Shown here: positions 1 through 64,000 of the stretch, in pieces
Numbering within the stretch: the first letter of the stretch is position 1
Layout of the letters: the number at the start of each line of letters is the position of its first letter
Assembly (NCBI GenBank): GCA_032595675.1
Contig: JAVQMD010000001.1
Location: forward strand, 806,001 to 870,000
Reading direction: 5' to 3'
Length of the DNA stretch: 64,000 nucleotides
From: Candidatus Electrothrix rattekaaiensis
Lineage (GTDB): Bacteria; Desulfobacterota; Desulfobulbia; Desulfobulbales; Desulfobulbaceae
Program-made: the position numbers and the translations under genes
Notes under the pieces: model-generated
Told to the model about the DNA's origin: nothing
Databases searched by the model: none
Seen by the model: the letters and a program-made list of their open reading frames with translations, nothing else

Positions 1-1356
1 GAAAGGTTTACCACTCTAGGCGGGCGAATTCCCAAGGGCGTGTTGTTGGCCGGTTCTCCGGGTACCGGTAAAACCCTGTTGGCCAGGGCCATTGCTGGAG
101 AGGCTGAGGTACCCTTTTTTACCATCTCCGGTTCCGACTTTGTTGAGATGTTTGTCGGTGTCGGGGCCTCAAGGGTTCGGGATTTGTTTCATCAGGGGAT
201 GAAGAATGCGCCCTGCATTATTTTTATTGACGAGATTGATGCGGTGGGACGACATCGCGGTGCCGGTCTGGGCGGCGGCCATGACGAGCGTGAGCAGACC
301 CTGAATCAGCTGCTGGTGGAAATGGACGGTTTTAATGCCAACGACGGGGTTATTATTATTGCGGCCACCAACCGGCCTGATGTGCTAGACCCGGCCCTGC
401 TTCGTCCTGGTCGTTTTGATCGTCAGGTGATTGTGCCGGTGCCTGATATCAAAGGGCGCCAGCTGATTCTGGAGATCTACGGGAAAAAGACCAAGCTGGC
501 TGATGATGTGGATATGGCGGTTATTGCCCGTGGTACGCCGGGTTTTTCCGGTGCTGATCTGGAAAATCTGGTCAACGAGGCAGCCCTGATTGCGGCCCGT
601 CAGGAAGCAAAAGAAATCAGTCTTGAACTTCTTGAAACGGCTAAGGATAAGATCATTATGGGTGCTGAACGCAGGTCCATGATTATCCCGGAAAAGGAGA
701 AAGAAATCACAGCCTATCACGAGGCCGGACATGCCATTGTGGCTCGTTTGCTGCCCGGAACAGATCCCATCCATAAGGTGACGATCATCCCGCGCGGCAG
801 GGCACTCGGTCTGACCATGCAGCTGCCTATTGATGAAAAATACACCCATTCCAAGCAATTTCTCCTGAATAATATCGCCATTCTGTACGGCGGTTGGGTG
901 GCGGAAAAGGTTATTTTCGGCGAGATCACCACTGGTGCGGGCAATGATATTGAACGGGCGAGCGAATTGGCCCGCAAGATGGTCTGTGAATGGGGTATGA
1001 GCGATGAGCTGGGGCCTTTAGCCTACGGGAAAAAAGAAGAGCAGATCTTTCTCGGGCGGGAAATAGCCCAGCACCGTGACTACAGCGAGGACACCGCCCG
1101 CAAGATTGATGAGGTGGTGAAAAATATTATCCTGGATGCTACCGCAGCGACCACGATATTGCTGGAAGAAAACATTGATATTCTGAAAGCGGTTGCCGAC
1201 GAGCTGCTGGACAAGGAAACCATCACTCTTGAAGACATTGATCGCATTATGAAAGAGTTGAAGGATGACGCGGAAGCAGCCGGAACCGCTACCGCTGCTA
1301 CTGCGGGAGAGGGGGCAGAGCAGGAAGGTGCGGAAGAAACTGCTGAGAAGGCATAG
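1..1356 (+). CDS. ftsH: ATP-dependent zinc metalloprotease FtsH (5' end missing)
   Basis: Membrane-anchored AAA+ protease that degrades misfolded membrane proteins and regulators such as LpxC in other bacteria. The frame is open from base 1, so the N-terminal transmembrane segments and the start of the AAA domain lie outside the window. Visible in order: Walker A GSPGTGKT (bases 55-78), Walker [12 protein letters not shown], the second region of homology ending RPGRFDR, and the zinc-binding HEAGH near base 720. The tail is acidic and Ala/Glu-rich. About 450 of the usual 600-650 residues are present. An intrinsic terminator follows and folP lies downstream, the same ftsH-folP order as in many proteobacteria. 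Identity is certain; the true start is not visible. Confidence 0.97.
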
Positions 1357-1403
1357 CTAACCCCGCGAGGTCTTAACCTCGGGCTGATATCGCAGTAATA
1401 ATC

Positions 1404-1433
1404 AAGGCACAGGATTTTCCTGTGCCTTTTTTT
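1404..1433 (+). terminator. Rho-independent terminator after ftsH
   Basis: A 10-bp perfect stem (AAGGCACAGG at 1404-1413 pairing with CCTGTGCCTT at 1419-1428) with a 5-nt loop is followed by a run of T. It lies 48 bases after the ftsH stop and should separate ftsH from folP transcription. Confidence 0.9.
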
Positions 1434-1557
1434 GTTTATATGAAAGTACCAGCGTTTATGTTTTGTTGCCCCCCCAGAGGGGTGGGATGGGGTTTGTTGT
1501 AGAAAATCCTCACCCTCCGGGATGAGGGATGGATGGATTGTTCAAGAGGAGATCGGT

Positions 1558-2373
1558 ATGAATACAACACAGGTTATGGGAATCCTGAATGTGACCCCGG
1601 ATTCCTTTTCCGATGGTGGCAAATGTATTGGCGAGCAGGCTATCACCGCGCAGGTAGCAAAAATGCTCGCTGACGGCGTGGATATAATTGATATCGGCGG
1701 CGAATCCACTCGTCCCTTTGCCGAGCCTGTAGCTGAGCAGGAAGAGCTGGATCGGGTCATTCCGGCTATTCAGGCGGCCCGAGCATTGTCTGCTGCAATT
1801 CCTCTTTCCATTGATACCACCAAAGCTCAAGTGGCTGCTATTGCCCTTGAGCATGGAGCCACGCTCATTAACGATATTTCAGCCTTGCAGCAGGATCCTG
1901 ATATGATCACCGTAGCGCGTGATTGCGAAGTGCCGATCATTATTATGCACATGCAGGGAACACCCGAGGATATGCAGCTTGCTCCCCAATACGAGGATGT
2001 TGTTGCTGAGATCTGTGCTTTTTTTCGCGAACGGACCAGCTGGATGGAAAGCCAAGGTATTGCCAAACAACGGATTATTCTTGATCCTGGCATCGGCTTT
2101 GGCAAGACCCTTGCTCATAATCTTGCGATCCTGCGCAATGTTGCCGCCTTTAAGGAACTCGGCTTTCCAGTCCTGATCGGCCATTCCCGCAAGTCCTTTC
2201 TGGAAAAGCTGCTCAGCACCCCGGTTGCACAACGGGATTGCCCGAGCGCGATCATTTCCGCCCTCTGCGCCCAGCAGGGTGCGGATATCCTGCGGGTGCA
2301 TGATGTGGCAAAAACAGTTGCGGCGGTCCGGCTTGCCGAGGAACTCAAAGTGCTCAAGCCTGGGACAAGATGA
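1558..2373 (+). CDS. folP: Dihydropteroate synthase
   Basis: Condenses 6-hydroxymethyl-7,8-dihydropterin pyrophosphate with p-aminobenzoate in folate synthesis; cytoplasmic TIM barrel. Family hallmarks are clear: NVTPDSFSDGG near the N-terminus, STRP, a central SIDT strand, DPGIGFGK and the C-terminal GHSRKSF. At 271 aa it has the usual length. The ATG at 1558 is chosen over an upstream in-frame ATG at 1522 because AGAGGAG lies about 8 bases before it and the extra 12 residues are not family-like. It follows ftsH after a terminator, so it probably has its own promoter in 1434-1540. Confidence 0.95.
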   Translation: MNTTQVMGILNVTPDSFSDGGKCIGEQAITAQVAKMLADGVDIIDIGGESTRPFAEPVAEQEELDRVIPAIQAARALSAAIPLSIDTTKAQVAAIALEHGATLINDISALQQDPDMITVARDCEVPIIIMHMQGTPEDMQLAPQYEDVVAEICAFFRERTSWMESQGIAKQRIILDPGIGFGKTLAHNLAILRNVAAFKELGFPVLIGHSRKSFLEKLLSTPVAQRDCPSAIISALCAQQGADILRVHDVAKTVAAVRLAEELKVLKPGTR

Positions 2374-2504
2374 AGACCGAGTTTCCTGCTATCAAAATCA
2401 AGACCTTTCCCCTGCCGGTGCTCAAGGCCATGAAAAAGGCCACGAACGAGGTTCCGGTAGGGGAAACCGGAAAAAAGTCGGTAGGGAAAAAGGGGGTTGA
2501 ATAA
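2370..2504 (+). CDS. Possible 44-aa basic peptide overlapping folP stop (doubtful)
   Basis: The ATG overlaps the folP stop (ATGA) and the frame encodes a 44-residue Lys-rich peptide ending just before a CRISPR leader. No family was recognised. Its 3' end lies in DNA that resembles the tail of the cas2e remnant ahead of the main array leader (about 11.69-11.74 kb), so it may be a by-product of that duplication and not a gene. There is no independent ribosome-binding site; translational coupling to folP would be needed. Confidence 0.25.
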   Translation: MKTEFPAIKIKTFPLPVLKAMKKATNEVPVGETGKKSVGKKGVE

Positions 2505-2562
2505 TCCTTCATTTTAAAGTAGATACAATTGGTATGTTCCCCACACACGTGGGGATGAACCG
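2475..2562 (+). CRISPR. Second CRISPR leader with a solitary repeat
   Basis: Bases 2534-2562 match the 29-bp repeat of the main array with one change, in the hairpin loop (ACAC instead of ACCC), so the CCCCAC/GTGGGG stem and the 3' handle ATGAACCG are intact. Immediately upstream, 2510-2533 matches the main array leader (11736-11759) with one difference in 24 bases, and weaker similarity extends to about 2475. No second repeat follows; a 23-bp minisatellite begins 22 bases later. This is a leader plus single repeat, in the same orientation as the main array and just upstream of cas3. Confidence 0.85.
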
Positions 2563-2584
2563 AGACACCATGCCGGTATGTAAC

Positions 2585-2785
2585 GATGGTTCGTGCAGGT
2601 AGGAAGTGATGGTTCGTGCAGGTAGGAAGTGATGGTTCGTGCAGGTAGGAAGCGATGGTTCGTGCAGGTAGGAAGCGATGGTTCGTGCAGGTAGGAAGCG
2701 ATGGTTCGTGCAGGTAGGAAGCGATGGTTCGTGCAGGTAGGAAGCGATGGTTCGTGCAGGTAGGAAGTGATGGTTCGTGCAGGTA
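2585..2785 (+). repeat. 23-bp tandem minisatellite, about 8.7 copies
   Basis: Units start at 2585 and recur exactly every 23 bases to 2769, where the last copy is truncated at 2785. The unit begins GATGGTTCGTGCAGGTA and ends with a variable GGAAG(T/C). Copies differ only at the final base (T in copies 1, 2 and 8, C in copies 3-7). Because 23 is not a multiple of 3, all frames stay open here and create false N-terminal extensions to cas3. It lies between the solitary CRISPR repeat and cas3. Confidence 0.97.
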
Positions 2786-2852
2786 TGTACTTGCTGCGGT
2801 ACATGCCTGCATGTCTTTCTCTCTCTTGGCTCCCCTTGTTATTCAGCACATT

Positions 2853-5657
2853 ATGCCGGAACCGCTCTATTTCAAATACTGGGCCAAGGCCGACCGCAGC
2901 AAGGAAAGCGGACCCGGCACCTGTCATCTCCTGCCCTACCATTGCCTGGATGTGGCGGCAACCGGAAAGGTGCTGCTGAACCGCAACAAATCCCTGCTTG
3001 AGTTCTTTCTTGAACACACGGGACTTGATGAAACAACCTTTGTCGGGACCGCCCTGTACTTTCTTGCGCTCCACGATGCGGGTAAATTCAGCGACGCATT
3101 CCAGGGACTGCGGCAAGACCTGCTGTTTCAGCTCAGGGGCCGGGAACAAAGTAAACCCTATGACCTGCGCCACGACAGCCTGGGTGCCTTGCTTTGGCGA
3201 CATCGGCTGGAGGAGTCGTTCTGTTCCGCGCATCTCCCGGACCGGGAGAATCAGGAGGATATCTGGGATTGGCAGGATTTTTTTGCAATCTGGATATCGG
3301 CCTGTACCGGTCATCACGGGCAGCCGCCCAAAGGAAGCGAGCGTCCTGTTTCCCGCTGGTTTCTCCGGGAAAATATTGCGGCGGCAGAGGAGTTCAGTCA
3401 GTTCTGCGGGGCATTTTTCTTGGACAAGGCTTCTTTTTCCGCGCCGCCGGATTTCAGTGCATGGAACAGGCAGATGCGCTGTCTGTCCTGGTGGCTGGCC
3501 GGTTTTGCCGTGCTCTGTGACTGGCTGGGATCAAACAGCGATTTTTTTCCTTTGCACAGTAAAGCGTTTGACCTGGAAACCTATTGGCTGGATATTGCCT
3601 TGCCGCAGGCGGACCAAGTCATTCAGGCAACAGATATCCTGCCCATGCCGCCACGAGCATCCGTGCCTCTTTCCAAACTGTTTTCCTTTATCAGCACGCC
3701 CACACCGTTACAGAAGCAGGCAGCCGATATGCAGCTCGGCGACGGCCCGCATCTTTTCATCCTTGAGGATGTCACCGGTGCTGGCAAAACAGAAGCTGCT
3801 TTTCTGCTCCTGCACCGCCTGATGGCCTCGGGCAGAGCCGAAGGAGCCTATTTCGCTCTGCCGACAATGGCCACGGCCAATGCCATGTATCAGCGAACCG
3901 GCGAGGTCTACAACAAACTGTATGCGGATCAGCCTGATCACCGCAGACCTTCCCTGGTGCTGGCCCACGGATCACGACACCTGATGGACGGTTTTACCCA
4001 ATCCGTGCTCCCGGACTGTCCGGTCGAATATGACGGGCAGAACAACGGAACAGATAATGATGCACCTCATGATGCGCTTCATGCTGAATCAGCAACGGTT
4101 TCCTGCGCAGCCTGGCTGGCTGATAATCGCAAAAAGGCCCTGCTGGCCCATATAGGCGTAGGCACGGTTGATCAGGCCCTGCTGGCGATCCTGTGTTCAC
4201 GGCATCAGTCCATGCGTTTGCTCGGTCTGCGCAACAAGGTACTCATTGTTGACGAGGTTCATGCCTGTGATGCCTATATGCACAAACTGCTCCAAACCCT
4301 GCTGACCTTTCATGCTGCGGCAGGGGGCAGCGCGATCCTGCTCTCCGCAACTCTGCCCTTGACCATGCGCAAAGAACTGCTTGCCGCCTATGCCGCAGGG
4401 CGTGGGCAGCACGGGCCGATGCCGGAAAATAACGGGTATCCTCTGCTCTCCATGTACAATGCAACCACCTTGCATGAGCAGGAAATTCCCACCCGCACCC
4501 AAGTCCGAAGAAAGCTCTCCTTTGCCCTGCTCGGCAAGGAACAGCAGGCCCTTAACCTCCTGCTTGAAAAGGCGCAGAAAGGGCAATGTGTTGCTTGGTT
4601 GTGCAACACGGTTGCGGATGCCATGCAAAGATATACGCAGTTGCAGGGCCTGCTTCCCCCTGAAAAGGTGATGCTCTTTCATGCCCGTTTTGCGCTCGGG
4701 GATCGACTGGCCCTGGAAGAACAGGTGCTTTCGTTTTTCGGTAAAAACAGCACGGCCCAAGATCGGCAGGGCCGGGTGCTGATCGCCACCCAGGTTATTG
4801 AGCAGTCGCTGGACCTGGATTTTGACTGGCTGATCTCCGACCTTGCCCCGATTGATCTTCTGCTTCAGCGGGCAGGTCGTTTGCGTCGTCATACCAGGGA
4901 TAAACAGGGCAATACGGTTGATTCCCCTGATTCCCCTGATCGCCCTGATGAGCGCGGCGAGCCGACCCTGCATGTGCTCGCGCCTGATCCGCTGGATGAT
5001 GCAGGACAGGACTGGTTCGGCACTGTTTTTCCCAAGGCGGTCAAGGTGTATGATGATCACGGTCGGCTCTGGCTGACAGCCCGTTATCTGCGTGAGAAAA
5101 AGCTGTTGCGCATTCCAGAGGATATGCGGGAAGCTGTTGAGCATGTTTACGGTCAGGAGAGCGATGAGCGCATTCCTGAAGGCTTGGCTCGGCAGAGTCA
5201 GGAGGCAGAAACAGCAGCCATGACCGAGCGTTCCTTTGCCCGGAGAAACAGTATTTGTTGTGAAGCCGGTTATTCTCTGGCGGATCATGAATGGTGGGAT
5301 GAATCCGTTACCCCGACCCGGCTCGGTGAAGCGTCAATATCCCTGCGTCTGGCACGCCTGCTGGACGGAAAACTGCGCCCTTGGTTTGCTGCGGACAAGG
5401 AAAAGAACAGCTGGTCACTCAGCGAGGTGAGCGTCCGCAAACGACTGGCCGCTCAAGAGGCTGTGCCGCAGGACAAAGCATGCGCTGCGGCAATGGTTGC
5501 TCTGAAAAAGCAGTGGTCAGGGCGACGGAATTTTTTCCTGCTTGTGCCGCTTTCAAAGACAGAAGAAGGTGTCTGGCAGGGCCGGGTGCGGAATGAACAG
5601 GGGCGGGAAACGATGCTTAGGTATTCGCCCGATGCCGGGTTGGCGTTTTGTGAATAA
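2853..5657 (+). CDS. cas3: CRISPR-associated helicase/nuclease Cas3 (type I-E)
   Basis: Recruited to Cascade-bound targets to nick, unwind and degrade foreign DNA. An N-terminal HD nuclease domain shows His30, the His-Asp pair H74-D75 with K78, and a GHHG segment near 153. The SF2 helicase follows: VTGAGKT Walker A near 307-313, DEVHACD box, ILLSATLP motif III, QVIEQSLDLD and QRAGRLRRH motifs V-VI. The 934-aa length fits I-E Cas3. The ATG at 2853 is chosen because family N-termini begin with a short stretch before (Y/F)xYWAK; upstream in-frame starts read through a minisatellite. No strong Shine-Dalgarno is visible. It is separated from cas8e by an opposite-strand toxin-antitoxin pair, so it probably has its own promoter. 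Confidence 0.95.
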   Translation: MPEPLYFKYWAKADRSKESGPGTCHLLPYHCLDVAATGKVLLNRNKSLLEFFLEHTGLDETTFVGTALYFLALHDAGKFSDAFQGLRQDLLFQLRGREQSKPYDLRHDSLGALLWRHRLEESFCSAHLPDRENQEDIWDWQDFFAIWISACTGHHGQPPKGSERPVSRWFLRENIAAAEEFSQFCGAFFLDKASFSAPPDFSAWNRQMRCLSWWLAGFAVLCDWLGSNSDFFPLHSKAFDLETYWLDIALPQADQVIQATDILPMPPRASVPLSKLFSFISTPTPLQKQAADMQLGDGPHLFILEDVTGAGKTEAAFLLLHRLMASGRAEGAYFALPTMATANAMYQRTGEVYNKLYADQPDHRRPSLVLAHGSRHLMDGFTQSVLPDCPVEYDGQNNGTDNDAPHDALHAESATVSCAAWLADNRKKALLAHIGVGTVDQALLAILCSRHQSMRLLGLRNKVLIVDEVHACDAYMHKLLQTLLTFHAAAGGSAILLSATLPLTMRKELLAAYAAGRGQHGPMPENNGYPLLSMYNATTLHEQEIPTRTQVRRKLSFALLGKEQQALNLLLEKAQKGQCVAWLCNTVADAMQRYTQLQGLLPPEKVMLFHARFALGDRLALEEQVLSFFGKNSTAQDRQGRVLIATQVIEQSLDLDFDWLISDLAPIDLLLQRAGRLRRHTRDKQGNTVDSPDSPDRPDERGEPTLHVLAPDPLDDAGQDWFGTVFPKAVKVYDDHGRLWLTARYLREKKLLRIPEDMREAVEHVYGQESDERIPEGLARQSQEAETAAMTERSFARRNSICCEAGYSLADHEWWDESVTPTRLGEASISLRLARLLDGKLRPWFAADKEKNSWSLSEVSVRKRLAAQEAVPQDKACAAAMVALKKQWSGRRNFFLLVPLSKTEEGVWQGRVRNEQGRETMLRYSPDAGLAFCE

Positions 5658-5683
5658 GTGAACAAGCGTTTTCAGCAACGGGA

Positions 5684-6115
5684 TCAGATAATATTCGGGA
5701 GTTCGAGTTTGCCGCTGAGAAGCAATGCCTGTTTTTGTTCAACCTCGGCAATGAATTTCATGCAGCCTGCAAGTTGTACCTCGGCCTGATCATTTGAGAT
5801 GATATAAAAATCCTGATAATCGCTTGCCTGCCGCACATCAAAAGATGTGTGAACAATTTTGCTGAATTCTACAGCGAACAGACCGGTTTTGACAAAATAC
5901 CTGTCAAAATATCCTATGACCCCGCTGTGTTTTCTGCTGTCCAGCGCGACTAAAGCCAGAATAGACCGGACAGCACTGAATATAGCGTAATATGAGCGAT
6001 TGACGCATCCGTCATATCGTCTGTTTTCAAACAGCAGCTTTGCTTCCTCCCCCAGCTCTTTCGCTTTGTTCAGGCGATACTCTGAAAGGTCGGTTGTCGT
6101 GTCGCCGTCACTCAC
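5684..6115 (-). CDS. HEPN-domain protein of a HEPN/MNT pair
   Basis: A 143-residue helical protein of the HEPN class that pairs with nucleotidyltransferases; such pairs include HepT/MntA toxin-antitoxin modules. The first HEPN helix shows RSYYAIFSAVRSIL, followed by the family's KHSGVIGYF segment and an RxxxDY motif (RQASDY). The canonical RX4HXY RNase motif of HepT toxins is not visible, so RNase activity is uncertain. The GTG at 6115 overlaps the TGA of the upstream MNT gene, giving translational coupling; an upstream in-frame start at 6181 would lie deep inside that gene. The pair sits head-to-tail against cas3 and inside the cas operon. Confidence 0.8.
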   Translation of the reverse strand: MSDGDTTTDLSEYRLNKAKELGEEAKLLFENRRYDGCVNRSYYAIFSAVRSILALVALDSRKHSGVIGYFDRYFVKTGLFAVEFSKIVHTSFDVRQASDYQDFYIISNDQAEVQLAGCMKFIAEVEQKQALLLSGKLELPNII

Positions 6116-6435
6116 AGCCTGATTCCGTCCCGATTGATTTCCTGATAAAATAAGGTGTTGGATTGTTTGTTTTTCCTCCAAGTCTCAATGTCGGTAAGAA
6201 TCGGAGAAATGCAGAGATCATACTTCAGGGCATATTCAGAGGCAATATTGCTTATTTGAGACTGCATGGCCGCAGTAAGCGTCTTGACGATGATCAAAAT
6301 GTCAATGTCGGAAAGCGGGGTTTGCGTCCGGGTTGCATATGAACCGAACAGGTATTCTTCAACAGCATTGTTTTTCAGGATTTTTCTGCTTGCATCGGCA
6401 AATTGATGAATAATGAAACCGGGATCTGTTTTCAT
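6112..6435 (-). CDS. MNT-domain nucleotidyltransferase (antitoxin type)
   Basis: A minimal nucleotidyltransferase of 107 residues with the catalytic signature GSYAT...SDIDILI (GS-x9-DxD), as in MntA antitoxins that AMPylate HEPN toxins. The ATG at 6435 is preferred over a TTG at 6477 because it starts just ahead of the conserved fold. It precedes and overlaps the HEPN gene, forming a two-gene minus-strand operon. It is divergent from cas8e with about 146 bases between the start codons, so one intergenic region must hold both promoters. Whether the pair protects the CRISPR locus from loss or inserted by chance cannot be told from sequence. Confidence 0.85.
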   Translation of the reverse strand: MKTDPGFIIHQFADASRKILKNNAVEEYLFGSYATRTQTPLSDIDILIIVKTLTAAMQSQISNIASEYALKYDLCISPILTDIETWRKNKQSNTLFYQEINRDGIRL

Positions 6436-6581
6436 AACGTATCTTGTCTGCTGACGTTGCGCTCTTTTGTATTTCAATCTTCGGCCCCTTATGGGATGGT
6501 TGTTGCGGAAAAACTCTATGTAATGGTAGATTGATTACGTTTAATTTTCAACTGAAATATCACCGGAATTATAGGAGCACT

Positions 6582-8186
6582 ATGAACCTCATTAACGACC
6601 AATGGCTGTCAGTGTACCGCAGGAGCGGAATCGAGGATCGGATTGCGCCCTGGCAGCTTACAGAAGCAATACAGGATAATCCGGTGGAACGACTCAACGC
6701 CTTGCGCCCGGATTTCAACGGAGCCTTGGTTCAGTTCTGCATCGGCCTTCTTCAAACCGCCTTTGCCCCGAAAGATGACCGGGAGTGGATGACCCTCTAC
6801 CGGACACCGCCAGAGCCTGATGTTCTGCATCAGGCGTTTCGACAGTACGAACACGCCTTTCAACTGGACGGTGACGGTCCTCGCTTTATGCAGGATTTTG
6901 ACCTGCCCGACGGCGAGCAAAAAGAAATCGGTGCTTTGCTGCTTGAGGAACCCGGCAACAACGCCCTGCGGCTGAACACGGATCATTTTGTCAAACGAGG
7001 CCGTGCCCAGGCTATGCGTCCGGAAATCGCGGCAGCAGCCCTGCTGACCTTGCAGATTAACGCCCCGACCGGCGGAGTCGGACACCGGGTCTCCCTTCGC
7101 GGCGGCGGCCCCATGACCACCCTGCTCACCCCGGATATCCTCCATAACCCGGATCAGAACACTCTCTGGCATTTGGTCTGGCTCAATGTGGTGCCCAGGG
7201 AGGTTTTTGAACGGATATGCGGCAACCCGGACAACAAAGACGAGGCCGCCATTTTTCCCTGGCTCGCCCCGACACGGATAAGCGACAAAACAGGCCGGGA
7301 CACAACACCTGAAGAGGCCCACCCGTTGCAGGTCTACTGGGGGATGCCGAGGCGTATCCGGCTTGATTTTTCAGCGACGGAACAGGGGGAATGTTCCCTG
7401 TCCGGCCAGACAGGCCCGCTTGTCCGTTCTTTCAGGACAAAGAATTACGGCATCAATTACACCGGCCCCTGGCAGCATCCGTTAAGCCCGTACCGGTTCG
7501 ACAAACAGCGAGTCCCTTTGCCGCTTCATCCCCAGCCGGACGGACTGGGCTACCGCCACTGGCTCGGCCTTGCTTTGGGGAACAGTGATGAAAAGAATAG
7601 GGTGGAACCGGCAAAGATTGTCCACTATCATACGACCGGCAGAAGGCAGCGGATCACAACAAAGCTCTGGGTCTTTGGCTATGATATGGACAATATGAAG
7701 GCCAGGGGCTGGCACGAGTCCCATATGCCGCTGTTGCATGTGGAGGACTCGGAGTGCCGGGAACATTTTATTGATATGGTGCAGGACATCCTCAATGCCA
7801 CGGGTCAGGTGGCGGATAATTTGCGGGGAGCCTTAAAAAAAGCCTGGTTCAAACCCAAGGCCAAGGTCGGCGGCGACCTGTCGTTTATCGTCAACGCGTT
7901 CTGGCAGAATACAGAGGCGGAGTTTTATGCCGTATTGCCGAAACTGCTTGCGGCAGTTATGCGCGGGGAAGATGACCTCCCCTTAGATGTAGGTCGTTTT
8001 TGGTTCAATGTCATCAATACTGCGTCGTTTGAACTGTTAACAACCTGGACAGCCAGCGGCAGGATAGAGCATGAAGACCCGAAACAGATAGCTCTGGCGC
8101 ATCGTGATTTGAGAACGTTCAACAGGAAAAAGAGCATTTGTTCCGCTCTGCGGCTTAATATCAAGGCGGCTCAAGAAGAAGCATAA
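6582..8186 (+). CDS. cas8e: Cascade large subunit Cas8e (Cse1/CasA)
   Basis: Large subunit of type I-E Cascade, which recognises the PAM and recruits Cas3. The 534-residue product begins MNLINDQWL, the usual I-E Cas8 opening, and carries the conserved Gly-rich PTGGVGHR followed by SLRGGGPMTTLL. The ATG at 6582 is preceded by TAGGAG six bases upstream; the frame remains open upstream but the extra 46 residues are unlike the family. It starts the plus-strand block cas8e-cse2-cas7e-cas5e-cas6e. The HEPN/MNT pair lies between it and cas3, where I-E loci normally have these genes adjacent. Confidence 0.95.
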   Translation: MNLINDQWLSVYRRSGIEDRIAPWQLTEAIQDNPVERLNALRPDFNGALVQFCIGLLQTAFAPKDDREWMTLYRTPPEPDVLHQAFRQYEHAFQLDGDGPRFMQDFDLPDGEQKEIGALLLEEPGNNALRLNTDHFVKRGRAQAMRPEIAAAALLTLQINAPTGGVGHRVSLRGGGPMTTLLTPDILHNPDQNTLWHLVWLNVVPREVFERICGNPDNKDEAAIFPWLAPTRISDKTGRDTTPEEAHPLQVYWGMPRRIRLDFSATEQGECSLSGQTGPLVRSFRTKNYGINYTGPWQHPLSPYRFDKQRVPLPLHPQPDGLGYRHWLGLALGNSDEKNRVEPAKIVHYHTTGRRQRITTKLWVFGYDMDNMKARGWHESHMPLLHVEDSECREHFIDMVQDILNATGQVADNLRGALKKAWFKPKAKVGGDLSFIVNAFWQNTEAEFYAVLPKLLAAVMRGEDDLPLDVGRFWFNVINTASFELLTTWTASGRIEHEDPKQIALAHRDLRTFNRKKSICSALRLNIKAAQEEA

Positions 8187-8213
8187 AAAAGCATCATCCC
8201 GCAGGAGGAAAAT

Positions 8214-8741
8214 ATGGGTAAGGAAAAGGAACAAAAGAAGAAAATAGCAGGCAATTCACGCAATCCACAGATTGCCGCACAAACTGCTGTTCTGGAATGG
8301 TGGAAAACCTTAGAGGACAACAAAGGCGGCAGAGCTGAACTGCGCCGGGCGAAAAATCTTGAGGAAGTCTTTTATTCACCCGAGTTTCATACATTGTATC
8401 GAAAACTCAACCCTGCGGGCTGGAGAAACAGAAAAAATATCGCTCTTATGGCGGGGGTGCTGGCGCATGTCAAAACCAATGCGGTATCTCGGCATGTTGC
8501 CGCCCAAATGGCCGCGCCCGGAAAAAGCGGGTCCAAGGCCGTGTTGAGCGGCCTGCGCTTCCGTCGCCTGCTGAAACATGACACCCCGGAGGAACTGTAC
8601 AGTCCCATGATCCGCATTATTCGCCTGCTTGACAAGAAGATCAATATTGCGGATCTGGCGCAAAGTCTTTACTGGTGGAACAGTCGCACCAAGATGGATT
8701 GGTCCCTGCGCTATTATGACAAGGCTCCGGGAGAAGAATAA
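8214..8741 (+). CDS. cse2: Cascade small subunit Cse2 (CasB)
   Basis: Helical small subunit, normally present as a dimer along the Cascade belly, stabilising crRNA and target strands. The 175-aa product has the family's AVLEWWKTL segment near residue 25, the basic region around FRRLLKHDT and a C-terminal helix ending before DWSLRYY. A strong AGGAGG-like site precedes the ATG. It lies 27 bases after cas8e. The following 113-base gap to cas7e, unusually long for this operon, contains a palindrome and a hexanucleotide repeat. Confidence 0.93.
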   Translation: MGKEKEQKKKIAGNSRNPQIAAQTAVLEWWKTLEDNKGGRAELRRAKNLEEVFYSPEFHTLYRKLNPAGWRNRKNIALMAGVLAHVKTNAVSRHVAAQMAAPGKSGSKAVLSGLRFRRLLKHDTPEELYSPMIRIIRLLDKKINIADLAQSLYWWNSRTKMDWSLRYYDKAPGEE

Positions 8742-8744
8742 TAC

Positions 8745-8772
8745 GTAGGGACACGGCATGCCGTGTCCTTAC
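8745..8772. repeat. Dispersed palindromic element, copy 1
   Basis: A perfect 20-bp palindrome, GGACACGGCATGCCGTGTCC at 8749-8768, flanked by GTA and TTAC. Related elements occur at 21783-21810 and 61902-61928. All three lie in intergenic DNA between or just after coding regions, as expected of REP-like extragenic palindromes. Confidence 0.85.
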
Positions 8773-8826
8773 AGACCCAGACCCAGACCCAGACCCAGAC
8801 CCAGACCCAGACCTAGACCTAGACCC
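8773..8826 (+). repeat. Hexanucleotide repeat (AGACCC) x9
   Basis: Nine tandem AGACC(C/T) units run from 8773 to 8826 without interruption, between cse2 and cas7e. Units 7 and 8 carry T at the last base. The array directly follows the palindrome and ends about 10 bases before the cas7e ribosome-binding region. Confidence 0.95.
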
Positions 8827-8854
8827 CCTGCAACAACCACAAGGAAAAAAAATC

Positions 8855-10003
8855 ATGGATAAATTCCTGCAAATTCACCTCTTGACCTCATATCCTCCCT
8901 CCAACCTGAACCGCGATGACCTGGGACGGCCCAAGACTGCCTTGATGGGCGGAACCACCCGCCTGCGTATTTCCTCCCAGAGCCTGAAACGGGCGTGGCG
9001 CACTTCAGAACTTTTTGAGGCCGCATTAAAGGAACATATCGGCACCAGAACCAAGGGAATGGGAGTAGAAATATATAAAAAATTCAACGAACAGGGTGTT
9101 TCTCATAAAAATTCTATGGACTGGGCCGGTAAAATTGCCGTGAAGTTCGGTAAAATAAAGAAACCGCTTACTCAGGCGGAAAAAAAGAAATTGAAAGATG
9201 ATAAAGACCTGACACCGGAAAAACGGCTCAAGAAAGAATTGATTGAGCTGGAAATAGAGCAGCTGGCCCATTTCGGCCCGGAAGAAGAACAGGCCATCTG
9301 GGCGCTGGTGGATGCAATCATTGCACGGGGAGAAGGGCCGGAAAAAGAGGAGTTGAACTTACTGCGTGCCAAATCTGGGGCCGTAGATATTGCCCTGTTC
9401 GGTCGTATGCTCGCCTCAAGTCCGTCTTTTAATATGGAGGCGGCGGCCCAAGTAGCCCATGCCATAACCGTGAACAAGATTGCTGTAGAGGATGATTTTT
9501 TTACTGCGGTGGATGACCTGAACAACGGTGAAGAGGACATGGGAGCCGGTCATATGGGGGAGACCGAATTCGGTTCCGGTATTTTTTACATCTATATCTG
9601 CATTGACCGACATTTGCTGGTGGAAAACCTGAACGGAGACCAGGAGCTTGCCAACAAAGCCATTGCCGCTCTGCTGGAATGCGCCGCCACTGTGGCCCCG
9701 ACCGGCAAGCAGAACAGTTTCGCCTCCCGTGCTCGGGCCTCGTTTATAGCCTGTGAAACCGGGAATCAGCAGCCCCGTTCCCTGTCGGTGGCCTTTCTGG
9801 AGCCGGTCAGCGAAAGAGGCAAGGAAAAAAATATGCTGGCCGTTGCCATAGAACGATTGCAGCAGACCCGGACCAATATGGACAAGGTCTACGGCCCCTG
9901 CTCTGACCAATATTGCGCAACGAACGCCCATACCGGAGAAGGCAGTTTACAGGCCGTGATGCAGTGCGCAACTCAAAGCGCAACGCAAAGCGCAACGGAG
10001 TAG
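8855..10003 (+). CDS. cas7e: Cascade backbone subunit Cas7e (Cse4/CasC)
   Basis: RAMP-fold protein forming the six-subunit backbone along the crRNA. The N-terminus (QIHLLTSYPPSNLNRDDLG, then RLRISSQSLKRAWR) is a near-textbook Cas7e signature, and the 382-aa length is usual. AAGGAAAAAA precedes the ATG. The last residues (repeating CATQSATQSAT) come from a short 12-bp tandem repeat and are probably a recent, non-functional extension. It is followed after 4 bases by cas5e. Confidence 0.95.
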   Translation: MDKFLQIHLLTSYPPSNLNRDDLGRPKTALMGGTTRLRISSQSLKRAWRTSELFEAALKEHIGTRTKGMGVEIYKKFNEQGVSHKNSMDWAGKIAVKFGKIKKPLTQAEKKKLKDDKDLTPEKRLKKELIELEIEQLAHFGPEEEQAIWALVDAIIARGEGPEKEELNLLRAKSGAVDIALFGRMLASSPSFNMEAAAQVAHAITVNKIAVEDDFFTAVDDLNNGEEDMGAGHMGETEFGSGIFYIYICIDRHLLVENLNGDQELANKAIAALLECAATVAPTGKQNSFASRARASFIACETGNQQPRSLSVAFLEPVSERGKEKNMLAVAIERLQQTRTNMDKVYGPCSDQYCATNAHTGEGSLQAVMQCATQSATQSATE

Positions 10004-10007
10004 CCAC

Positions 10008-10865
10008 ATGCAGAACATGCAGAACATGCAGAATATGCGGAAATTTCTCGTTTTTCAACTCTATGGCCCGCTTGCCTCCTGGGGTGAGGTCGCAGTGGGC
10101 GGCGAACGCCCTGTAGCACCCCATCCGGGCAGGTCCGCGATTCTCGGCATGTTGGCTGCGGCAGCCGGAATCCGCCGTGACCAGGAAGAACAGCACCAGG
10201 TTTTAGAACAGGCCTTTGGCATGGCGGTACGGATGGAAACAGCCGGAACCTTGCTTCATGATTATCATACCGTGCAGGTGCCGCCGCAGGCCGCCTTAAA
10301 AAAGCATCCGGCAATAACCCGCCGGGACGAGCTGTCAGCCTTGGCCGCATATCAGCAGGACAACCCGAAAACATCCGGTACCATCCTGTCCAACAGGGCC
10401 TATCGCTGTGATGCCCTGTATCAGATTGCCTTGTGGAAACGGCAGGACAGCTCGCTGACTCTGGAACAGGCCAAAGAATATCTTAATTGCCCGAACTTCA
10501 CCCTCTGCCTTGGTCGTAAATCCTGTCCTCCGGCCCTGCCGCTTCAGGCCCATATTGTGAAAGCCGCTACCTTAGTCGATGCCTTTCTTGCAGCGGAATG
10601 TATTTCTTTGCAGGAATTTCTGGAGATACTCGGCATGAAGGGTGTTGATCTGAACAAGGGGCGGTGTGCCGCACTGTTCTGGGATGGTGACAGTGTGGAA
10701 AGCGGTATTCCGGCAAGGGAAACCTTTATCCGACGGGATGCGGTGCTGTCCCGCCAGCGATGGCAATTTGAAGAACGGCGGGAACATCATGCCCCGTGGC
10801 CGCAACAGCCGCAACAGCTGCAACAGCCGCAAACGTTGCAGCAGCCGCAACAGGAGGAAACCTGA
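10008..10865 (+). CDS. cas5e: Cascade subunit Cas5e (CasD)
   Basis: RAMP protein that holds the 5' handle of the crRNA. Hallmarks are FLVFQLYGPLASWGEVAVGG near the N-terminus, the HPGRSAILGMLAAAAGI helix, and RR(D/E)ELSALAAY. The first residues are a triple MQN repeat from a 9-bp tandem repeat (ATGCAGAAC), so translation may instead start at the fourth Met (10035), which suits the family better. The C-terminus ends in a Gln/Pro-rich repeat (about 20 residues), again from tandem DNA repeats. Length is therefore 285 aa where about 225-245 is common. Confidence 0.93.
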   Translation: MQNMQNMQNMRKFLVFQLYGPLASWGEVAVGGERPVAPHPGRSAILGMLAAAAGIRRDQEEQHQVLEQAFGMAVRMETAGTLLHDYHTVQVPPQAALKKHPAITRRDELSALAAYQQDNPKTSGTILSNRAYRCDALYQIALWKRQDSSLTLEQAKEYLNCPNFTLCLGRKSCPPALPLQAHIVKAATLVDAFLAAECISLQEFLEILGMKGVDLNKGRCAALFWDGDSVESGIPARETFIRRDAVLSRQRWQFEERREHHAPWPQQPQQLQQPQTLQQPQQEET

Positions 10866-10866
10866 T

Positions 10867-11759
<893 letters not shown>

Positions 11760-12653
11760 ATGTTCCCCACACCCGTGGGGATGAACCGCTCTTAACTCTG
11801 CTTTCAAGGGGAGTTGAAAAGATGTTCCCCACACCCGTGGGGATGAACCTGCCCAGTTTGCGTTAGCCACAGTGTCATAGGTCATGTTCCCCACACCCGT
11901 GGGGATGAACCGACTGAAACCAGGTGATGATTTGGCATGTTTTGGATGTTCCCCACACCCGTGGGGATGAACCGGTTAGGCTGCTGATCCTTGTCAACCA
12001 CAAAAAATGTTCCCCACACCCGTGGGGATGAACCGTGATATTCAATCTTACCTGCAAATTGCTTTGCATGTTCCCCACACCCGTGGGGATGAACCGTGGC
12101 CGATCATCAGGAAGGCCACTGCCAAGGCAATGTTCCCCACACCCGTGGGGATGAACCGAGCGGTTTGTTTTTGCTCTCTACGCTCCTTATCATGTTCCCC
12201 ACACCCGTGGGGATGAACCGAACGAACCCCGTACTCGTATCGGCACCGGGCGTATGTTCCCCACACCCGTGGGGATGAACCGGCAGCTCCTCGGAGAGTA
12301 TCGCCGCATGATTGAATGTTCCCCACACCCGTGGGGATGAACCGCTAACCGTCCTTGGAGTAACAAGGCTAGGGTACATGTTCCCCACACCCGTGGGGAT
12401 GAACCGAAGGCATCACCGCCGCCTTAATTAGCGGAATAAATGTTCCCCACACCCGTGGGGATGAACCGCTGCATATTGCGGTAAGGACGCTTGAGGACTA
12501 CATGTTCCCCACACCCGTGGGGATGAACCGAAAACAACAAAAGCCTCTGTGAACAGAATTTAATGTTCCCCACACCCGTGGGGATGAACCGACATCCCCC
12601 AAAACGTGGCTTACGAGGATTTTAATGTTCCCCACACCCGTGGGGATGAACCG
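11760..12653 (+). CRISPR. Type I-E CRISPR array, 15 repeats and 14 spacers
   Basis: The 29-bp repeats have core TTCCCCACACCCGTGGGG followed by ATGAACCG, and start at 11760, 11822, 11884, 11946, 12007, 12068, 12130, 12192, 12254, 12316, 12378, 12440, 12502, 12563 and 12625, a period of 61-62 with spacers of 32-33 bases. The repeat forms a 6-bp hairpin with a 4-nt loop. All copies appear identical except repeat 2, which ends in T instead of G. All 14 spacers differ, and none matched elsewhere in this window by eye. Transcription runs in the same direction as the cas genes. Confidence 0.98.
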
Positions 12654-12695
12654 AACCGGGTGAGAGTAAGCTGTTATATAAGGCGAGGCGGACAT

Positions 12696-12723
12696 GTTAG
12701 GGTTCGCTTCGCTCACCCGTAAC
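12696..12723. repeat. Imperfect hairpin after the array (MITE/REP-like)
   Basis: GTTAGGGT near 12696 pairs with ACCCGTAAC ending at 12723 with one bulge, around a TCGCTTCGCTC loop. Its form resembles dispersed hairpin elements known from several phyla. It lies between the last CRISPR repeat and the second minisatellite; no gene is visible in 12654-12776. Confidence 0.5.
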
Positions 12724-12776
12724 CTACCTACGAGCTGCCTCGACCCGTCCAGCAGACAGCATGCCTTCTGCGAGAC

Positions 12777-13098
12777 AAAAGGCATAGGTTTTGCGAATCA
12801 AAAGGCATAGGCTTTGCCTTCCAAAATACGTAGGTTTTGCGAATCAAAATACATAGGTTTTGCCTTCCAAAATACGTAGGTTTTGCGAATCAAAATACAT
12901 AGGTTTTGCCTTCCAAAATACGTAGGTTTTGTGAATCAAAATACATAGGTTTTGCCTTCCAAAATACGTAGGTTTTGCGAATCAAAATACATAGGTTTTG
13001 CCTTCCAAAATACATAGGTTTTGCGAATCAAAATACATAGGTTTTGCCTTCCAAAATACGTAGGTTTTGCCTTCCAAAATGCATAGGTTTTGCGAATC
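12777..13098. repeat. 23-bp minisatellite with alternating sub-types, 14 copies
   Basis: Fourteen contiguous 23-bp units starting AAAA(T/G)(A/G)C(A/G)TAGG(T/C)TTTG. Two endings alternate strictly, GCGAATC and GCCTTCC, through units 1-12, so the higher-order period is 46 bp; units 13-14 break the order. Unit length equals that of the unrelated repeat at 2585-2785 on the other side of the cas genes. No coding potential is apparent. Confidence 0.97.
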
Positions 13099-13140
13099 AA
13101 AAGGGCTCCCTTTTACCATACAGAAGGGTACCCTTTTGAT
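13097..13140. repeat. Inverted repeat at the edge of the minisatellite
   Basis: TCAAAAGGG at 13097 is matched by CCCTTTTGA ending near 13140, and each arm also contains a small palindrome of its own. It could act as a terminator-like structure or operator ahead of the downstream nuclease gene. Confidence 0.45.
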
Positions 13141-13319
13141 TTACAAAAAATTTGCATGTATCAACGCGTTTGTATCAACGCATGTATTCCTCCCTTTTCC
13201 CCTCCCCTGCATCTTCCTGTTTGCATCTTCATTCCAGGATGTTTACAATTACCTGCACATGCCCCCTCCTGCACGGAGACGGTGAAAAAATCCCCCGGCG
13301 GAACAGACGGAGAACAGAG

Positions 13320-14234
13320 ATGCCGAAAAGAAAACTGGTCAGCTTTGACTGGGCCATGAAGAAGCTGCTGCGAAGCAAGGCCAATTTTGAAATACTTGAA
13401 GGATTTCTCAGCGAACTGCTCAGAGAGGATATCCGCATACAGGAAGTCCTTGAAAGCGAGAGCAACAAGGAAAACAGCCGGGACAAGTACACCCGTGTGG
13501 ATCTCAAAGTAAAAAATGCACGCGGCGATATCATCATTATCGAAGTCCAGTACGACAGGGAGTTCGATTATCTGCAAAGGATCTTTTGCGGCACAGCCAG
13601 GGCGGCTGCCGAACACCTCCAGCAGGGCAGGCCCTACGCAGAGATAGAGAAAATTGTCTCAGTGAGCATTATGTATTTTGATCTGGGCCGGGGCGAGGAT
13701 TACGTGTATCACGGCACGACCTCCTTCAGGGGCCTGCACACCAGTGACCTGCTGCGGCTGTCTGACGAGCAGCGGTCCCTGTTCGGGCGGGATGAGGCGC
13801 ACGAACTCCTGCCCGAATACTGGTTGATCAAGGTGAACAGCTTTGACGACATCGCCAAAGACACCCTGGACGAATGGATTTATTTCCTGAAGAACGAGGA
13901 GATAAAAGACGATTTCAGTGCCAGAGGGCTGAAGAAAGCCAAAGAGGAGCTGGACATCATGAAGCTGTCCGAAGAGGAACGCCGGGACTATGCAGCGTTT
14001 CAGGATGATCTGCATTATCAGGCAAGTATGTCGGAATGCACCTATGCGGCCGGGATGATAACAGGAAAGAAAAAAGGAAGAGAGGAAGGAAGAGAGGAAG
14101 GAAGAAAAGAGCGCAACCGTGAAATTGCCCGGAATATGCTGAAATCGGGCCTGCTTGATCTTGAGAAAATTGCGGAGATGACAGAGCTGACACCGGAAGA
14201 AGTGCGGGATCTGCATCCCGGTACTGGAGGGTGA
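13320..14234 (+). CDS. Rpn/PD-(D/E)XK nuclease family transposase-like protein
   Basis: A 304-residue member of the recombination-promoting nuclease (Rpn) group. It starts with a typical KLVSFDWAMKKLLR stretch; the nuclease core shows a conserved Asp in RVDLKV and then IIIEVQ, the D...ExQ arrangement of this group. The C-terminus is the usual charged segment (GKKKGREEGREEGRKER) followed by a short helix. The ATG at 13320 is chosen for the GGAGAACAGAG ahead of it; the frame stays open upstream into non-family sequence. It stands alone beside the CRISPR array and minisatellite and ends at a terminator. Such genes are often multi-copy and associated with genome plasticity. Confidence 0.85.
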   Translation: MPKRKLVSFDWAMKKLLRSKANFEILEGFLSELLREDIRIQEVLESESNKENSRDKYTRVDLKVKNARGDIIIIEVQYDREFDYLQRIFCGTARAAAEHLQQGRPYAEIEKIVSVSIMYFDLGRGEDYVYHGTTSFRGLHTSDLLRLSDEQRSLFGRDEAHELLPEYWLIKVNSFDDIAKDTLDEWIYFLKNEEIKDDFSARGLKKAKEELDIMKLSEEERRDYAAFQDDLHYQASMSECTYAAGMITGKKKGREEGREEGRKERNREIARNMLKSGLLDLEKIAEMTELTPEEVRDLHPGTGG

Positions 14235-14251
14235 AGGGGATGTCAATAAAG

Positions 14252-14277
14252 AGGCGAACCTCTGTGTTCGCCTTTTT
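14252..14277 (+). terminator. Rho-independent terminator after the Rpn gene
   Basis: AGGCGAAC (14252-14259) pairs with GTTCGCCT (14266-14273) across a 6-nt loop and is followed by five T, 17 bases after the stop codon. Confidence 0.88.
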
Positions 14278-14339
14278 CGTCTTCTTATGCCGGGCAGGCA
14301 GATCTTGCCATCTTGCCCCTGCATCCCTTGGATAAAGGG

Positions 14340-14376
14340 ATAAAAAAAGGCCGCACAGAAGAATCTGCGCGGCCTT
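14340..14376 (-). terminator. Minus-strand intrinsic terminator
   Basis: A 13-bp stem with one mismatch (14347-14359 with 14364-14376) and a 4-nt loop, followed on the minus strand by seven T. It lies about 205 bases beyond the stop of the Crp/Fnr-type gene and closely follows a separate FNR-type promoter, so it probably ends the candidate small RNA. Confidence 0.85.
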
Positions 14377-14473
14377 GTTCCGTTAAGGTCGTTTTTGTTG
14401 ACCGGTTGTGGGCGGAAAAAGTATATCGTCGTTTGTTCAGACTGATTCCATGTCGTCCTGTCTCAGGCTCTTT
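14342..14473 (-). ncRNA. Candidate FNR-controlled small RNA
   Basis: On the minus strand, a palindromic FNR-type box (14508-14521) is centred exactly 41.5 bases upstream of 14473, and TACACT occupies -12 to -7, the geometry of a class II FNR promoter. Transcription from 14473 would reach the strong terminator at 14340-14376 and give an RNA of about 130 nt. The interval has only a weak ORF (stop-to-stop, no family) and includes a short GGTC...GACC hairpin. The nearest known analogue in concept is FnrS of enterobacteria; no sequence similarity is claimed. Confidence 0.5.
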
Positions 14474-14507
14474 GGAAACAGTGTAACTGCTCAGCGATTT
14501 TTGTTCC

Positions 14508-14521
14508 TTGACGTATGTCAA
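14508..14521 (-). promoter_or_regulatory. FNR/DNR-type operator TTGACGTATGTCAA
   Basis: Perfect palindromic box TTGAC-N4-GTCAA located downstream of the Crp/Fnr-type gene. Spacing to TACACT at 14485-14480 suits minus-strand transcription; the plus direction has no matching -10. Confidence 0.7.
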
Positions 14522-14581
14522 GGGAATTGAAAAAAAATGTTGTTGACGAGAATTTTGACAAAAAAAGAAGAGGGAGTGTTT

Positions 14582-15259
14582 TTACTTATGTTGCAGTAGT
14601 TTTCTGTAGCGAAGGAGCTGAACGCACTTCCCGTTCACCTTGATCAATCCGTCTTTGCTCATGTCGGCAAAAATTCTGGACAGGTTTTCAGGGGTTGTAC
14701 CGAGCAGGCTGGCCAGTTGTTTCTTGGGCATGTCAAGGAATATTTGATCGCGTTTTCCCTGTTGTTCGGCAAGATAGATCAGGTGGGCGGCAAGACGATG
14801 CGGTGCTCCGTGCAGGGAAAGGCTTCCTATTTTTTCAACGAGCTGACACAGCCGCTGCGACAGCCCGGACAGCATGGACAGTGCTAAAGGAGGGTGATCA
14901 ACAGTAAGTTGGAGGAATTCCTTTTTGGGGAAGAAGAGAACCGTGGAGGGTGCTAGGCTTGTTGCGCAGGCAGGAAATTTATTATGGAGAAAAAGAGGGG
15001 TTAGGCCGAAGGGTTCTCCGGGACCGAAAGTGTAAAGTATCTGTTCTTTGCCTTCTGAAGAGGCTTTGAATATTTTAACCTGTCCCTGAACGATAATATA
15101 AAATCCGTGGCTCGGGTTACCTTCCAGAAAGATTATCTCTCCCTTGCAATACTGTTTTTGCCGAGAAATGCTTACGAGTCGGTTGATCAACTCATCGGAA
15201 ACTCCTTGAAAAAGTATAGAGTCTGCCAACAGTGTTTTTTTTTCGGTTCGTTCAATCAT
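14582..15259 (-). CDS. Crp/Fnr-family regulator (DNR/FNR-like), divergent from nap
   Basis: A 225-residue cytoplasmic regulator with an N-terminal cyclic-nucleotide-binding-type beta roll (GEIIFLEGNPSHGFYIIVQGQVKIF, about residues 39-63), a dimerisation helix and a C-terminal winged HTH. The recognition helix reads ENLSR (E-x2-S-R), the pattern that contacts TTGA half-sites. The N-terminal four-Cys iron-sulfur motif of true FNR is absent, so it is more like DNR/NnrR or another sensor; the ligand is unknown. It faces the nap operon and is flanked by two TTGA palindromes, so it is the likely regulator of nap and of the adjacent small RNA candidate. Confidence 0.88.
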   Translation of the reverse strand: MIERTEKKTLLADSILFQGVSDELINRLVSISRQKQYCKGEIIFLEGNPSHGFYIIVQGQVKIFKASSEGKEQILYTFGPGEPFGLTPLFLHNKFPACATSLAPSTVLFFPKKEFLQLTVDHPPLALSMLSGLSQRLCQLVEKIGSLSLHGAPHRLAAHLIYLAEQQGKRDQIFLDMPKKQLASLLGTTPENLSRIFADMSKDGLIKVNGKCVQLLRYRKLLQHK

Positions 15260-15271
15260 AAAAAAATATTT

Positions 15272-15313
15272 TTGATATATATCAAGGAACGTCAGGATTA
15301 TTTTCTGTACAGT
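15272..15313 (+). promoter_or_regulatory. FNR-type class II promoter of the nap operon
   Basis: TTGATATATATCAA (15272-15285) is a perfect FNR consensus box. TACAGT at 15308-15313 sits where the -10 of a promoter with the box centred at -41.5 should be, predicting a start near 15320 and a leader of about 250 bases before napF. The box also lies 13 bases from the start codon of the divergent regulator gene, so occupancy could repress that gene. The rest of 15314-15568 is AT-rich with a duplicated TGGTGGGACAG near 15317; no gene was seen there. Confidence 0.8.
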
Positions 15314-15568
15314 ACATGGTGGGACAGTTTCTGGTGGGACAGCTTCTCTTGGATCAAGAGATGAACGATAAAATCGTTTCTCCTTCTCCGTTTCTCCTTC
15401 TCCTATTGATGGGTAAGAGGAAATGAATAATAGGATGGGATGATAATTTTGTAAAGACGAAACGTCCTGTAGTTACATGAAAAATATGATTAGTACTACA
15501 TGATTGTTTGATAATCCTCTCTCGATGATATTTTTTGTACAATTTTGTAATTATTTAATACTACTGCT

Positions 15569-16108
15569 ATGAATTTGTCCTCTTTTTTTGTCAATAAATG
15601 TTTTGAATACCTCTTAAGAGAAGAGAGTGGAGCCTCCGAGCAATGCGAAGAAGGGTCAAGAAATCATATTTTTCCTCCTTGGTCACCTGATCCAGATACC
15701 TTGAAAAAAAGATGTACCGGCTGCGGAGAATGTGCAACCGCCTGTGAAGAACACCTGATCATGATTGAAGAAAACGGGCTGCCTGCAATGGATTTTTCTC
15801 ACGGTCCCTGTACGTTTTGCGGGGACTGCGCCCGAAGTTGCTCTCACGGCATCCTGCATTTTTCCGAAGAACAGCCCCCTTGGCATCTGCATGTTTCCAT
15901 TACTCAGGATTGTCTGATGGAGAAAAAAGTCCTCTGCCAGCTCTGCCAAGAACAATGCGATCAGGTTGCAATTGTTTTTTTAAGGGCAGGGCAGGGGGAT
16001 CAGCCACCACAAATTCTGTCTGAAAAATGCAATGGCTGTGGTGCCTGCGCTGCACGGTGCCCGGTTGATGCCATTTCCTTTCAATATATTGACGAGCTAC
16101 AGTCATGA
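15569..16108 (+). CDS. napF: NapF-like ferredoxin-type protein
   Basis: Cytoplasmic iron-sulfur protein associated with NapA maturation. Three 4Fe-4S motifs are visible: CTGCGECATAC (about residue 50), CTFCGDCARSC and the C-terminal CNGCGACAARCP; an additional CQLCQEQC pattern lies between the second and third. Length 179 aa is usual. First gene of napFDAGHB; its TGA overlaps the napD ATG. Expression is presumably anaerobic from the FNR-type promoter upstream. Confidence 0.9.
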   Translation: MNLSSFFVNKCFEYLLREESGASEQCEEGSRNHIFPPWSPDPDTLKKRCTGCGECATACEEHLIMIEENGLPAMDFSHGPCTFCGDCARSCSHGILHFSEEQPPWHLHVSITQDCLMEKKVLCQLCQEQCDQVAIVFLRAGQGDQPPQILSEKCNGCGACAARCPVDAISFQYIDELQS

Positions 16109-16338
16109 ATATTTCCGGTATAGTTGTTCAGGTTTCCCCAGATAAGTCAGCAGCGGTTCAAAAACAGCTGGGAGCATTTTCCGGCGTGGAACTCCATGCT
16201 GTGAATAAAGAAAAAGGATCTCTAGTCATTACCTTGGAAGATACACCGGGTAATGTGCCAGCTGATATAATGATGAACATCCAAAATATCCAGGGCGTTC
16301 TCGCTGCGTCCCTTATTTATAACTATTGTGATGAGTGA
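16105..16338 (+). CDS. napD: NapD, NapA signal-peptide-binding chaperone
   Basis: A small ferredoxin-fold protein (77 aa) that binds the Tat signal peptide of NapA before export. It begins NISGIVVQV, the typical NapD strand, and has the conserved GSLVITLED segment and a C-terminal Y-rich end. ATGA overlap with napF indicates coupled translation. Located directly before napA, as usual. Confidence 0.9.
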   Translation: MNISGIVVQVSPDKSAAVQKQLGAFSGVELHAVNKEKGSLVITLEDTPGNVPADIMMNIQNIQGVLAASLIYNYCDE

Positions 16339-16380
16339 TGTGATAAGTAGTTATTTCAAGCCAGGAAAGGAGGAAGATGT

Positions 16381-18873
16381 ATGAAAATGAACAGGCGTGA
16401 TTTTATAAAGGCCAATGCTGCTCTGGCTGCTGCCGCAGTCGCGGGTACACAGCTTCCGGCAGCTGAAAAGGCCTTGGCTGCTCAGGGAGACGACGGCATC
16501 AGATGGGACAAGGCACCTTGTCGTTTCTGCGGCACAGGTTGCAGCGTTCTGGTGGGCACCAAGAACGGGAAGATCGTGGCCACCCAGGGTGATCCTGATG
16601 CCCCGGTAAACAGAGGGTTGAACTGTATCAAGGGTTATTTCCTGACCAAGATCATGTACGGCAAGGACCGGCTGACCAAGCCGTTGTTGCGTACGAAGAA
16701 CGGCAAGTACGATAAGAACGGCGAGTTCACGCCGGTTTCCTGGGATGAGGCCTTTGGGATCATGGCGGAAAAATTTAAAGAGGCCATCAAGAAGAACGGG
16801 CCGACCACGGTGGGCATGTTCGGTTCCGGCCAATGGCAGGTCTGGGAGGGCTATGCCGCAGTTAAACTTTTCAAGGCCGGTTTGTTATCCAATAATCTTG
16901 ACCCCAATGCCCGTCACTGCATGGCCTCGGCTGTGGCCGGTTTCATGCGTACCTTCGGGATTGACGAGCCTATGGGCTGTTATGACGACTTGGAAAAGGC
17001 GGACGCCTTTGTTCTCTGGGGTTCCAATATGGCCGAGATGCATCCCATCCTCTGGTCACGACTTACGAACCGCCGTTTGACAGCACCTCATGTCAAAGTG
17101 GCTGTCTTGTCCACCTATGAAAATCGCTGCTTTGATTTGGCGGACCTTCCTATGGTGTTTCATCCGCAGACCGACCTCGTTATTCTGAATTATATTGCCA
17201 ACTATATTATTCAGAATAAGAAGGTGAATAAAGATTTTGTGGGAAAACATGTCAACTTCCGCATCGGTAATACCGATATCGGCTATGGCCTGCGCCCGGA
17301 AGATCCCAGGGAAAAAAATGCTGTCAACGCCAAGGCGGCGGGCGGGTCCAAGGAGTATACCTTTGAGGAGTACGCCAAGTTTGTTTCTGAGTACACCCTG
17401 GATAAGGCCCATGAGATATCCGGTGTACCAAAAAAAGACTTGGAGGCCTTAGCAGAACTGTACGCTGATCCCAAACGCAAGGTGGTTTCTTATTGGACGA
17501 TGGGCTTTAACCAGCATACCCGAGGGAGTTGGGCTAACAACCTTGTTTATAATATTCATCTGCTCACCGGTAAGATCTCTGAGCCGGGTAACGGTCCCTT
17601 TTCTTTGACCGGTCAGCCTTCAGCCTGCGGCACAGCCCGTGAGGTCGGCACCTTTGCCCATCGCCTGCCTGCTGATATGGTGGTGAAAAATCCCAAGCAT
17701 CGAGAGGTGGCTGAAAAGATTTGGAAACTGCCTGCCGGGACCATTCCGCCTAAGCCGGGTTATCATGCTGTGCTGCAAAGCCGGATGCTGAAAGACGGTA
17801 AGCTCAATGCCTATTGGGTGATGTGTAATAATAATATGCAGGCAGCGGCCAATATAAATGAGGAGGGGTATCCCGGCTACCGTAATCCGAAAAATTTTAT
17901 TGTGGTCTCTGATCCCTATCCGACAGTCACAGCCATGGCTGCTGACTTGATCTTGCCCACAGCCATGTGGGTTGAAAAAGAAGGGGCTTACGGCAATGCG
18001 GAACGGCGGACCCAGTTTTTCCGGCAGCAGGTCAAGGCTCCGGGCGAGGCAAAGAGTGATCTCTGGCAGTTGGTGGAGTTTTCCAAATACTTCACAACCG
18101 ATGAGGTTTGGCCCAAGGAACTGCTGGACAAGAACCCGACGTACAAGGGTAAGACCTTGTATGATATCCTTTTTGCCAACGGCCAAGTGGATAAGTTTCC
18201 CTTGAGCGAACTCCAGCAAGGCCATGATAATGATGAGTCGCATCACTTTGGCTATTATCTGCAAAAAGGACTCTTTGAGGAGTATGCCAGTTTTGGTCGA
18301 GGCCACGGTCATGATTTGGCCCCCTTTGAGATGTACCATAAGGCACGAGGCCTGCGCTGGCCCGTGGTCGATAAAAAAGAGACCTTGTGGCGTTTCCGGG
18401 AGGGATACGACCCTTACGTCAAAAAAGGCGAAGGCGTTCGTTTCTACGGTAAGCCGGACGGGAAAGCGGTTATTTTTGCCCTGCCTTACGAACCACCTCC
18501 AGAAGTGCCGGATAAGGAATACGATCTCTGGCTCTGTACAGGTCGGGTTTTAGAGCACTGGCATTCCGGTTCCATGACCAGAAGGGTACCTGAGCTGTAC
18601 CGGGCTGTCCCTGATGCCTTGGTTTTTATGCATCCCAAGGATGCGGAAACGCGAGGACTGAAGCGCGGGCAGCTGGTCAAGATTGTTTCTCCTCGTGGTG
18701 AAATTACCTGCCCAGTAGAAACAAGGGGGCGAAATAAGGTTCCTGAAGGATTGGTTTTTATCCCTTGGTTTGATGCGGGTCGGTTGGTGAATAAGCTGAT
18801 TTTGGATGCCACCTGTCCGATCTCCAAGGAGACGGATTTTAAGAAATGTCCTGTTAAGGTGATCAAGGCTTGA
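16381..18873 (+). CDS. napA: Periplasmic nitrate reductase catalytic subunit NapA
   Basis: Reduces nitrate to nitrite in the periplasm with a bis-MGD molybdenum cofactor. The 830-aa protein starts with a Tat signal (NRRDFIK then an Ala-rich stretch to about residue 34). The 4Fe-4S cluster cysteines are C47, C50, C54 and C82 (CRFCGTGC...NC), and C180 in ARHCMAS is the likely Mo ligand. The C-terminal molybdopterin-binding domain contains [16 protein letters not shown] strong GGAAAGGAGG precedes the ATG. NapA could also act on other oxyanions, but the complete nap gene set argues for nitrate. Confidence 0.97.
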
Positions 18874-18888
18874 GGTGAGGTGGCCTAA

Positions 18889-19773
18889 GTGGATACTGAT
18901 AAAGATATTGATAAAAAAGATAAAAATCGAAAAAAAGAGACAGCTCGGCGGCGATTTTTGACGGAAACGCTTTCGGCTGCGGCCGGTGCCTTGGTGCTGG
19001 CAGCAGGCTTGGGAGCGTATCAGCGTTCTGCACAGGCTGTGCCTGCACGGGCAATACGACCGCCAGGGGCCTTGCCGGAAAAGAAGTTTCAGGCAGCCTG
19101 TTTGCGTTGCGGTCAATGTGTCAGGGCCTGCCATACCAATCTTTTGCAGAATAATACGAGAGAGGAGATTGCTTTTGATCAGCCAGCTGAAGTAAATCCC
19201 AATGCTTCGGTGAAACTTGAACCGGTGTTGCGGTTGGCGAAATGCGGTGTTGATGTCCCTGTTGGTACGCCGTACTTCATTCCTCGGATTAGCCCGTGCA
19301 GATTATGCGAGGATATGCCTTGCGTTCAAGCCTGTCCATCTGGTGCGCTGAATAAGCGAGTTCTTCTGGATGAAAAAAAACAGCCCTCAATTTATGAGGC
19401 CCGGATGGGACTGGCAGTGCTTATTGATCATGAAAACTGCATCGGTTTTCAGGGGCTGCGCTGTGATGTCTGCTACCGGAACTGCCCTGTGATTGATAAG
19501 GCTCTTACCTTGGATATGCAGATTAATCGGAGAACCGAAGTGCATACCCGCTTTATTCCCACGGTGCATTCTAAACACTGCACCGGTTGCGGTAAATGCG
19601 AGCGTTCCTGTATCCTGGAACATCCGGCGATTAAAGTTTTGCCTATTGAACAGGCGCGGGGTGAGTTGGGGCATCATTATCGGCTGGGCTGGAAGGAAAA
19701 GGAAGAGGCTGGTAAATCCTTAATACCTGAAGCGTTGCAACTGCCTGTGAGAAGGCCGGAGGAATTGCCATGA
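18889..19773 (+). CDS. napG: NapG ferredoxin-type quinol dehydrogenase subunit
   Basis: Periplasmic iron-sulfur protein passing electrons from NapH toward NapB/NapA. A GTG start is followed by a Lys-rich segment and a Tat-like motif (ARRRFLTE) with a hydrophobic Ala/Leu stretch. Four cluster motifs follow: CLRCGQCVRAC, CRLCEDMPCVQAC, a spread motif ending CDVCYRNC, and CTGCGKCERSC. Length 294 aa. Its stop overlaps the napH ATG. With no napC in the window, NapGH is the probable route from menaquinol. Confidence 0.92.
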   Translation: MDTDKDIDKKDKNRKKETARRRFLTETLSAAAGALVLAAGLGAYQRSAQAVPARAIRPPGALPEKKFQAACLRCGQCVRACHTNLLQNNTREEIAFDQPAEVNPNASVKLEPVLRLAKCGVDVPVGTPYFIPRISPCRLCEDMPCVQACPSGALNKRVLLDEKKQPSIYEARMGLAVLIDHENCIGFQGLRCDVCYRNCPVIDKALTLDMQINRRTEVHTRFIPTVHSKHCTGCGKCERSCILEHPAIKVLPIEQARGELGHHYRLGWKEKEEAGKSLIPEALQLPVRRPEELP

Positions 19774-20612
19774 ATGCACGAATTCCGGGCCAAGAGGCTG
19801 TTGCAAGGAAAGGGTGGTTACAGACAAACAGATGGTTGCTCCTGCGTCGTATCTCGCAGCTTGGCATCCTAGGATTATTTCTGGCAGGCCCTCTGCTTGG
19901 GATATGGATTGTCAGAGGCACCCTGTCCGCCAGTGAGGTCTTGGGTTTTCTCCCTCTGACTGATCCGCTGATTTTATTGCAATCTTTAGCGGCAGGCCAT
20001 CCTGCAACGTCAACAGCTGTTATCGGTGCCCTGATTGTGGTGGTTTTCTATGCCCTGATCGGTGGTGGTCTTTTCTGCGCCTGGATCTGCCCTGTCAATC
20101 TGCTGACTGATGCAGCGGCTTGGCTGAACAGGAGGCTGGGGCTGAAAAAGGGGATGACATTGAGCAAAAGCACTCGCTATTGGTTTATGGCAGCAATTCT
20201 TCTCTTGTCTGCTCTGAGCGGAACTATTGTCTGGGAGTGGCTCAATCCGGTGACCATGCTCCAGCGGGGCCTAGTTTTTGGTATGGGCATGGGCTGGATT
20301 TTAATCGGGGCGATTTTTATTTTTGATGCCTTCCTGCTGCGGCGTGGCTGGTGCGGGCATATCTGCCCAATGGGTGCGATGTACAGTTTGTTAAGCTCTG
20401 TTGCTGTCCTTCGAGTAAAGGCAGCCGGTCGGGAACACTGTACCGACTGTATGGACTGTTTTTCCGCCTGTCCCGAACCTCAGGTTATCCGACCTGCGCT
20501 CAAGGGTGATGCGCAGAGTTCCCCGGTCATCCTTTCCAAAAATTGTTTGAACTGTGGACGGTGCATTGATATCTGTCCGCATAATATTTTTCGTTTTTCC
20601 CGACGAATTTAA
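19770..20612 (+). CDS. napH: NapH quinol dehydrogenase membrane subunit
   Basis: Inner-membrane protein with four to five predicted transmembrane segments (for example around residues 28-55, 80-105, 130-150, 165-190), a CPVNLL motif after a CxxxCP site, and two C-terminal 4Fe-4S motifs, CTDCMDCFSACPEP and CLNCGRCIDICPHN. Length 280 aa. It oxidises quinol together with NapG. Overlaps napG at its start and abuts napB. Confidence 0.93.
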   Translation: MNARIPGQEAVARKGWLQTNRWLLLRRISQLGILGLFLAGPLLGIWIVRGTLSASEVLGFLPLTDPLILLQSLAAGHPATSTAVIGALIVVVFYALIGGGLFCAWICPVNLLTDAAAWLNRRLGLKKGMTLSKSTRYWFMAAILLLSALSGTIVWEWLNPVTMLQRGLVFGMGMGWILIGAIFIFDAFLLRRGWCGHICPMGAMYSLLSSVAVLRVKAAGREHCTDCMDCFSACPEPQVIRPALKGDAQSSPVILSKNCLNCGRCIDICPHNIFRFSRRI

Positions 20613-20623
20613 TGGAGTCTATT

Positions 20624-21040
20624 ATGAAAAGGATATTTTTTCCTCTTTTTCTTGTGATACTTATTTGCTCATTTTCCCTTGCTTACGGTGAGGGCCTTCA
20701 ATCACTCCGTGGGGGCGCGGATATCCCGGCAGATTCAACTCCGGCTGTGGACATGGATTGGCAACCGCCCGGTGCTGCTGTTCCTCGAACTTCTGCCCAT
20801 CAGCCACCGTTGATTCCTCATGATATAAAAGGGATGGCTATTTCAAAAGCTATGAACATGTGTCTGGCCTGTCATGGAGTGGAAGGTACCGGGGCTCCGA
20901 AGCCCTTTGCCACCCATTACACAGATCGGGATGGCGCAGCAGGGGAGAGCATTTCGCAACGTTGGTATTTTTGTACCCAATGTCATGTCGGGCAAGTGGA
21001 TGCTCCGCCTTTAGTAGAGAACACCTTTAAGGAAAAATAA
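20624..21040 (+). CDS. napB: NapB diheme cytochrome c subunit
   Basis: Periplasmic electron-transfer subunit of NapA, 138 aa. A cleavable signal peptide (MKRIFFPLFLVILICSFSLA) is followed by two c-type heme sites, CLACH and CTQCH, with extra His ligands as in NapB. ATG 20624 is favoured over an in-frame ATG at 20612, which overlaps the napH stop, because GGAG lies seven bases before it and the signal peptide then has normal form. Last gene of the operon. Confidence 0.93.
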   Translation: MKRIFFPLFLVILICSFSLAYGEGLQSLRGGADIPADSTPAVDMDWQPPGAAVPRTSAHQPPLIPHDIKGMAISKAMNMCLACHGVEGTGAPKPFATHYTDRDGAAGESISQRWYFCTQCHVGQVDAPPLVENTFKEK

Positions 21041-21160
21041 TCTATACAGTAAAGCGTGAACTCCGAGCCGAAAGATCTTCGTCTTTGTTCCAAGGATATG
21101 ATTTGAGGCCGAAAGGGTGCGATTGGAAACGATTTCGCCTCCCGTGTTTGGAAAGGAGTT

Positions 21161-21730
21161 TTACGCTGTCTCTTTCAGTTGTTGCCTACCTGTGCCGAAG
21201 AGTGCAATTCCCATCATTCCTGCTGTGCCATTAAAAATAATATCTCGGATATCAAAGACTCGATTGGGCAGCCACCATTGAATCAGTTCGTCCACACCGC
21301 CAGCAATCCAGACCAGCAGGCAGGGGATGAGCCAAGAAAAAATTTGGCGCAGGAACCGGCTTTTTTCCTGTGTATTTGAAAAGACAGGTGTTGTTTCCAT
21401 GCTCCAACAGATCAACCAACCTGCCAGACCGTAGGTGAGAAAATGGAGGCGTTCTTCCGGGAGGGCTGATATGAGAAAGGCGCAGCAGAGCAGGGTGATG
21501 ATCAGAAGGATTCGGAGAAGAAATTGCTTTCGACTGATCTTGCTGTATCTCCAGAACAGAGCAAGGGGCAGGCTTCCGCCAAAGAGTGTAATGACTGTAG
21601 GGAGCAGGATGGCTGTTGAGCGGAGGTGTTCGACAAGAGGACGGGCAATGCCGAGGGTGGTGTAAATACAGAGGAGGTAAGCGATCGTTAAGGTTATGCG
21701 GAGCTTGGTCGGTATGTTTTTTTCACGCAT
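21161..21730 (-). CDS. VanZ-like membrane protein
   Basis: A 189-residue membrane protein with five to six hydrophobic segments. The C-terminal part has the VanZ-family pattern of an Asp-Glu pair followed by QWWLPNRVFDIRDIIFNGTAG. VanZ is linked to teicoplanin resistance, but most family members have unknown roles. The ATG at 21730 is chosen; a TTG three codons upstream is possible. It ends just after the nap operon in convergent orientation, with a weak inverted repeat between. Confidence 0.8.
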   Translation of the reverse strand: MREKNIPTKLRITLTIAYLLCIYTTLGIARPLVEHLRSTAILLPTVITLFGGSLPLALFWRYSKISRKQFLLRILLIITLLCCAFLISALPEERLHFLTYGLAGWLICWSMETTPVFSNTQEKSRFLRQIFSWLIPCLLVWIAGGVDELIQWWLPNRVFDIRDIIFNGTAGMMGIALFGTGRQQLKETA

Positions 21731-21782
21731 AACAGACAAAGAAGGTTCAGTGCAGAACTAGAGGGCAAAATTTTGTGTTCCG

Positions 21783-21810
21783 GTAGGGGCACGGCGTGCC
21801 GTGCCCTTAC
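21783..21810. repeat. Dispersed palindromic element, copy 2
   Basis: GGGCACGGC / GCCGTGCCC arms of 9 bp around GT (21787-21806), with the same GTAG...TTAC borders as copy 1 (8745-8772). It is located between the VanZ-like gene and the S1-domain gene, both on the minus strand. Confidence 0.85.
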
Positions 21811-21832
21811 AGCTTGTTGAGTCGATAACTTC

Positions 21833-23002
21833 CTACTTTTTCTTCCCCTTCATCTGGGCCTGGAGAAGATCACCCAGCGTGCCCATGGATTTGGGAGCAC
21901 TTTCTTTGGGTGGGGCGTACTCATTCTTTGCCGCCTTTTCCTCTTCCGCTTTGGCCGTGTAATCCTCCGGTACCAGGGAGATACGTTTTTTCTCTAAGTC
22001 CACGCTGTCAATTTTAACCGTGATCTCCTGCCCGGCCTCCAGAACTTCGCGAGGATGGTTGATGCGGCGACCTGAGCCGAGTTTGGAAATATGGAGCAGG
22101 CCGTCAATGCCGGGTTCCAAGGTGATAAAGGCCCCGAATTGAGCGAGCCGGGAGACAACACCAGTATGCACACTGGCCGGAGCATATTTTGTTTCCACCT
22201 GATCCCAAGGATTTTCCAAGGTATCTTTCAGGCTCAGGGAAATGCGATTTTTGTCCCAGTCCAGCTTTTTGACAATGACTTCAACGCGCTGCCCCTGACT
22301 CAACACGTCATCAACTTTGTCTGTTTGTCCCCAAGCCAATTCGGAGATTGGAATCAATCCATCCACACCCCCGAGATCGACAAAGGCCCCGAACTTCTGC
22401 AAAGAGCTGACCGTTCCTTCAACCTTATCGCCTTCACATAAGGTTTCTTTCAGTTTCTCTCGAAGTTCTTCCCTTTCTTCTTCCTGTACAGCCCGGGCTG
22501 AGAGGATGATATTGCGGCCTTTGCTCCCAAATTCGATAATCTTAAAAGCCATACTCTGCTCAAGATACTCGTCCGGGTTATCAATCCTGCGTAATCCCAT
22601 CTGTGAATAGGGGCAGAAACCGCGCTGGCCAGCAACGGTAATTTGAAAACCGCCTTTGATTTCAGAAGTAACTTTACCCTGCACTGGAATATGGTTATGA
22701 AACGCCTGTTCAAGTTCTTCCAGACCGACTTGTCCGGCACCGATTTTTGTTGTGAAGACCTGTTCGCCTCCTCGATTTCTTAAAAGAAAGACAGAAACTG
22801 TATCCCCTATGTTTACCGTCAACTCATCGTGTTCATCACGAAATTCAGATGCTCCGAGAATGCCTTCGCTTTTTCCGCCCAGATCCAGAAAGATATTTTC
22901 GCCGTTGATATCGGCAATCACAGCGTCAATCTTATCTCCCGGCTGAATTTTTGCGCTACCGGTTTTGTCCTGAAAAAGGTCTGCAAATTGTTCTTCACTC
23001 AT
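21833..23002 (-). CDS. Four-domain S1 RNA-binding protein (ribosomal protein S1-like)
   Basis: 389 aa with four S1 OB-fold repeats: about residues 20-85, 103-170, 187-257 (GDKVEGTVSSLQKFGAFVDL) and 273-345 (GVVSRLAQFGAFITL). Domains 3 and 4 fit the consensus best and have clear RNA-binding surfaces; domains 1-2 are more diverged, as in S1 proteins that bind the ribosome. The C-terminus is Lys/Ala-rich. It may be a short RpsA or a paralogous translation or RNA-decay factor; six-domain rpsA could lie elsewhere. Not in an obvious operon with lolA (130-base gap). Confidence 0.88.
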   Translation of the reverse strand: MSEEQFADLFQDKTGSAKIQPGDKIDAVIADINGENIFLDLGGKSEGILGASEFRDEHDELTVNIGDTVSVFLLRNRGGEQVFTTKIGAGQVGLEELEQAFHNHIPVQGKVTSEIKGGFQITVAGQRGFCPYSQMGLRRIDNPDEYLEQSMAFKIIEFGSKGRNIILSARAVQEEEREELREKLKETLCEGDKVEGTVSSLQKFGAFVDLGGVDGLIPISELAWGQTDKVDDVLSQGQRVEVIVKKLDWDKNRISLSLKDTLENPWDQVETKYAPASVHTGVVSRLAQFGAFITLEPGIDGLLHISKLGSGRRINHPREVLEAGQEITVKIDSVDLEKKRISLVPEDYTAKAEEEKAAKNEYAPPKESAPKSMGTLGDLLQAQMKGKKK

Positions 23003-23132
23003 GTCTTTAGATGATTCGATTTGTTTAATAGGGTAGTTTTCCGAACTGTTCCTGATATAAAAGAAGGTTAAGGAAAAGGGTAGGTGTAAAATATACTGCT
23101 ATGTACTTTTATTGACAACATTATTGACAACA

Positions 23133-23846
23133 TTATTGTCTGATAATTTCCGTATCAGAAGGAAGGTTCAACCGGATCAGGTCAGCGGTTGCTTGTGATG
23201 AATCCGCAGGTAACGCATTGAATTCAATATTATTGAAGATGAGGTCTGTTGTTGTTTCAAAATGGTCTTCCATAAGAAGTCGCCTGATCTTTTTTGCATC
23301 CTTATCAAACCAGAAATGGAGTGATTTGATTTGACCATGGGGTTGTTTAGGGATCAGCTGGATTGCAATGTCTGATTGAGCATTCGTTCCTCCGGTAAAG
23401 CGGGGGGCTGCGGGCAGGAGGTCGAAATCCTCTTTAAGATCACTCTTTCCGATAAAAAAGGAATAGGTTATATCTGATTGCAATTTTTTTGCCGACATAA
23501 TGAGCAGCTGTTTGTCTTTCTTTGTATAGATAGAAAGTTCTTTGCCGTCGTTCAAGATAATTTGTTTGCCGGGTTTGTTGTAATCCCAGCGCATAATGCC
23601 GGAGCTTGTTGAGGAGGGACGGTAAAATATGCTGTTACCTGCACCTTCTCTGGTTCTGCCGTTGCTGTTGGTGATTTGCTTGAAATCAAAGCTGAGGCTG
23701 GTCAGGTTACGATAGAACTGCTGTATTTTTTCGAGTTGTTCACCCGGGACTTCTGCGGCTTCCGCCGTTCGGTTTTGCAGTGAAAGAGCAAAGAATAAAA
23801 AACAGATGAGCAGGACGAGAGTTTGGGGTGCATTTCGTTTAAGCAT
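23133..23846 (-). CDS. lolA: Outer-membrane lipoprotein carrier protein LolA
   Basis: Periplasmic chaperone that ferries lipoproteins from LolCDE to the outer membrane. 237 aa with a signal peptide (hydrophobic core about residues 10-22, AEA cleavage region), the SFDFKQ strand near the start of the mature protein, GIMRWDYNKPGKQIIL (the conserved RW...P hallmark) and the concave barrel strands. It overlaps murI by 8 bases, in the same minus-strand unit. Confidence 0.87.
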   Translation of the reverse strand: MLKRNAPQTLVLLICFLFFALSLQNRTAEAAEVPGEQLEKIQQFYRNLTSLSFDFKQITNSNGRTREGAGNSIFYRPSSTSSGIMRWDYNKPGKQIILNDGKELSIYTKKDKQLLIMSAKKLQSDITYSFFIGKSDLKEDFDLLPAAPRFTGGTNAQSDIAIQLIPKQPHGQIKSLHFWFDKDAKKIRRLLMEDHFETTTDLIFNNIEFNALPADSSQATADLIRLNLPSDTEIIRQ

Positions 23847-24651
23847 TTATTTTAATAAGGTTTATTTTTCGACCAAAGATTCCGTCGGCCAGCTTTTGTA
23901 AGGGTGGGGTGGAGTCAGACACAAAAAAACGATTTTTCTCAGGAAGGTGAGGTTGACAGTTCTCAAATTTTCCCTTAATATTTGAAGTTATTTCAGGTGA
24001 ATTGTCAAGGAAAGATTTTAAGTGCCGGGCTGTTTCAATTGATGAATCAATAAGCTGTACTTTTTTACCGATTTTTTTCTGGATCAGATGGGTCAGGAGG
24101 GGATAATGGGTACACCCCAAAATTAAGGTGTCAATTTGATGTTGCCGAAGCGGGTGGAGATAACGCCTTAAGACCATTTTTGTTTCGCGCTTATTGAGCC
24201 ATCCTTCCTCAATCAAGGGGACAAGCAACGGGCAGGCCTGTCCGTATATTTGGCAAGCAGGATTAACACGTTTGATCTGTTCATCGTAAATGCCTGACAG
24301 AACGGTCGCACGGGTTCCTATGATTCCGACCCGCTTGTTTACTGTCCGCTCTGCTGCCTTGCTGGTTGTTGCCGTGATGACATCTATGATGGGAACAGAG
24401 TATTCTGCACGTAGAGCATCAATGGAAGTCGCTGCTGCTGAGTTACAAGCGACAACGATAACTTGCGCACCTTGGCTCAGAAGAAAATCCGTGTTGCGAC
24501 GGGAGTAACCTATTATTGTTTCAGAACTCTTAGAGCCATAAGGGGTATGGGCAACATCGCCGAAGTAGAGGAGGGGATATTGTGGGCATACCTGCTCAAT
24601 TGTTCTGGCAACGGTCATCCCGCCGACACCGGAGTCAAAAATACCTATCAT
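23839..24651 (-). CDS. murI: Glutamate racemase
   Basis: Makes D-glutamate for peptidoglycan. 270 aa; IGIFDSGVGGMTVAR at the N-terminus, catalytic Cys69 in VVACNSAAAT and the second Cys in LGCTHYPLL, with DSS for substrate binding. Normal length. Translationally coupled to lolA. A MucR-type regulator lies just upstream (12-base gap) on the same strand, so the three may be cotranscribed. Confidence 0.96.
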   Translation of the reverse strand: MIGIFDSGVGGMTVARTIEQVCPQYPLLYFGDVAHTPYGSKSSETIIGYSRRNTDFLLSQGAQVIVVACNSAAATSIDALRAEYSVPIIDVITATTSKAAERTVNKRVGIIGTRATVLSGIYDEQIKRVNPACQIYGQACPLLVPLIEEGWLNKRETKMVLRRYLHPLRQHQIDTLILGCTHYPLLTHLIQKKIGKKVQLIDSSIETARHLKSFLDNSPEITSNIKGKFENCQPHLPEKNRFFVSDSTPPLQKLADGIFGRKINLIKINA

Positions 24652-24663
24652 GAAAAAACGAGG

Positions 24664-25098
24664 TTATTTCTTATTTTTTTTTGATCTGTTGCCGAAAGTT
24701 TTACGCAAGTTAGGGTGAATACCACGTTCTTTGCTGGCCTGGGAGCGTTCTTCTGAAAGTGCTTTTGCGCAAAGCGATTGTGTACTGCTGAAACCGTATT
24801 TTTTGCGGTATTCTTTTGAAGTCATACTGTGTGACTTCAAGTGCTTGGTCAGCATTTTGAAAGATTGACCGCATTCCAGGCAGACGATTTTGTTTTTTTG
24901 AATAGATCTCTTGGGGTCCATTGCCGGTGTTTCTTCTTTTTCTTCAATATCCGTTCCGGCTTGTTCTGCCTCCTGTAAATCCTTGAGAGCCTGATAGGTG
25001 TCGTTGAGTGCTGCTTTGATTTCTTCAGTGCCCATATTAGATCCGCTTATTTGTGACTTGATGATGTCAGCGGTCATTTCAACGAGTGTTTTGCTCAT
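24664..25098 (-). CDS. Ros/MucR-family zinc-finger transcriptional regulator
   Basis: A 144-residue regulator. The central CLECGQSFKMLTKHLKSH is the prokaryotic Cys2His2 finger typical of MucR, followed by SMTSKEYRKKYGF, which is nearly invariant in the family. The N-terminal helix (MTADIIKSQI) is the oligomerisation region. ATG 25098 is selected because CAGGAG precedes it; the frame remains open upstream. The 381-base region to the divergent fmdB-like gene is AT-rich, as expected for MucR-bound DNA, and holds no other gene I can see. Confidence 0.9.
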   Translation of the reverse strand: MSKTLVEMTADIIKSQISGSNMGTEEIKAALNDTYQALKDLQEAEQAGTDIEEKEETPAMDPKRSIQKNKIVCLECGQSFKMLTKHLKSHSMTSKEYRKKYGFSSTQSLCAKALSEERSQASKERGIHPNLRKTFGNRSKKNKK

Positions 25099-25479
25099 AT
25101 TGTACTCCTGTGGGTAAATAAATATGGTTGATAAACCATATGTTTTGTATTTTTTGAAAAATTCATTGTAAAAGGTTATAAATATATATGATAGACCTTG
25201 ATGATGCAATATAATATTTTTAAGTGTGGAGGACTGTTTTTCGTATTTTGGTGGTTTTTTCTTTGAAATGATGCATTGGCAAGTGTGAGAATAAGATAAT
25301 CTTATGCGGTTTTTGTTCTTTGAGGTTTCGATGGTTGACAGCCTGAGAGAGGAAGGTTATTTTATTTCGCCATAGAAAACCATCCCCTCTGGAGGTGGTC
25401 TTTGTATTTAATCTGTACAGAGAGATTGCTTCACTTTTTGTATTGCACTAAATTACTTATATAAAGATAGAGGTGAAAG

Positions 25480-25800
25480 ATGCCGATTTACGAGTACGAG
25501 TGCCCTGCTTGTGAGAAAGTGTTTGAAGTACACCAGGGGATAAATGATAACCTACTGACATCCTGCTCTGTTTGTGGTGGGGATGTGAAAAAAATTGTGT
25601 CCATGAGTTCCTTTCATCTGAAAGGTGGAGGGTGGTATTCGGACGGATATGCAACAGGTTCGTCAGCTCAGGGGAGTGCGGCTAATAAAGCTGTGGAGAA
25701 AAGCACGACGAGTACTGATTCGACCAAAAAAGCACCTTCGTGTGGTACCGACAGTGCTTGCAAGGGATGTTCTACTGCTCCTTCCTCCGCGTCTTCCTGA
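25480..25800 (+). CDS. FmdB-family zinc-ribbon protein
   Basis: A 106-residue protein with the FmdB-type zinc ribbon: MPIYEYECPACEKVFE followed by CSVCGG, four cysteines as two CxxC pairs. The C-terminal half is Ser/Thr/Ala-rich with a small CxxC-type cluster (ACKGCS). FmdB was described as a putative regulator of amidase/formamidase genes, but most members are unassigned. A GAGGTG site precedes the ATG. Confidence 0.9.
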   Translation: MPIYEYECPACEKVFEVHQGINDNLLTSCSVCGGDVKKIVSMSSFHLKGGGWYSDGYATGSSAQGSAANKAVEKSTTSTDSTKKAPSCGTDSACKGCSTAPSSASS

Positions 25801-25976
25801 TCTCGAAGTAAATTACGTCCTCCCTTTTTTTCGGAGAGGTCGTGGTTTTAAAGGCTGCCTTTTCGGTGTGACCGGGGGATGCTGTTTTTTAATTGACAGT
25901 TTTTTGTTTTCATTGGTAGTCTGAAAAGAAAGAATAGGTGGGAAGTCGTATTATTTTCTAAAAAAGGAGCAGCGTC

Positions 25977-26339
25977 ATGGCGGGTGCGGAAGCAGTTGCA
26001 AGCGGTACATCAGAAGGTTTTTTCGCAAAAGTAGGTGCTTGGTTACAAAGTACGCATCTTCCTGAGCAGGTGAGAGATGTCGATGTCGTTGCTCTTTTTA
26101 CAAACCCTTGGTTTATTGTCCCTTTTATCGCTCTTGTCGGCTATTTGATCTGGAAACAGTCGTTTAATGAATTGATTATAATAGCTATATTTATTGTGAT
26201 CTGGTGGCTGAGTGGGACAGAGTATATGCAGAGCCTTGTTGTTGACGGCGAGATCCAGATCAAAAAGATCCTCCCGGTGTTGGCCGGTGCTTCAGCAGTT
26301 CTTGGTTTTATTGTTTATTTGTTTTTTGGAAGATCCTGA
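25977..26339 (+). CDS. Small membrane protein of unknown function
   Basis: 120 residues with three predicted transmembrane helices (about 46-62, 66-81, 98-116). The 45-residue N-terminal region looks soluble and helical. AAAAAGGAGCAGCGTC precedes the ATG. No family recognised. It lies upstream of the two CNB-DUF4388 genes and may share their transcription (123-base gap). Confidence 0.7.
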   Translation: MAGAEAVASGTSEGFFAKVGAWLQSTHLPEQVRDVDVVALFTNPWFIVPFIALVGYLIWKQSFNELIIIAIFIVIWWLSGTEYMQSLVVDGEIQIKKILPVLAGASAVLGFIVYLFFGRS

Positions 26340-26462
26340 GTTTGTTTGCCCAGTAAGTAAAGCTCGGTAAGGCTATAACGGGATAAAAGAAGGGAAGAGC
26401 AAGGTCCGGTGATCGGCGCATTTGTTTTGTTACCTATGTATTTTTAAATCAGGTTAATCAGC

Positions 26463-27536
26463 ATGGAATATCGTAACGCAGTTTTTGTTGTTACCTCAGA
26501 GGATTCATGCCCTATCTATAATGTAGGTGAAGAAATCCAGATTCAGGACTCGGCGGTCAGTGTGGACTACGAGAAGCCGGTTTGTTTGATCTTGGTGCGT
26601 GAACTTCATAAGGCACTTGCTAAAAAACCGGGGGAACAGCGATTTACGCAGATGGCTATGCAGCGGGCATCGTTTCGCTGTCCCGGCTGTACAGGTTCCA
26701 TGCGTTTTGAGTACAAAAAGGAACGGGGATTTTCCACCCTGCAGATGAACCTGCTGCGGATCGCTGATAAAAAAGCGAGAAAACGGCATGTGGAAGCCCT
26801 GTTCAAGCATCTCCGTACCATGCAGGTCTTTGAACTGCTTGAGGACCATGACTTGCTGGACCTGATTTCTATGTTGAAATTGAAACAATTTGATCCGAAT
26901 AAGATTATTATTTCGGAGGGAACCAGAGGGACGCATCTGTACATCATCTTGTCTGGAAAGGTCGCCATTGTAAAAGGAGATAATGAGATTATCGCCGAGA
27001 TCGGCAGGGGAGAAATCTTCGGCGAGATGAGTCTGCTTTCAGGGGAACCGGCCAGCAGCTCAGTCCAATCCCGCACTGTTGTTAAGTTCGGTACAATTAA
27101 CGGAAAGGATCTGAAGTTTATTCTCAATCGATATCCGGTGTTGCAGATCTTTTTCTATCGCCTGTTGGTCAATCGAGCTCAAATGAATATGGCCCGGGCC
27201 GGTAAAATCAGTTCTGGAATGAGCGGGGAACTGATTTATATCAACCCTGTTGAACTCTTTCAATTGATCAATAGCGGCGGCAAATCTGGAAAAGTCGACT
27301 TGATTTTTCACGATGGGCATGCCACTATCCTTTTTAAGGAGGGGGAAATTATTCATGCCTCCTTTGGAGATCTTCATGGGAAGGAGGCATTATTTGCTCT
27401 TTTATCCAAAAAGAAGGGATCTTTTAACTATAACACGGAACTTGCGAAGAAGTACGAAGATCTTCCAGTGCTCGGCGGCTTTATGGGGCTCTTGATGGAA
27501 GGCTTGCAGCGGCTAGACGAGGAACAAGGAAAATGA
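26463..27536 (+). CDS. CNB-DUF4388 signalling protein, paralogue 1
   Basis: 357 aa in three parts: an N-terminal domain with a CPGC motif (FRCPGCTGSMRFEYKK, about 73-88), a cyclic-nucleotide-binding-type domain (about 120-235; GTHLYIILSGKVAIV, GEIFGEMSLLSGE), and a C-terminal DUF4388/PatA-like domain (about 245-350; LFKEGEIIHASFGDLHGKEAL). The Arg of the CNB phosphate cassette is replaced (EPASSSV), so canonical cAMP/cGMP binding is doubtful. The same DUF4388 domain is found in the CheB-like proteins at 33.4 and 51 kb. The product is probably a cytoplasmic sensor or adaptor. Confidence 0.83.
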   Translation: MEYRNAVFVVTSEDSCPIYNVGEEIQIQDSAVSVDYEKPVCLILVRELHKALAKKPGEQRFTQMAMQRASFRCPGCTGSMRFEYKKERGFSTLQMNLLRIADKKARKRHVEALFKHLRTMQVFELLEDHDLLDLISMLKLKQFDPNKIIISEGTRGTHLYIILSGKVAIVKGDNEIIAEIGRGEIFGEMSLLSGEPASSSVQSRTVVKFGTINGKDLKFILNRYPVLQIFFYRLLVNRAQMNMARAGKISSGMSGELIYINPVELFQLINSGGKSGKVDLIFHDGHATILFKEGEIIHASFGDLHGKEALFALLSKKKGSFNYNTELAKKYEDLPVLGGFMGLLMEGLQRLDEEQGK

Positions 27537-27592
27537 TCTTTGTGCAGCAATATTGTGGCAGGTGCTGTCTTGATGAAACAGGGTGAGAATGT

Positions 27593-28675
27593 ATGGAATA
27601 CCGCAATGCTGTATTCGTTGTTACCGAAGAGCACGCATGTCCCATATATAATGTCAGTGATGAATTTATTATCCATGATTCCACCCTGACCATTGAACGA
27701 AATAAAGAAATTTGTCTGATGCTGGTCCAGGAAGTTCTCAAGACTCTGACCGGTACAAGGCCCTTACATCCCACTTTTACCCGGACCGGGGTGCGGCGCA
27801 CCAAATTTGAGTGTGGTGGGTGTACTGGCTTGATTCGCTTTGAGTATAAAAAGGAGAATGCCTACTCTACCTTACAGATGAATCTTCTTGAGGTAGCGAA
27901 GAAACGGGCAAAGAAGCAACTTATTGAAGAGTTTTTCGGGCTGCTCCGGGAAATGGAGCTGTTTGAGCCGCTGGATGATTTTGACCTCCAGGATCTTGCC
28001 CTTCTGATGAAGTTGCAGAAGTATCCTGCCAATAAGGTCATTATTGAGGCCGGAGAACTTGGAACCCATTTTTATGTTGTTTTGGCCGGAACAGTGGCTG
28101 TTGTTCGGGAGGACAACGAGGTCGTTGCAGAGATCGGCCCGGGGGATATCTTCGGGGAGATGAGCCTGCTTTCGGGAGAATTGACCTACCCTTCAGTGTA
28201 TTCCAAGACAGCTGTTCAGCTGGCTGCTCTCAAGGCAAAGGACTTTAAGCATGTCCTGTCCAGATACCCTATCCTGCAGATCTTTTTCTATAGAGTTTTG
28301 GTGAACCGCGCTCAGGAAAATACGATGCGAGCTGGCAATATCAGTTCCGGTATGAGCGGTGAACTGACAGATATCAATTCAGTGGAGCTGTTTCAGCTGA
28401 TCAATTCCGGTGGGAAGACAGGACAGGTGCAGTTTGTCTTTGATGACTGCCAAGCACTGACGCAGTTTAATGAAGGAGAGATAGTTTATTGTAAATATGG
28501 TGAGCTGGAGGGAAAGGAGGCTATTTTTTCCTTACTGGCAAAGCAGAAAGGGATCTTTACCTATATCAAGGGGCTCTCTGTAGAGGAAAAGGAACTCCCT
28601 GTTTTGGGAGGCTTCATGGGGCTGATTATGGAGGGCTTGCGCCGTATTGACGAGGAGCAGGAGGAGGCCGCATGA
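27593..28675 (+). CDS. CNB-DUF4388 signalling protein, paralogue 2
   Basis: 360 aa, a tandem paralogue of the preceding gene with the same three-domain order; both begin MEYRNAVFVVT. The N-terminal motif is FECGGCTGLIRFEYKK, the CNB segment GDIFGEMSLLSGE is followed by LTYPSV in place of the Arg-containing cassette, and the DUF4388 domain is intact. The genes are 56 bases apart. The pair arose by duplication and is clearly diverged at the protein level, so the copies probably have separate roles. Confidence 0.83.
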   Translation: MEYRNAVFVVTEEHACPIYNVSDEFIIHDSTLTIERNKEICLMLVQEVLKTLTGTRPLHPTFTRTGVRRTKFECGGCTGLIRFEYKKENAYSTLQMNLLEVAKKRAKKQLIEEFFGLLREMELFEPLDDFDLQDLALLMKLQKYPANKVIIEAGELGTHFYVVLAGTVAVVREDNEVVAEIGPGDIFGEMSLLSGELTYPSVYSKTAVQLAALKAKDFKHVLSRYPILQIFFYRVLVNRAQENTMRAGNISSGMSGELTDINSVELFQLINSGGKTGQVQFVFDDCQALTQFNEGEIVYCKYGELEGKEAIFSLLAKQKGIFTYIKGLSVEEKELPVLGGFMGLIMEGLRRIDEEQEEAA

Positions 28676-28699
28676 GTGGTTAAGCCCCTAGGCTATTGC

Positions 28700-29920
28700 C
28701 TACTCATCCCGGTATTTTTGGAAGATAAGGCAGGCATTGGTGCCGCCAAATCCATAGCTGCTCGATATGACAGTGTTGAGTTCTGCTTGCAGTGTTTCCC
28801 TGACAATGTTCATGTCTTCTGCACCTGCTTCCATTTTATGAATATTGGCACTTGCTGCGATGAAATTATTATTGAGCATAAGAAGACAGTAGATGGCCTC
28901 ATGCACTCCGGCCGCACCCAAAGAATGTCCTGAAAGTGATTTGGTCGAGCTGATTCGAGGTATGTTCTTGCCGAAGACATGACGGATGGCCTGTAATTCA
29001 ATCATATCGCCGATGGGTGTGGATGTCCCGTGAGCATTGATATAATCAATGGAGTGGGTAGTTGATGACGCAAGAGCAATTTCTATGCAGCGAGAGGCTC
29101 CCTCTCCTGACGGAGACACCATTTCATGGCCGTCTGCTGTTGCCCCGTAACCGATGAGTTCCCCGTAAATTTTCGCCCCGCGTTGACGGGCATGCTCAAG
29201 TTCTTCTACAACAATCAGTCCGGCACCGTTAGCTACAACAAATCCGTCTCGATCCACATCATAGGGCCTTGACGCTTGTTCCGGTGTTGTGTTGAATTTT
29301 GTGGATAGGGCACCCATCGCGTCGAACATCGAGGTCTGGGTCCAGTGTTCCTCATCACTGCCGCCAGCAAAGACAATATCTTGTTTTCCTAATTGGATCT
29401 GTTCCATTGCGGCACCAATACAATGGGCACCTGTGGCACAGGCAGAAGAGATGGAGTAGCAGGTTCCTCTAATTTTAAAGGGTGCTGTCAATCCTGCCGA
29501 GACCGTACTGGACATGGTTCTTGGTACCATAAATGGACTGAGACGCCGTAATCCTTTGCTTCGCATAGTATCGGCGGTGGCTACGACATTTTCTGCTGAG
29601 GTTCCGCCGGAACCTATTATCAGGCCGGTGCGCGGCGAGGAGACTTGGTTAGGGCTGAGTCCGCTATCATTTATCGCCTGTTGCATGGCTATATAGGCAA
29701 ATGCTGCCGCATTACCCATGAAACGGAGTATTTTTTTGTCGATATGTTCGTTGCAGTTTATTCGGGTAAATGCACCAATCTGACAACGAAGGCCGAGTTC
29801 TTTGTAGGGGGGCCAATACCGAATACCGGATTTTCCTGTTTGCAAGGAGGTAAGAACATCCTCCACTGTATCACCAAGGGAGGAAACAATTCCCATCCCT
29901 GTTATTACCACTCTACGCAT
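28700..29920 (-). CDS. fabB: 3-oxoacyl-ACP synthase I (FabB type)
   Basis: Elongating ketoacyl synthase, able in E. coli to extend cis-unsaturated intermediates. 406 aa, the same length as E. coli FabB, with the catalytic triad Cys161 (SSACATGAH), His297 (INAHGTSTP) and His332 (GHSLGAAG). FabB-like local sequence ([19 protein letters not shown] and [15 protein letters not shown]) distinguishes it from FabF. It is convergent with the CNB-DUF4388 pair. The usual partner fabA is not adjacent. Confidence 0.93.
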
Positions 29921-30324
29921 TATTGTTTTTTGCTTTTTTTCTAAAAAGTTGTTGTGCTACAGTGCCAGGTAGTCATATATTTGAGAGATTTGAAAAAGGT
30001 TCTTGTTGGCACCGAAGCTTTTTGTGAGAGATCGCCTCATTGAAACTATACAGAGATGTCTCCAAAAGAAGGCTTTTGGTCTCATGCTCCTGTAAGAAAA
30101 CAGATTCACGGTAAAAGAACAATAGTTTTTCAGATAATTATAGACTTTCTTGGAGTGAATGAATTCTCGTGGGTTATCGTTACTGTCTTGTTTGACTGGC
30201 TATTATACTTGATATCTCATCGCTTATAATAAGGGCGTTTCCTCTTGGTGCGTTGAAGATGTTCAAGAGCTTTTCGGTGGAAGACGAGCGGTGATGTTTG
30301 GATGAGAAGAGAGGAGAAAAAGAA
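29921..30324. other. 404-base divergent intergenic region, no gene seen
   Basis: AT-rich DNA between fabB (minus) and ferritin (plus). A perfect TATAAT at 30225-30230 is a candidate -10 for the ferritin gene, about 95 bases before its start. No convincing Fur box, hairpin or ORF was found. Confidence 0.5.
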
Positions 30325-30834
30325 ATGTTGAAAAAGAAAATGCTGAAGGCATTAACTCGTCAAATTAATGAAGAGATGTATTCCGGCTATCTTTATCTGT
30401 CAATGGAATCCTATTTTCATTCAATCAGTTTGTCTGGTTTTGCAACGTGGATGCGTGTGCAGGCCCAGGAAGAGCTTGCTCATGGGATGAAGTTTTATGA
30501 TTATGTCAATGAGCGCGGGGGGAGGGTAATCTTGGACACGGTTAATCGACCGGATGCAGAATGGGAGACGCCTCTTGCCGTTTTTGAGCAGATCATGGTC
30601 CATGAGGAAAAGGTGACCGCTTTGATCAATGACTTAATGGATCTCGCAAGTACTGAGCAGGATTATGCAACCAAGATTTTTTTGCAGTGGTTTGTGTCTG
30701 AACAGGTGGAGGAAGAATCTTCTGTTGGCGACGTACTGAATAAACTGCGCCTGATCCAGAACGACTCATCGGGTCTTTTTATGCTGGACGCTGAAATGGC
30801 AAAGCGGGTTTTTGTTCTTCCTGCAAAGGGGTAA
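30325..30834 (+). CDS. ftnA: Bacterial non-heme ferritin
   Basis: Stores iron as a 24-subunit shell with ferroxidase centres. 169 aa; the ferroxidase residues fall at E17, E50, H53, E94, Q127 and E130, the same numbering as E. coli FtnA. The ATG at 30325 is preferred over an upstream TTG (30298) because GAGGAG lies 8 bases before it and the protein then starts MLKKKMLKAL as usual. Monocistronic or cotranscribed with the next gene 58 bases on. Confidence 0.95.
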   Translation: MLKKKMLKALTRQINEEMYSGYLYLSMESYFHSISLSGFATWMRVQAQEELAHGMKFYDYVNERGGRVILDTVNRPDAEWETPLAVFEQIMVHEEKVTALINDLMDLASTEQDYATKIFLQWFVSEQVEEESSVGDVLNKLRLIQNDSSGLFMLDAEMAKRVFVLPAKG

Positions 30835-30892
30835 TCTGTCTATGTACGCGATGAAGCTATGAACTTCAATTCTACGCAAGGGAGGCTATGTT

Positions 30893-31624
30893 ATGGGGAC
30901 ACGAGCAATTAAGCAGCAGGTGCTGGGGCTGTTGAAGCAGGATGACCTTGTCAGTATTGAAACCGAGCTTGCCTTGTTTCAGGAAAAGGAATTGATTAAC
31001 GCCCTTTTTTTTGGGATATGCCATTCCGATGAGAAAATTCGTTGGCATGCGATCTCGGTAATGGGCAGTGCTGTGGCGAGGTTGGCTGAGCAGGATATGG
31101 AAGAGGCACGGATTATTTTTCGTCGTATGCTGTGGAGCTTGAATGATGAATCCGGTGGTATCGGTTGGGGAGCACCGGAATCTATGGCTGAGATTATGTG
31201 CCAGCATGAAGGACTGGCTGATGAGTATATCCACATGCTGATATCCTATATGCGACCAGACGGTGAAGAGGAACATCAGGACGGGAATTTTCTTGAGCAT
31301 GGGATGTTGCAACAGGGCCTCATGTGGGCAGTGGGGCGATTAGCGCAATGTCGCAGGGGACATTTGCTGGCCCGAGGAGCAGAGCATGACTTGCCTCCCT
31401 ACCTGGAATCCCCTGATGCGACGGTCTGTGGATTAGCTGCACGGGTAATCGGTTTGCTGGGGCGAACAGAGGGCATGGGGCAGCTCCGGCGGCTACAAGA
31501 GCTGGCGAAAAATGACCTCAGGACAGTACGTTTCTATGATCAAGGGAATTTCAGGACGGTTTCAGTTGCCAAGCTTGCTGCGCAGGCTTTACAGAAGTTG
31601 GAGAAGTTGCAGGAGATCGGATGA
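30893..31624 (+). CDS. DVU0298-type conserved protein (HEAT-like)
   Basis: 243 aa, all-helical and HEAT-repeat-like in pattern. The stretch MLWSLNDESGGIGWGAPESMAEIM is characteristic of a conserved protein family found mainly in Desulfobacterota (named after Desulfovibrio DVU0298). No function is established. GGGAGG precedes the start. Its stop overlaps the start of the nitrilase-RfaE2 fusion, implying coupled translation. Confidence 0.75.
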   Translation: MGTRAIKQQVLGLLKQDDLVSIETELALFQEKELINALFFGICHSDEKIRWHAISVMGSAVARLAEQDMEEARIIFRRMLWSLNDESGGIGWGAPESMAEIMCQHEGLADEYIHMLISYMRPDGEEEHQDGNFLEHGMLQQGLMWAVGRLAQCRRGHLLARGAEHDLPPYLESPDATVCGLAARVIGLLGRTEGMGQLRRLQELAKNDLRTVRFYDQGNFRTVSVAKLAAQALQKLEKLQEIG

Positions 31625-32889
31625 TAGAAGGAATCTTTCCGCGAGTTGCCTGCTTACAGATGTCTCTTCAGCAAGGTGATGTGGATGCTAACCTCAAAGA
31701 ATTTCGGCAGCTGCTGGCAGCTGCCTTTTTTTCTGCGAACACTTTGGTTGTTTTGCCTGAACTTTGGGCCACGGGCTTTGATTATGCAAATATCAATACT
31801 CTTGCAGAGCAGACGCCGCAACTCCTTGCTGAACTCCATGAAAAAGCAGCTCAAGCCGAAATATGGTTTGCCGGATCCTTCTTGGACAAGCAGGAGGGAG
31901 GGGGAATATATAACACGCTGTTTGTCGTAGGATCTGAGGGGGTGGTGGGAAGCTATCAGAAACAGCATCTTTTTCGGCTCTGGCAGGAAGACCAATATAT
32001 TGCCTCTGGAAAAGAAGGGCAAACTGTGCAAACTCCTTTTGGCCCGATCAGTGCCTTGGTTTGCTATGACCTTCGTTTCCCGGAACTCAGTCGGAGACAG
32101 GTTTTTTCCGGCAGCAGGATGATCATTGTTTCTGCACAATGGCCCGCAGTCCGTTCTGATCATTGGAGGATTTTGCTTCAGGCTCGGGCAGTAGAAAATC
32201 AAGCCTTTGTTGTTGCATGTAATGGAAGCGGCAATATCCCTGTTGGTGATTTGGCTGGTCATTCTCTGATTATTGCTCCTTCAGGTAAGGTCTTGGCTGA
32301 AGCTGACGAGAAACCCGCTGTCATCCGTGCAGAACTTGAAGCGGCAGATGTGGGGGCTGCCCGATCCCGTTTCTGCTCAGTTGCTGAACGCCCGTGGTAT
32401 GGTCAAGATCGCGACAAAGTGGTTACGGAGGCGATTCTTCAGGAGCGGCTGATGCGTATGCGGGCCCAAGGGAGCAGAATCGTTTTTACCAATGGTTGTT
32501 TTGATATTCTGCACGCTGGCCATGTGAGCTATTTAGAGGAGGCTCGTCGCTGTGGAGATAGCCTTGTGATCGGGTTGAATTCTGACCGGTCCGTACAGGC
32601 TTTAAAAGGCCCTTCACGACCTGTGAACACTGAGCTTGAACGGGCTCGGGTTCTGGCGGCACTTGGCTGTGTCGATTTTGTCGTGCTTTTTGACGAAGAC
32701 ACTCCGCTTAGGCTGATTACCTCTCTGCTCCCTGATATTCTCGTCAAGGGAGCAGACTGGGCTGAAGATCAGATAGCCGGTGCTGCTGAGGTGAAAGCTG
32801 CCGGGGGGGAAATCGTGCGGATTGCTTTTACTTGCCAGGTCTCTACCACCGGAATTATTGATAAAATTGTTGGTTCAACAATACCTTGA
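31621..32889 (+). CDS. Carbon-nitrogen hydrolase fused to RfaE2-type heptose-1-P adenylyltransferase
   Basis: 422 aa in one frame. Residues 1-265 are a nitrilase-superfamily hydrolase with the catalytic triad E47 (LPELWATG), K114 (YQKQHLF) and C148 (VCYDLRFPE), closest in look to omega-amidase or related amidases. Residues 280-422 are a nucleotidyltransferase with TNGCFDILHAGH, GLNSDRSV and the C-terminal STTGIIDKI, as in the adenylyltransferase half of HldE (RfaE2), which makes ADP-heptose for LPS. The join has no stop or frameshift. Both catalytic sets look intact. The usual RfaE1 kinase partner is not in this window. The gene overlaps the preceding DVU0298-type gene by 4 bases. Confidence 0.9.
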   Translation: MIEGIFPRVACLQMSLQQGDVDANLKEFRQLLAAAFFSANTLVVLPELWATGFDYANINTLAEQTPQLLAELHEKAAQAEIWFAGSFLDKQEGGGIYNTLFVVGSEGVVGSYQKQHLFRLWQEDQYIASGKEGQTVQTPFGPISALVCYDLRFPELSRRQVFSGSRMIIVSAQWPAVRSDHWRILLQARAVENQAFVVACNGSGNIPVGDLAGHSLIIAPSGKVLAEADEKPAVIRAELEAADVGAARSRFCSVAERPWYGQDRDKVVTEAILQERLMRMRAQGSRIVFTNGCFDILHAGHVSYLEEARRCGDSLVIGLNSDRSVQALKGPSRPVNTELERARVLAALGCVDFVVLFDEDTPLRLITSLLPDILVKGADWAEDQIAGAAEVKAAGGEIVRIAFTCQVSTTGIIDKIVGSTIP

Positions 32890-33041
32890 GGTGATAATCA
32901 TATAAAGTCAGTGAATTGGCATTGGTGATCTTTGCAGTAGCTCTGGGGTCTTCTGTGAATCACAGTAAGTTATCTGGTAGATGGTCCGCTCGAAAAAATG
33001 TTACATTCATGTGAAGCGTCAAGGAATCAATATGTGTTGCA

Positions 33042-33068
33042 AGAGGTATTGATGGTACCTCTTTTTTT
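33042..33068 (+). terminator. Rho-independent terminator after the nitrilase-RfaE2 gene
   Basis: AGAGGTA (33042-33048) pairs with TACCTCT (33056-33062) around a 7-nt loop and is followed by seven T. The remaining intergenic DNA to 33378 is AT-rich; a minus-strand frame at 33089-33358 looks spurious and nothing else was recognised. Confidence 0.8.
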
Positions 33069-33378
33069 ATCTTTCTGTTGTTGCAGTATTAAGCTGTTTT
33101 TTGGCGAGGTAGGTTTATAATAATTCTTTTCATAATCGCAACGAGGATGTATTTTTTAGAGGAGAGGATGGTCTTTTTTTTCGGGAACTCATAAGAAAAT
33201 AGTGAACGAATCCTTTCAATACCGTTAAAAAAAATTGATTTCAGTTTTAGATATGCTATCTTAGAAGGGTGATAGGGTTCGGGTTCTGATATGGTGATCG
33301 TTTTCTCTCGGGATTGTTTGAAGAGCATACCCTGCGTACGTAATGAATTTTTTACCAATTGAATTTGTTTTATGATTC

Positions 33379-35163
33379 ATGTCTGATATATCAAAAATTC
33401 TCATTGTTGATGATGATCTGACCTTTGTCAATGATCTGTGTGATGTCCTGTCTGCATACAGTCAGTACGAGGTGCTGACTGCCACGAACAGGGGCGATGA
33501 AATATTTGCGCTGAAAAAAGAGAAAATAGCTGTTCTTGTTGTTAATCTCAATGCTGAAAATATTGACGCGCTGGCCCTGCTCTCCCTTGTTTCCTCTTCT
33601 TATCGACATATCCAATGTATCGTGATGATTGCGGACAAGCATCGTTCCGTGGAGTCGGTAAAGGAGTGCCATTTTAAAGACTCCGTCTACCTTTATCTTG
33701 CCAAGCCGACAAACCTTGAGACCATTGGTTGTGCCGTTCTTGAGGGACTGCAGCGTCTGGATGAGAATGATTATGTCCCTGGTATATTTGTAGGAAAAAT
33801 AGTTTCTTTTCTGGAAGCACTGAAGAAAACCTGTCGCATTTGTGTGCATTTCGGGAGCAAGAAACAGGGCGTGTTGTATTTTGAAGATGGCATGTTGGTG
33901 AATGCTTCCTGCGATAACAAGCAGGGGATTGATGCGGCATTAGATATATTTGACTGGCCTCCATTGGGATTTACTGAAGAGCCGCCGGAGATCGGGGTGG
34001 AAAAGCTCATTACCCCCAAGGGATTGGATACTATCATGATCACCGCTCGGCTGAAAAAAGAGGCAGCAGGCAGCCCAGTTGGTGGAGGAATAGGGGGAAG
34101 TAGCTCTATAAAGTCTGCTGATCAGAAAATAAACTTATTTATTGTCGATGATTCAAGGATGATGCGTAAGGTTATTGCCAATATCTTTAAAGATCATCCC
34201 ATAGTGGAGGTCGTTGGAGAAGCAGAGAACGGAGAAGAAGCACTGCAAATTATTCCCCAGCTTAAGCCGGACGTGGTGACTCTTGATGTGGAAATGCCGG
34301 TTATGGATGGTTTAACCACGATTAAACATCTGATGATCCAAGCACCTACGCCCACTGTTATGCTCAGTTCTATGACTGTTGAGGGATCTGACGTGACGTT
34401 TGATGCCCTTAAATACGGGGCTGTGGATTTTGTTTCCAAACCCTCAAATACCGGGGAAGATAATCTGGAAGAGCAGACCAGCGAAATTGAGCGTAAGGTC
34501 CGCTTGGCAGCAGAAGTTGAGCTTGAGGCTGTGAAATACGTCAGGGCAGTCAGCCAGGAAAAGAAAGACGCGCTTGCCCTTGCTGGCAGCAAATGCGAAC
34601 GGGTTGTCGCACTGGGGGTCGCAGAAGGCGGTTACGGTTCTTTGTTGAAGATTCTTCCGCATCTGACAGCAAAATTTCCAGCAGCTTATCTGATTGTTTT
34701 TTATGCACCTTCCCGTCACCTTGATTCTTTTGTTCATTATATCAATAAACTCTCGCCGCTTATTATTCGGCGGGCTGAGAATAATACCAAGATTGAAGCC
34801 GGGGTCTGTTATTTTGCCTCAGGTAATGAGTACCTGACTGTTCATGAACAGGAGGGAGGGCTGGTGCTCCGTCTCTCTGCTGCCCCCTTTGCTACCCGGA
34901 GAGGTTCAATAGATATGCTTTTTTTCTCTGTGGCAGAGCGGTTAAAGGAAAAAAGTGTGGGAGTTATCTTGTCTGGGATGGGCGAGGATGGCGGGGAAGG
35001 CATGGAGGAAATTTTACGAGTGGGTGGTACCGGGATTATTCAGGACCCGGTAGGCAGCTTGTACAGAGAAATGCCTGGGGCGGTGGCAACCCGTTGCCCA
35101 GGAGCAAAATTGTTGCCAGATACGGGAATTCCCAAGAGTATTGAGGGCGTGCTTGTGGCGTAG
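33379..35163 (+). CDS. CheB-like response regulator REC-DUF4388-REC-methylesterase, likely inactive
   Basis: 594 aa: an N-terminal receiver (D11/D12) whose phospho-acceptor position is poorly conserved, a degenerate DUF4388 domain (about 135-225), a second, canonical receiver (IVDDSRMMRK, VTLDVEMPVMDG, about 250-370) and a C-terminal CheB methylesterase fold (about 405-590). In the esterase the Ser of the GxSTGG motif is replaced (ALGVAEGG) and the QHMP histidine motif reads FYAP; the Asp of SGMGEDG remains. Two of three catalytic residues are therefore lost. It is probably a phosphorylation-controlled binding protein. First gene of the chemosensory cluster. Confidence 0.85.
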   Translation: MSDISKILIVDDDLTFVNDLCDVLSAYSQYEVLTATNRGDEIFALKKEKIAVLVVNLNAENIDALALLSLVSSSYRHIQCIVMIADKHRSVESVKECHFKDSVYLYLAKPTNLETIGCAVLEGLQRLDENDYVPGIFVGKIVSFLEALKKTCRICVHFGSKKQGVLYFEDGMLVNASCDNKQGIDAALDIFDWPPLGFTEEPPEIGVEKLITPKGLDTIMITARLKKEAAGSPVGGGIGGSSSIKSADQKINLFIVDDSRMMRKVIANIFKDHPIVEVVGEAENGEEALQIIPQLKPDVVTLDVEMPVMDGLTTIKHLMIQAPTPTVMLSSMTVEGSDVTFDALKYGAVDFVSKPSNTGEDNLEEQTSEIERKVRLAAEVELEAVKYVRAVSQEKKDALALAGSKCERVVALGVAEGGYGSLLKILPHLTAKFPAAYLIVFYAPSRHLDSFVHYINKLSPLIIRRAENNTKIEAGVCYFASGNEYLTVHEQEGGLVLRLSAAPFATRRGSIDMLFFSVAERLKEKSVGVILSGMGEDGGEGMEEILRVGGTGIIQDPVGSLYREMPGAVATRCPGAKLLPDTGIPKSIEGVLVA

Positions 35164-35373
35164 GGGGCGAGGTGTCTCTCTCACCTGAGAGAAAAAAATA
35201 TGGATCTCATTGCAATATGTAAGATATACCGATATATATTAAAGAAATAAGATAAATTTCATAAGGAGGTACGGAGGCATGTTCTTTGGAGTGCGGCGGA
35301 ACGGGGCCCGATACCGGACAGTATCATCCGGTCGATCGGTACTATCGGAAAACAGACAGGAGGAGGGAAACGA

Positions 35374-38300
35374 ATGAAAAATATGAAGAGGAAGACTGCC
35401 GGATGGTTCGGGGGTCTGGGACTTCGAGGTAAGCTGGTTGTTCTCATGCTGCTCGTTGGTCTATTGCCCTTTCTGGCCAACGCGCTTGTTGACCAGATAC
35501 AGGCTGCTAACGCTCTATCACTTCGTGCTGAGTACCAGCTTGAGAGTATTCGAGAGCTGAAAAAAGCCCAGGTCGTGTCGTACCTGAACGAGGCCTATGA
35601 TGACGTGGCCATGCTGGGCGAGGTTGCTCAGGGTCTCCGTGCCGACGCTATTTCTAAGGTACAGGGTCTTGAGTCGTTGAAAAAGGGTGCTATTGAGCGT
35701 TATCTCAAGAAGCGTGAGGCTGATATCCTTCTGATGACTTCAAACCTGAGTACGATTACCGCTGTCCAGGAGTTTACCGAGGCCTTTCGGGAGGAAGGCA
35801 ATCGGGTTGGTGGCAGCCTTTGGAACGGCTATAAAGAGAAATACGGTGACATGTTCTCTTCCTTTGTTGAGAACCACGGTTATTATGATGTCTTTCTTAT
35901 AGGTGCCAATGGTGATGTTGTTTTTACCACTTCCGGTGAGTCCGACTTAGGGCAAAACGTGGTTACAGGAACTCTGCGTAATTCCGGCCTGGGTCGAGTT
36001 TTTGAGAAAGGGAAGAAAGGGGTGGCATTGGAGGATTACAGCCCCTATGCTCCTTCCAATAATGAGCAGGCCATCTTTATTGCGGCCCCGATCATGGACG
36101 GGGCAACCTTCCTCGGTGTGGGCGCGTTCCAGCTCTCCTCTGCTGAGATCAACGGGATCGTGCAGGAGCGTGCGGGTATGGTTGCCTCCTTTGAGTCCTA
36201 TATGGTTGCAGATGCAAAGGCACCTAGGCTGGTCAGTGATCGTGTGGTCAAGGAAGGTCAAATCGGTGATCCAAAACCGGATGAGGACTCTGATCTGGTT
36301 TTGGCGGGAAATTCCGGTGTTCTGTATAAAGTTGGTCCCACCGGTCTCTTTGAGCTGTCTAGTTATGTTCCTTTGAATATTGAAGGGTTGAACTGGGGCT
36401 TGATTACCACTGGAACCCTAGCCGATGTTATGAACCCCACGCAAGCCGGGGAAACCGAGGACTTGATTTCAAAGTACCAGAAGGCGTACCGCTATTTTGA
36501 TATTTATTTCTTTGATCCAGAAGGATATTGCTATTACTCGGTAAAGAAGGAACAAGAATACCTGAAGAATATTCTGACAGGAGACCTGAAAAATACCAAT
36601 CTGGGACGTCTGGTTCGTCAGATCAAGGACACCCGGAGCGTAGCAATGGTTGACTATGAGCAATATGCTCCGGCCAATAAACCCCTGTCGTTTATCGGCG
36701 GTCCGGTTATTCAGGGCGGTCAACTTGTTTCTATTATTGCTGTTCGACTTACCAACGACGATCTTCAGGCATTGGTTGACCAGCGAGCCGGTCTTGGTGA
36801 GTCTGGTGAGACCTTTCTGGTCGGTGAAGATCGCGTTGCCCGTACCGACTCACGGCTTGGTCTGAAACTCTATGAATCCAAGCTGCAAACAAAACTGGTC
36901 GAAGATGCGTTTGCCAGTAATACCGGTGCTATTGATATTGCACCGGATTATCGCGGTATTTCCATTATTGGTGCTGCAACGAAACTGGATCTGAAAAAAG
37001 AACTGAATACAAACTTTGACTGGCTGGTTGTTGCCAAGATGGACGAGGATGAGGCCTTGGCCGCTATTACTACTCTGCGTCTCCAAGCTCTCGGTCTCGG
37101 TCTTGTTATTCTCATTGTTGTTGCTGCTGTTGCTTGGTTTGTGGGTGGTGGTTTTGCTAAGCCTATTGTTGCTATCGCTGACGTTGTCCGTGAGGTTGCT
37201 GCGAATCGTGACCTTACCCTGCAGGTGGAAAGTACCACCTCCGATGAAATTGGTCAGATGGCTGACGAGTTCAACGCTATGCTGGTTGAGCTGAACTCTG
37301 CGTTTACCGAGGTACAGACTGTATCCCAAGCTGTTGCCGCGAACGCCGAGGACGTGTCTGGTCGTGCTTCCGCCAACAGGGATCGTGCCCAGGTTGAGGC
37401 CCAGCAATCTGAGAAAACAAGAGAGTTGCTCCAGGAAATGGGTGCAACAGCTGGTCAGGTTGCTGATGGTGCTAAGGCGCAGCAGGCCAGTGCGCAGCGT
37501 TCCCAGCAAACCATTGCTGAGCTGCTCCAATCTATGGATACAGTGAGTGATGCTGTTATCAAACAATCTGAGGAAGCTGAAACAGCTACCGACCGCGTGG
37601 GTGCTATGGGTGAAACTGGTGCCCTTGTTGTGGCCACATCCAATGAGCAGGGTCAAAAGGTTATGCAGATGACTGCATCCATGAACGAGATCACTGCTGC
37701 TGTACGGAACATGAGCCAAGCGGTAGATGCTGCCACAGCCCAGGGTCAGGAAGCTCTTGCGGCTGCCCATGACGGAACAACGGCTGTTCAAAACACGGTT
37801 GCCGGTATGCGTGCTATTGCGGAATCCTCTGGACAGATCTCTGAAATCATCGGCGTTATTACAGAAATCGCCGAGCAAACAAACTTGCTCGCTCTGAACG
37901 CCGCGATTGAGGCTGCCCGTGCTGGTGCTCATGGTAAGGGTTTTGCGGTTGTTGCTGACGAGGTTGGTAAACTGGCGCAGCGTTCTTCTGAAGCTGCTAA
38001 AGAAATTACCCAGCTGATTAAAGATTCTACTGCCAGCGTTGATGCAGGAACGAGGTATTCTGAAGAATTGCAGAGTGCTCTTGCCAAGATTGATGCCAGT
38101 GGTCGTAACAACATGCGTTCCATTGAGGAGATTGCAGCGGTTGCTCAGGTTGTTGAAGGTGATATCCAGAATGTCCAGACCCTTGTTCAGGAGCTGAACA
38201 GGATGGCGGAAGAGATCTCCAAAATGGCTGGTGAGCAGGGTTCTCGTCGTCAGGCAGCTGAGGTCGCGTTGTCTTCTATGGTTCAGCAGTCTCAGATCAT

Positions 38301-38562
38301 TAGTGCGCTGGTATCTGAAGCGAGTGCCGGTTCTAGTGCGATTGACTCTGAAATGCGCGAGATTGTGGGTCGTACTGATCAGCTGAACGAAATGGTTGCT
38401 GCTCAGGGTGTGCGTTCTGAGAATGCGGTCAGGATTGCCCAGCAATCCTATGAAGGTGCGCAGAGAACTGTTGAGGGCGCCGGTGTGGTTGTGTCTATTA
38501 CCGATGATTTGCGGTCTGCTTCTGAAAGACTGCGCCAGCAGGTTGAGCAGTTTAAGTTGTAA
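35374..38562 (+). CDS. Methyl-accepting chemotaxis protein with duplicated periplasmic sensor
   Basis: 1062 aa. TM1 about 20-40, then a very large (about 520 aa) periplasmic region in which two Cache-like modules repeat (each has xYAPxN...I(A/G)xP(I/V)x(D/Q)G and ends ERAG or QRAG), TM2 about 566-590, HAMP, and a cytoplasmic methyl-accepting domain with the [21 protein letters not shown] hairpin region ending [18 protein letters not shown] precedes the ATG. Codon use is strongly biased, suggesting high expression. It probably signals to the CheA and CheW encoded downstream. No cheR or cheD is nearby. The 210-base upstream gap has hairpin-forming sequence around 35300-35345. Confidence 0.95.
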
Positions 38563-38600
38563 GCTCATCTTTTGTCTGTTTTCGTACCTCTCTGTCTCCG

Positions 38601-38640
38601 TATCGCTCTGCGTTTCCTTGGTTGGGGACGCAGAGCGGTA
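38601..38640 (+). terminator. Strong hairpin between MCP and cheW
   Basis: A stem of 10 perfect base pairs (38604-38613 with 38628-38637), extendable to 13, with a 14-nt loop. A short T run appears only 6 bases later (38646), so it may be a leaky terminator or an mRNA-stabilising hairpin that lets the MCP be expressed more highly than downstream genes. Confidence 0.6.
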
Positions 38641-38752
38641 TACTCATTTTTGTCGGACTGTGAGAACGGAACTGAAAACCATAAAATTTGCAACGGCCCG
38701 TAAGGACGAGCGGCTGTTGAGCTGCTCATCGTAATTACAAAGGAGAAAATTC

Positions 38753-39265
38753 ATGGCTGATACTTTTACAGCCGATAAAAGGACCGACCAGGAAGAAAAA
38801 GAACAGCTAATGCAGCTGGTCGGTTTTACCATCGGCAAAGAGCAATTCGGAGTAGATATTCTTATGGTACAGGAGATTATCCGTTCAGCTCCTATTACAT
38901 CGGTACCGAATTCACCCGACTTTATTGAAGGTGTTATTAATCTGCGCGGTAATATCATTCCTGTTATTGAGTTGAGGAAGCGACTCAATTTGTTCCACGA
39001 GGACAGTGCATCCAAGGAATCATGGATATTGATTCTGGATATCAATGGCAGGGTGACTGGATTCATAGTTGATTCTGTAACTAGGGTTTTAAAAATTTTG
39101 GAAAGTACTATTGAACCTCCACCGGAAGTTGTTGTCGCTGGGCTTGCCAATCAATACATCCGTGGTGTCTGCGATATCGGTGAAGGTCTGCTGATTATGC
39201 TTGATTTTAACCGTATCCTTCTTGCAGATGAATTAAAGTTACTTAAGGCAATAGAGGGAGAATAA
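38753..39265 (+). CDS. cheW: CheW-type coupling protein
   Basis: 170 aa, a single CheW domain: FTIGKEQFGVDILMVQEIIR, the INLRGNIIPVIELRKRL core, and the C-terminal hydrophobic strands. A charged 20-residue N-terminal extension precedes it. AAAGGAGAAAA precedes the ATG. It couples the MCP to CheA at the membrane array; next to cheY with a 4-base gap. Confidence 0.93.
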   Translation: MADTFTADKRTDQEEKEQLMQLVGFTIGKEQFGVDILMVQEIIRSAPITSVPNSPDFIEGVINLRGNIIPVIELRKRLNLFHEDSASKESWILILDINGRVTGFIVDSVTRVLKILESTIEPPPEVVVAGLANQYIRGVCDIGEGLLIMLDFNRILLADELKLLKAIEGE

Positions 39266-39269
39266 CCAG

Positions 39270-39635
39270 ATGAGTAAGCGAGTCTTGATAGTCGATGATT
39301 CATCTATGATGCGTAAGATGATCGCGAAATTATTACAGCCACCGGGCCATATCGTGGTGGGGCAGGCGAAAAATGGACTGGAAGCTATTGAGCTCTATAA
39401 GTCCCTGAAGCCTGATATCGTTACTATGGATATCACCATGCGTGAAATGGACGGCCTTGCAGCTGCCGAGGAGATTTTACGCTTTGACAGCTCAGCACAT
39501 ATTATCTTTCTCTCAAATCTTGATGAAGAGATATATCGGGCCGAGGTTGAGCGTCTCGGAGCACGGGGATTTGCTAGTAAACATAAAGCTAGGGAAATTC
39601 TTGATATGATAGAGAAATCAGAAGCTGAAGACTAG
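39270..39635 (+). CDS. cheY: CheY-like single-domain response regulator
   Basis: 121 aa receiver with acidic pocket D9/D10, phospho-acceptor D54 (IVTMDITMREMDG), the conserved switch residue in FLSN and the C-terminal Lys in FASKHK. No output domain. It may carry the signal to the motility apparatus or another target; no cheZ/cheC/cheX phosphatase is nearby. Confidence 0.92.
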   Translation: MSKRVLIVDDSSMMRKMIAKLLQPPGHIVVGQAKNGLEAIELYKSLKPDIVTMDITMREMDGLAAAEEILRFDSSAHIIFLSNLDEEIYRAEVERLGARGFASKHKAREILDMIEKSEAED

Positions 39636-39883
39636 GTCGATCATTGCCGGGACAGAGATTATATCGAAGATTATATCGACATCTGTCTTTGCTGTATTCA
39701 GTTCATGGCTCATAAAGAAGAATATTTTTGTTGAGAGTTCACGGTGAACATGCGGAGACTTGGAGACTTGAATAGTATTCTACATGTAATGCTTCATGAT
39801 CTTGGAGAAAATTGCGGGCAGTTTGGTGGGAGGCGGTTTTGGCTGTTCGTCACAAAGTTCATCTTAAAACGGATTTGTCGCCC

Positions 39884-40513
39884 ATGTCTACTTTGTTACA
39901 GGCAGCAAACGATGTGAGTTTGAAAAAAAAGGCACAGCTTTTTTTTGTACTCAATTTTTTGCTGACCATGATTGCAGCAGCAGGCCTTCTCTATGTATTT
40001 TTCAAGCACAGTGGCGAGACTTCAAGAATTATTCATGCCTCACTATGCGTTATCCTGTTTTTTTTATTGAATGTTCAGATTGCTGCGATGATCTATTTCA
40101 AAAGAAATATTATAAAACCCCTCGCTGAAATGCAGGCGGCAAGCAGACTAATGGCAGACGGTCATCTTGAAACATTGAATTATATGAAAAGGGCGGATGA
40201 AATCGGCTCGCTTGGCGAAAATATTAATGACTTGGCCGTAAATATGCAGGAGGTCTTGCTTTTTGTTTGGAATCATAGCCGGTTAAGTCGGGATTTGCTG
40301 GAAAATATCGCTGATGACTTGAACTTTTCATTGGACATGGAACAATCCGGTTCCGGGTCGGAGAACGGTATACAAAAAGATATCAGTAAAATGCATCACA
40401 ATAACGAAGACCTTAAATCTATTGTCCTGTCGTTTAGTTATTTTGAAATTAAGCTGGAAAATGAGAAAATGGTTTCCGATTATCAGCAGGAGTCCGAACG
40501 AAGAGTTTCCTGA
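39884..40513 (+). CDS. HAMP-domain membrane protein without output domain (1)
   Basis: 209 aa from the ATG at 39884 (the frame extends 24 residues upstream, but without a better ribosome site). Two transmembrane helices (about 18-38 and 47-67) are followed directly by a HAMP segment (IIKPLAEMQAASRLMADGHLE...DEIGSLGENINDLAVNM) and a short coiled coil. There is no periplasmic sensor, kinase, cyclase or MCP domain. It resembles a scaffold or stand-alone HAMP relay. Located between cheY and cheA; a similar protein is encoded at 49.6 kb. Confidence 0.7.
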   Translation: MSTLLQAANDVSLKKKAQLFFVLNFLLTMIAAAGLLYVFFKHSGETSRIIHASLCVILFFLLNVQIAAMIYFKRNIIKPLAEMQAASRLMADGHLETLNYMKRADEIGSLGENINDLAVNMQEVLLFVWNHSRLSRDLLENIADDLNFSLDMEQSGSGSENGIQKDISKMHHNNEDLKSIVLSFSYFEIKLENEKMVSDYQQESERRVS

Positions 40514-40623
40514 GCTGAAAGAAAGTATTTGGGTCGGACCGGCTTTCAGCTTGCCGAGGAGGTCGGACAGTTGAGTATGTGTCCTGAATATAAGAAAAAT
40601 CAGATAGTTACAAGGTGGAGAAT

Positions 40624-43600
40624 ATGATAGACTCATCAATGTTACCGGATTTTATTGTTGAGGCGGCGGAACATCTTGAAGAGATGGAAAGCAGTCTTCT
40701 CCGGCTTGAACAGGATTATGAAGACAAAGAGGTAATGGATGAAATTTTCCGTTCAATCCATACTATAAAAGGTGCTGCTCAGTTTGTCGGTATTGAACGG
40801 GTTTCAGAACTGTCTCATAAACTGGAGAATCTGCTTGATCTTATTCGAAGGCACGAGATTACGCTGAACACAGCGATTACGGATTTGTTGATTGCTGGTA
40901 AAGATCGACTGACGCTTTTGGTTGACGAGCTTGAGCGGACACAGGCTGAGGAAACCGAGGTCACCGATCTGGTTGAGCAGGTACGGAGAGTTGTTGAAGG
41001 TGACGATGAAGCAGGTGAAGATGAAGCAGATCAAAATGAGGCGATAGCATCAGCCGTTGCTTCTGCTGAAGATGAGCTGCATCACGAAGAACCTGATGAA
41101 GGGCAATCTGGCCTCCTTACAGAAGAAAATATGTCAGATGAATATGATGAAGAACTCTACAATATTTTTCTTCAGCAGCTGAAAGAAAACATCCCCTTTC
41201 TTTATGCCCAGACAGTTGAATTGTCAATTTCCGTGGACAAGCAGGATGTCCTCTATCGCTGCAGTGACTCAATCAAGAGTCTTAAGTCCTCTGCTAACTA
41301 TATGGGTTATGAAAAGCTTACTCAGCACTATTCCAATTGGCAACATGCTATTGAGAATGCGGTTGAGCAGCTTTCAAGTGGTAAAATGCCCAATTTGGCC
41401 TTTATGCAGGATTATTTGGACGATATTATACGATCTTTTCCCCAGGCAATGGAAGGATATTCGCAGGATGATGCGGACACGCTTGGTGATAGCTCAGGAG
41501 AAGAGAAACATGATTCTGCATCTATTGATTCAGCCCTCAATTCTATTTTTGCCGATGACGAGCCAGCAGCCACTTCAGATGATTCTGGAGATGTTCATGA
41601 GGGTTTAAGTGGAGATATATCTGCTCAAGAAAAAGGAGAAAAGCAGGGTATAGATCTTGATCGCGCATTAGACTCGATATTTTCCGACGAACACTCTGAT
41701 ACCCCTGAAACAGGGGGAGAGAGTGCAGATATTCTCAGCTTGGAGAGTGAAACTTCAAGTGAGGATGACTCGTTTGTTCCTGCAATAATGAATGAAGATC
41801 CTTCGTTCATTGATGAGGCAGGCGGGGCTGATGCGGTTCCCCTTGAGTATGAGTTTTCCGACGACGAGTATGATGAAGAGCTTATCTCTATTTTTCTGAA
41901 GAAACTCAAGACGGATATTCAATATATTCAAGCACGGATTGCTGAATATTCGGCAGGCGGAGATAAAAGAACAATACTTGTGGATTGTCAGGATGCTATT
42001 GGTCGCCTCGCATCCTCGGCGAATTATATGGAGTATGTCAGCCTGACGGAGTTTTGCGAGACATGGGAAAGTGTTGTAGAAGGCTACCTCGCTGATATAT
42101 CAGCAGGAGTAGCATCTGATATTACCGCAGGCCTCCAAGAATTTGTTGACAAGGTTGTCGATGTATATCCTCAGATTATAGAGAGTGATCAACAGAAAAA
42201 TTCTGAAGCATTTTCCGATGCCATTGATGGCAGCAAAGAAAATGATAATATGTTTTCTGTTTCAGGCGAACTCTTGGCTGGTTCTGGGAGCACATCAAGA
42301 GAAAGTGGTACCTCTGATACTATATCAGCAGAGAGCAAAAGAGCAGCTGAAAAAACGACAACCCATACTGATACTGATACTGATACTGAGTATGAGCATG
42401 AAGGAACTGAAGATAAAGCACTTTTTGATAAGCTGAGTAGCGCATTAGATGTGTCTGAATATTCGTCTGGTACATCTAAGGATTCCATAGACAGTGTTAT
42501 AGAAGAAATTATGGAAGCTCCGGGGCAGGAAGACGAGCATGTCGAAGAGATCAAAACTGATTCAGGGATGATCTCACCTGATACCTTCTATGATACGACG
42601 AGTAACAGTAAGCGTAAGAGCTCAGGTGCTCATTTATTGGACAAGGTTGTGGCTTCAAATAAGAAAGATGAGATTGAAATCCCAGCTTCTGATGGTGAAA
42701 CTGATCAAACGTATGAAGTCAATGATCTTGATACGCAGGATGAAGCGGTAGCCGAGGCTGTAACGACAGAAGATCATGAGGAAAGTGCCTTTGTTGAGGA
42801 CCAAGTTGATTTTGGACAAGCTGAAATTTTTGACCAGAAAGCCCCGCAGGAGGAAAATGAACAGGCACCAGCCAAGAAAGCAGCTGTTCGGAGTAGTATC
42901 AGGGTTGATGCGGAAAAAATTGATTACCTGATGAATCAGGTCGGAGAGCTGGTTGTAAGCAGGGCTTATTTTGCTCAGCTTGTTAATGAGATGAGAGGGT
43001 TGGAACAGCTTCTTTTCGAATCCTCTGGAATTTCGAAGAGTCAACTGAAGCCGCTTCATGAGTTTGCTTTCCGTTTGAGTGAGGCCGGTGTTCATCTTGG
43101 TCGTGTGTCCAACGAACTTCAGGAAGGTGTGATGAAGGTCAGGATGCTGCCGATTGACCAGCTTTTTAAACGCTATCCCCGTTTGGTGCGAGATTTAATT
43201 CATAACCAAAATAAGGATGTCAAGCTGATCACCAAAGGTGAGGAGACCGAGCTTGACAAGATGGTCATTGAATCCATCTCAGATCCCTTGATTCATATCA
43301 TCAGAAACTCAGTAGATCACGGTATCGAAACGGAAGAAGAACGCCTGCGGGCTGGAAAACCGGCTCAAGGTTCACTGGTTTTGGAAGCCTTTCACGAGAG
43401 TGATCATATTGTGTTGGAAATCACCGATGATGGTAGGGGGATTGATACACAACGGATCAGGGCTAAGGCCTTAGAAAAAGGCCTTGTCAGAAGGGAAGAG
43501 CTGGAGCGGATGTCTGATCAGGAATTAACACGCCTGATTATGCTACCAGGTTTCAGTACCGCAGAAAAGGCAACCAAAACCTCTGGACGAGGTGTTGGAA

Positions 43601-44196
43601 TGGACGTTGTTAAGAAAAACATTGAGAAGCTGAACGGTACTGTTGAGATTGTTTCCGAGAAGGGAAGGGGAACAAGGCTTCGCATCAAGATTCCTCTGAC
43701 TATGGCTATTATTCAGGCCTTGATGGTGCGCGTTGGTTTGGAAAAATTCACCATTCCTCTGACCACTGTCGAGGAAACGCTGAGGGTTTTTCGGCATGAG
43801 ATTTCTGAGATAGAAGGTGTTGATGTTATTCATCTTCGTGAAAGCACTATGCCTATTTTTCAGCTTTCCAAAATTTATGATATTGACCGTCAAGGACAGG
43901 ATGAAGAAAAGATGTTTGTCGTCGTGGTGAGCACTGGAACCCAAGAGTTGGGCTTGGTTGTTGATGAACTTCTTGGACAGGAAGAGGTTGTTATTAAACC
44001 GCTTGCTGACTATTTACGAGTTGAAAGCGGTTTTGGTGGTGCGACTATTTTGGGTGACGGCGGTATTTCACTTATTTTGGATATTCCTGAGCTGGTGAAG
44101 ATAGCAAAGGAAAATCAGGTCGTTAGGCAGGAGCAGCGTTCGATGAGCTTTAAGCGAAAAAAAGGCCGTGTTGAGGAGACGCAGACGGTTCATTAA
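40624..44196 (+). CDS. cheA: CheA-type histidine kinase with two pseudo-HPt domains
   Basis: 1190 aa. The N-terminal HPt has phospho-acceptor H46 (IHTIKGAAQF). Two further HPt-like repeats (about 172-250 and 411-490) each open with DEYDEEL(Y/I)xIFL and contain SSANYMxY, but the histidine position is Lys (KSLKSSANYMG) and Gly (GRLASSANYME). Long acidic linkers follow. The core has P3, the ATPase (RNSVDHGIE, DDGRGID, GRGVGMDVVKKN) and a C-terminal CheW-like domain. AGGTGGAG is 5 bases before ATG 40624; a GTG at 40615 is less likely. It is nearly twice the normal CheA length. Confidence 0.93.
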   Translation: MIDSSMLPDFIVEAAEHLEEMESSLLRLEQDYEDKEVMDEIFRSIHTIKGAAQFVGIERVSELSHKLENLLDLIRRHEITLNTAITDLLIAGKDRLTLLVDELERTQAEETEVTDLVEQVRRVVEGDDEAGEDEADQNEAIASAVASAEDELHHEEPDEGQSGLLTEENMSDEYDEELYNIFLQQLKENIPFLYAQTVELSISVDKQDVLYRCSDSIKSLKSSANYMGYEKLTQHYSNWQHAIENAVEQLSSGKMPNLAFMQDYLDDIIRSFPQAMEGYSQDDADTLGDSSGEEKHDSASIDSALNSIFADDEPAATSDDSGDVHEGLSGDISAQEKGEKQGIDLDRALDSIFSDEHSDTPETGGESADILSLESETSSEDDSFVPAIMNEDPSFIDEAGGADAVPLEYEFSDDEYDEELISIFLKKLKTDIQYIQARIAEYSAGGDKRTILVDCQDAIGRLASSANYMEYVSLTEFCETWESVVEGYLADISAGVASDITAGLQEFVDKVVDVYPQIIESDQQKNSEAFSDAIDGSKENDNMFSVSGELLAGSGSTSRESGTSDTISAESKRAAEKTTTHTDTDTDTEYEHEGTEDKALFDKLSSALDVSEYSSGTSKDSIDSVIEEIMEAPGQEDEHVEEIKTDSGMISPDTFYDTTSNSKRKSSGAHLLDKVVASNKKDEIEIPASDGETDQTYEVNDLDTQDEAVAEAVTTEDHEESAFVEDQVDFGQAEIFDQKAPQEENEQAPAKKAAVRSSIRVDAEKIDYLMNQVGELVVSRAYFAQLVNEMRGLEQLLFESSGISKSQLKPLHEFAFRLSEAGVHLGRVSNELQEGVMKVRMLPIDQLFKRYPRLVRDLIHNQNKDVKLITKGEETELDKMVIESISDPLIHIIRNSVDHGIETEEERLRAGKPAQGSLVLEAFHESDHIVLEITDDGRGIDTQRIRAKALEKGLVRREELERMSDQELTRLIMLPGFSTAEKATKTSGRGVGMDVVKKNIEKLNGTVEIVSEKGRGTRLRIKIPLTMAIIQALMVRVGLEKFTIPLTTVEETLRVFRHEISEIEGVDVIHLRESTMPIFQLSKIYDIDRQGQDEEKMFVVVVSTGTQELGLVVDELLGQEEVVIKPLADYLRVESGFGGATILGDGGISLILDIPELVKIAKENQVVRQEQRSMSFKRKKGRVEETQTVH

Positions 44197-44296
44197 GCTT
44201 TCTGTCAGTCAGGTTGGGAAAAATTACAACCGGATAAGAAGGGCAGCGGAATAAATTGTTAAGTATTGGATTCCTGAATAAGGGGGAAGCTGCGGA

Positions 44297-45334
44297 ATGG
44301 ATAAAAAACTTAAGGTTCTTGTCGTTGATGACGCAACCTTTATGACTAAAGCAATCAGTGATCTGCTGGAATCGGATCCAGATATAGAAGTGGTCGGTGT
44401 TGCGAACAACGGCTTAGAGGGGCTTGAAAAAATAAAGGAGCTCCAGCCGGATGTTGTTACGCTTGATATAGATATGCCAGTTATGGATGGGCTGCAGGCT
44501 GTTCGCCATATCATGATTGAGTCCCCGGTTCCTATTGTGGTCCTGAGTTCGTTGTTTAGTGACGGTTCTATCACCTTTGAGGCTTTACGGCTCGGGGTTG
44601 TCGATTTTGTGGCAAAGCCCTCAGGAGCGATATCAAGTGATATTCATACAGCTAAGCAGCATATTGTTGATCGTATCAAGCTTGCTTCAGCGGTTAATTT
44701 TCAGAATATACGACGAGTTCGGATCAATAAACAAACAAAGGAGGCAGGTCTTGCCGACCTGTATGGGTTCCACCCCCTTGATTATATTATTGCCATAGGA
44801 ACTTCACTCACCGGACCCAATACCTTTATACGTCTGATGACCAGACTTAATGCCGGTCTTCCAGCAGCAGCAGTTATTCTTTTGGAGATTTCTCCCAAAA
44901 TACTCGCTGCTTTTGCTGAAAAATTCAACGAGTTTGTTTCTTGGAAAATAGAAGTGGCCCGTCAAGGCGCAGTCTTGGAGCAAGGTGTTTGCTATATTCA
45001 ATCAAATATGACTTCATTGACCGTTGGGCTTAATGAAAACGGAGACCCTTGTTTTCAGCTTGGCGATCGAGTTGAAAATCCGTTGAATACTTTTTTTCGA
45101 TCGGCAGCAGAGGTCTTCAGAGAAAACACTGTCGGGGTACTGCTCACAGGGTACGGAGATGATGGATCAGATGGATTTTCCGCGATTCAGGAAAAAGCCG
45201 GTAAGACCATAGCGCAGAGTGTAGAGAGTTGCGTTTACCCCAATCTGACTGATATTGCAATTAAACGAAATAAAGTGGATTTTGTTGTTCAAGAAGCGAA
45301 GCTTGCTGAGGCGATTGAGTCTGTTATTCGATAG
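44297..45334 (+). CDS. cheB: CheB-type receiver-methylesterase with degraded active site
   Basis: 345 aa with the standard CheB layout: receiver (D57 phospho-acceptor in VVTLDIDMPVMDG, K107) and methylesterase domain. The nucleophile motif reads IGTSLTGP, keeping a Ser; the usual QHMP reads EISP, so the catalytic His is lost; the Asp in TGYGDDGSDG is kept. It is the only CheB of normal domain order in the cluster and is directly downstream of cheA. Demethylase activity is doubtful. Confidence 0.88.
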   Translation: MDKKLKVLVVDDATFMTKAISDLLESDPDIEVVGVANNGLEGLEKIKELQPDVVTLDIDMPVMDGLQAVRHIMIESPVPIVVLSSLFSDGSITFEALRLGVVDFVAKPSGAISSDIHTAKQHIVDRIKLASAVNFQNIRRVRINKQTKEAGLADLYGFHPLDYIIAIGTSLTGPNTFIRLMTRLNAGLPAAAVILLEISPKILAAFAEKFNEFVSWKIEVARQGAVLEQGVCYIQSNMTSLTVGLNENGDPCFQLGDRVENPLNTFFRSAAEVFRENTVGVLLTGYGDDGSDGFSAIQEKAGKTIAQSVESCVYPNLTDIAIKRNKVDFVVQEAKLAEAIESVIR

Positions 45335-45556
45335 CAAAATCTTATAGAAACGTTGTCCCGTAAGAATTTGACAAGAGTGAAGATGTGTCCATACAGCTTA
45401 TAAGAAGAATTTTTAAGATAGAGGCAGCGGCGAGCAGATACCTGATGAAGATCGTGAAGGAAAAAGAGGAGGAGGCTTTGCTGTCCTGTGTAAAAAGAAG
45501 AAGCACAGAGATTGATTAAATAGATATAATTATTATATATATTAGGTAAGTACACT

Positions 45557-46468
45557 ATGATTATTACATGCGACAATTGCAAGACTAGGTATAAGGTTGC
45601 TGACGACATAATTAATAAACCGTCATTGAAGGTACGATGTTATAAGTGTAATAATAGATTTACGGTGTACAAGAATGACTCGTCAGATGATGCCTTTCTC
45701 CTGCAGGACGAGATATCTTCTGATGACCATCGCATTATCACCATGAGTAACCAGAAGGGCGGTGTTGCCAAAACAACTTCCTGTCTTAATTTAGCAGTAG
45801 CATTGGCGCGTATGGGCAAGAAGGTCTTGCTGGTTGATTTTGATGTGCAAGCCAACCTCACCATCCTGTTGGGCTTTAGGAAGACACGATCCTTTTATGA
45901 GTTACTGAATAGAGAGGTCAAGGGGATAAGTGATGTTATTCTCCATACGAAATATCCCAATTTATCATTACTGCCCTCAAACAGCAAGATGGCCCTGCTG
46001 AAAAAGAGGTATCTGGCGCAACATAATTTTGAATATCTGCTGCGAAATAAATTGCAGGAGATAGAAAAAAAATATGATCATATTTTGATAGATACTCCCC
46101 CATCTATCGAATTTTTCACCCTGAATGCTCTGATAGCAGCACAACTTGTTATCGTACCGACCACATGCGAATACCTTTCAATGCACGGTGTGTCGCAGAT
46201 AAGCGAAATAATTAAGGTGCTGAGAGGGATTGATCATGATGTCGAATATAAAGTTCTTATCACCATGTACGATGCAAAAAAGACATCGGAGAGAGTGATC
46301 AATGAAAAGATTCGGCGAAAATATGGACCGATGCTTTGTAAAACGGTTATAGATCTCGACGATAAGATGCAGGAATCACATATTGTTAATTTGCCTATTC
46401 AATACTATGATGAAAAGTGTAGGTCTGCTGAGCAATATCAGGCCTTAGCTCGCGAACTTGCCGGATAA
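45557..46468 (+). CDS. ParA/MinD-type ATPase with N-terminal zinc ribbon
   Basis: 303 aa. Residues 1-40 hold an MJ0042-type zinc finger (CDNCKTRYKV and CYKCNNRFTV, two CxxC pairs). Residues 60-300 are a ParA-like ATPase: deviant Walker A KGGVAKTT, VDFDVQANLT (A'), and LIDTPPS (Walker B). Soj-like sequence suggests DNA or nucleoid-dependent positioning; in chemotaxis clusters ParC-type relatives place arrays at poles, which is a reasonable guess here. No parB follows. An unusual 222-base gap separates it from cheB. Confidence 0.87.
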   Translation: MIITCDNCKTRYKVADDIINKPSLKVRCYKCNNRFTVYKNDSSDDAFLLQDEISSDDHRIITMSNQKGGVAKTTSCLNLAVALARMGKKVLLVDFDVQANLTILLGFRKTRSFYELLNREVKGISDVILHTKYPNLSLLPSNSKMALLKKRYLAQHNFEYLLRNKLQEIEKKYDHILIDTPPSIEFFTLNALIAAQLVIVPTTCEYLSMHGVSQISEIIKVLRGIDHDVEYKVLITMYDAKKTSERVINEKIRRKYGPMLCKTVIDLDDKMQESHIVNLPIQYYDEKCRSAEQYQALARELAG

Positions 46469-46490
46469 ATAAAAGAGCGGAGTTGTACTG

Positions 46491-47270
46491 ATGATGACAG
46501 AAACACATTCAACATTGACGAAAAGCATCGCGCCGGTTCTGTCATTCACAGTTCTGGTTTTGGTTTGGGAGCTTACAGTCCGTTTCAGTGGTTGGGATAC
46601 CAATGTGCTGCCCGGACCGTACAAGGTGCTGAAGAGTATGATTGAACTGATAACCACTGGATCTTTGTTTAAGCATACGGTGGCCAGTTTATTCAGAGTA
46701 ACGTGGGGATTCTGTATTGCTGCGATGCTCGGTATTCCTTTGGGAATTATTTTAGGAAGGAGCCAGATCGCCGCCATATTGCTGAATCCGATCATTAATT
46801 TTCTTCGTCCCATATCTCCCTTGGCTTGGATACCTTTGGCGATGCTTTGGTTCGGGATTGGTGATCAACCTGCTGTTTTTCTGATATTTCTTTCGAGCTT
46901 TTTTCCTATTGTTGTTGCCACAACAGTTGCTGTTCATTCGATCAATCCTACCTATTTTTACGTTGCGGCAAACTTTAATTTCAGTAGAAAAGAAGTTATT
47001 CAGAAGATAGTTATTCCTGCCATTATTCCCGATATTATTACAGCATTGCGCCTGACTGTCACCATTGCTTGGATTGTTGTGGTTGCTGCTGAGATGATTG
47101 CCGTTCAATCTGGACTCGGATATCTGATCCTTGATTCAAGGAATGGACTGCGTTTGGATTATGTTATGGATGGAATGATAGTAATCGGCCTGATCGGCCT
47201 GTATCTGGATTATATTATGCGTCGTCTCGGCAGGATTGAGTCTGCGTCTTGGGGCATTGGACAGCAATAG
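46491..47270 (+). CDS. ABC transporter permease (SsuC/TauC/NrtB class)
   Basis: 259 aa with six hydrophobic segments and the EAA-like loop found in the nitrate/sulfonate/taurine permease class (conserved PTYFYVAANFNFSRKEVIQKIVIPA). It begins a tight unit permease-ATPase-substrate-binding protein. Substrate cannot be deduced: relatives carry nitrate, taurine, alkanesulfonates, thiamine precursors or bicarbonate. Confidence 0.9.
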   Translation: MMTETHSTLTKSIAPVLSFTVLVLVWELTVRFSGWDTNVLPGPYKVLKSMIELITTGSLFKHTVASLFRVTWGFCIAAMLGIPLGIILGRSQIAAILLNPIINFLRPISPLAWIPLAMLWFGIGDQPAVFLIFLSSFFPIVVATTVAVHSINPTYFYVAANFNFSRKEVIQKIVIPAIIPDIITALRLTVTIAWIVVVAAEMIAVQSGLGYLILDSRNGLRLDYVMDGMIVIGLIGLYLDYIMRRLGRIESASWGIGQQ

Positions 47271-47286
47271 GGGGAATAGGGAAAAA

Positions 47287-48081
47287 ATGGGACATATTCA
47301 GACAAATAATCTGTGCAGAGAGTTTGTCAACCGGAGAAAAAAGAAACGCGAGGATGGTAAATTTCTTCCCGACGAAAAGGTGTCTGTGCTTGAGGATATC
47401 AATATAGAAGTGGAAGACGGTGAGATGGTCTGTCTGCTTGGTCCTTCGGGCTGCGGTAAATCGACCCTTCTCCGTATCATCGCCGGTTTTGACAAACAGA
47501 CATCAGGATCAATTCTCATTGACGGCAAAGAAATTACCGGCCCGAGTTCGGATAATATTTTTGTTTTCCAGCACAGCGGGCTGTTGCCGTGGATGACGGT
47601 CTGGCAGAATGTGGAACTGGGACTGCGACATATGGAAGATGTCGAAGAAAAGAGAGGTGAAATCCAAGAGTATATAGAGATGGTAGAATTGGATGGCTTT
47701 GAGGATCATTATCCGCGCCAGCTGTCAGGAGGGATGCAGCGCCGAGCAGAACTGGCTCGGGCCTTGGCTGTCAACCCAGATATTTTGATCATGGATGAAC
47801 CCTTTAGTGGTCTCGACTTTCTTACCCACATGAAGATGCGGGAAGAGGTGGTCAATATGCACCAGTTTCTGGGTAAAACGATTTTAATCGTGACCCATGA
47901 TATTGATGATGCCCTCATTATGGGGGATCGAGTGGTGGTCTTTAGTAAGAGGCCCTCACAGGTGAAAATGAACCGTAAATTGGATTTTCCTCATCCGAGG
48001 ATTGTGTTTAACAAACAAACAGAGTTGAGTCAGCTCCGAGACGAATTGTTCCTGATGCTTGGAGTAAGTTATGCCGTCTAA
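47287..48081 (+). CDS. ABC transporter ATP-binding protein (SsuB/TauB/NrtD class)
   Basis: 264 aa with Walker A GPSGCGKST, Q-loop FQHSGLLPWMTV, signature LSGGMQRR (normally LSGGMQQR), Walker B ILIMDEPFSGLD and the H-loop THDIDDA. The N-terminus has an unusual basic insertion (NRRKKKREDGKFLPDEK). ATG 47287 is chosen over in-frame upstream sequence that overlaps the permease gene. It overlaps the substrate-binding gene by 11 bases. Confidence 0.92.
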   Translation: MGHIQTNNLCREFVNRRKKKREDGKFLPDEKVSVLEDINIEVEDGEMVCLLGPSGCGKSTLLRIIAGFDKQTSGSILIDGKEITGPSSDNIFVFQHSGLLPWMTVWQNVELGLRHMEDVEEKRGEIQEYIEMVELDGFEDHYPRQLSGGMQRRAELARALAVNPDILIMDEPFSGLDFLTHMKMREEVVNMHQFLGKTILIVTHDIDDALIMGDRVVVFSKRPSQVKMNRKLDFPHPRIVFNKQTELSQLRDELFLMLGVSYAV

Positions 48082-49111
48082 AGATGGAAAAAAGAAATTT
48101 ATCTTATCAAGAACTTGGCGTTTTGTTGTAGGGAGTATTGTTTGGGTTGCGCTCATATCCGGGCTTCATTGGTGGCTGAATTTTGACCACGGTCATCGAA
48201 AGATCGTTAAAATGGGCTACATGCCCGTTATTACCAATATGGCGGCACCTTTGCTGGATTATGCAAGTGCTGAGGGGAGTGATGTCCGCTTCAAGGCTTT
48301 GAAGTTCAGTTCATTTGCCGAGATGGGCGAGGCACTTCGAAATGACGAGATTCAGGTGGCATTCATCATTGCTCCCCTGTCTATTGTTCTTCGCCAGCAA
48401 GGGGTGGACGTAAAGGCTGTCTATATAGGTAATCGGCATGAGAGTACCCTTGTCACACGGAAGGATTTGAATATCCAGAATATTCAAGAGCTGGCTGGCA
48501 GGACAGTTGCTGTCCCTATGCGTTTCTCTGGACATAATCTTAGCCTGCTACGATTGATGGAAGAAAATAATATGCGTGGGGAGATCAATATTGTCGAGCT
48601 CAATCCCCCTGATATGGCTGCGGGCTTGGTGACCGGTTCACTTGATGCCTACTATGTTGGTGAACCTTTTGCTGCCCAGACATTGAAAAATGGCAATGCG
48701 AACCTTCTTTTTAATGTTGAAGAGGTCTGGCCGTCATTTATCTGTAATCTTGTCATTGTGAAGCAAAGCCTGATAGAAGAGGAGCCGGAGATCGTGGAGA
48801 AGTTTGTTAACGGGGCGGTTCGATCAGGTATATGGGCAGAAAAATATCCTGATGAAGCTGGCGAGATCGCGGCGCGATATTGGTCTCAGCCCGCAGATTT
48901 GGTGCAATATGCATTGCACGCATCAGGAGGACGAACAATTTACGATCAGTACCTTCCTCGGATTGAAGAGATGCAGGAGATTGCAGATTTGATGGTACGC
49001 TATAAGCTGATTGATAATAATAAAATTGATGGACTTGTGGATCAGCAGTTTGCAAAAAATGTTGATACAGGTCATGTTGAAAAAATAGAAGATATTCTCC
49101 AAGGAAATTAG
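48071..49111 (+). CDS. NMT1/SsuA-type substrate-binding protein, membrane-anchored
   Basis: 346 aa. A basic N-terminus and one hydrophobic helix (about 16-36) with no lipobox or clear signal-peptidase site suggest an uncleaved anchor. The rest is a two-lobe binding protein of the NMT1/THI5-like type (KMGYMPVITNMAAPLLDYA, VAVPMRFSGHNLSLL, YYVGEPFAAQ). It overlaps the ATPase gene. The position inside a chemosensory cluster allows a dual role in uptake and sensing, but that is inference. Confidence 0.87.
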   Translation: MPSKDGKKKFILSRTWRFVVGSIVWVALISGLHWWLNFDHGHRKIVKMGYMPVITNMAAPLLDYASAEGSDVRFKALKFSSFAEMGEALRNDEIQVAFIIAPLSIVLRQQGVDVKAVYIGNRHESTLVTRKDLNIQNIQELAGRTVAVPMRFSGHNLSLLRLMEENNMRGEINIVELNPPDMAAGLVTGSLDAYYVGEPFAAQTLKNGNANLLFNVEEVWPSFICNLVIVKQSLIEEEPEIVEKFVNGAVRSGIWAEKYPDEAGEIAARYWSQPADLVQYALHASGGRTIYDQYLPRIEEMQEIADLMVRYKLIDNNKIDGLVDQQFAKNVDTGHVEKIEDILQGN

Positions 49112-49198
49112 GGGGCATTATCGGTATGCTTTCTTTTTGCGTAAGTTGGTTGATGGATTTGCGATAATGCTCATGCTTCAGCAAGGCGGATTGTTCTG

Positions 49199-49636
49199 AT
49201 GATTCAAAATGAAATGGTGCATAAAACAATAGGAAAATGCAGAAGGCAGTCTCCACGGGTTGATAAGCAGGTAAAACTGAGTGTCGGCAAATTGCAGTAC
49301 CCGATGACTAATGTTGATATGAAAATCGGGTATACCAGCAATGTTTCTGAGACAGGCCTTTGTTTTACCACTGATGAGCTGTTTAAGAACGGAACCATCT
49401 TGCAGCTTGTTGTTGAGTTGGTCGGCTGGCAGCATTATTTGCGTTCAACTGCTGCAATCATTGATGCACAGACTATATCAAAACCGCTGACTGCTGTTGC
49501 TGAGGTCGTTTGGTCGAAGAAATTGACCGACAACGAGGAAAAATATGCTGTCGGTGTCCAGTTTAAGGATATTTATGAGGATGATCTTCAAGCTTTTAAA
49601 AAATATCTAGGGAAAATGCTTGATAAAAAAAGTTGA
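49199..49636 (+). CDS. PilZ-domain protein
   Basis: 145 aa, a single PilZ domain. Both c-di-GMP motifs are visible: RQSPR (RxxxR) near residue 16 and NVSETG (NxSxxG) about 30 residues later. It should therefore bind c-di-GMP and link that signal to the neighbouring chemosensory or transport proteins. Its stop codon overlaps the start region of the following HAMP gene. Confidence 0.88.
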   Translation: MIQNEMVHKTIGKCRRQSPRVDKQVKLSVGKLQYPMTNVDMKIGYTSNVSETGLCFTTDELFKNGTILQLVVELVGWQHYLRSTAAIIDAQTISKPLTAVAEVVWSKKLTDNEEKYAVGVQFKDIYEDDLQAFKKYLGKMLDKKS

Positions 49637-50198
49637 GAAGGTGTTTCTTAAAAGGTTTTTGCCAAAAAGCGGGTTGCAGCGCCAGTTGATTTTTTATATC
49701 GTCTTTATCGGCGTTGTTTTTTTGACGATGGCTGTTGAAATGAATGGCTTCCTTCGCGGGGAGAAAATTCTCGGCACCCTGAATGATCTTGTTTCACCAA
49801 ACGTGTCAGCTGATCTTGTCGAACAAATCCTTCTGAAAGTTCGTGTGATGCTGGGGAATCTCCTCCTTGCAATCGGTCTGGTTATGATGCTCTTCACAAA
49901 GAGAATCATGTTTCCTCTGGAGCGCATTATTGAGGGAACCAGAGCGATGAGTGCCGGTGATTTTTCTACGACCTTACCGGAACAGAGCAAAGATGAACTC
50001 GGTGAACTCGCGCGGCATATTAACGAATTAAATGCCAATGAACAGGAACTTATTCTGCTGACTAAGGGAATGGCCGAGCAGCTTCGACAGACTCTGGAAG
50101 AAGGAGAAGAGGAAACAAGGGTTGCGGAAGCTCTTGAGATGATTGATGAACTGGATGAGGCTCTGTCAGAATTTGGCAGGAGTTTTTACCAATGTTAG
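49620..50198 (+). CDS. HAMP-domain membrane protein without output domain (2)
   Basis: 192 aa beginning at a TTG that overlaps the PilZ gene (a GTG at 49641 is an alternative). Two transmembrane helices (about 22-40 and 78-95) enclose a short periplasmic segment, followed by HAMP (FPLERIIEGTRAMSAGDFSTTLPEQSKDELGELARHIN) and an acidic coiled coil. No catalytic domain. Related in plan to the protein at 39.9 kb. It overlaps the TauE-like gene by 7 bases. Confidence 0.72.
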   Translation: MIKKVEKVFLKRFLPKSGLQRQLIFYIVFIGVVFLTMAVEMNGFLRGEKILGTLNDLVSPNVSADLVEQILLKVRVMLGNLLLAIGLVMMLFTKRIMFPLERIIEGTRAMSAGDFSTTLPEQSKDELGELARHINELNANEQELILLTKGMAEQLRQTLEEGEEETRVAEALEMIDELDEALSEFGRSFYQC

Positions 50199-50956
50199 GC
50201 CCCTTTGAATTTTGGCAGATGTTGCCTATCGGCGTGGTGATTGCATCAGTCGCCATGTTTTTCGGACTGGGCGGAGGCGTTCTGTGGATGCCCGTTTTGC
50301 TCATGAGCACGGATTTGGATCCGAAAGATGCGGTGGTCTGTACCATTCTGATCCAGTTTTTTGGTCAGCTCAGTGCATCATACAGTAATCATCGAGCGAG
50401 ACTGATTGATTGGCGGCTTGTTCGATTGATGAGCACTTTCGGAATTCCTGCCGTAATCGGCGGAGTGCTCGTATCTTTTCTGCTGCATCCGGTGTGGATA
50501 GAGCTTTTTCTCGGGCTGACGATTTTTTTTATTGCCTATGTTTTTCTGCGAGGAGATGATTTTTTTGTTGCTGGCTCGGACAAGGCAGATCTTGAAGCTG
50601 CGCAACAAGGGCGGGTTATAACCTTGCTTGGAAGCATATTAACCGGGTTTCTTGGAATAGGTGTAGGGGACTGGCTGGTGCCGTTTTTCAATATGCGTTG
50701 CAGGCTTGCCATGGTTCGATCGGTTTCGACCAGTATTGCGCTGATGATGATCCTTTCACTCACAGCGTTAAGTGTCCATCTTCTGTTCGGTCGGACCATG
50801 GAATGGCAGGTTGCCGTCCCCGGAGCTATCGGTGTTTTGATCGGAGCACAGGTGGGATCAAGGCTGCTGCGAAGAGTTCCAGAAACTCATTTTAAAGAAT
50901 TTTTTGTTCTTATGTTGGTTTTTATCGCAACACATGTCACCTTTAATGCGTTGTAA
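50192..50956 (+). CDS. TauE/SafE-family permease
   Basis: 254 aa with about eight hydrophobic segments and the duplicated family motif FGLGGGVLWMPVLL / FLGIGVGDWLVPFF. Members export sulfite, sulfoacetate or other small anions. It overlaps the HAMP gene and precedes a CheB-like gene by 9 bases, so it is part of the same operon as the ABC importer. Taken together, a sulfonate-type importer and a sulfite-type exporter would fit organosulfonate use, but neither substrate is proven. Confidence 0.87.
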   Translation: MLGPFEFWQMLPIGVVIASVAMFFGLGGGVLWMPVLLMSTDLDPKDAVVCTILIQFFGQLSASYSNHRARLIDWRLVRLMSTFGIPAVIGGVLVSFLLHPVWIELFLGLTIFFIAYVFLRGDDFFVAGSDKADLEAAQQGRVITLLGSILTGFLGIGVGDWLVPFFNMRCRLAMVRSVSTSIALMMILSLTALSVHLLFGRTMEWQVAVPGAIGVLIGAQVGSRLLRRVPETHFKEFFVLMLVFIATHVTFNAL

Positions 50957-50965
50957 GAGATTTAT

Positions 50966-52348
50966 ATGAAACATCCTGTTGGAAGCGGTTTTGTCGGTGA
51001 GATTGAAGGACTCGGGCTGGTGGATCTTGTCCAGTTCGCCTGTCTTGCCGGAGACGACAGAAAATTAAGTGTACTCAGCGAAGATAATCGAGGGGTTCTT
51101 TATTTTGCTGATAATGAAATTATTCACGCTGAGTTCGGTGAGTTAACTGGAGAAGAGGCATTTTATCGCATTATGAGCTGGCCTTCGGGCACCTTTAGTA
51201 TGTTGTTTGCTTCCACCAATGTGCGGACCATTGATTCTTCTTGGAATTTTCTCTTATTAGAGGCTGCACGCCGCATTGATGAGCAGTACAAGAGTAAAAT
51301 GCCCACTGATACGGAGTCGCTCGTGCCTAAGGTCTTGGTGGTTGATGATTCTCGTTTTTTCACCAAAGCATTTATCAAACTCTTTGAAGAACAAATCAAT
51401 GCCCAAGTGGTTGGAACGGCAACGAACGGAAGAGAGGCACTGAAGTTTCTGGAGATGCAGGTTCCAGATCTTGTTACTCTGGATATGACCATGCCGGTTA
51501 TGAGTGGTGATGTCGCGCTCAAGCATATCATGATACGCTCCCCGGCACCGGTGGTGCTGGTCAGCAATTTTAATGATCAGCATTATTCGAGAATGATGGA
51601 TTTTATGCGATATGGATGCGTGGATATGGTTGCCAAGCCGACCAGTCCTGAATCCTGGACGCTGATCGGTGAGCGGTTGCAATATATCCTGCTTAATGTC
51701 AAAGAATTCTGTGTTGATAATGTCAGTAGAGCAAAAACATTAAAAGCGGTTGATCCTAAAGAAAAAGAACAACCGAAAAAAAAGGCGGAAAAGTTATTGG
51801 TGATACTGGGCGGCCTCGGCGGAATGTTGGAGTTGCAGAAAATTATCCCGGCATTGCAGTATGACAGCGACATGGCCGTGTTGGTCTTACAGAACATGTA
51901 CCCGGGTATTGTCCAGTTTCTTTCTTCATACCTTGATAGTTTTACCCCGTATACAACAACGAACTTGCTCCAGACGAATAAATTGTTGGGAGGGCAATGT
52001 CTGGTAGGGAATTGTCAGCAGCAAAGAGAAATAATCATTTCTGAAGGAGTTCCCACGCTGAGCAGCCCGGAAAGTGACGATGGAATACAGCTGATGAATC
52101 CTGACGAGCTGCTTTGTTCTGCTGCCGATGCATTCGGCTCCGCATTAACTGTGGTTTTTCTCAGCGGTGTAGAGCAGGATATGAAGGAAGGAATGGAAGC
52201 GGTTGTCACCCACGGGGGAAAAATAATTCTGCAGGATCCCGACTCCTGCCTGCTGCCCCGTTCAATTGAGGAAATTCGTGCCTTAGGTATGGAAGAATGC
52301 AGTCTGAAACCGGAAGAAATAGCGCCATATATCAGCAGTCTTACCTGA
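50966..52348 (+). CDS. DUF4388-REC-CheB-like protein, active site lost
   Basis: 460 aa: N-terminal DUF4388 domain (about 10-85; GVLYFADNEIIHAEFGELTGEEAF), receiver (about 115-235; VLVVDDSRFFTK, LVTLDMTMPVMSG) and a CheB-type esterase fold (about 270-455). In the latter the STGG motif reads GLGG, the catalytic His in QHM is Asn (QNMYP) and the Asp survives in SGVEQD. Demethylase activity is very unlikely. Last gene of the cluster and the third CheB-like protein in it. Confidence 0.83.
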   Translation: MKHPVGSGFVGEIEGLGLVDLVQFACLAGDDRKLSVLSEDNRGVLYFADNEIIHAEFGELTGEEAFYRIMSWPSGTFSMLFASTNVRTIDSSWNFLLLEAARRIDEQYKSKMPTDTESLVPKVLVVDDSRFFTKAFIKLFEEQINAQVVGTATNGREALKFLEMQVPDLVTLDMTMPVMSGDVALKHIMIRSPAPVVLVSNFNDQHYSRMMDFMRYGCVDMVAKPTSPESWTLIGERLQYILLNVKEFCVDNVSRAKTLKAVDPKEKEQPKKKAEKLLVILGGLGGMLELQKIIPALQYDSDMAVLVLQNMYPGIVQFLSSYLDSFTPYTTTNLLQTNKLLGGQCLVGNCQQQREIIISEGVPTLSSPESDDGIQLMNPDELLCSAADAFGSALTVVFLSGVEQDMKEGMEAVVTHGGKIILQDPDSCLLPRSIEEIRALGMEECSLKPEEIAPYISSLT

Positions 52349-52495
52349 TCTGTACCCAGGCCGGTTAGACCGGTTGCTTACGTTGCATAATCAGGGAGGA
52401 ATGATCCTTCCTTGTATTGCAGTTCGTATCTTTGGAGCAGCTGGACAGATTATTTTCAAGGATGAGCTCTTTTTATGATATTGAGTTGTTAGCTT

Positions 52496-53941
52496 ATGAT
52501 TCGTCATTATTTTCTTTGTGGTTCGTTTTTTTTAAAAGCGTATCTTGCTATTTATGTTGCTTTTTTTTTGTTGGTCGGGCAATGCCTTGTGCCGACCTCC
52601 TCATTAGGGTTTAGTATCGGAGAAGAGAGGGACATCGGCGAACAATTATTGTTGGCTATACGTGGTGAATTTGAACTTCTTGATGATCCTGATATCGTCC
52701 AATACATCAACAGGCTCGGTCAACAGGTTCTTGATATAGCTGGACCGCAGTATTTTGATTATCATTTTTTTGTGGTCAAAAATGACCAGTTCAATGCCTT
52801 TGCCGCTCCTTCCGGGCTGATTTTTTTTAATTCCGGGCTGATTAAAACCATGCAGTCCGAGGATCAGCTGCTCAGTGTTCTCGCTCATGAGGTGGGGCAT
52901 GTTGTGAGCAGGCATCTTTCCCGGCGTATTGCCAAACAGGAAAAAATCACCGCAGCAAGCATGATTTTTGGTCTTGCTAGTCTAGCTGTGGGGAATCCAG
53001 CCTTGGCCCAGGGACTTTTTAGTGGTGCCCTTGCAGCTAATCAGACAGCAGGACTTAATTTCTCTCGGCAGGACGAGGAACAGGCTGATCGGCTGGCTTT
53101 TGGCTGGCTCAGAATCATGGAGCGTAATCCGACAGCAATGGAAAGTATGCTGAAATCCATGCGGAGGATTACCCGGTATCGCTCCGAGCAGCTTCCCCCT
53201 TATCTTTTGACGCATCCGAATCCAGAGGACCGGTTGGATTATGTGCAGTCTTTGTTAGAGCTTGAGCGAAGAAAGATGGATACGCCCTTTCCTGATGATG
53301 TGGGGAGTTTTTCTTTTTTGCGTTTTAAGTATCGGGTGCTGAGTCAGTCTGTGGAGCCGGAAGATTTGCGGGTTCACTGTGCCAATACTTTGGCGGCAAC
53401 TGAGGGCGGGGTGCAGGCGACAATGGCCCATTATGGTCTGGCATTGCTCAGTGTCAAGGAAAATAATTTTCAAGAGGCGCATAACCATTTGGAAATCGTG
53501 CGGCATGAGTTTCCGGGGAGAGATATTTTGGATATCGATCTTGCCGCCTTGTATATTGATTCAGGTGAACTGGAAAAGGCTGTGCGTTTACTTCGCCGTT
53601 CGTCTCAGCGAGATCCTACAGATATGTACTGCGCCTTTAAGTACGCCGGAGTAATGGCCATGAAGGGCCAGCTTGAGGCGGCAGAGAAATTTTATTTGGA
53701 GGTAGCAAAGAATATACCGGAATATTCTCAGGTCTATTATGAATTGGCACGTGTTAAATCCGGGCAAGGAGAAGGAGGGGCGAGTACATTTTATCTGGCA
53801 AAGTATTATCTGTATGAAGGACGGATAAAGTATGCAAAACAGTATCTGCGTCGGGCTGAGAAAGATCCACAAGTTCCTGCTGCCCAGCAGGAAGAGGCAA
53901 AGGCAATTTTGAAACGGCTGAAGGAGCTTGAGGACGCATAA
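52496..53941 (+). CDS. bepA: M48-family periplasmic metalloprotease with TPRs (BepA/YfgC-like)
   Basis: 481 aa exported protein: a long hydrophobic N-terminal segment (about 10-38), the peptidase domain with HEVGH zinc motif (about residue 130) and the downstream Glu ligand in DEEQADRLAF, then TPR-type helices from about 300 to the end. This plan matches BepA, which assists outer-membrane protein assembly and degrades stalled LptD/BamA substrates. About 90 bases separate it from nikR. Normal length. Confidence 0.9.
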   Translation: MIRHYFLCGSFFLKAYLAIYVAFFLLVGQCLVPTSSLGFSIGEERDIGEQLLLAIRGEFELLDDPDIVQYINRLGQQVLDIAGPQYFDYHFFVVKNDQFNAFAAPSGLIFFNSGLIKTMQSEDQLLSVLAHEVGHVVSRHLSRRIAKQEKITAASMIFGLASLAVGNPALAQGLFSGALAANQTAGLNFSRQDEEQADRLAFGWLRIMERNPTAMESMLKSMRRITRYRSEQLPPYLLTHPNPEDRLDYVQSLLELERRKMDTPFPDDVGSFSFLRFKYRVLSQSVEPEDLRVHCANTLAATEGGVQATMAHYGLALLSVKENNFQEAHNHLEIVRHEFPGRDILDIDLAALYIDSGELEKAVRLLRRSSQRDPTDMYCAFKYAGVMAMKGQLEAAEKFYLEVAKNIPEYSQVYYELARVKSGQGEGGASTFYLAKYYLYEGRIKYAKQYLRRAEKDPQVPAAQQEEAKAILKRLKELEDA

Positions 53942-54028
53942 AATGTTTACAGGGTATCATTATAAAGAGAGTTCCTTGAGTAAAGGTATGTATCCTATGT
54001 ATCAGTAACCGAATCGGATAGACGGAGT

Positions 54029-54439
54029 ATGTTAAAAAGATTTTCAGTTTCATTGGAGGAGCATCTCCTTGATCAATTTGATGATTATATCACCATTCAT
54101 GGTTATTCCAATCGTTCCGAGGCTATTCGTGATCTGATCCGCAACAAGCTGGTGAACGAGCAATGGCAGCAGGACAGTGAGGTCGTGGGCGTTGTTACCT
54201 TGGTGTATGATCATCATCAGGCGCAGTTGCAGGAACGCATTACAGATCTTCAGCATAGCTATTATCGACTCATTACCTCGACGACGCATGTGCATATGGA
54301 TCACCATAACTGTCTCGAAGTGACCATTGTCAAAGGGAATGCCTTTGCTGTGCAGGAACTTGCCGAAAAGATGATTGCCTTACGTGGTGTAAAAAGCGGC
54401 AACCTGACGATGTCAAGCACTGGCGACGATCTGCATTGA
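54029..54439 (+). CDS. nikR: Nickel-responsive regulator NikR
   Basis: 136 aa: N-terminal ribbon-helix-helix (RFSVSLEEHLLDQFDDYI) and C-terminal ACT-like nickel-sensing domain. The square-planar nickel ligands are H76, H87, H89 and C95, the same numbering as in E. coli. GGAG precedes the ATG. A nickel or cobalt type ATPase gene lies 4 kb downstream on the other strand; no NikR operator was recognised in the window. Confidence 0.95.
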   Translation: MLKRFSVSLEEHLLDQFDDYITIHGYSNRSEAIRDLIRNKLVNEQWQQDSEVVGVVTLVYDHHQAQLQERITDLQHSYYRLITSTTHVHMDHHNCLEVTIVKGNAFAVQELAEKMIALRGVKSGNLTMSSTGDDLH

Positions 54440-54467
54440 TTGCGAGGTAGGAGAAGAATGGAGAATC

Positions 54468-54905
54468 ATGGAGTATAGAACAGGATCAGTCGGTCGGGTT
54501 GTGACTATTCGTTTTGATCACGGAGATGATTTCCTTGAAGGGTTACAGGAGATTCTCCTGAAGGAAAAGATCCGAAGCGGCTGGTTTCAGGTTATTGGTG
54601 CCTTGGATAAAGCCGGGGTGGTGACTGGGCCGAAAGAGCCTGTTGTTCCACCGGATCCTCTTTGGCAGGAAGTGGATGGCGTGAGCGAGCTTATCGGTTG
54701 CGGATCTGTGCATATGGACGGCGAAGAACCGAAGATTCATTTACACGGGGCCTTAGGAGAGCATGGGAAAACACTCACCGGCTGTATTCGCAGAGACAGC
54801 CGGGTCTACCTCTTGCTTGAGGTGGTTATCTTTGAGTTGCTGGGGATGAATATTGCTCGCCCGTGGGATGAGGCTGCTGGGATCAGTCGGTTGATTTTTC
54901 AATAA
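54468..54905 (+). CDS. PPC/DUF296-domain protein
   Basis: 145 aa single PPC (DUF296) domain: a Gly-rich strand (WFQVIGALDKAGVV), CGSVHMDGEEPKIHLHGALG with the conserved His cluster that can hold a metal, and a C-terminal FELLG helix. Bacterial members are putative DNA-binding or metal-binding trimers. It follows nikR by 28 bases on the same strand and may be cotranscribed. Confidence 0.85.
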   Translation: MEYRTGSVGRVVTIRFDHGDDFLEGLQEILLKEKIRSGWFQVIGALDKAGVVTGPKEPVVPPDPLWQEVDGVSELIGCGSVHMDGEEPKIHLHGALGEHGKTLTGCIRRDSRVYLLLEVVIFELLGMNIARPWDEAAGISRLIFQ

Positions 54906-54937
54906 GGGAGGCTTCCGGCCCTCTGCTCTAAAGGGCG

Positions 54938-55041
54938 AAAGGACGGAATATGGCGGGAGCGACTCCTTTTTATATCGACCGACCCCCCCCCAAAAAAAAA
55001 AAATTAGATTGAAATAAAAATCGGGGTCTTTCCCTCAATTT
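54938..55041 (+). repeat. Dispersed repeat element, copy A
   Basis: Shares about 105 bases with 55365-55470, including a 27-base identical core (CGGAATATGGCGGGAGCGAC followed by TCCTTTT), poly-C and poly-A tracts, and an end like GGGGTCT(T/G)TCCC. The pattern resembles REP elements mobilised by Y1 transposases; no transposase gene is present here. Confidence 0.8.
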
Positions 55042-55055
55042 CCAAAGAGGGAACA

Positions 55056-55277
55056 ATGCAATTTGCGATATGTCTTGATAATACAGGATATGAAGCTTCT
55101 CTTGAAACAGGTAAGCTTTATCAGGTGGTTCATGATGACGAGGTAGCCAAGCACGGCTACATAAGACTGATAGATGAAAGTGGAGAAGACTATGCTTTTA
55201 CCGCTGAACGTTTTCATTTGCTTCAGCTTCCTCCCCCTGTAGAGGAGGCTTTGATATCGTCTCGACGGACAGGATGA
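55056..55277 (+). CDS. Small conserved hypothetical protein
   Basis: 73 aa with a strand-rich start (MQFAICLDNTGYEASLETGKLYQV) and the segment IRLIDESGEDYAF, a pattern I recognise from short uncharacterised proteins in cyanobacteria and other bacteria, often near mobile DNA. AAAGAGGGAACA precedes the ATG. It lies between two copies of a dispersed repeat. Function unknown; such proteins often behave as accessory genes. Confidence 0.72.
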   Translation: MQFAICLDNTGYEASLETGKLYQVVHDDEVAKHGYIRLIDESGEDYAFTAERFHLLQLPPPVEEALISSRRTG

Positions 55278-55667
55278 TTGTACCGCTCAATAGCCTCCTC
55301 ATATAAGATCTCTTATGCGACTTGTTCTCTTGAGCGGGGTACGTCCCCTATTTACTGCTAAAGGCAGAAAGGGGGGGGGAGGTCGGAATATGGCGGGAGC
55401 GACTCCTTTTATCTCGACCGAATCTCCCCCAAAAATCAGATTTAAATCAAAACCGGGGTCTGTCCCTTATTTTCTTTGCAGGACTACCCCCCACCTTTTT
55501 CCTTCGCCGCATCCTCGCGGAGTACCGACGCATGACTCGGGGCCATAATGGAGCAGCTTCTCCTTTTATGTAGGGATCTTTCATACCCTACTCTATGCCG
55601 GTTTATCCAGGTGCTTTCGGTACGTCCCCTATTTAACGATCCCCCTATTGAGAAAGGTAAGTAAAAC
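55278..55667. repeat. Repeat-rich non-coding region with element copy B
   Basis: Contains copy B of the dispersed repeat (55365-55470, identical core at 55384-55410) and two copies of GGTACGTCCCCTATTTA (near 55338 and 55619), the first within a GGGG-tacgt-CCCC palindrome. No credible gene; a plus-strand frame here is repeat-derived. Confidence 0.75.
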
Positions 55668-56069
55668 TCATTTTGCGCCTTCTGGTTGTAAGAAACTTGT
55701 TGCTGGCAAAACTGCTGGAGGCCAAGGGCCTCTTGAACTTACAGTTATGATAAATTCTCTTGCTGCACTATAAAGGATAGACGCGCCATTTACCTGCAAC
55801 AGTTTTTCCTTGTTGTCCCATTCATCATCAACCTGAAACAAACCAACAGCTATCAGATGAATAGCATATGGAATTTTTTCATCTTCACTTTCAGGCATTA
55901 CTGTAATCTCAAGCGTTACTTGATGAACCTTTTCGTCTGGATCAAAATCAAGTGCAACTTTAGTCTGACAGTCAATAGCTAATTTTTCACTGCCCGACTC
56001 AAACTCAGGGTCAGCAGAAACTTGCACAAAGGGGAAAAAATATTCTATAACATTAAGGGGGGAATTCAT
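55668..56069 (-). CDS. SecB-like chaperone of a toxin-antitoxin-chaperone module
   Basis: 133 aa. The C-terminal ILYSAAREFIITVSSRGPWPPAVLPATSF matches the SecB pattern (E. coli [27 protein letters not shown]), and the N-terminal two thirds have the SecB strand order. The start ATG overlaps the antitoxin stop. Order toxin-antitoxin-SecB-like is that of TAC systems such as M. tuberculosis HigB1-HigA1-Rv1957, in which the chaperone protects the antitoxin from degradation. Identification rests on this motif and the context. Confidence 0.8.
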   Translation of the reverse strand: MNSPLNVIEYFFPFVQVSADPEFESGSEKLAIDCQTKVALDFDPDEKVHQVTLEITVMPESEDEKIPYAIHLIAVGLFQVDDEWDNKEKLLQVNGASILYSAAREFIITVSSRGPWPPAVLPATSFLQPEGAK

Positions 56070-56470
56070 ATAGCTACTGCTCTTGCCTGATTGTTTTCAA
56101 AGGGAAGTACAGAGGATTCGACCTGCTTATTCCACCTAGGGATAGGCTTCTTTTTACCCTCAATAGCCCGAAACCACTTCTGCTTTTTTTCTTCTTTTCC
56201 AGTAACATGGATAGTTAATTTTCCTTGAACGGCATTAACTAGCTTGGTCATTGTCTCAATAGTAAAGTTAGCATTCCCTCGCATAACCTTAGTAATGTAA
56301 GCTTTTGAGCTTCCGTAATTATCAGCTAACTCAGTTTTGCTAATGCCGCGTTTCTCCATTAACTGCTGAAGTTGAAGAGTGAATTCCAAGATATTTTTTT
56401 CAATTAAATACTCCTGGTCATCTTCAATACGTTCCCATAAATCTGAAAAGGATTTGTATTCATCACTCAT
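56066..56470 (-). CDS. higA: HigA-type HTH antitoxin
   Basis: 134 aa from the ATG at 56470, which overlaps the toxin stop. A Cro/C1-type helix-turn-helix occupies about 42-95 (MEKRGISKTELADNYG, SKAYITKVMRGNANFTIETMTKL). The C-terminal 40 residues (IPRWNKQVESSVLPF region) are outside the HTH and, by analogy with TAC antitoxins, may hold the chaperone-addiction segment. It probably represses its own operon through the palindrome ahead of the toxin gene. Confidence 0.85.
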   Translation of the reverse strand: MSDEYKSFSDLWERIEDDQEYLIEKNILEFTLQLQQLMEKRGISKTELADNYGSSKAYITKVMRGNANFTIETMTKLVNAVQGKLTIHVTGKEEKKQKWFRAIEGKKKPIPRWNKQVESSVLPFENNQARAVAI

Positions 56471-56906
56471 AACTTCTCTCCACTTTCTTTCCATCTTTAA
56501 AGTAAATTATTTCGCCTGTCCTATAGGAAGCGATATACTCTTTTTTGATATCGATAATTCTTGGCACTTCTATCTTGTTTGCTTTTTGGGATTTTTTCAA
56601 ATGCTGGCAGCCACATACTATCATTCTTCTTTCATCTTTTGAGTAAAACCAAAGTAGTCGCAAATCGCCAGCTATAAATTCATAGATACTCTCATTTTTA
56701 TTGACTTCATGAGAGATATCTTTTTTCAATAAAGTTGGCCCAGCTCTATCTGTAGCAACTGTATTGATAATTGCGAGCATTCTTCTAACAGAGCCTTGGT
56801 ATTTTTTATTAAGGCCGTTAAACCAAGCAAGAAGAGGCGAGTTACCTTCATTGTCACAAACTTCGCAAATTTTCCAGCTATCATCTTTTATAATATTTAA
56901 ATTCAT
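56463..56906 (-). CDS. higB: HigB/RelE-superfamily toxin
   Basis: 147 aa of the phage Gp49-like HigB group: PLLAWFNGLNKKYQGSVRRML, GPTLLKKDISHEVN, and IYEFIAGDLRLLWFYSKDERRMIVCGCQHLKK, with the basic and aromatic residues expected of ribosome-dependent mRNA interferases. The C-terminal 40 residues continue past the usual fold. First gene of a three-gene minus-strand operon; toxin-first order is typical of HigBA. Confidence 0.83.
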   Translation of the reverse strand: MNLNIIKDDSWKICEVCDNEGNSPLLAWFNGLNKKYQGSVRRMLAIINTVATDRAGPTLLKKDISHEVNKNESIYEFIAGDLRLLWFYSKDERRMIVCGCQHLKKSQKANKIEVPRIIDIKKEYIASYRTGEIIYFKDGKKVERSYE

Positions 56907-56912
56907 ACTCTG

Positions 56913-56928
56913 TTAACTTATAAGTTAA
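56913..56928 (-). promoter_or_regulatory. Perfect 16-bp palindrome upstream of the TAC operon
   Basis: TTAACTTATAAGTTAA is a perfect palindrome 6 bases upstream of the toxin start codon on the minus strand. It is well placed to be the operator for autorepression by the HTH antitoxin. Confidence 0.6.
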
Positions 56929-57144
56929 GCCTCTTTTGTTTAAAAATCAAGCTTTTTGTGCAAAGAATACAAGCAAGATATAAGCCCACAATATAAACAT
57001 GTTACTCAAATCAATAGCTATCATTGCTAAAGTATCCAGCTTATTTATTAACAAATTTTAAACCGAAAATCTATTAAACATTTCAGAAAATAAACATCTT
57101 GTTATCACACCACAAAAATTAAACCGCGTAGCCATGCGAGTTAC

Positions 57145-57170
57145 AGGTCGGGGTCGCGGGTTCGAGTCCC
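57145..57170 (+). other. tRNA T-arm-like fragment
   Basis: CGCGGGTTCGAGTCCC with AGGTC a few bases upstream looks like a variable loop, T-stem and T-loop of a tRNA, but the 3' half of the stem is mismatched (CCCAA) and there is no acceptor, D or anticodon arm. It is probably a degraded tRNA 3' end or an attachment-site scar at the edge of the TAC region. The rest of 56929-57254 is AT-rich with no gene seen. Confidence 0.4.
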
Positions 57171-57254
57171 AAAATAAAAACCGGATACGATTTTTACACG
57201 TACCCGGCGAACAAAAGCGTCTTGGAGGCGCAGTATCAAAGTTTCCGAACGTCC

Positions 57255-58166
57255 CTAACAGACTTCTTTGTGCTCCTGCTCCTGTTCCGGGTGATTCATA
57301 TGGTGATGAAGCACCTCTGCCGGAAGATGAATATCGAATAAGGCGTTGACGATTTTTATCAGGAAAAAGAAGGCCAGCAGGGGAAGGAGAATCACCTGAA
57401 TCACCAAAATGCCAACATAGAGGAAGGTGAGTTGAAGAAGGCTTTCAATCATTCCCCCCATATTATTTCCTATAACAGTAAATGCCTTTTTAAACTCCCC
57501 TGATTTTTCTCTCAGAAAAGAGGCTGTTCCAAAAATTCCATTATCTGGAAGTGAGAAGTCTTTCAACTTATCAAATCCTTCTGAATCAAGGGCCAGCTTT
57601 TTGCTCACTGCATCAATCTGAGGCGTAAAAAAAGACGTATTGACGTATTCGTTGGCTATGGAGGAAAGCGGAAGAAAAAAACGAGCAATCACTATGAGCA
57701 AGGCAAAGCGCGTCACGGTCTTGTGGAGAAAAATAAGCTTAGTGTTGTTGAACCAGACCAAAATGGAGAGCAAAAGCAGGAAAACAGCGAGTACAGGCGG
57801 AGCTAGGGAGATTCCTATCTCGTAGGCCAGTTTTTGTACGCCCAACGAGGTGATTGCTGTCACCAGTATATCAGACAGTCGCTCGGTCATGTCGTCAATG
57901 GGGTCCAAGGCCTGGCCTACTGCTAAGGATAAGCCCACGCCAGCCGGTTGCATATGCAGGTTTGATTCCTTGATGATGGAAACAGACGCATTAATAACCC
58001 GGCACGCAGCATAGGAGATCCCTCCCTTGCTGATTGCTTCGCGGAAATAGTTATCCGTTGCGCCGTCCAACACCGGAATTTTCAAGCCCGGGGACAGGAA
58101 GAGCAGCGTAGCTACGATAATCCCACCAACTGAAAGCACTATTTTTTGCAGCATTGCTTTTTTCAT
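57255..58166 (-). CDS. Multi-pass membrane protein of unknown function
   Basis: 303 aa with about five hydrophobic segments (residues 8-26, 125-142, 150-172, 246-290 in two parts) and a soluble stretch of about 75 residues between. The C-terminus ends in a His/Glu-rich tail (HHHMNHPEQEQEHKEV), which could bind metal. No family recognised. It is the last gene of a minus-strand group with a Cys-rich protein and a CbiO-type ATPase that also ends in a His-rich tail. Confidence 0.75.
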   Translation of the reverse strand: MKKAMLQKIVLSVGGIIVATLLFLSPGLKIPVLDGATDNYFREAISKGGISYAACRVINASVSIIKESNLHMQPAGVGLSLAVGQALDPIDDMTERLSDILVTAITSLGVQKLAYEIGISLAPPVLAVFLLLLSILVWFNNTKLIFLHKTVTRFALLIVIARFFLPLSSIANEYVNTSFFTPQIDAVSKKLALDSEGFDKLKDFSLPDNGIFGTASFLREKSGEFKKAFTVIGNNMGGMIESLLQLTFLYVGILVIQVILLPLLAFFFLIKIVNALFDIHLPAEVLHHHMNHPEQEQEHKEVC

Positions 58167-58218
58167 GTTTTCTCCTCCGATTTGAACCTGTTACTGAATT
58201 TTTTACATTACGTTTGGG

Positions 58219-58425
58219 TCATTCCATCATATGGATGCGTTCGCAGTCCGGGCAAATCCAGGTGGGGCCGTTGCTGATGCCCCATTTATTCTCATTAAAA
58301 CAGTCGGGGCAGATTGCAAAACCGCAACCGCAGCTCCAGCAGAAAGGGAGCTCTTTTGTGCAGCAATGGCAGGTGTTATTCTTTTTTCGCCTGCGACGAC
58401 GTGTTCCTTGTGCGTTATTGACCAT
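58219..58425 (-). CDS. Small Cys-rich zinc-ribbon-like protein
   Basis: 68 aa with an Arg/Lys-rich start (RRRRRKK) and ten cysteines, including CHCC, CWSCGCG, CPDC and a final CPDC, consistent with one or two zinc sites. No clear Shine-Dalgarno is present, but the position between two same-strand genes supports expression. Not assigned to a family. Confidence 0.6.
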   Translation of the reverse strand: MVNNAQGTRRRRRKKNNTCHCCTKELPFCWSCGCGFAICPDCFNENKWGISNGPTWICPDCERIHMME

Positions 58426-58463
58426 TGATTTTGTGGTTCAGTGGTTCTTCTGGGCTTACATGT

Positions 58464-59201
58464 TTACACATGATGATTATGGGGTTGGCTACCGCAGGTA
58501 TGGGCATGCCGATGGAGATGGAGGTGGGCTGTATCGCTTTGTTTTACCTGCCCCTGATCCATAATGTAGAGGCTTGTGCAGGTTTCACTGAGAAAATCCC
58601 AGTCATGAGAGATGATCATATAGGCGATGTCAAGCTTATTGAGGATTTCAATCAGCCTCTCCCGGATTGCTTTATCAAGATTATTGGTTGGTTCATCCAG
58701 CAGCATGGCTTCCGGCTGCATGGAGAGCACTGTGGCTAGGGAAACCAGCTTTTTTTCGCCCCCTGAGAGGCGATGGGTCACGCGATCCCCCAGGTCAGTC
58801 AGCCCCAGATCCTGTAATGTCTTGTTGGAAATTTCCAAGGCCTCTTCCGGGCTTTTGCCGAGATTTAAGGGGCCAAAAGCAACATCCTCAATCACAGTTG
58901 GTGAGAAGAGTTGGTCATCTGCGTCCTGAAAGACCAAGCCGATACTTCTGCGCAGTTTTTTTATGTCTTCTTTCTTCTTGACTTCATTTCCTTTAAAGAG
59001 GTGTCTGCCCTCAGTTGGTCGGTGTAAGCCCATAATAAGGTGCAGCAACGTGGTTTTACCGCTGCCGTTGGGACCGATTAGACCCAGTCGCTGATTGTAC
59101 TCTATGGACAGGTCAATCTGATGGAGAATATGCTGCCCGCCGGGATATGAAAAGGAAACCTGATCCATCTGAATAAGCGGTGATGCGAAAGGCATGGGCA
59201 T
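58464..59201 (-). CDS. CbiO/NikO-type ECF transporter ATPase with His-rich tail
   Basis: About 245 aa. Walker A GPNGSGKTT, Q-loop VFQDADDQLF (the DDQLF form typical of CbiO/EcfA ATPases), signature LSGGEKK, Walker B AMLLDEPTNNLD and H-loop ISHDWDF. The C-terminus carries HLHLHRHAHTCGSQPHNHHV, a strong metal-binding tail. Either of two nearby ATGs (59201, 59195) may start the protein. CbiM and CbiQ partners are not in the window. With nikR 4 kb away, nickel or cobalt is the likely cargo. Confidence 0.88.
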   Translation of the reverse strand: MPMPFASPLIQMDQVSFSYPGGQHILHQIDLSIEYNQRLGLIGPNGSGKTTLLHLIMGLHRPTEGRHLFKGNEVKKKEDIKKLRRSIGLVFQDADDQLFSPTVIEDVAFGPLNLGKSPEEALEISNKTLQDLGLTDLGDRVTHRLSGGEKKLVSLATVLSMQPEAMLLDEPTNNLDKAIRERLIEILNKLDIAYMIISHDWDFLSETCTSLYIMDQGQVKQSDTAHLHLHRHAHTCGSQPHNHHV

Positions 59202-59370
59202 TCTCTGCGTTGTTTGCGATGAGGGCTTCTTGCAGCTGACTCCATTTAGAAGTACCATTTTTTAGAGCGATTTTCAAATGTTCTTCTGCACGAGAAAAAG
59301 TCTTATCCATGGTGTTTTAGGAGGCTCTTTGCTCGGGGATGCTTTGGGGTATTGGGTCTGTAAAAAAAAT

Positions 59371-59401
59371 AAAAAAAACGCCGACCTACATAAGGTCGGC
59401 G
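59371..59401 (-). terminator. Rho-independent terminator after lpxC
   Basis: CGCCGACCT (59379-59387) pairs with AGGTCGGCG (59393-59401) around a 5-nt loop; on the minus strand it is followed by eight T and then a further T run. Confidence 0.9.
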
Positions 59402-59449
59402 AGAGAGAAGATACAGAAGGTTGGGCTGGAATACAAAATGTCCTGAAAA

Positions 59450-60457
59450 TCAGGCCATACAAACCGTTTGAGGCAGAGGAGGCAGCAGCATTCCCGGGAG
59501 ATAAGAAGGTTTCTTTTTCCTGGTGTTCTTGAGTGTTGTTTCGTCCAGGATCACAGGTTGGATGGTGTTTCCTCGTTTGCGAAACTTGACGTATTCCCAG
59601 CAATCAGGACTATCGACAATGGTTTGCATCAGGTTGTGGTGCAGGCTATGACCGGAGCGATTCGCAATAACATGTCCTAGAACCGGGGTACCGAGCAGAG
59701 CAAGGTCACCTATCAGGTCCAGCATCTTGTGGCGAATAAATTCGTCGTCAAAACGAAGGCCTTCTTCATTGAGAACCGATTGGCGGTTCCAATGGATGGC
59801 AATTACATTTTTCAGGGAGCCGCCAAGGGCAAGACCGTTTTTCCAGAGTTCTTCCACCTGTTCAATAAAACCAAAGGTTCTGGCATTGGCTATTTCATTG
59901 ATAAATCGTTCCTGAGTAAGTTCCGCACTGTATTTTTGTTCACTCAGGAGCTCGTTATCACCGAATTTTATAGTGCCGCTGATTTTAAACCCGGCATAGG
60001 GTTCAATTCTGATGGATTTATCACCGTTGGTGAGAGAGATAGGCTTGGTGATACGGAGAACTTTACGGAGAGCGCGTTGTTTTTTTAGACCACCTTTTTG
60101 AAGCAGATGGATGAATGGTCCAGCACTACCGTCCATGATGGGTACTTCGTGCGAGTCAATATCAATAGTGGCATTGTCAATACCGGCCCCGTGCAGGGCG
60201 GCCATCAGGTGTTCGGTTGTGGAGATTTTTTCCTGCCCGTTACTGATGGTGGTTGCCAATGTGGTATCAATAATTTGTTCCATTCTGGCGGGGATGGCGG
60301 GTTTGTTTGCTATGTCAGATCGATAAAAACAGATTCCCTTGTTTTCCGCAGCAGGTTTGATTGTTATTCGGACGCGCCTGCCCGTATGGAGTCCGATACC
60401 GTGACAACTGACGATTCGCCTCAGCGTGTGTTGATGTGGTTTTATATTGATAGACAT
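59450..60457 (-). CDS. lpxC: UDP-3-O-acyl-N-acetylglucosamine deacetylase LpxC
   Basis: First committed step of lipid A synthesis; zinc-dependent deacetylase. 335 aa with the zinc His in TEHLMAALHGAGIDN, the RHKMLDLIGDLALLG segment holding the second His and Asp ligands, and the catalytic His in RSGHSLHHN. Domain I contains the usual HGIGLHTG. A C-terminal extension (KKKPSYLPGMLLPPLPQ) is Pro/Lys-rich. Ends at a strong terminator; lpxK lies upstream on the same strand. Confidence 0.97.
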   Translation of the reverse strand: MSINIKPHQHTLRRIVSCHGIGLHTGRRVRITIKPAAENKGICFYRSDIANKPAIPARMEQIIDTTLATTISNGQEKISTTEHLMAALHGAGIDNATIDIDSHEVPIMDGSAGPFIHLLQKGGLKKQRALRKVLRITKPISLTNGDKSIRIEPYAGFKISGTIKFGDNELLSEQKYSAELTQERFINEIANARTFGFIEQVEELWKNGLALGGSLKNVIAIHWNRQSVLNEEGLRFDDEFIRHKMLDLIGDLALLGTPVLGHVIANRSGHSLHHNLMQTIVDSPDCWEYVKFRKRGNTIQPVILDETTLKNTRKKKPSYLPGMLLPPLPQTVCMA

Positions 60458-60660
60458 TCTTTCACCTTTTCCTCACCTTTGTTCAACCATGTTCTTCTTT
60501 TTTGCCGGAACAGCTTCTTTTTTCCTCTTAGATGCAAAAAAACAGCCAGAAGTTCATTTATTTTGTTTTTTCACGAGAATTAATAAGTATTGCTGCCGAT
60601 ATTCAAAACGATAGCTTTTTTCTCTGAGAAAAATAGGTTGGTTCTGCCCTTAAAAAGCGT

Positions 60661-60715
60661 GTGTCAAAAAAAACACATATAGCGTTCAAAAAATTGTATG
60701 TTGTTTTTTTGACAC
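60661..60715. repeat. Long inverted repeat between lpxK and lpxC
   Basis: GTGTCAAAAAAAACACATA (60661-60679) is matched by TATGTTGTTTTTTTGACAC (60697-60715), 17 of 19 bases pairing around a 17-base centre. It could end lpxK transcription or be an operator or control element ahead of lpxC. The rest of 60458-60746 is non-coding. Confidence 0.75.
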
Positions 60716-60746
60716 AGTAGGTGCGCCATATCTGTCCAATCGTTTT

Positions 60747-61802
60747 TTAGGATGAAAAAATGGATTTATGCTGCAAGATCAGCTGGTTTAATGCTATGTC
60801 TGGCTGAGCCTTCATAATAACACCATAGAGGGGGAGTTGGAGATCTATATTACGGAGTTTGACAAGATCCTTTTCTGTACAGAGAAAAAAATCTGCTCCG
60901 GCTTGTTGAGCTTCCGTGATGAGTTGGCGAACAGTCTTGGCAGCGTAGGCAAAATGATCTGGAAGGGCACGGAGGGCTATCGGTTTAATGTTGAGCGTAT
61001 TGAGGGTCTGGCTGAATCCTTCCGGGCGGGCAATCCCGCAGAAGGCAAAACATCGCTGAGCTGCGAGTTTTTCTGGCTGCACTGGTGTTTTTTCTCCGTC
61101 TGTTTTTTGCAGGATAAGACCAGCAGGGAGGTTACGGCTGAAGAAGACAGGTTTGGCAGGGAATTTTTTATTCAGAACGGCTTTGAAATTTTCTGCCCGC
61201 TCTTGATTCTGTTCATCTGTACCGGTCAGGACAAAGGCATGGCATCGCTTGAGGGCATTGATTGGTTCGCGCAGATCTCCTCCGGGAAAGACCCTGGAAT
61301 TACCGGCAAGTTTATCCGTATTAAAGAGGACGATATCAAGGTCGCGTCGGATGGCCATGTGCTGAAAGCCATCGTCCAGGAGCAGGATATCTGCCCCCAT
61401 CTTTACCGCCTCGGCAGCAGGCAGCTTGCGCACAATTCCAGTGAGAACAGGAACACCTGGGAGGGCCTCTGCAAGCATTCTCGGTTCGTCACCGACATAA
61501 TCAGCATCAAGAAAGATTTCTTTGCCGTTGGAAACAATATTGACCCGTTCCTTGGTGGCCCCGCCGTATCCTCGGCTGATAATCGCCGGTTGATGCCCGT
61601 TTTCTTGAAGCAGGCGGGCTAGGTACTGCACCATAGGGGTCTTACCCGTCCCCCCCAGGGTGAGATTGCCGACACTGATCACTGGCACAGCAAAGGGGGT
61701 GCTTTTGAAGGTACCTTTTTGATAGAGATATTCTCGTAAGCGCATGGCGGTGCTGTAGAGCGGGGAAAATGGGCGGCCTAGGGCGTAATAGAATGTGGTC
61801 AT
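60747..61802 (-). CDS. lpxK: Tetraacyldisaccharide 4'-kinase LpxK
   Basis: Phosphorylates the lipid A precursor at the 4' position; inner-membrane P-loop kinase. 351 aa from ATG 61802; a TTG at 61835 would add 11 residues. Key motifs are SVGNLTLGGTGKTP (Walker A), ISRGYGG, VGDEP, LLDDGFQH and the FCGIARPEGF segment. The N-terminal helix is the membrane contact. Upstream of lpxC, making a small lipid A group. Confidence 0.95.
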   Translation of the reverse strand: MTTFYYALGRPFSPLYSTAMRLREYLYQKGTFKSTPFAVPVISVGNLTLGGTGKTPMVQYLARLLQENGHQPAIISRGYGGATKERVNIVSNGKEIFLDADYVGDEPRMLAEALPGVPVLTGIVRKLPAAEAVKMGADILLLDDGFQHMAIRRDLDIVLFNTDKLAGNSRVFPGGDLREPINALKRCHAFVLTGTDEQNQERAENFKAVLNKKFPAKPVFFSRNLPAGLILQKTDGEKTPVQPEKLAAQRCFAFCGIARPEGFSQTLNTLNIKPIALRALPDHFAYAAKTVRQLITEAQQAGADFFLCTEKDLVKLRNIDLQLPLYGVIMKAQPDIALNQLILQHKSIFSS

Positions 61803-61901
61803 GTTGTTTTCGTGGTTGCTCAGGGTGTTATACAAGGAGTAATTTATGAATTGCCCGTACAGGGTGATGGATATGATGATGGGATGTGTTGCGTGATTCC
61901 G

Positions 61902-61928
61902 CAGGGGCGCGGCACGCCGTGCCCCTTA
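61902..61928. repeat. Dispersed palindromic element, copy 3
   Basis: GGGGCGCGGC / GCCGTGCCCC arms of 10 bp with one G-T type mismatch (61904-61925), related to the copies at 8745 and 21783. It overlaps the stop end of the FAD oxidoreductase gene. Confidence 0.8.
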
Positions 61929-63038
61929 TTCAAAGGCCTGAAAGGTGCGCATGAACCGGCGGTCAATCCAATCCTTGATGAGAAAGGAGACTCGTCCGTT
62001 GAGAACGATGGGCCATTTCTTGAGGATTCCTGTGCCGTTGCCTAGGTTGAAGATAAGCAGGTATTTTCCGCCCGGTTTAAAGGGGAGTAACCGTTCTCCG
62101 GTCAAGGAGGCCATCAGGTTATGCTTGAGAATAGGGTTCTGGCGGACAGCGTAGACGCCCACTTTGTCCAGCGGCGTGTCCTGAAAATCAATACAATCGC
62201 CGCCGCCAAAGATGTGTTCATGTTTTGTGCTGTTCAGATAGCGAGTAACTAGCATGCCGCCCTGCGGCCCGGTGGGAATACCGGAGTCCCTGATCACTCT
62301 GTTCGGTTTGACGCCTACAGCAATAAAGATGAGGTCAAACTCGTGCGTTGCTCCCTCAGTATCGGTTATTTGCCCGGTTTGTATTTGCTGTACCCGGCTG
62401 TTATTGATGACCTTGATGAATCGGGCGGCAAGTGAGGATGAAGCCCGTTGGCGTACGCTTGCCGGATGATGAGGCAGAAGGGAACGTCCGGCAAAGATTG
62501 TAATTGCCGGTGGCTGCATGCCGGGATCCTGACCGAGTCGCCAAATATTACCGGCGACCTCAACAGCTGACGGACCGCCACCGACCACAGCGATCCTGAT
62601 TTTTGTTTTTGCCCCCAGTTCGAGGATCCGCTGCTTTGCCCGGTAGAGTCCTTCAATGGGCTTGACCGGAAAAATATCGTCAAGTGTTCCCTGTACTAAC
62701 TCTTCCGGCACCTGACTTCCGAGATTACAGGAAAGAACATCGTAGGGAATTACCTCACCTGAGCTGAGCCTGACGGTTCGCTCAATAGGGTGGATGCCGA
62801 TCACTTTGGCCTGTTTAAACAGACCGCCTTTTTTTTTCACCAGATCACGGGTGGCAAAGCGGATATCTTCGGGACGATAGGTGCCGCCCAACATTCCCGG
62901 TCCCATGCCGGAATAATAATGATGAGTGTCCGGGCCAATTACCGTGACCTCGAATCCTTTTTCGACAAATTCGTCCAAGTGGGCCAAGGTTAGCATATGG
63001 GCATGGCCACCGCCAGCAATGACTAATTTTTTGCTCAT
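61926..63038 (-). CDS. FAD-dependent oxidoreductase of the type found N-terminal to SelD
   Basis: 370 aa two-dinucleotide-binding-domain flavoprotein. FAD-binding starts at VIAGGGHAHMLTLAHL and the segment THHYYSGMGPGMLGG follows; the NAD(P) fold is at IAVVGGGPSAVEVA and a second FAD motif at HIFGGGDCIDF. The GGGHAH opening and YSGMxPG segment are those of the NDH-like family that is often fused to selenophosphate synthetase (TIGR03169 type) but also stands alone. Relation to NDH-2 and SQR is more distant. The gene is 28 bases downstream of the probable selenocysteine rhodanese gene, same strand, so they form an operon. Confidence 0.82.
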   Translation of the reverse strand: MSKKLVIAGGGHAHMLTLAHLDEFVEKGFEVTVIGPDTHHYYSGMGPGMLGGTYRPEDIRFATRDLVKKKGGLFKQAKVIGIHPIERTVRLSSGEVIPYDVLSCNLGSQVPEELVQGTLDDIFPVKPIEGLYRAKQRILELGAKTKIRIAVVGGGPSAVEVAGNIWRLGQDPGMQPPAITIFAGRSLLPHHPASVRQRASSSLAARFIKVINNSRVQQIQTGQITDTEGATHEFDLIFIAVGVKPNRVIRDSGIPTGPQGGMLVTRYLNSTKHEHIFGGGDCIDFQDTPLDKVGVYAVRQNPILKHNLMASLTGERLLPFKPGGKYLLIFNLGNGTGILKKWPIVLNGRVSFLIKDWIDRRFMRTFQAFE

Positions 63039-63066
63039 GACATGTCCTCGTTCAACGGTTTGTTGC

Positions 63067-63900
63067 TTACGCAGTTTCGTCCAACAGGTCGCCCAATAGC
63101 TTTAAATGCGTTCGCTCTTCCTCGGCAATACGCAGGAGCGTTTGCTTTGTTGCATCCTGGGAGGAGTTTTCAGCAGCCCTGATGTAGAGGTCAAGGGCTT
63201 GAGCTTCAATTCCCATTGCCAGAGAAATAACCTCGCTGGCAATGTTAAAATCTGTTGGATAGAGGGCAAGGTACTCTTCAGTTGTCAGGCCGCCTTCCAT
63301 AGACTGAACAGCTGCGTTCCGTTCAAACGCTTCACGACTTAAAGCAGTTACTGTGATTGCTTGGTACTCGAAAAAGAGCCTGTCCTGATGCTTTACTTCA
63401 ATTGCAGAGAGTTGTTTAAAAAGGGCTTTCACTTCTGCTTGCGCAACCCGTTCCTGCATTGAGGTATAGAATTCTTGGAGTCCAGCTTCTAGGGCATAGG
63501 CGACAAGAAGAACTTCAGCAATATCCTCTTTTCCAGAAAACAGGGTCATGCCGGTGTCCTCGGAACCGACAGCGGTGTTGCTGTCCCAGGCTTTAATGCC
63601 GCCCGACATATTGATAACCTGTGAAAAACCTTTCCCAGCAAGCATCTGCGCAGCAACCCGGCTACGCCCTCCGATGGCTCAGTAAACAAAGGTGGGTTTT
63701 GTCGGGTCAAGCTCGCTGCTGCGATCAACCAGTTCCGCTACTGGTATGAGCTGAGCTCCGGGTATATGCCCGCTTTTATATTCACCGGGCTGGCGTACAT
63801 CAATGATATTGTAGTCTTCAACGGAAAGGTCGTTCATGTATTTTTTGGTCTCCGGCGCAGTTAATGATTTGACCGGAGTGAGAAACTGTTTCCAGCGCAT
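63067..63900 (-). CDS. Rhodanese-ferritin-like fusion with in-frame UGA at the catalytic Cys (probable selenoprotein)
   Basis: Read through one TGA, 277 aa: rhodanese domain (about 10-108; NIIDVRQPGEYKSGHIPGAQLI) and ferritin-like/rubrerythrin domain (about 120-277) with paired iron-site motifs (ELGLQEFY-type helix, EVKH and EERTH). TGA at 63681-63679 is codon 74, exactly where the rhodanese active-site loop needs Cys: PTFVY-(TGA)-AIGGRS, giving U-x-x-G-x-R-S. The frame before and after is intact and family-like, with no other lesion. A stem-loop 18 nt downstream meets bacterial SECIS rules. A simple TGC-to-TGA nonsense mutation is the alternative. The start ATG at 63900 has GGTGGGAAT ahead. 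Confidence 0.8.
63648..63667 (-). promoter_or_regulatory. Candidate bacterial SECIS stem-loop
   Basis: In the mRNA, starting 12 nt after UGA, GCGUAGC pairs with GCUGCGC over 7 bp (one G-U), with the 6-nt loop CGGGUU. The loop begins 19 nt after UGA and has G at its second position. Published criteria for bacterial SECIS elements are a short apical loop with G among its first two bases, 16-37 nt from UGA; all are met. Folding energy was not computed. Confidence 0.65.
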
Positions 63901-64000
63901 ATTCCCACCACTTTGTTTTGAAGATTAACGGATGCACAATGACGTGCCGAGCAGTTGGAGTAAGCCTTTCTTATAGAAAGTTACCGAGAGAAAAAAGAAG

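Follow-up and report, generated by a model that had tools for sequence, protein, structure and literature searches.

A predicted selenocysteine rhodanese fused to a ferritin-like domain, and its flavoprotein neighbour, in Candidatus Electrothrix rattekaaiensis

In a stretch of 64,000 nucleotides of Candidatus Electrothrix rattekaaiensis (hereafter the window), a reading frame for a rhodanese and a ferritin-like domain is crossed by one TGA codon. The locus raises two questions: whether this TGA ends a protein or is read through as selenocysteine (Sec), and what role a protein with these two domains could play in the cell.

The TGA codon and its counterpart in relatives

The following features of the fusion gene are all located on the minus strand.

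63067..63900 (-): full predicted selenoprotein gene, 277 codons plus TAA, a rhodanese / ferritin-like fusion with homologues co-linear over residues ~1-275
63580..63852 (-): rhodanese domain, residues 17-107, from Pfam PF00581 and Foldseek rhodanese matches
63679..63681 (-): in-frame TGA, codon 74, predicted Sec at the rhodanese catalytic position, UX4R loop UAIGGR
63648..63667 (-): bSECIS-type hairpin GCGTAGC-CGGGTT-GCTGCGC, loop beginning 18 nt past the TGA, -10.2 kcal/mol when folded by itself
63085..63516 (-): ferritin-like (rubrerythrin) domain, residues 129-272, from Pfam PF02915, invariant residues and VIA-align

Translation of 63067-63900 (-) gives a 277-residue frame with exactly one internal stop, the TGA at codon 74. 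Pfam recognizes in this frame both Rhodanese (PF00581; residues 17-107, 4.7e-20, 72.4 bits versus a cut-off of 22.2) and Rubrerythrin (PF02915; residues 129-272, 1.4e-9, 38.8 bits versus 22.8). The codon opens the active-site loop of the rhodanese, at the place where members of this family have their catalytic Cys. This loop has the six residues of the CX4R type (UAIGGR, in U-AIGGRS), and sulfurtransferase activity is predicted from it. The earlier note on this DNA had proposed a rhodanese fused to a ferritin-like domain, an intact gene but for a lone TGA at the catalytic Cys, and a gene that conventional calling would split. All three points hold, the mechanical list of open reading frames containing a 73-aa frame (63679-63900) and a 192-aa frame (63067-63645).

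The reference set had two sources: the 30 top-scoring loci found when 257 genomes of the order were searched, and 80 named loci, the best of a second collection. These 110 loci correspond to 101 distinct genes after merging of nine identical pairs. The named loci were gathered with the patterns YCA[IV]GGRSR (Cys forms only) and [LIV]DVRQPxEY, and the best-scoring 80 were used. Locus L115, on a 5.1-kb contig of a Neomarinimicrobiota bin, groups with Desulforhopalus in the tree and may have been binned wrongly; the counts include it. The order search gave matches at E <= 1e-25 in 183 of the 257 genomes; the weaker of these matches may concern a rhodanese alone. At the column of codon 74, 61 of the 101 distinct genes have U and the other 40 have C, with no third residue. 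This 61:40 proportion should not be read as a population ratio, because the first pattern finds Cys forms only and the named loci are the best 80 among the matches listed. Forty distant relatives were fetched on purpose: the TGA is at column 74 in all 28 that carry one, and Cys is found there in the 12 others, two of which have other stops. Ordinary in-frame stops beyond the rhodanese loop are present in the Cys-type loci L178 (TAG) and L179 (TAG and TAA), as a result of decay or of sequencing errors. Within the genus, where Cys or UGA in the same column had been suggested as a check, seven genomes have the gene, three with TGA and four with Cys; the eighth genome, which is incomplete, gave no match to the fusion gene in the order search. 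Since the same column is TGA in 61 of the 101 distinct genes and in 28 of 28 distant carriers, a chance TGA is excluded.

Hairpin, selenocysteine machinery and selection

A bSECIS is a hairpin located directly after the UGA, with a G in the first two loop bases and the loop 16-37 nt after the UGA; we scored bSECIS-like hairpins with a script of these criteria. The window has the 7-bp stem-loop announced by the earlier note, with G at loop position 2 and at the right distance (GCGUAGC/GCUGCGC, loop CGGGUU, 18 nt after the UGA). A 46-nt fold of the window's own region has z = +0.44, with 122 of 200 shuffles at least as stable, and Rfam finds no SECIS match in this region. Proof from the stability of a single hairpin or from Rfam was thus dropped, and the hairpin counts as evidence through comparison only, because its single-sequence fold is unremarkable and a SECIS match in Rfam is missing.

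The stem cells are paired at 88.6% in the Sec genes, a level reached by 0 of 500 shuffles, versus 61.2% in the Cys genes, a level reached by 398 of 500; the covariation score of the Sec genes is above all 500 shuffles. The stem shows modest covariation, as the protein sequence is conserved at this place, with four both-side changes in the true register versus 11 when the partner is slid by -1 column, a register in which just 9% of stem cells pair. The Ala83 codon closes the hairpin, its third base pairing with the A of the Ser80 codon. It is GCT in 58 of 61 Sec genes versus 9 of 40 Cys genes (Fisher p = 1e-14, kinship ignored), and GCT makes up 14.6% and 13.5%, respectively, of the other Ala codons. 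The best bSECIS-like hairpin has a median of -9.1 kcal/mol in Sec versus -3.95 kcal/mol in Cys genes (p = 2e-11, kinship ignored) and a mean z against synonymous-codon shuffles of -2.7 and -0.6, and a hairpin at <= -6 kcal/mol is found in 59 of 61 Sec versus 12 of 40 Cys genes. These hairpin statistics are uncorrected for relatedness, to which the repeated switching between Sec and Cys is a partial answer. The comparison supports a predicted bSECIS-type hairpin that is specific to the UGA genes.

On a quick tree of the 101 proteins, made with the U/C residue masked, the Sec/Cys state changes at least 16 times, 11 changes being forced by well-supported branches; shuffled labels require 31.6 changes on average. 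Nine Cys genes have a Sec gene as nearest neighbour in this tree and mostly keep the hairpin (median -8.8 kcal/mol, versus -3.6 kcal/mol for the remaining 31; p = 1e-4). Their hairpins are read as probable relics of recent Sec-to-Cys changes. No decay was seen in the TGA genes of the genus, a point on which the Sec reading could have failed: their three pairs give dN/dS values past the TGA of 0.096, 0.095 and 0.079, indicating that the region after the TGA is under purifying selection.

The genome contains all four of selA, selB, selC and selD, as was to be checked: selA (626 bits), selB (375.9 bits), tRNA-Sec (selC, 74.8 bits) and selD (343.8 bits, at C1:1925405), which has its own single in-frame TGA. 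A second SelD-like gene, without TGA, is present beside this Sec-type selD (L138, G000:C1:1741955-1742899, 252.3 bits joined). The presence of selC does not discriminate between genomes with and without TGA, because 211 of the 257 order genomes have it. Among the matches listed, selC was found in 50 of 60 TGA genomes; of the other ten, one is above the selC cut-off on closer look and eight have selB above its cut-off, and the remaining two show a partial selB match below the cut-off (G153) or no clear one (G156).

Two other explanations of the TGA have to be considered. It could be a true stop or a pseudogene scar, in which case the rhodanese would be a fragment of 73 aa and the ferritin-like part a protein of its own, and standard gene calling does give two such frames. 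This is very improbable, given that 61 of 101 genes share the codon and the remaining 40 have Cys, that the region past the TGA is under purifying selection, that the hairpin is UGA-specific and that the Sec machinery is complete; moreover, the 73-aa piece would finish just short of the catalytic residue. A pseudogene or a sequencing error in particular is ruled out by TGA conservation together with dN/dS. Alternatively, the TGA could be read as Trp or Cys through suppression or a changed code. We see hardly any chance of this, as genes without the TGA always have Cys at this column, the genome encodes tRNA-Sec and SelB, and TGA terminates 18 of the 51 window frames open for at least 200 codons (open frames, not all genes). 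A changed genetic code is ruled out by these many terminations. Decoding of codon 74 as Sec is, from sequence comparison, almost certain. The fusion is regarded as a predicted selenoprotein gene family because of its U/C-only column, the Sec-specific hairpin, the at least 16 switches, the relic hairpins and the low dN/dS. The selenocysteine proposed by the earlier note is thereby supported through the U/C column, the UGA-specific hairpin, selA/B/C/D and dN/dS.

The ferritin-like domain and the partner flavoprotein

E138, E168, H171, E202, E232, E262 and H265 are invariant in 40 of 40 distant relatives, down to ~32% identity. They form two ExxH pairs (E168-x-x-H171 and E262-x-x-H265) with further Glu, for which metal binding is predicted, and six of these seven Glu/His fit the rubrerythrin di-iron pattern of two ExxH and two further Glu. 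The seventh, E202, is located in an EGG insertion that separates the second long helix from the third, and may also bind the metal. In an AlphaFold2 model of the fusion protein (mean pLDDT 79.6, pTM 0.77), the N-terminal part is a rhodanese fold according to Foldseek and the C-terminal part a four-helix bundle. VIA-align superposes this bundle on thioferritin 2vzb_B (Z 16.7, 141 residues, rmsd 2.4) and nigerythrin 1yuz_B (Z 16.0, 138 residues), such helical-bundle Z scores informing on fold and not on function. The rubredoxin domain of classical rubrerythrin is absent from the 277 aa by Pfam. The C-terminal half shows a full rubrerythrin-type set of predicted metal-ligand residues.

A second gene follows the fusion gene on the same strand.

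61926..63038 (-): NDH-2-like FAD/NAD(P)H oxidoreductase, 28 nt downstream of the fusion gene and its conserved partner, TIGR03169-like but below cut-off

The best structure matches of this partner are the NADH dehydrogenase-like YjlD (9pxk, E 3.6e-16) and AIFM2/FSP1 (7xpi, 1.1e-14). Its best curated model is TIGR03169 (Nterm_to_SelD), at 256.2 bits for a cut-off of 310, and it is the sole strong TIGR03169-like gene of the genome (255.9 bits, the next having 76.5). Of 96 loci, 79 have the oxidoreductase as the next gene downstream (51 of the 59 Sec loci and 28 of the 37 Cys loci), and the 17 others lack it there. The count covers loci with at least 600 nt downstream, so that L022, L024, L096, L098 and L115 were left out, although L022 does show the partner. 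Estimated gaps between the two genes range from -8 to 269 nt, with a median of 24 and eight of -4. In 20 distant loci, the partner is close upstream in six (nearest-gene gaps of 24 to 383 nt), downstream in one and absent in 13. That the two genes stay together even in the opposite order speaks for a link in function and against common descent as the sole reason. The window partner has two Cys, of which only C282 (GGGDC) is conserved. It has no conserved redox Cys pair, and its conserved stretch HYYSGMGPG, at the place where CoA-disulfide-type reductases presumably have their redox Cys, contains no Cys. Direct dithiol hand-over to the Sec is consequently not supported.

Other neighbours were grouped in single-linkage clusters, with Pfam names for representatives only. 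A cluster of 15 loci is that of a rubrerythrin, an identity taken from its representative, and single peroxiredoxin-like, flavodiiron-like and Fur-family neighbours occur in some loci. These scattered neighbours, few, chosen by eye and with no background count, incline to oxygen or peroxide. In some relatives, genes of the fatty-acid-hydroxylase family adjoin the fusion gene, upstream (L190, L194 and L195) or downstream (L134 and L135; PF04116 confirmed for L190, L194 and L135, by likeness only for L195 and L134); these neighbours point in another direction than peroxide/O2. Near the pair, L090:10028-12169 (+) encodes a VTT-domain membrane protein fused to a disulfide-reductase-type flavoprotein, whose single-linkage cluster has members in 23 of 101 loci (20 of Sec type), mostly downstream on the same strand. 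The window's upstream genes are not among the commonest conserved neighbours in these clusters. Elsewhere in the window, a Moco (molybdenum/tungsten cofactor) riboswitch is located at 21049-21174 (+), with 72.1 bits for a gathering score of 36.

Possible roles of the pair

The flavoprotein, the rhodanese and the di-iron domain could work as one short electron/sulfur relay. The flavoprotein would draw electrons from NAD(P)H, or exchange them with quinone, and the Sec or Cys of the rhodanese loop would hold sulfane sulfur as a selenyl-sulfide or persulfide. The di-iron centre would use the relay for reduction of peroxide or O2, or for oxidation of the bound sulfane sulfur. The protein would then resemble rubrerythrin and serve in detoxification or in the clearing of sulfane sulfur, with a seleno-rhodanese in the place of the rubredoxin module, which would fit sulfide-rich anaerobes exposed to oxygen. 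The Sec, the loop, the ligand residues and the partner come from the sequence; metal binding, the direction of electrons, the substrate and the contact between Sec and iron are what we infer from them. Taken whole, Sec insertion together with an NAD(P)H-flavoprotein-Sec/Cys rhodanese-di-iron relay that would clear sulfane sulfur and/or peroxide/O2 is plausible, although we lean slightly against it. The more specific proposal is rather unlikely: a two-gene redox system in which a dedicated flavoprotein feeds the seleno-rhodanese and this in turn the di-iron site of the same chain, as a selenium-using peroxidase, O2 reductase or persulfide oxidase with a persulfide carrier instead of rubredoxin. 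An unusual redox or sulfur/selenium-transfer enzyme, as the earlier note put it, is compatible with the data.

The pair could also be a seleno-sulfurtransferase without any peroxide role. The rhodanese would take sulfane sulfur from thiosulfate or polysulfide and form, with the flavoprotein, an NAD(P)H-dependent persulfide/polysulfide reductase like the CoA-disulfide-reductase/rhodanese fusions, the ferritin-like domain being structural or an iron store. The six-residue CX4R-type loop is in favour of this, as are the persulfide reductase and persulfide dioxygenase fusions among the best solved structures for the rhodanese part and a partner from the same flavoprotein superfamily as the CoA-disulfide-reductase fusions. 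Nevertheless, the partner's HYYSGMGPG is without Cys, and ferritin-domain ligand positions unchanged in all 40 distant members argue for a working metal site; such an enzyme is doubtful, if a serious candidate. A selenium or sulfur donor pathway, in which the pair would supply SelD with a reduced selenium (or sulfane) compound carried on the Sec/Cys of the rhodanese, is suggested by TIGR03169 being the partner's best curated model, as this domain is N-terminal to SelD. According to passages of two papers, this SelD-linked NADH oxidoreductase is predicted to reduce a selenium compound for SelD (PMC2432076) and is the commonest SelD fusion (PMC4561486). The partner is, however, under the TIGR03169 cut-off, selD is unfused and ~1 Mb away on the same contig, and it is hard to see what a di-iron domain would do there, which makes this pathway improbable. 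Retention of the pair in Sec and Cys loci alike is near neutral on this point, because Cys-type genomes usually have selC.

Distribution and relation to known systems

Among sampled genomes of the phylum with a completeness of at least 90%, 91 of 394 have a match at E <= 1e-35, Sec and Cys forms together, and 34 of 92 among the matches listed have one TGA. Sec carriers include Desulfospira, Desulfobacula, Desulfotignum, Desulfopila and an Olavius symbiont; Cys carriers include Desulfofustis, Desulfomicrobium and Candidatus Scalindua; both forms occur in Desulfosarcina and Desulforhopalus (L130). In Candidatus Scalindua, the Cys form and the partner flavoprotein were found in anammox Planctomycetota bins (L066 and L072). 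Their placement amid Desulfobacterota genes in the tree, with weak support, suggests acquisition of the Cys form by horizontal transfer. The fusion adds an apparently unnamed, widespread family of predicted selenoproteins, the Sec forms of which are split by standard gene calling. Sec and Cys versions within one genus constitute a natural experiment on the gain and loss of selenium at one catalytic position. The combination of a sulfane-sulfur domain with a di-iron domain suggests a connection, open to experiment, between the sulfur chemistry of sulfate reducers and their defence against oxygen.

Rhodanese selenoproteins have been predicted before. Passages of reviews of 2022 and 2026 give three rhodanese entries and forms 1-5 (PMC9312934, PMC13188914), passages of PMC2398784 and PMC5029168 tabulate rhodanese-like sulfurtransferases, and one of PMC8318568 mentions a selenoprotein with a rhodanese-like domain; PMC2702500 has 31 selenoproteins in a supplementary table. 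As far as these passages go, forms 1-5 likewise have Sec in a rhodanese-type domain (PF00581, COG0607 or NF models), and the UxxG forms 2 and 4 have the local motif UAIG in common with the window fusion. The words 'ferritin' and 'rubrerythrin' have 0 occurrences in the main texts of PMC9312934 and PMC13188914, and forms 2 and 4 could include the fusion family under a single-domain name. A search by title and passage, which included PMC10599522, PMC8346489 and PMC3306737 and few subscription papers, found no description of a selenoprotein combining rhodanese with a rubrerythrin or ferritin-like domain. A di-iron fusion of a seleno-rhodanese with a paired reductase did not turn up in the literature searched.

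No NCBIfam model covers the window fusion protein above its cut-off. NF041203, the rhodanese-related (seleno)protein (LYCAU), gives 28.9 bits for a cut-off of 115, and TsoB (NF045694) is matched by 18 of 24 fusion-family members, with a best E of 4.6e-8. The NADH oxidoreductase of TIGR03169 is fused N-terminal to SelD, whereas the window partner is a stand-alone protein whose gene accompanies the rhodanese fusion instead of SelD. The persulfide dioxygenase-rhodanese fusion BpPRF (5ve3) and the NADH persulfide reductase CoADR-rhodanese (3nta, 3icr) likewise couple a rhodanese to a redox enzyme for sulfane sulfur, with 32-35% identity in the rhodanese part. In these two, the rhodanese shares its chain with a different fold, a ferritin-like domain is absent, and the catalytic residue is Cys instead of Sec. 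With rubrerythrin and nigerythrin (PF02915) the fusion shares the four-helix domain and the ExxH pairs, but compared with rubrerythrin it is devoid of rubredoxin and the (seleno)rhodanese domain comes first.
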